Assembly: GCA_024650095.1 (NCBI GenBank)
Contig: JANKMV010000028.1
Coordinates: forward strand, 1-12,736
Length of the DNA stretch: 12,736 nt
DNA from: Bacillota bacterium
GTDB lineage: Bacteria > Bacillota > Dethiobacteria > Dethiobacterales > Dethiobacteraceae
Reading direction: 5' to 3'
This document shows positions 1 through 12,736 of the stretch, piece after piece; the first letter of the stretch is position 1; every line of letters starts with the position of its first letter. The position numbers were made by a program, and so were the translations under genes. Below the pieces are notes generated by a model. It was not told the origin of the DNA and did not search any database. It saw only the letters and a list, made by a program, of their open reading frames with translations.

Positions 1-16
1 TAATTCAGTAGCAGTA

Positions 17-57
17 CACAAAAAATACCACCTCTATGAGAGATGGTATTTTTTGTG
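17..57. terminator. Strong hairpin terminator, probably bidirectional
   Basis: Two 19-nt arms (17-35 and 39-57) pair across a 3-nt ATG loop, with a single G-T wobble. The outer part of each arm is a run of six A or six T followed by CAC/GTG, so a transcript from either strand would end in a GC-containing hairpin and a U tract. It lies 8 nt past the stop codon of the ABC-2 permease on the minus strand and closes that operon. It may also stop a convergent gene lying to the left of the window. Confidence 0.9.
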
Positions 58-65
58 ACTAGTAC

Positions 66-1736
66 TTACGGTGAAACTATATCGCGATAACGTTGATTTG
101 CGATTTTAACCATGATTAAATAGGGAATGACACCTAGCACGAATGACACCATAGCAACGGCAAGATAAATAAGCGCCTCATTATACTGCTGCTTAACGAG
201 GAACATTGTACTTTGGTAGATGAGAAAATATAGGCCACCTGTCGCCACCATGCCGAGCACGACGTTCATATTTTGCTTAATGGCCTTTTGAGGATTATCC
301 CAGGTAAGATAGGGTCGTATTAAATCAATCAGTAAACTCACTGTAATGGCTGGGAGGCTAATACATAAGCCAAGGATAATCACCACAACCAGCTCTATGA
401 GAGTCCAGTTGGTGACGAAGAAGGACAAGAGAAAAACTAAGGGAATCGCCAGCATGGCGATCAAGAGGGAATACATAATTTTTCCCATAATCTGATCACG
501 TGGTGCAACGGGAATAACTTGGGAAATCCAAAATTGTTTCCCTTCTCGAGAAAAAGAGCTAGAGGATGCGGGAGCAAACGCGGCAATGAGGCCAACGAAT
601 GCGGCGCCACCTAAATTAATCAGTATTCGTGGTCCGGCACTCTGCAGCACGCTTAAAATAGGATCCATAGCATCACCCGCAACAAGGGGCACCGCCATGG
701 CAATGGGGATAATTAGAATGACGCCCACACTATTAAAGACATAAATAGGTGTACGTAATAACGTTTTAATCTCACGCATGGCGATGGCGAAAGCGGGGGA
801 TGACATGTGTGACATTTTCTTCTCCAACTGACTCGCCGATATATTCTTACTCGCCGTGACTTCGTCCCCACCAATGAGGCCACGGTAAAAAAGACGGTCC
901 CCCAAGAAGAGCATGACGGCTACACCAGCGAAACTAATTGCGGTAAAAATGGCTAAATTAAATAATGCAGTCAATCCACCCGCAGTCATGGCTCGCGTTG
1001 CTACCAGTGCTGGTGGATACATGCGAGACATGATACGCACTAATCCTTCTTCTGCAAATATTAAATTCATTACCTCTTCCTGCGACATGGGTGCAAACTT
1101 GGTTGTAAAATAGTTAAAAACAATGATCAGAACAATCATTAACCCCATGCCAAGTAAGCGTAGAAGATCTTTGCGTTTGCCAAGGTTTGTTACCCGCATC
1201 ATCAATAGGACAGCCGCGGACACTATGGTTAAGGGAATTATGGGAAGCATGATTGTAATGAGCAGACCGGAGAGCCAGAAATAGAGCCCCGCACCTTGAC
1301 CTGTGCCAAAAATATAGAGCACAGGTAGCATTAATGGCAAGACTGTCAAATATTCCTGTACCAAAACCGTGGTAAACTTAGCGCCAATAATTTCGCGTGG
1401 TTGGAGAGGCAAGGGAATAAGTAGAGATAAGTCACGTGAAAAGTAAAAAGTAGACATCACAAATGCAATACCAAAGACCATTACCATCAGACTGATCATT
1501 ACCACAGCCATCGTTACGACAAATTCCGGTTGGCCCAATGAGTACCCGCTGCTGTATACCATTTGTACTATGTTGAGATAGACAAAAAGGTAAAGTGGGA
1601 TGATGCTGGCAATAAGTATGCCTGCTAGGGCAACGCCACCTACAATTTTCTTTTTATCGTGTTTCACGTACCACTTAAGAGCAGAGAGGTTAAAAGCGAC
1701 CTTAAGTTGTAACTTAATTAACGTTATCAGGTTCAT
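66..1736 (-). CDS. ABC-2 type exporter permease, about 12 membrane spans
   Basis: A 556-residue integral membrane protein, likely the transmembrane subunit of an ABC exporter working with the ATPase encoded just upstream. About twelve hydrophobic segments are visible, including residues 32-55, two helices in the first 120 residues, and four closely packed helices near the C-terminus. A charged cytoplasmic stretch in the middle (SQLEKKMSHM) is followed by a second half that repeats the helix-rich pattern. It resembles large Firmicute permeases of the PF16949-like type, but this family placement is from memory. The reading frame stays open 41 codons upstream, but those codons lie inside the ATPase gene. 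The ATG at 1736 overlaps the ATPase stop as ATGA, which points to translational coupling. The substrate is unknown. Confidence 0.88.
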   Translation of the reverse strand: MNLITLIKLQLKVAFNLSALKWYVKHDKKKIVGGVALAGILIASIIPLYLFVYLNIVQMVYSSGYSLGQPEFVVTMAVVMISLMVMVFGIAFVMSTFYFSRDLSLLIPLPLQPREIIGAKFTTVLVQEYLTVLPLMLPVLYIFGTGQGAGLYFWLSGLLITIMLPIIPLTIVSAAVLLMMRVTNLGKRKDLLRLLGMGLMIVLIIVFNYFTTKFAPMSQEEVMNLIFAEEGLVRIMSRMYPPALVATRAMTAGGLTALFNLAIFTAISFAGVAVMLFLGDRLFYRGLIGGDEVTASKNISASQLEKKMSHMSSPAFAIAMREIKTLLRTPIYVFNSVGVILIIPIAMAVPLVAGDAMDPILSVLQSAGPRILINLGGAAFVGLIAAFAPASSSSFSREGKQFWISQVIPVAPRDQIMGKIMYSLLIAMLAIPLVFLLSFFVTNWTLIELVVVIILGLCISLPAITVSLLIDLIRPYLTWDNPQKAIKQNMNVVLGMVATGGLYFLIYQSTMFLVKQQYNEALIYLAVAMVSFVLGVIPYLIMVKIANQRYRDIVSP

Positions 1737-2458
1737 GCCTCTGTCAACTCCAGGAATATTTTTTCCAGCGACCCTTCGTTTTGTGCTTGTTCTTTTAATT
1801 GGGACATGGTACCACAGGAAATAAGTTGACCACGGCGTATGATACCAATGCGGTCGCATAGCTTTTCTGCCACTTCCAAGACATGGGTAGAAAAGAAGAC
1901 CGTTTTCCCTTGGTCACAATGCTCACGCATGTATTCTTTTAAGTTATGTGCAGATTTAGGATCAAGCCCTACCATGGGTTCATCAAGAATAAATACATCC
2001 GGTTGATGAAGTAAGGCACCGATGAGGACAATTTTTTGCCGCATGCCGTGGGAGTAGCTTTGGATTAAGTTGCCCACTGATTTAGACATCTCAAAAAGCT
2101 CTAGAAAGCGCTCCATCCTCTCTTTGCGTGCTCTAGCGGGAACGCTATACACGTCCGCAAAAAAATTAAGATACTCCAGGCCAGATAATTTTTCGTAAAC
2201 CTCTGCGTTATCCGGCACGTAACTAATGGCACTTTTTACCTTAAGCGGCTCCTGCTCAATATCGTGACCTTTAACCTTGATGGTACCGCTATCACTCTTT
2301 AAAAGACCCACCAACATTTTAATCGTTGTTGTTTTTCCCGCACCATTGGGACCTAAAAAACCAAAAATCTCACCTGGTTTGATAGATAAATTTAGTTGAT
2401 CTACTGCTTTAATGGCACCCTTATTATAACTTTTTGAGACATTACTAAACTCTATCAC
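1733..2458 (-). CDS. ABC transporter ATP-binding protein (ABC-2 exporter)
   Basis: A 241-residue nucleotide-binding subunit that should power the downstream permease. Visible motifs are Walker A GPNGAGKTT (residues 36-44), the signature region SYSHGMRQK (134-142), Walker B VFILDEP (155-161) with the catalytic Glu, the D-loop GLD and the switch His in FSTHV (about 192). The signature is SHGMRQ in place of canonical LSGGQ, and the Q-loop position reads VPDN; both are usual in this exporter subfamily. The start codon is GTG, placed 6 nt from a perfect AGGAGGT (complement of 2465-2471). The stop overlaps the permease start. Substrate and regulator cannot be read from the sequence. Confidence 0.93.
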   Translation of the reverse strand: MIEFSNVSKSYNKGAIKAVDQLNLSIKPGEIFGFLGPNGAGKTTTIKMLVGLLKSDSGTIKVKGHDIEQEPLKVKSAISYVPDNAEVYEKLSGLEYLNFFADVYSVPARARKERMERFLELFEMSKSVGNLIQSYSHGMRQKIVLIGALLHQPDVFILDEPMVGLDPKSAHNLKEYMREHCDQGKTVFFSTHVLEVAEKLCDRIGIIRRGQLISCGTMSQLKEQAQNEGSLEKIFLELTEA

Positions 2459-2556
2459 CGCACGACCTCCTCTTCTCAGTACAGAATAATAGTTATCACT
2501 CTACTACTATTTCTACCCACAATAAACATCTTCCTTTCATGAGTTTGTTAAGTTTA

Positions 2557-2572
2557 TGCAACAGATGTTGCA
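2557..2572. repeat. 16-bp inverted repeat upstream of the ABC-2 operon
   Basis: TGCAACA and TGTTGCA flank a 2-nt centre (GA), giving perfect 7-bp arms in the otherwise AT-rich gap between the matrix locus and the ABC-2 ATPase start. It lies about 100 nt upstream of that gene, so it could be an operator for an unseen regulator. The stem has no adjacent U run and is unlikely to be a terminator. No convincing -35/-10 pair was found beside it; TATTAT closer to the gene is the best weak -10. Confidence 0.35.
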
Positions 2573-2593
2573 ATAAAAATTAACAATCAGCAA

Positions 2594-2618
2594 GGCCAGC
2601 CCTCAATGAAGGCTGGCC
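2594..2618 (-). terminator. Hairpin after the matrix locus, probable terminator
   Basis: Arms GGCCAGCC (2594-2601) and GGCTGGCC (2611-2618) form a perfect 8-bp GC-rich stem with a 9-nt loop, starting 11 nt past the stop of the last matrix gene. On the minus strand it is followed by T-rich sequence (TTGCTGATTGTTAATTTTTA) in place of a clean U run, so termination may be partial. It separates the matrix genes from the ABC-2 operon. Confidence 0.6.
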
Positions 2619-2629
2619 GTATCATCTAC

Positions 2630-3256
2630 CTAAATTTCTTTTACTTGGCTTCTTCTGCGCACAATGATACCGACAACGAAGATAATGACACCTGCGAGTA
2701 GTAAGATGGTATCAAAACCGCTAGTGGGGGGTGTTGGCGGAGCGGGAGGGGGTGCTCCCTCTTGAGTCGCAGTAAAGACCAGTTTAACCGCAAGTGTACT
2801 GCCCTGGTATTCATTACCCGTCTCGGGTCCAGGCAAGTGCACCGTAAAATCAAGGACCTGGTCTTTGTCTGCCTCAATTTCACCCAATCTATATTGGCTA
2901 AAGCCGCTCATGGGACCCTTATACATTTCGACTCCCTGGTGTGCAATGGTCATGACTAACTGATGGTAAAGATCACCCTCACCCGTGGTGCCATCGGTCT
3001 TGGCCATACTCACAAACGCCGTAAATGGTCCGTTAGCAACATTACGAATCGTCATGGACGCTTGCATGGTGTCGCCAGGGTTCATGTTTCTCACATTAAA
3101 CAGAGCCGTGTCGGAGGGCTCAATACGCAGGCCCAACTCGTCACCAACCAGCTCCAAAGCAAAGACAACCCCCGGTTCGGCCATCATTGCTATGCTGCTT
3201 ATGATGAGCATAATCCCCAAGATAATCGCGATAGAGCTGATGGTTTTCCTCTTCAT
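2630..3256 (-). CDS. TasA/CalY-like secreted protein with C-terminal membrane anchor
   Basis: A 208-residue exported protein. An N-terminal hydrophobic segment (about residues 6-26) precedes VFA-LE, a plausible type I cleavage site. The MAWFTDT motif of its neighbours is absent. The beta-rich ectodomain contains FNVRNMNPGDTMQASMTI (53-70), like the NPGD segment of the neighbouring TasA-like protein, and LPGPETGNEYQG (141-152), nearly identical to that protein's SGPNTGNEYQG. A proline-rich linker (about 168-178) leads to a hydrophobic helix (about 182-199) and RRR. This is the layout of a wall-sorting signal, but the motif position reads PPTSG and not LPxTG. A ribosome binding site AAGGAGG lies 6 nt from the ATG. 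It is probably co-transcribed with the TasA-like gene and may tether fibres to the cell; that role is inference. Confidence 0.8.
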   Translation of the reverse strand: MKRKTISSIAIILGIMLIISSIAMMAEPGVVFALELVGDELGLRIEPSDTALFNVRNMNPGDTMQASMTIRNVANGPFTAFVSMAKTDGTTGEGDLYHQLVMTIAHQGVEMYKGPMSGFSQYRLGEIEADKDQVLDFTVHLPGPETGNEYQGSTLAVKLVFTATQEGAPPPAPPTPPTSGFDTILLLAGVIIFVVGIIVRRRSQVKEI

Positions 3257-3329
3257 ACGAGGCCTCCTTTTAACACGGCATGCAGTTTCGTACTACGTAT
3301 AAAACAGATGCTTATGTTTTCCTAGTCAA

Positions 3330-3359
3330 GCTATGGGCAAGCCCTGTGACACCCATAGC
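3330..3359 (-). other. Intercistronic hairpin between the two last matrix genes
   Basis: Perfect 8-bp arms GCTATGGG (3330-3337) and CCCATAGC (3352-3359) enclose a 14-nt loop, in the 120-bp gap between the TasA-like gene and the anchored protein. There is no U tract on the minus strand. It is more likely an mRNA-stability or attenuating stem that makes more of the upstream fibre gene than an efficient terminator. A smaller stem, AGTAGA/TCTACT (3364-3381), straddles the TasA-like stop codon. The function is inferred. Confidence 0.45.
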
Positions 3360-3376
3360 CGTAAGTAGAATGAACT

Positions 3377-4051
3377 CTACTCTTCTATCAAAGCGTCATA
3401 AGCGGCTTGCAGTGCTTCCATTTCGGCAATGGCTTCTGCATCGGTTACGTCAGCAATTTCTGGCGTAGTGACCAAGGTCCTAGTGGTGGTGTCAGCGGTG
3501 TTAAGAGCATCCCAAGGTGCATTGTGAGAAAATTGCACTGCTTCGCCAACTGCACTTAGGTTAAATACTTCACCTTGGTATTCATTGCCCGTGTTAGGGC
3601 CACTCAATGTTACTTCCACGAGGAGGGGAACTGTATAAACTCCAGGAGAAATAGCATTACCGATAAAGGGGAACTTATAGTAGTAGTATCCATCCGCAGC
3701 ATTATATTGCCACCAAAATCGTAACGCTGAAGGAATGGATAGTTCTACATTATCGCTACTCAAATTTCTTGCTTCCCATGCTTTTTCGAGATTAACTCTT
3801 AATTTAAGTTTTTTGCTACCTACATTCTGAAATGCCACCCCTACTAAACTGGTGTCGCCGGGGTTCCAATTATTTTCATTAAAGCAAAGTGATAAATGTC
3901 CCATTCCAGTTGCCTCAAGTTGAACTGTGCCCGCCTGAAATACAGCAGGATCAGACTCAACTGTGTCGGTAAACCAAGCCATTGTTGCGCCCGCGATGAG
4001 GGCAACTGCCAGTGCCAGCACGAGCATACTCATTAGTACTCTTTTTTTCAT
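3377..4051 (-). CDS. TasA/CalY-like SipW-dependent matrix fibre protein
   Basis: A 224-residue secreted protein of the TasA/camelysin type, which in Bacillus forms the protein fibres of biofilm matrix. The N-terminus (residues 1-24) is a hydrophobic signal ending in the SipW-type motif GATMAWFTDT (21-30). It is followed by AGTVQLEATG, then NWNPGD (61-66), NVGSKKLKLRV (77-87) and GPNTGNEYQG (151-160), all expected positions for the TasA beta-sandwich. The C-terminal tail (about 190-224) is Thr-rich, then helical and acidic (AEMEALQAAYDALIEE). GGAGG lies 8 nt from the ATG. The gene sits 45 nt below a c-di-GMP-I aptamer, so c-di-GMP probably controls its expression. It is the best candidate for the major fibre subunit. 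An exact orthologue of tasA or calY is not claimed. Confidence 0.88.
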   Translation of the reverse strand: MKKRVLMSMLVLALAVALIAGATMAWFTDTVESDPAVFQAGTVQLEATGMGHLSLCFNENNWNPGDTSLVGVAFQNVGSKKLKLRVNLEKAWEARNLSSDNVELSIPSALRFWWQYNAADGYYYYKFPFIGNAISPGVYTVPLLVEVTLSGPNTGNEYQGEVFNLSAVGEAVQFSHNAPWDALNTADTTTRTLVTTPEIADVTDAEAIAEMEALQAAYDALIEE

Positions 4052-4095
4052 TGTTCATTCCTCCACTTCATCTCTTTTACTTTTTCAATAAACTC

Positions 4096-4166
4096 GCCGG
4101 CAACCCGGCTGCCTCCTTACGAGGTCCATGGCTTTGCGTCCCTATCTTGCGATAGGTTTGCCCTGA
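4096..4166 (-). promoter_or_regulatory. Cyclic di-GMP-I (GEMM) riboswitch
   Basis: The minus strand reads the GEMM-I consensus blocks in order: GGGCAAACC, a hairpin CTATC-GCAA-GATAG with a GNRA tetraloop, GGGACGCAAAGCC, a short second hairpin (CCTC/GAGG), and AGCCGGGTTGCCGG. The closing P1 stem pairs GGCAA (4158-4162) with TTGCC (4099-4103). In the family these segments form the c-di-GMP pocket and the tetraloop-receptor contact. The TasA-like start codon is 45 nt below the aptamer. No hairpin plus U run lies between them, so control of translation is more likely than termination; CCTC of the second hairpin could pair with the ribosome binding site. No good sigma-A promoter is visible in the 90 nt above, so the aptamer may be internal to a longer transcript. 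Whether ligand turns expression on or off is not readable. Confidence 0.95.
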
Positions 4167-4254
4167 ACGGCACCAACAAGGACACGACACGTAATGAATT
4201 TTGTAGTAGCTGTTTAACACCCTCTTTCTCGGAGCTAATAATAATGGCCATAAT

Positions 4255-5208
4255 CTATGGATGTGGCCAAATATCGCTGGCATGATGGGAGGCCTGGATG
4301 GCCTCGACTTCTAGATGTACAGTGTACGTTCCGCCGCTGGCGTTTTCTGGTAAATAGCCGGTGAGACAAAGGGTAATTTCACCCGTCGTTGCGATAGGTT
4401 GGCTGTGATACCACCAAGTCACGGTATGGTTATTAACAGTTTCTGGCTCTCCCTTAGCCCACATATAGGGGCACGAGTCTAAAGTATGCCAAGAGATATT
4501 GTTGATTGTGCTATCCGTCTGACAAGATACAACGGCGTGGGCAGCAAGCATGAGCGTTTGCCCCGCAGTATAGGAGCCGGGGATAACATAGGTATATTCA
4601 CTAACATAATTGTGTTGTTTTTTAAAGGGGAACTGACCCGGAGGTGGATTGCCATTGGCGTTTGTAGGGATATCGTCAACATCTGTAGCCACAGCAAGAT
4701 GAGTTTCCAGCAGTTTGTAGCCGGCTTTTAGTTTGTATTTCACATGAAGAGCGTTATCCTGCAGCCAGACTTCTACATCACCACAGTGATCGTGCTGACC
4801 GGCTAACAAACGTGTGCTTTGCTTGCCAGAGCCTACATTATAGGTGAAATACATAGCCCAGTTACCTTGCCCATCAGGGTTGAATGGTCGACCTTCTCCC
4901 CATGCTGTCTCGTCTTTTCTCTCCATGCCCACGACGGGCCTAGCTCGTAGCATTATTTTTTTGCTACCTATATTCTTAATTGTCCAAACAAAATTTTTAG
5001 TCGTACCCGGTGTCCAGGAGATGGTCGTGGGATTTTGGGGTTGTGGCGTAATTGTTGTTGGCAGGACGTCAAGATCAACCGTACCCGCTTTCATTGCAAG
5101 GGGTTCGGGGGTGGCCGTGTCTGTAAACCAAGCCATGGTCACACCACCAGAAAAAAGTATGATCGCGGAAATGAGTATGATCGTGCTCCGAATGACTCTG
5201 GCTCTCAT
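4255..5208 (-). CDS. SipW-dependent TasA-like protein with an inserted domain
   Basis: A 317-residue secreted protein. A hydrophobic N-terminus (residues 8-25) ends in GVTMAWFTDT (22-31), almost identical to the TasA-like neighbour, so it is a likely SipW substrate. AMKAGTVDLDV (38-48), SWTPGTTKNF and IKNIGSKKIMLRARP (77-91) match the first half of the TasA-like fold. Residues 131-228 look like a separate domain inserted in it, with LLAGQHDHCGDVEVW, LHVKYKL, LLETHLAVATDVDDIP, GNPPPGQFPF and YTYVIP. That pattern recurs in other bacterial secreted proteins, recognised from memory and with no known function. The last 50 residues (GEITLCLTGYLPENASGGTY onward) resume the sandwich. Cys142, Cys229, Cys246 and Cys281 could form disulfides. 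AAGGAAG lies 6 nt from the ATG. It could be a minor or capping fibre subunit (inference). Confidence 0.82.
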   Translation of the reverse strand: MRARVIRSTIILISAIILFSGGVTMAWFTDTATPEPLAMKAGTVDLDVLPTTITPQPQNPTTISWTPGTTKNFVWTIKNIGSKKIMLRARPVVGMERKDETAWGEGRPFNPDGQGNWAMYFTYNVGSGKQSTRLLAGQHDHCGDVEVWLQDNALHVKYKLKAGYKLLETHLAVATDVDDIPTNANGNPPPGQFPFKKQHNYVSEYTYVIPGSYTAGQTLMLAAHAVVSCQTDSTINNISWHTLDSCPYMWAKGEPETVNNHTVTWWYHSQPIATTGEITLCLTGYLPENASGGTYTVHLEVEAIQASHHASDIWPHP

Positions 5209-5273
5209 AGAATTCTTCCTTTCCTTACTAAAGTTCTGCCTGACTAGAGCACTTATCTGTACAGCCTAATCGT

Positions 5274-5939
5274 TTAGCATGGATTATGTTCAGATGTAGA
5301 ATCTGATGCGGCAGAAGCGTCTTCATTGGGTGTCGCTTGTTCTCTTTGTGCTCGCCATTCCCTCGCATAGCGGAGGAGATTGCGTAGCTCGACAATGATG
5401 ATAACCAACCCTGGCAGGATAATCAGAGCCACCAGCCCTACTTTGGAACGACCCCAGTGTAAAATATAGCCGAGATAGGGAAGGGAAAATACCACTCTGC
5501 CAACTACGTTCTGTGCTAGTACCGGGTTTAGATCGTTTACATCATTGGCATCCCCACGCGTTGTAAAAAATAGGTGGCTATCCTCTTGATGGATGGTCAT
5601 GACACGATGGGTAGTAAGTTTATCTACGTCGGCGGGGGAACTGAAGGTGATAATATCACCCGTTGCGATATGACTGGCATCCACAGTTTCAAGGAAGGCA
5701 ATGCTCCCCATTTCAAAGGTTGGGCTCATGCTGCCCCCTAAGACAACATACATCTGATACCCAGCAATGTTGGGAGGTTTGCCGGTTATGCGACTTTGCC
5801 CCCAGGCAAAGATAATCGTTGCCATTAGAAGGAGTAAGATAGCAAAGATGATATTGCTTACGACCTGGAAAAATTTGCACCCGCATCTCTGAGTTTGTTC
5901 CTGTTTTGTACCTGGGGCCACATCTATATTCTCATCCAT
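5274..5939 (-). CDS. sipW: Signal peptidase I, SipW (ER-type, Ser/His)
   Basis: A 221-residue membrane protease of family S26B. It removes signal peptides of TasA-class matrix proteins on the outer face of the membrane. One membrane helix (about 25-47) precedes the catalytic domain, which has GGSMSPT with nucleophile Ser70, TTHRV with His111 where bacterial-type enzymes have Lys, and the acidic box TRGDAND (128-134). A second helix (about 166-187) is followed by a charged cytoplasmic tail. The Ser/His arrangement and the two flanking helices are characteristic of SipW and not of housekeeping SipS/LepB. GGAGGGGG lies 8 nt from the ATG. The gene sits 33 nt below the 400-aa gene and 65 nt above a SipW-type substrate, so it is probably co-transcribed with both. 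Confidence 0.95.
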   Translation of the reverse strand: MDENIDVAPGTKQEQTQRCGCKFFQVVSNIIFAILLLLMATIIFAWGQSRITGKPPNIAGYQMYVVLGGSMSPTFEMGSIAFLETVDASHIATGDIITFSSPADVDKLTTHRVMTIHQEDSHLFFTTRGDANDVNDLNPVLAQNVVGRVVFSLPYLGYILHWGRSKVGLVALIILPGLVIIIVELRNLLRYAREWRAQREQATPNEDASAASDSTSEHNPC

Positions 5940-5972
5940 AGATTTTTCCCCCTCCGGGCATGGTTGGCATCT

Positions 5973-7175
5973 CTACTCCGCGGTTTCCTCGTCTATTTCC
6001 TCTATTACAGCGTCTTCTTCATCCTTAATGATGGTGGGTTCATCTTCCGGTATCGTCGGCTCTGTTTCAGGGATTACTTCTTCTTCCTCACTCAGTTGTT
6101 TTTCTGAAGGTTCCTGCTCTTGCACTTCTTCCATTATTAATGTTACGTCTAAGGTGCTAAAAACAAGTGGATTGGTCTTCGACGTTGCCACGATCACCAT
6201 AGAGCCAGGTAGAGCTTCGCTAGTTACCGTGACCTCGCCGCTTTCATTTATTGTTACTCCCACTATTTCCTCTGCCAGAGACCAGCTTACAGTTTCATGC
6301 TCCATATATTGCTCACCTTGATCACTAACAGCGGCTGTGTAGGTATATAGACAACTGATAGAATCTAACGCAGCATCCATCAAACTTGTGGGGATAAGCA
6401 CATTATTCAGGCCTTCTATTTGTAGTGATGTCACCACTGGCTGTTCTTCAGTTGTCGTAGCTTCCTCTAGCAATTCCGTTGCGACTGGGGAATCTTCCTT
6501 GAGTGGCTGGATCGGTTCGATTAGCCGTTCCTCAAAGAGAAGAACACCATCACCTGTAAACATAAAGTGATCAAGGCCACCCTTATACCCCTCACCCGTT
6601 ACAGCAAAGGAGATATTACCATCCCCAACCACGTCATTTAACCATCCCTGGATAACAGTTCGATCAAAAGCAACTCGTAAACTATTACCCTCTGTCAGTG
6701 CACCTCGAAGAGCTTTAGTCGCTTGCCCATTATGATGAAGTTGGAGAGAAGGGACAAAAATATCTCCGGTATCATAAGAGCCCTGTAGCTCTATGAGGGC
6801 CCAGATTTCTGTTTCTTCAGGAGAAATAAGCACTAGCTGCTCTTTCTCTGCGACCATCATCATCGGCGCTGTAGTGTCATCATTTGATACTACACTCTCA
6901 GCGATCCTTTCAATAATGAATGGATCCTCAAACAACATATTTGCATCTGCATCAGCGACCCCCAGCTTAGTAACTTTTAGAATTACCTTAGCGCTATGAT
7001 CTTGCGCTGTGAAGAATGCCTCTGTGAAGGGGATTCTAATGAGAGAAAACAACATAAGTATAATCATGAAAGTAACAACTGGCTTTGTAATCAACCTTTT
7101 TAGTACGATCACCACCATCTCTTTTGTTCCCTTCGTAGGCCCCTGATGAGACAGTTGATGCTCATGTTTTAGCAT
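5973..7175 (-). CDS. Secreted protein with BIG2-like domain and acidic tail
   Basis: A 400-residue exported protein heading the matrix locus. A long polar N-region (30 residues) precedes a hydrophobic segment (about 32-48) and TEAFFTAQDHSAK (51-63). That resembles a diverged SipW-type cleavage region (compare AWFTDT), so it may be a SipW client. Residues 63-220 are beta-rich and unassigned. Residues about 248-346 fit a bacterial Ig-like group 2 domain: SLQIEGLNNVLIP, YTAAVSDQG, ETVSWSL, GVTINESGEVTV. The last 50 residues are strongly acidic with Pro-Glu/Pro-Thr repeats (ETEPTIPEDEPTI) and carry no membrane anchor. The start at 7175 is chosen because AAGGGGGAG lies 6 nt upstream; an in-frame start 13 codons earlier lacks such a site. 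An adhesin or accessory matrix role is inferred. Confidence 0.75.
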   Translation of the reverse strand: MLKHEHQLSHQGPTKGTKEMVVIVLKRLITKPVVTFMIILMLFSLIRIPFTEAFFTAQDHSAKVILKVTKLGVADADANMLFEDPFIIERIAESVVSNDDTTAPMMMVAEKEQLVLISPEETEIWALIELQGSYDTGDIFVPSLQLHHNGQATKALRGALTEGNSLRVAFDRTVIQGWLNDVVGDGNISFAVTGEGYKGGLDHFMFTGDGVLLFEERLIEPIQPLKEDSPVATELLEEATTTEEQPVVTSLQIEGLNNVLIPTSLMDAALDSISCLYTYTAAVSDQGEQYMEHETVSWSLAEEIVGVTINESGEVTVTSEALPGSMVIVATSKTNPLVFSTLDVTLIMEEVQEQEPSEKQLSEEEEVIPETEPTIPEDEPTIIKDEEDAVIEEIDEETAE

Positions 7176-7214
7176 AGATGGCTCCCCCTTCCTACATGTC
7201 CTTACCATTGTCAT

Positions 7215-7506
7215 ATATATTAGTTGAAATATAATTTATACCCATTTTGATTTTTATATTTTAACACTTGCCTCCAATGGCCACGCCACGTAGCATTAAG
7301 GTGCACTTTTACTGACAAACTCGCCGCAATCGATTTGCACGTAATCTAATCTTCTTGCAAGATGCATTAGCTATTAATTTTTAGGTAAAAAAAATAGCTT
7401 GCGCTGACGGAAGACTGAATCTAGGAATACTCAAATTTGATATTTAAGGAAGTGTATTTGGTGTGAAGCAGAAAACAATAGCTACATGGCAATCTATATT
7501 TTATTA
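7215..7506. other. Divergent intergenic region with dyad symmetries
   Basis: About 290 bp between the matrix locus (minus) and the methyltransferase promoter (plus). No ORF with a ribosome binding site was found. An interrupted dyad at 7346-7370 has outer arms CTAAT/ATTAG around the palindrome CTTGCAAG. A neighbouring AT-rich hairpin runs from 7369 to 7399 (AGCTATT to AATAGCT). A 10-bp palindrome TCAAATTTGA is at 7431-7440. These could be binding sites for regulators of the divergent genes. The assignment is inferred only from symmetry. Confidence 0.4.
7235..7264 (-). promoter_or_regulatory. Possible promoter of the matrix locus
   Basis: On the minus strand TTAAAA (7259-7264) and TATAAA (7235-7240) are 18 nt apart, in very AT-rich DNA about 60 nt above the 400-aa gene. 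The -10 is good and the -35 poor, so activation or an alternative sigma factor is possible. Other TATA-like hexamers nearby make the exact position uncertain. Confidence 0.35.
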
Positions 7507-7535
7507 TTGTTGCTGGCACAAATAGGTATTATAAT
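7507..7535 (+). promoter_or_regulatory. Sigma-A-type promoter of the methyltransferase gene
   Basis: TTGTTG (7507-7512) and a perfect TATAAT (7530-7535) are separated by exactly 17 nt. Transcription should start near 7541-7543, giving a leader of roughly 35 nt with GTGGAGGT before the ATG at 7576. Because the promoter lies inside the open frame upstream of that ATG, it argues against any longer N-terminus. Confidence 0.8.
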
Positions 7536-7575
7536 ATATATAACCTATGTAACAGGAGATAGTGGAGGTATTATA

Positions 7576-8469
7576 ATGGATCCGTTGCTTTTATTTGATC
7601 TGAATTTTTGGGATAAAATATGGAATGCCGTGGACTGGGAAGTTGGAGAAAGTGAAGAAACAGAAAAAAAATTAGCGGCCTGGAGCCGCCGGGCACAAGA
7701 GTACTTTGATAATGTGGCCTCACCCTCTGGCCAGCGTCGAATTCAAGACACGCTGGACTTTTTAGACGTGTATAATGTTTTGCAGCCCAACCTCCGCATC
7801 TTAGACTTAGGGTGTGGGCCGGGGAACTTTACCTTGGCTTTTGCAGAACGGGGACATGAGGTTGTTGCCCTTGATCCCGTACCAAAGATGATAGGCATTC
7901 TGGAAGAAAAACTTAACGAGCGACCTAATCTTAAACCGCTGGTAACAACGGTAATTGCTGATTGGGTAACCGTTTCCCTTGAGGATTATGGCTGGCAGAA
8001 TCATTTTGATCTCGTCTTCGTTTCCATGACACCTGGGGTACGTAACCCCGCTACCTTAACCAAAGCCATGGCCGCATCCCGACAGAATCTGTTTTTAAGC
8101 CTTTTTGCGGGACCTCGACACTTAGAAGCGACCGATACCATTTATAAAAAGGTTCACGGTGCGCCTTACAATAATCCAAGCCGGGATGCCTTGTTGCCCC
8201 TAAACTGGCTTTACACCCATGGTTATAGACCCGTCGTGCACTATACCCACTGGGACCGGGAGCATCAACAAACCATTGAGCAAGCAGTTAGCGATATTAA
8301 AAAGCATCTAGCTGTCCGTATGCAGCTTACTACGCAGGTGGAACAGCTTATCGAAAACCATGTTAGAGTAAACGCGAGTCCTGATGGTATTTTTACCGAT
8401 CGGAAAGGGTCCACTGCCGCCATGCTCCTGTGGGATATTGACAAGAAGTGTCTGGCTCTAAAAAAATAG
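7576..8469 (+). CDS. Class I SAM-dependent methyltransferase
   Basis: A 297-residue cytoplasmic enzyme expected to transfer a methyl group from S-adenosylmethionine to an unidentified acceptor. Motif I is ILDLGCGPGNF (residues 75-85), the SAM-binding loop. The acidic ribose-binding residue is in VVALDP (Asp100), and FDLVFVSMTPGV looks like motif IV. The N-terminal 70 residues and the C-terminal 120 residues (HWDREHQQTIEQAV onward) are lineage-specific. The frame is open for 30 more codons upstream, reading as a hydrophobic stretch. That part holds a near-consensus promoter and lacks a ribosome binding site, whereas the ATG at 7576 has GGAGGT 6 nt before it. The gene stands alone, with its own promoter and terminator, so its context gives no substrate. 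Confidence 0.88.
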   Translation: MDPLLLFDLNFWDKIWNAVDWEVGESEETEKKLAAWSRRAQEYFDNVASPSGQRRIQDTLDFLDVYNVLQPNLRILDLGCGPGNFTLAFAERGHEVVALDPVPKMIGILEEKLNERPNLKPLVTTVIADWVTVSLEDYGWQNHFDLVFVSMTPGVRNPATLTKAMAASRQNLFLSLFAGPRHLEATDTIYKKVHGAPYNNPSRDALLPLNWLYTHGYRPVVHYTHWDREHQQTIEQAVSDIKKHLAVRMQLTTQVEQLIENHVRVNASPDGIFTDRKGSTAAMLLWDIDKKCLALKK

Positions 8470-8489
8470 AGCGTTTTAAGCAAAAACAC

Positions 8490-8532
8490 ATCACAAAAAA
8501 GAGTCGACCAGCTGGTCGGCTCTTTTTGTGAT
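8490..8532. terminator. Bidirectional terminator between convergent genes
   Basis: A long hairpin centred on the perfect palindrome CGACCAGCTGGTCG (8505-8518). It continues through GAG/CTC and A5/T5 to ATCAC/GTGAT, with one G-T wobble and one bulged A. It lies 20 nt past the methyltransferase stop on the plus strand and 37 nt past the permease stop on the minus strand, so it serves both. Its outer CACAAAAAA / TTTTTGTG arms resemble those of the terminator at 17-57. Confidence 0.92.
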
Positions 8533-8569
8533 AGTTACTATGGGCGACATTTGAGAAACTTCAAATCTT

Positions 8570-9742
8570 CTAACCTGACCCCCGAAGGGCGTCGATGGGA
8601 TTTAGCTTTGAGGCTTTGTTGGCGGGATACATGCCAAAGAAGATGCCTACGAAAAGGGAAAAGAGGACGGCTGTAGCGACGACGCGTAGAGAAAAAATGG
8701 GTGTGAGCGTGGTAAAGCGACGGATGGTGTCAATAACCACATAGCCCAACGCCATGCCACCGATACCACCAATAGCACTTAAAACTGCAGATTCTATGAG
8801 AAACTGCAATTGGATGTCACGCCGTTTAGCTCCTAGCGCTTTACAGATACCAATTTCGCGGGTTCGTTCCGTTACCGAAACCAGCATAATGTTCATAATA
8901 CCGATCCCACCCACAAGCAGTGATATTCCAGCAATTCCACCCAGCATAATTGTAAGTGTACCGCTAATTTGATCCATTACATCAAGAATTTGCGCTTGGT
9001 TAAAGACAGAATAGGCATTTTCATCGCGGAAACGCATTTTTAATGTGGCTTCAAGTGAGGTAATCACTCTATCCACCACATCCGCAGAATCCGCTTGGAT
9101 GTAGATGGTCTGCACTGTGGCTGTCTTTAATAAGCGTTGGGCGGTGGTGATGGGAATGACAATGCGGTTATCATTGGAACCAGTCATACCAGACCCCTTC
9201 TCTTCCAAGACGCCAACGATGGTAAAGGGTGTACCCATGATGCGAATTTGTTGACCCAGCGGGTCGGACCCAGCAAATAGATCTTCCACCACAGATACAC
9301 CAACGACAGCCACATTTTGACGATACTGGAGATCGAGGGAAGAAATATAGCGGCCAGCTTGGGCTACCTGGTTACGTACTATGCCATAAGTGGCTGTCGT
9401 TCCATCTAGTGTAGGTGTCGTGCTCTTATTCCTGTATTTAACAGTAACACGTTGGCTAATAACAGGGGCAGCGGCAGCAATCCCCTCTCGTTGCACGAGT
9501 TCAGTAGCATCGGCAAAGCTGATACCACGCTGCGGGCCACGCCCTGTAATGTTAAGGGTGATTAAATTGGAACCCATCCCCTGCACCTGGTCTGTTACCG
9601 CCTGCGTAGCACCCTGGCCAATGGAAACGAGGGCAACTACAGCAAAAACGCCAATGATGACACCGAGCATAGTGAGGAAAGAACGCAATTTATTGGACCA
9701 AATAGCTGCAAGTGCTACCCGAATGGCTTGAGTTAATTTCAT
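8570..9742 (-). CDS. MacB-like ABC transporter permease (FtsX-type)
   Basis: A 390-residue membrane subunit with MacB topology. There is one N-terminal helix (about 21-43, SFLTMLGVIIGVFAVVALVS), a large extracytoplasmic MacB periplasmic-core-like domain (about 45-265), then three C-terminal helices in the FtsX domain (near 270-295, 320-345 and 355-380). The conserved cytoplasmic loop VTERTREIGICKALGAKRRDI after the second helix contacts the ATPase in this family. The C-terminal NPIDALRGSG ending is also typical. Its ATG overlaps the ATPase stop as ATGA. In Firmicutes such pumps work without an outer-membrane channel and export peptides, antibiotics or lipids. The cargo here is unknown. Confidence 0.92.
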   Translation of the reverse strand: MKLTQAIRVALAAIWSNKLRSFLTMLGVIIGVFAVVALVSIGQGATQAVTDQVQGMGSNLITLNITGRGPQRGISFADATELVQREGIAAAAPVISQRVTVKYRNKSTTPTLDGTTATYGIVRNQVAQAGRYISSLDLQYRQNVAVVGVSVVEDLFAGSDPLGQQIRIMGTPFTIVGVLEEKGSGMTGSNDNRIVIPITTAQRLLKTATVQTIYIQADSADVVDRVITSLEATLKMRFRDENAYSVFNQAQILDVMDQISGTLTIMLGGIAGISLLVGGIGIMNIMLVSVTERTREIGICKALGAKRRDIQLQFLIESAVLSAIGGIGGMALGYVVIDTIRRFTTLTPIFSLRVVATAVLFSLFVGIFFGMYPANKASKLNPIDALRGSG

Positions 9743-10419
9743 GAGGGTACCACCTTCTCTTCCACGATTTCCCCATCATGAATGCGCACATAACGTTGTG
9801 ATTGCATGGCAATATCCATATCATGGGTAATAAGAACTATGGTTTTGCCCTCGCTGTGCAGTTTCTGGAGTAGCGTCATTACCTCTTTGCCGGAAGTGGA
9901 ATCCAAATTTCCAGTAGGTTCATCCGCCAGAATCAAGGGAGGGTTGCCCACTAGAGCACGCGCGATGGCCACTCTCTGTTGTTGGCCGCCGGATAGTTGG
10001 GTGGGACGATGCCCGATGCGATCGCCGAGGCCAACGTTTTCCAAGGCAGACAAGGCAGTTTCCTGCCGCTCACGTCCACCCATACCCCGATAGATCAGGG
10101 GAAGCTCCACATTCTCTAATGCGGAAAGCCGGGGTAACAAATTAAAACTTTGAAAGACAAAGCCAATGAGTTGGTTGCGAATTTCGGCTAATCTATTATC
10201 GGACAAACTGCTTACTTCATGTCCATTTAGCAGATAACAGCCTGCTGTGGGCGTATCTAAACAGCCGATAATATTCATGAGGGTAGATTTGCCAGAACCC
10301 GACGGACCGATTACGGAAAGAAAATCGCCCTTGGCTACGGTCATGTTTATACCACGAAGAGCATGAACCTCCACACCCTCTAGCTTATATAGTTTTGAGA
10401 TGTTCTCTGTGAGGATCAT
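9739..10419 (-). CDS. MacB/LolD-type ABC ATPase
   Basis: A 226-residue ATPase that drives the adjacent FtsX-type permease. All motifs are intact: Walker A GPSGSGKST (38-46), Q-loop FVFQSFNLLP (Gln90), signature LSGGQQQR (142-149), Walker B LILADEP (162-168), D-loop NLD and switch His199 in LITHD. The length and the LYKLEGVEVHALRGI opening are typical of the MacB/LolD/FtsE group, whose cycle performs mechanotransmission and not classical channel transport. The start overlaps the end of the fusion-protein gene as ATGA, and its own stop overlaps the permease start in the same way, so the three subunits are translationally coupled. Confidence 0.95.
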   Translation of the reverse strand: MILTENISKLYKLEGVEVHALRGINMTVAKGDFLSVIGPSGSGKSTLMNIIGCLDTPTAGCYLLNGHEVSSLSDNRLAEIRNQLIGFVFQSFNLLPRLSALENVELPLIYRGMGGRERQETALSALENVGLGDRIGHRPTQLSGGQQQRVAIARALVGNPPLILADEPTGNLDSTSGKEVMTLLQKLHSEGKTIVLITHDMDIAMQSQRYVRIHDGEIVEEKVVPS

Positions 10420-11990
10420 CTGCCAAAGCCCCTTGGCATACCACCAAAGATGCCACTGTTGTTGGCATCGCTGGCAATCAGCAGTTCTTGCCCTTCCATC
10501 AAACCAGAGACCACTTCGATGTGGGTGGTATCATATACCCCCGTTTGCACTTGTATCTCTTCTGCACTGCCATTGCCCGTTGGCGCAAGGACAACCATGG
10601 TTTTACCATCACTCTCATGAATCGTTTCAATGGGAATAAGCAGAATCTCTTTGCGGCTATCCACTAAAATATCGGCACTGACAGTCATGCCCACCTTTAG
10701 ATTCGCTGTATCCGTTATGACAATGGTGACATCGAAGGTGGAAACACCCCCTTGACCAATGCCTTCATGCGCAATATTCTTCACTTCTCCCTGCATCACT
10801 TTATCATCTAGTGCGTCCGCTGTGACCGTGACAACTTGACCAGGCTTCACTTTTGCCACATCAAGCTCATCTACCGGAATCACAACTTCTAAGCGAGAGT
10901 AGTCGATAATGGTCGCTAGGAGGGTACCTAAATTTACGTCATCCCCCACGGCTAGCATAGGTTGCGGTAAGACAATGGTACCACCAATGGGTGCTGTAAC
11001 GTTGCTATTGGCAAGGCGATCCTTTTGCTGATCTTGTAAGGATGATAAATCGAGTTTTGCTTGCTTTAAACGCAGTTCTGCGTTGGCTATCTGTGTCGCC
11101 AATTGTTCCGCTCGCTGATCATCATTTATCTCAGCCAAGACATCGCTGGGAGCCACCATGGTGCCACTCGTTATTTTTACAGTTTCTATGACGCCAGCAA
11201 TAGTAGCCCGTATGACCACAGCATCTGGATATGCTAGCGTCACAGGAGAAACCGCTATTAGCTCTTGTTCAGCCGTCTCTATGGTCACATCTCCCTGCAT
11301 ATCTTGATCTAGAGCGCCGTTATTGGGGATTTCAACCACTACGTCATATTCTACACTACCGTCCCCACCACTACGGGGAATGTTACCTACAGATAAAACA
11401 GTGCCTGCATAGAGAGTGGAGTGACCTGCCACATCCACACGAACCGATTGACCTGTAGCAACGAGGTCAATCTCGTCGGCATGAAAACGCCCTCTGGCCA
11501 AAATGCGTGTGCGTTCTTGTATTGTGGCAATTGGCATATTCTCCTGCACACGGTCTCCTTCTTGAGCCTGCCAAAGCAGTTCGCCTTGTTGGGGAGCTAT
11601 AATGGTAGCGCTTGTTTTTTGTTTCTGTAGAGCGCTTACCTCCCGCTCCTGCAGACTAATATCTAACTTCTTACTTTGTACTTGTGTTGCTATATCCTGC
11701 ACCTCTAGACGTACGACTAAGTCACCCGCGGCGACTGTCTGCCCTTCGGCAAGATCTACGACGGTTAGAGTACCCGCGGCGCTAGTCCGGAGCTCTTCCC
11801 GCGCTGTGGCAGCAACGGTACCTGTACCTGAAACTCTCACGTCTAGATCTCCGCGCACCACAGTGGCTGTCATACCCGCAGGCAGTTGGGCCGCTGTACG
11901 ACGAGCTCGTACCCCACGCAATATGGTAAAGAAAAAAAGCAGTATGATAACACTACCCACAGCAAACAAAAGCCATTTTTTATTCTTCAT
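10416..11990 (-). CDS. Membrane-fusion (HlyD/MacA-type) efflux protein, double module
   Basis: A 524-residue adaptor anchored by one N-terminal helix (about 6-24), with the rest outside the membrane. The first module (about 44-249) has a lipoyl-like segment (SAAGTLTVVDLAEGQTVAAG), a short coiled coil, the partner half (IIAPQQGELLWQAQEGDRV) and a beta-barrel. A second module (about 256-524) repeats this with TIAGVIETVKITSGTMVAP, a coiled coil (about 288-328), VTAPIGGTIVLPQPMLAVGDDV, a beta-barrel and the membrane-proximal domain. The usual family length is about 350-420, so it carries an extra unit. The end IFGGMPRGFGR is typical of MacA-like adaptors. The ATG at 11990 is preferred over a TTG six codons earlier because GGGGGGA sits 7 nt upstream. 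The stop overlaps the ATPase start. Confidence 0.88.
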   Translation of the reverse strand: MKNKKWLLFAVGSVIILLFFFTILRGVRARRTAAQLPAGMTATVVRGDLDVRVSGTGTVAATAREELRTSAAGTLTVVDLAEGQTVAAGDLVVRLEVQDIATQVQSKKLDISLQEREVSALQKQKTSATIIAPQQGELLWQAQEGDRVQENMPIATIQERTRILARGRFHADEIDLVATGQSVRVDVAGHSTLYAGTVLSVGNIPRSGGDGSVEYDVVVEIPNNGALDQDMQGDVTIETAEQELIAVSPVTLAYPDAVVIRATIAGVIETVKITSGTMVAPSDVLAEINDDQRAEQLATQIANAELRLKQAKLDLSSLQDQQKDRLANSNVTAPIGGTIVLPQPMLAVGDDVNLGTLLATIIDYSRLEVVIPVDELDVAKVKPGQVVTVTADALDDKVMQGEVKNIAHEGIGQGGVSTFDVTIVITDTANLKVGMTVSADILVDSRKEILLIPIETIHESDGKTMVVLAPTGNGSAEEIQVQTGVYDTTHIEVVSGLMEGQELLIASDANNSGIFGGMPRGFGR

Positions 11991-12014
11991 CTCTTTTTCC
12001 CCCCGCAATCTAGT

Positions 12015-12599
12015 TTATAGACCGTGTAGTGTAATACCTTGTAAAACAAATTGCAATAATTCCCCAATGACCTTGCCCTGGTTATCGTGCGGCCAATAGA
12101 TATCGCCTACACTAAAATTCTGAATCACGGCCATAATGGCGGTGGCGATAATTTGGGTGTTATGTGGGCGGAACTCCCCACATTTAATCCCATCTGTGAG
12201 AACATCTATATAGCATGCTTGTACGCGCTCGATGGCTCTCATGACAACCAATGGAGGCCCAGCTACTGGACGTCGAAATATGCCTGGTTCAGTCGAAAAC
12301 AGTCGTTGCAAAAGTAACATCTTTCCCCGTACCATCTCATAGTGCACCTCAACCATGGCTGTTAAACGATCAAAACTTGTTCCAGTGCTAGAGACAGCCG
12401 TTTGGTGCATAACGTCTGAAATCTCCTCAATACTCGCTATAAATGTTTGCATGATTAACTCTTGTTTACTTTCAAAGTAGAGGTATACAGTACCTTTAGC
12501 AACACCTGCCACTACCGCCACCTTATCCATGGTTATTTTGTGACCTTCTTCCAGTAAGTGCCGGCAAGCCAATAATATAGCCAAGCGCTTATCTTCCAA
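12015..12599 (-). CDS. TetR-family transcriptional repressor of the efflux operon
   Basis: A regulator of about 194 residues. The N-terminal DNA-binding domain contains the TetR helix-turn-helix (about residues 24-43, TMDKVAVVAGVAKGTVYLYF) followed by the usual ESKQEL. The C-terminal two-thirds should bind an inducer and dimerise. It has no clear family signature, so the ligand is unknown. The start is placed at TTG 12599, which has GGAGGGGG 5 nt upstream; a GTG five codons earlier (12614) keeps the same frame but would place that site inside the gene. The gene leads the efflux operon, 24 nt above the fusion-protein ATG, and a 30-bp palindrome covers its own transcription start, so autoregulation and control of the pump are likely. 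Confidence 0.9.
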   Translation of the reverse strand: MEDKRLAILLACRHLLEEGHKITMDKVAVVAGVAKGTVYLYFESKQELIMQTFIASIEEISDVMHQTAVSSTGTSFDRLTAMVEVHYEMVRGKMLLLQRLFSTEPGIFRRPVAGPPLVVMRAIERVQACYIDVLTDGIKCGEFRPHNTQIIATAIMAVIQNFSVGDIYWPHDNQGKVIGELLQFVLQGITLHGL

Positions 12600-12621
12600 G
12601 TTCTCCCCCTCCACTCTTTCG

Positions 12622-12651
12622 TAGCTATGACTGACTAGTCAGTCATAGCTA
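12622..12651. promoter_or_regulatory. 30-bp perfect palindrome, probable TetR operator
   Basis: The sequence is a perfect palindrome over 30 bp, with core TGACTGACTAGTCAGTCA extended by TAGCTA on the outer sides. This is the kind of TGAC-repeat dyad used by QacR/AcrR-like TetR repressors. It starts 2 nt below the -10 box and covers the expected transcription start of tetR. Binding there would block initiation of the whole efflux operon. Confidence 0.88.
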
Positions 12652-12653
12652 TA

Positions 12654-12681
12654 ATTATATCATCCCTCGGCACTACGTCAA
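12654..12681 (-). promoter_or_regulatory. Sigma-A-type promoter of the tetR-efflux operon
   Basis: On the minus strand TTGACG (12676-12681) and TATAAT (12654-12659) are spaced by 16 nt. Transcription should start about 7 nt further on, inside the palindromic operator. No other convincing promoter was seen within the four-gene operon. Confidence 0.8.
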
Positions 12682-12736
12682 TGGAAATGCGATCACAATA
12701 TCGATATATTTATACCCAGCACATAAACTTTTCTCC

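Follow-up and report, generated by a model that had tools for sequence, protein, structure and literature searches.

Validation is reported for only a small fraction of the c-di-GMP riboswitches, and rarely in the native context (PMC6366702). Among the described examples, Bc2 of Bacillus thuringiensis is a c-di-GMP-I riboswitch found before the collagen adhesion gene cap/cbpA (PMC4933901, PMC7423583, PMC6366702), whilst C. difficile is described as having the class I switch Cd1 before flgB and the class II switch Cdi-2-4 before pilA1 (PMC6366702, PMC8470499). Vc2 is given as a translational class I switch (PMC9262584), and the two class I switches of V. cholerae are reported to act without termination and to respond in opposite directions (PMC6366702). 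The direction of response varies in class I, with Bc2 an ON switch and the C. difficile examples OFF (PMC6366702). Two operons encoding SipW-type signal peptidases and their substrates are described as being controlled at the promoter, by SinR in the case of tapA-sipW-tasA in Bacillus subtilis (PMC4879592) and by the BsaRS two-component system in the case of sipW-bsaABCRSD in Clostridium perfringens (PMC7395162). The locus analysed here, from an anaerobic bacterium, has a c-di-GMP-I aptamer in the middle of such an operon, directly ahead of the gene for a secreted, putatively matrix-forming fibre protein.

The aptamer and its operon

The window is a 12,736 nt stretch of contig JANKMV010000028.1, the coordinates of which count from its first letter. 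On the minus strand, the order is the 413-aa gene, sipW, the 317-aa gene, the aptamer, the 224-aa fibre gene and the 208-aa gene, as follows:

5973..7214, minus strand: 413-aa protein, first gene of the run; phmmer relatives lie ahead of sipW in loci L187, L188 and L189
5274..5939, minus strand: SipW-type signal peptidase, 221 aa (TIGR02228, 127.9 bits, cut-off 51.85)
4255..5208, minus strand: TasA-related protein, 317 aa, with a SipW-type signal, upstream of the riboswitch (TIGR04088, 19.2 bits, cut-off 19)
4172..4254, minus strand: 83 nt gap from the upstream stop codon to the aptamer, with no sigma-70-like site on this strand
4095..4171, minus strand: c-di-GMP-I (GEMM-I, -GGC type) riboswitch aptamer, 77 nt (RF03167 and RF01051 matches)
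4052..4094, minus strand: linker from aptamer to fibre gene (expression platform), with no U-run terminator
3377..4051, minus strand: TasA/camelysin-like fibre protein, 224 aa, with a SipW-dependent-type signal peptide (PF12389 and TIGR04088)
2630..3256, minus strand: TasA-related protein, 208 aa, with a hydrophobic C-terminus (anchored-type partner; PF12389, 26.4 bits, cut-off 22.5)
2594..2618, minus strand: strong hairpin after the 208-aa gene (z -4.70), with no U-run directly behind it

When the whole window was searched with cmscan, the RF03167 (c-di-GMP-I-GGC) model was matched completely, from 1 to 80, at 4171-4095 on the minus strand (62.5 bits, gathering cut-off 59, E value 4.5e-13); the remaining two matches fell far under their respective cut-offs. 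A search of the organism's own genome with RF01051 (c-di-GMP-I) scored the same aptamer at 63.6 bits, where the gathering cut-off is 35. The aptamer starts 83 nt past the stop codon of the 317-aa gene and ends 43 nt ahead of the TasA-like gene, with sipW further upstream. A preliminary description of this DNA, which had placed a GEMM-I aptamer on the minus strand between these two genes and suggested a covariance-model search, is borne out by scores above the gathering cut-offs of both families. The range it gave, 4052-4254, is correct as to location but spans the entire intergenic stretch, of which the aptamer proper occupies 77 nt.

In an alignment of 41 GEMM-I sequences (32 fibre-linked and nine not), which leans towards the structure because it was fitted to it, 97.4% of cells were paired, both-side changes occurred in 13 of the 16 pairs, and the P2 and P3 helices were kept; none of 500 shuffles was as high on any measure. 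The window aptamer has a GCAA P2 loop and keeps the J2/3 motif GCAAAG. Plain folding of the 82 nt aptamer stretch alone gave a stability mildly greater than that of shuffled sequences (z -1.66, with 13 of 200 shuffles as good), and the full ligand-bound form was absent from its lowest-energy fold. The window aptamer is a genuine member of the c-di-GMP-I family, and is predicted to bind c-di-GMP.

In the numbering that we take to apply to this aptamer and its relatives, the window has a G at position 20, as do 29 of the 32 fibre-linked rows. An A, as in cGAMP-type variants, is found in L190:1965-2058, L160:8256-8347 and L168:2861-2951, the last of these aptamers being otherwise degenerate. The base at this position distinguishes a preference for c-di-GMP from one for cGAMP within the class, the G20A variant being described as going with cGAMP (PMC6274999). 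As the window's own genome has ten GGDEF matches over cut-off, c-di-GMP is very likely made by the host. Four GEMM-I, including a weak one (31.9 bits with RF03167, 49.9 with RF01051), occur in the same genome, and one of the four precedes a FlgB-like gene, so labelled from its N-terminal 69 residues, which score 53.9 bits with TIGR01396, the cut-off of 59.05 applying to the full protein. GEMM-I aptamers are also found ahead of flgB-like genes in the family (e.g. G000:C111:5109-5196); in 12 of 15 FlgB-like leaders, flagged by motif, a terminator reaches at least -8 kcal/mol in stability, and that of the window genome's own leader is weaker, at -5.9. One messenger may thus set flagella and fibres through different platforms.

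Of the encoded proteins, that of 413 aa had no family match in Pfam or NCBIfam. The 221-aa protein lies over the cut-off of the SipW-type (archaeal/ER-type) signal peptidase family TIGR02228 and misses, at 140.4 bits, the cut-off of 190 for the Bacillus SipW equivalog NF046067; judged by these scores, it is a relative that falls outside the Bacillus equivalog. The 317-aa protein, which reached 22.1 bits with TIGR04088 in the class-wide search, resembles the 224-aa protein (phmmer, 1e-13). The latter scored 43.8 bits with PF12389 (cut-off 22.5) and 36.6 bits with TIGR04088 (cut-off 19), and since it falls under the cut-offs of both the B. subtilis TasA equivalog NF046066 (31.7 vs 450) and the BsaA family TIGR04090 (29.4 vs 60), it is called TasA-like, not TasA. 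It is a putative fibre former, and no relative in the PDB was found by sequence. The 208-aa protein, the anchor of which was judged by eye, is encoded 120 nt beyond the fibre gene, and its relatives sit after the fibre gene in many loci. The hairpin that follows is a possible end of the operon.

Distribution of the layout

The order, as sampled, consists of one family of 19 genomes, 18 of which contain RF03167 matches (68 in total). True SipW, defined by an E value below 1e-40, is present in ten, and GEMM-I was found at all ten loci, directly ahead of a TasA-like gene in eight. At a ninth, in G001, the contig stops four codons into the gene after the aptamer; the exception is G015, where GEMM-I lies almost 5 kb downstream of sipW, past the fibre and anchored-type genes and ahead of a gene for a 762-aa protein. 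In three genomes of one genus (G006, G007 and G008), sipW, aptamer and fibre gene follow one another with no intervening gene, whilst the order is sipW, accessory gene and aptamer in G000, G001, G010, G014, G017 and G018.

In the class, TIGR04088 matched in 34 of 96 genomes, of which nine belong to the family. The 25 genomes outside it have 27 loci, all of which were scanned for GEMM-I; nine genomes (G021, G042, G046, G048, G053, G059, G066, G082 and G084) have it directly before a SipW-dependent gene, G059 marginally so (37.6 bits vs 35). Together with the family's eight, this gives 17 of the 34 class genomes with a SipW-dependent gene; in the other 17 the aptamer was absent from that place, short contigs perhaps being the cause in some. 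The wider reach was assessed with an aptamer-derived model and through a protein scan of named genomes (46 loci), the shares from which are biased as riboswitch-linked proteins supplied its query. By these means the layout was found in Tissierella creatinophila DSM 6911, a Tissierella MAG, Alkaliphilus pronyensis, A. serpentinus and several Clostridia or Bacillota MAGs; each Alkaliphilus has two fibre genes and two aptamers, one per gene. With the aptamer-derived model, nothing significant was found at the loci of Alkalibaculum, Caproiciproducens and Anaeromassilibacillus. In a less biased survey, an even sample of 398 Bacillota genomes, TIGR04088 was found in 50, at least nine of which (G000, G007, G017, G046, G180, G203, G245, G398 and G436) have GEMM-I no more than about 250 nt upstream of a SipW-dependent gene, as judged from aptamer and TIGR04088 lists joined by eye, with stricter filters on the former.

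Hence the aptamer recurs above TasA-like genes, as the preliminary description had thought worth surveying, at eight of ten family sipW loci and in 17 of 34 class genomes with TIGR04088, and the position to which it had drawn attention, behind sipW and immediately ahead of the fibre gene, is conserved in several families. As many related genomes share this layout, fibre production is probably under the direct control of c-di-GMP, the cell's 'settle down' signal.

Other arrangements were also observed near sipW loci. In a further family, three genomes (G267, G426 and G464; loci L248, L250 and L249, respectively) have one or two GEMM-I, some in tandem, 0.3 to 1.5 kb upstream of sipW, and thus ahead of sipW itself, not of the fibre gene. 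Downstream of the fibre gene or operon, tandem pairs of GEMM-I precede a gene for a secreted protein of ~265-298 aa at L203:8737-9056, L223:6354-6684, L201:7346-7616 and L243 10284-10624 (reverse strand coordinates). Locus L187 has two classes of c-di-GMP aptamer: besides the GEMM-I of its sipW operon, a c-di-GMP-II aptamer is found at L187:11757-11839 on the minus strand (G017:C32; RF01786, 58.1 bits, cut-off 53.5); downstream of it, a BTAD regulator gene follows after about 0.7 kb and sipW after about 3 kb. Regulator genes encoding 398-418 aa lie upstream of sipW; the L187 copy (9846-11084, minus strand) has a BTAD domain (PF03704, 73.8 bits), and counterparts matched by eye, from a similar start, are found in L191, L192, L193, L160, L173, L199, L203 and L213. 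In L162 and L173, a response-regulator receiver is fused to a SipW-type signal peptidase in a single protein of 668-691 aa (L162:6128-8200, G042:C80, and L173:12376-14379, G046:C37, both on the plus strand), with PF00072 scores of 60.3 and 35.5 bits and, in the C-terminal part, NF046067 scores of 145.5 and 152.7 bits. A weak GEMM-I match (12231-12331, 34.1 bits with R1) lies directly ahead of the L173 fusion.

The linker and the level of control

We consider it probable that this intra-operon c-di-GMP-I riboswitch sets the output of the TasA-like fibre subunit post-transcriptionally. The sipW operon would be transcribed from upstream, giving an mRNA that carries the aptamer between the 317-aa and fibre genes; binding of c-di-GMP would then shift ribosome access to the Shine-Dalgarno sequence, a GGAGG at 4064-4060, about 30 nt behind the aptamer. 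Fibre synthesis would track c-di-GMP, with the peptidase and accessory protein made independently. We infer a single read-through transcript across the aptamer, with translation as the level of control.

A uniform scan for intrinsic terminators (-8 kcal/mol or better, within 100 nt) detected none in the 32 fibre-linked leaders, against 47 of the 65 other GEMM-I leaders (57 from the family and eight from wider loci). The fibre-linked set was chosen by the closeness of a start codon to the aptamer, which disfavours long leaders, and the scan left out the rows G003:C232, with no region to search, and G003:C204, at a contig end. A looser scan (-6 kcal/mol, 150 nt) detected two of 32, both past the start codon, against 52 of 65. 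An intrinsic-terminator platform was therefore rejected for the fibre-linked set. The upstream stop codon lies 0-21 nt from the aptamer in eight leaders (four aptamers of the two Alkaliphilus, two from Tissierella and two from MAGs) and 27-340 nt in 24, these stops having been found mechanically as the ends of open frames of at least 85 codons, some of which may not end real genes. In Tissierella creatinophila and the two Alkaliphilus the aptamer starts 0-10 nt past the stop codon, so that a promoter would not fit in between. In the window, a scan for sigma-70-like sites found none on the minus strand of the 83 nt gap, and an own sigma-70 promoter there was dropped as a candidate. The start codon follows the aptamer by 20-68 nt in 30 automatic measurements and by 19 nt and 20 nt in the remaining two leaders, and each of the 32 has a purine-rich Shine-Dalgarno sequence of the GGAGG or GGAGT type. 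These terminator counts and leader distances are best read as a terminator-free switch between genes that most likely acts on translation.

It had been proposed that c-di-GMP would set the fibre subunit and its anchored partner separately from the peptidase. Separation from the peptidase is favoured by the eight aptamers 0-21 nt past a stop codon and by the gap's lack of a sigma-70-like site. However, with no terminator found, the switch is likely to act on how the fibre gene is translated, and hence the anchored-type partner, 120 nt on, would be affected only indirectly.

Folding suggested the direction of the response only weakly. The Shine-Dalgarno sequence was less open in the free fold than with the aptamer set aside in 23 of 31 leaders (Wilcoxon p 0.0007, a value that overstates independence, as the rows are mutually related); L194, the gene of which is cut by a contig end, was in the terminator scan and out of this folding. 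However, across the 31 leaders, pairing with the aptamer did not exceed that in either of two controls (flanks shuffled, p 0.06; aptamer shuffled, p 0.37), so masking by the aptamer is unsupported beyond chance. In the window itself the Shine-Dalgarno sequence is predicted to be open in either state (0.95 with the aptamer, 0.99 when it is set aside; 0.73 in the free fold with a longer upstream flank). Judged by eye, and in the window and L189 only, the start of the linker might pair with the spacer that separates the Shine-Dalgarno sequence from the start codon. The direction therefore rests on prior knowledge: an ON switch is more likely, because c-di-GMP is described as usually favouring adherence and matrix (PMC6366702). 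The converse, in which c-di-GMP lowers fibre synthesis, for instance by a ligand-stabilised P1 beside the Shine-Dalgarno sequence hindering the ribosome, we regard as fairly unlikely. Such proximity is found in L168, L172 and L161, where only 5-13 nt separate the two, and the C. difficile class I switches are OFF (PMC6366702); against it stand the usual effect of the messenger, the ON response of Bc2 ahead of an adhesin gene and the hint, unconfirmed by the controls, from the 23 leaders.

It is rather unlikely that the riboswitch instead controls transcription into the fibre gene, through an unrecognised intrinsic terminator, Rho or a promoter of its own in the gap, so that the fibre gene and its anchored-type partner would respond as a unit. 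Terminators are common in the other GEMM-I leaders of these genomes, and a GC-rich hairpin with a poor U-tail over the 3' end of the aptamer (4109-4096), listed as terminator-like, forms in the free fold. However, its tail is not a proper U-run, there is none in the nearest relative, L189, no fibre-linked leader passes the terminator scan, and several relatives have the aptamer right next to the stop codon upstream. That the aptamer has decayed and has no present function is very improbable: it scores only 3.5 bits above the RF03167 cut-off and has degenerate relatives such as L168 (37.6 bits vs 35), but place and pairing are conserved across distant families, and the window keeps both the G at position 20 and the J2/3 motif. 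A chance match, with a negligible probability, was rejected on the cmscan E value, the recurrence at the same place and the covariation.

The translational reading of the window may extend further, though this is tentative. In several lineages of Bacillota, one polycistronic sipW mRNA could contain between-gene riboswitches through which c-di-GMP sets the translation of individual fibre subunits, such that the amount and composition of the fibres would be set relative to the peptidase and accessory protein; another cyclic dinucleotide is possible in the few relatives with an A at position 20.

Comparison with described systems

Like the B. subtilis and C. perfringens operons, as described, this locus keeps a SipW-type peptidase together with SipW-dependent fibre proteins. 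Those operons are promoter-controlled, and the parts of their accounts used here mention no c-di-GMP riboswitch, whereas here an aptamer lies between the genes. A keyword search of the open-access literature found no link between c-di-GMP riboswitches and sipW or tasA; texts naming riboswitches and either TasA or SipW treat them apart, in the portions consulted. Hence, whilst the aptamer class and the type of operon are both known, their recurrent combination, the between-gene place and the terminator-free platform are apparently undescribed.

The resemblance to Bc2 lies in a class I aptamer in a Gram-positive host with a surface or adhesion gene directly behind; however, Bc2 is described at the 5' end of its gene's own mRNA, where it is ON by transcription read-through, whereas the present aptamer is terminator-free and lies between genes of a sipW operon. 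In C. difficile, one messenger acts on both motility and surface filaments via RNA; the genome studied here likewise has a GEMM-I before a flgB-like gene. Unlike the switch proposed here, Cd1 and Cdi-2-4 act through transcription termination according to the accounts used, and the C. difficile filament is a type IV pilus with a class II aptamer. Vc2 differs in its Gram-negative host and in its target gene, and we know of no case of it between the genes of an operon. It shares with the present aptamer the combination of class I and the lack of a terminator (PMC9262584, PMC6366702).

The recurrence of the aptamer before SipW-dependent fibre genes offers a testable direct route from c-di-GMP to the protein matrix in Gram-positives, and the cultured Tissierella creatinophila, Alkaliphilus pronyensis and A. 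serpentinus make the layout open to experiment. It also presents a terminator-free, between-gene platform, in contrast to the terminators carried by most other representatives of this riboswitch class in the genomes studied.
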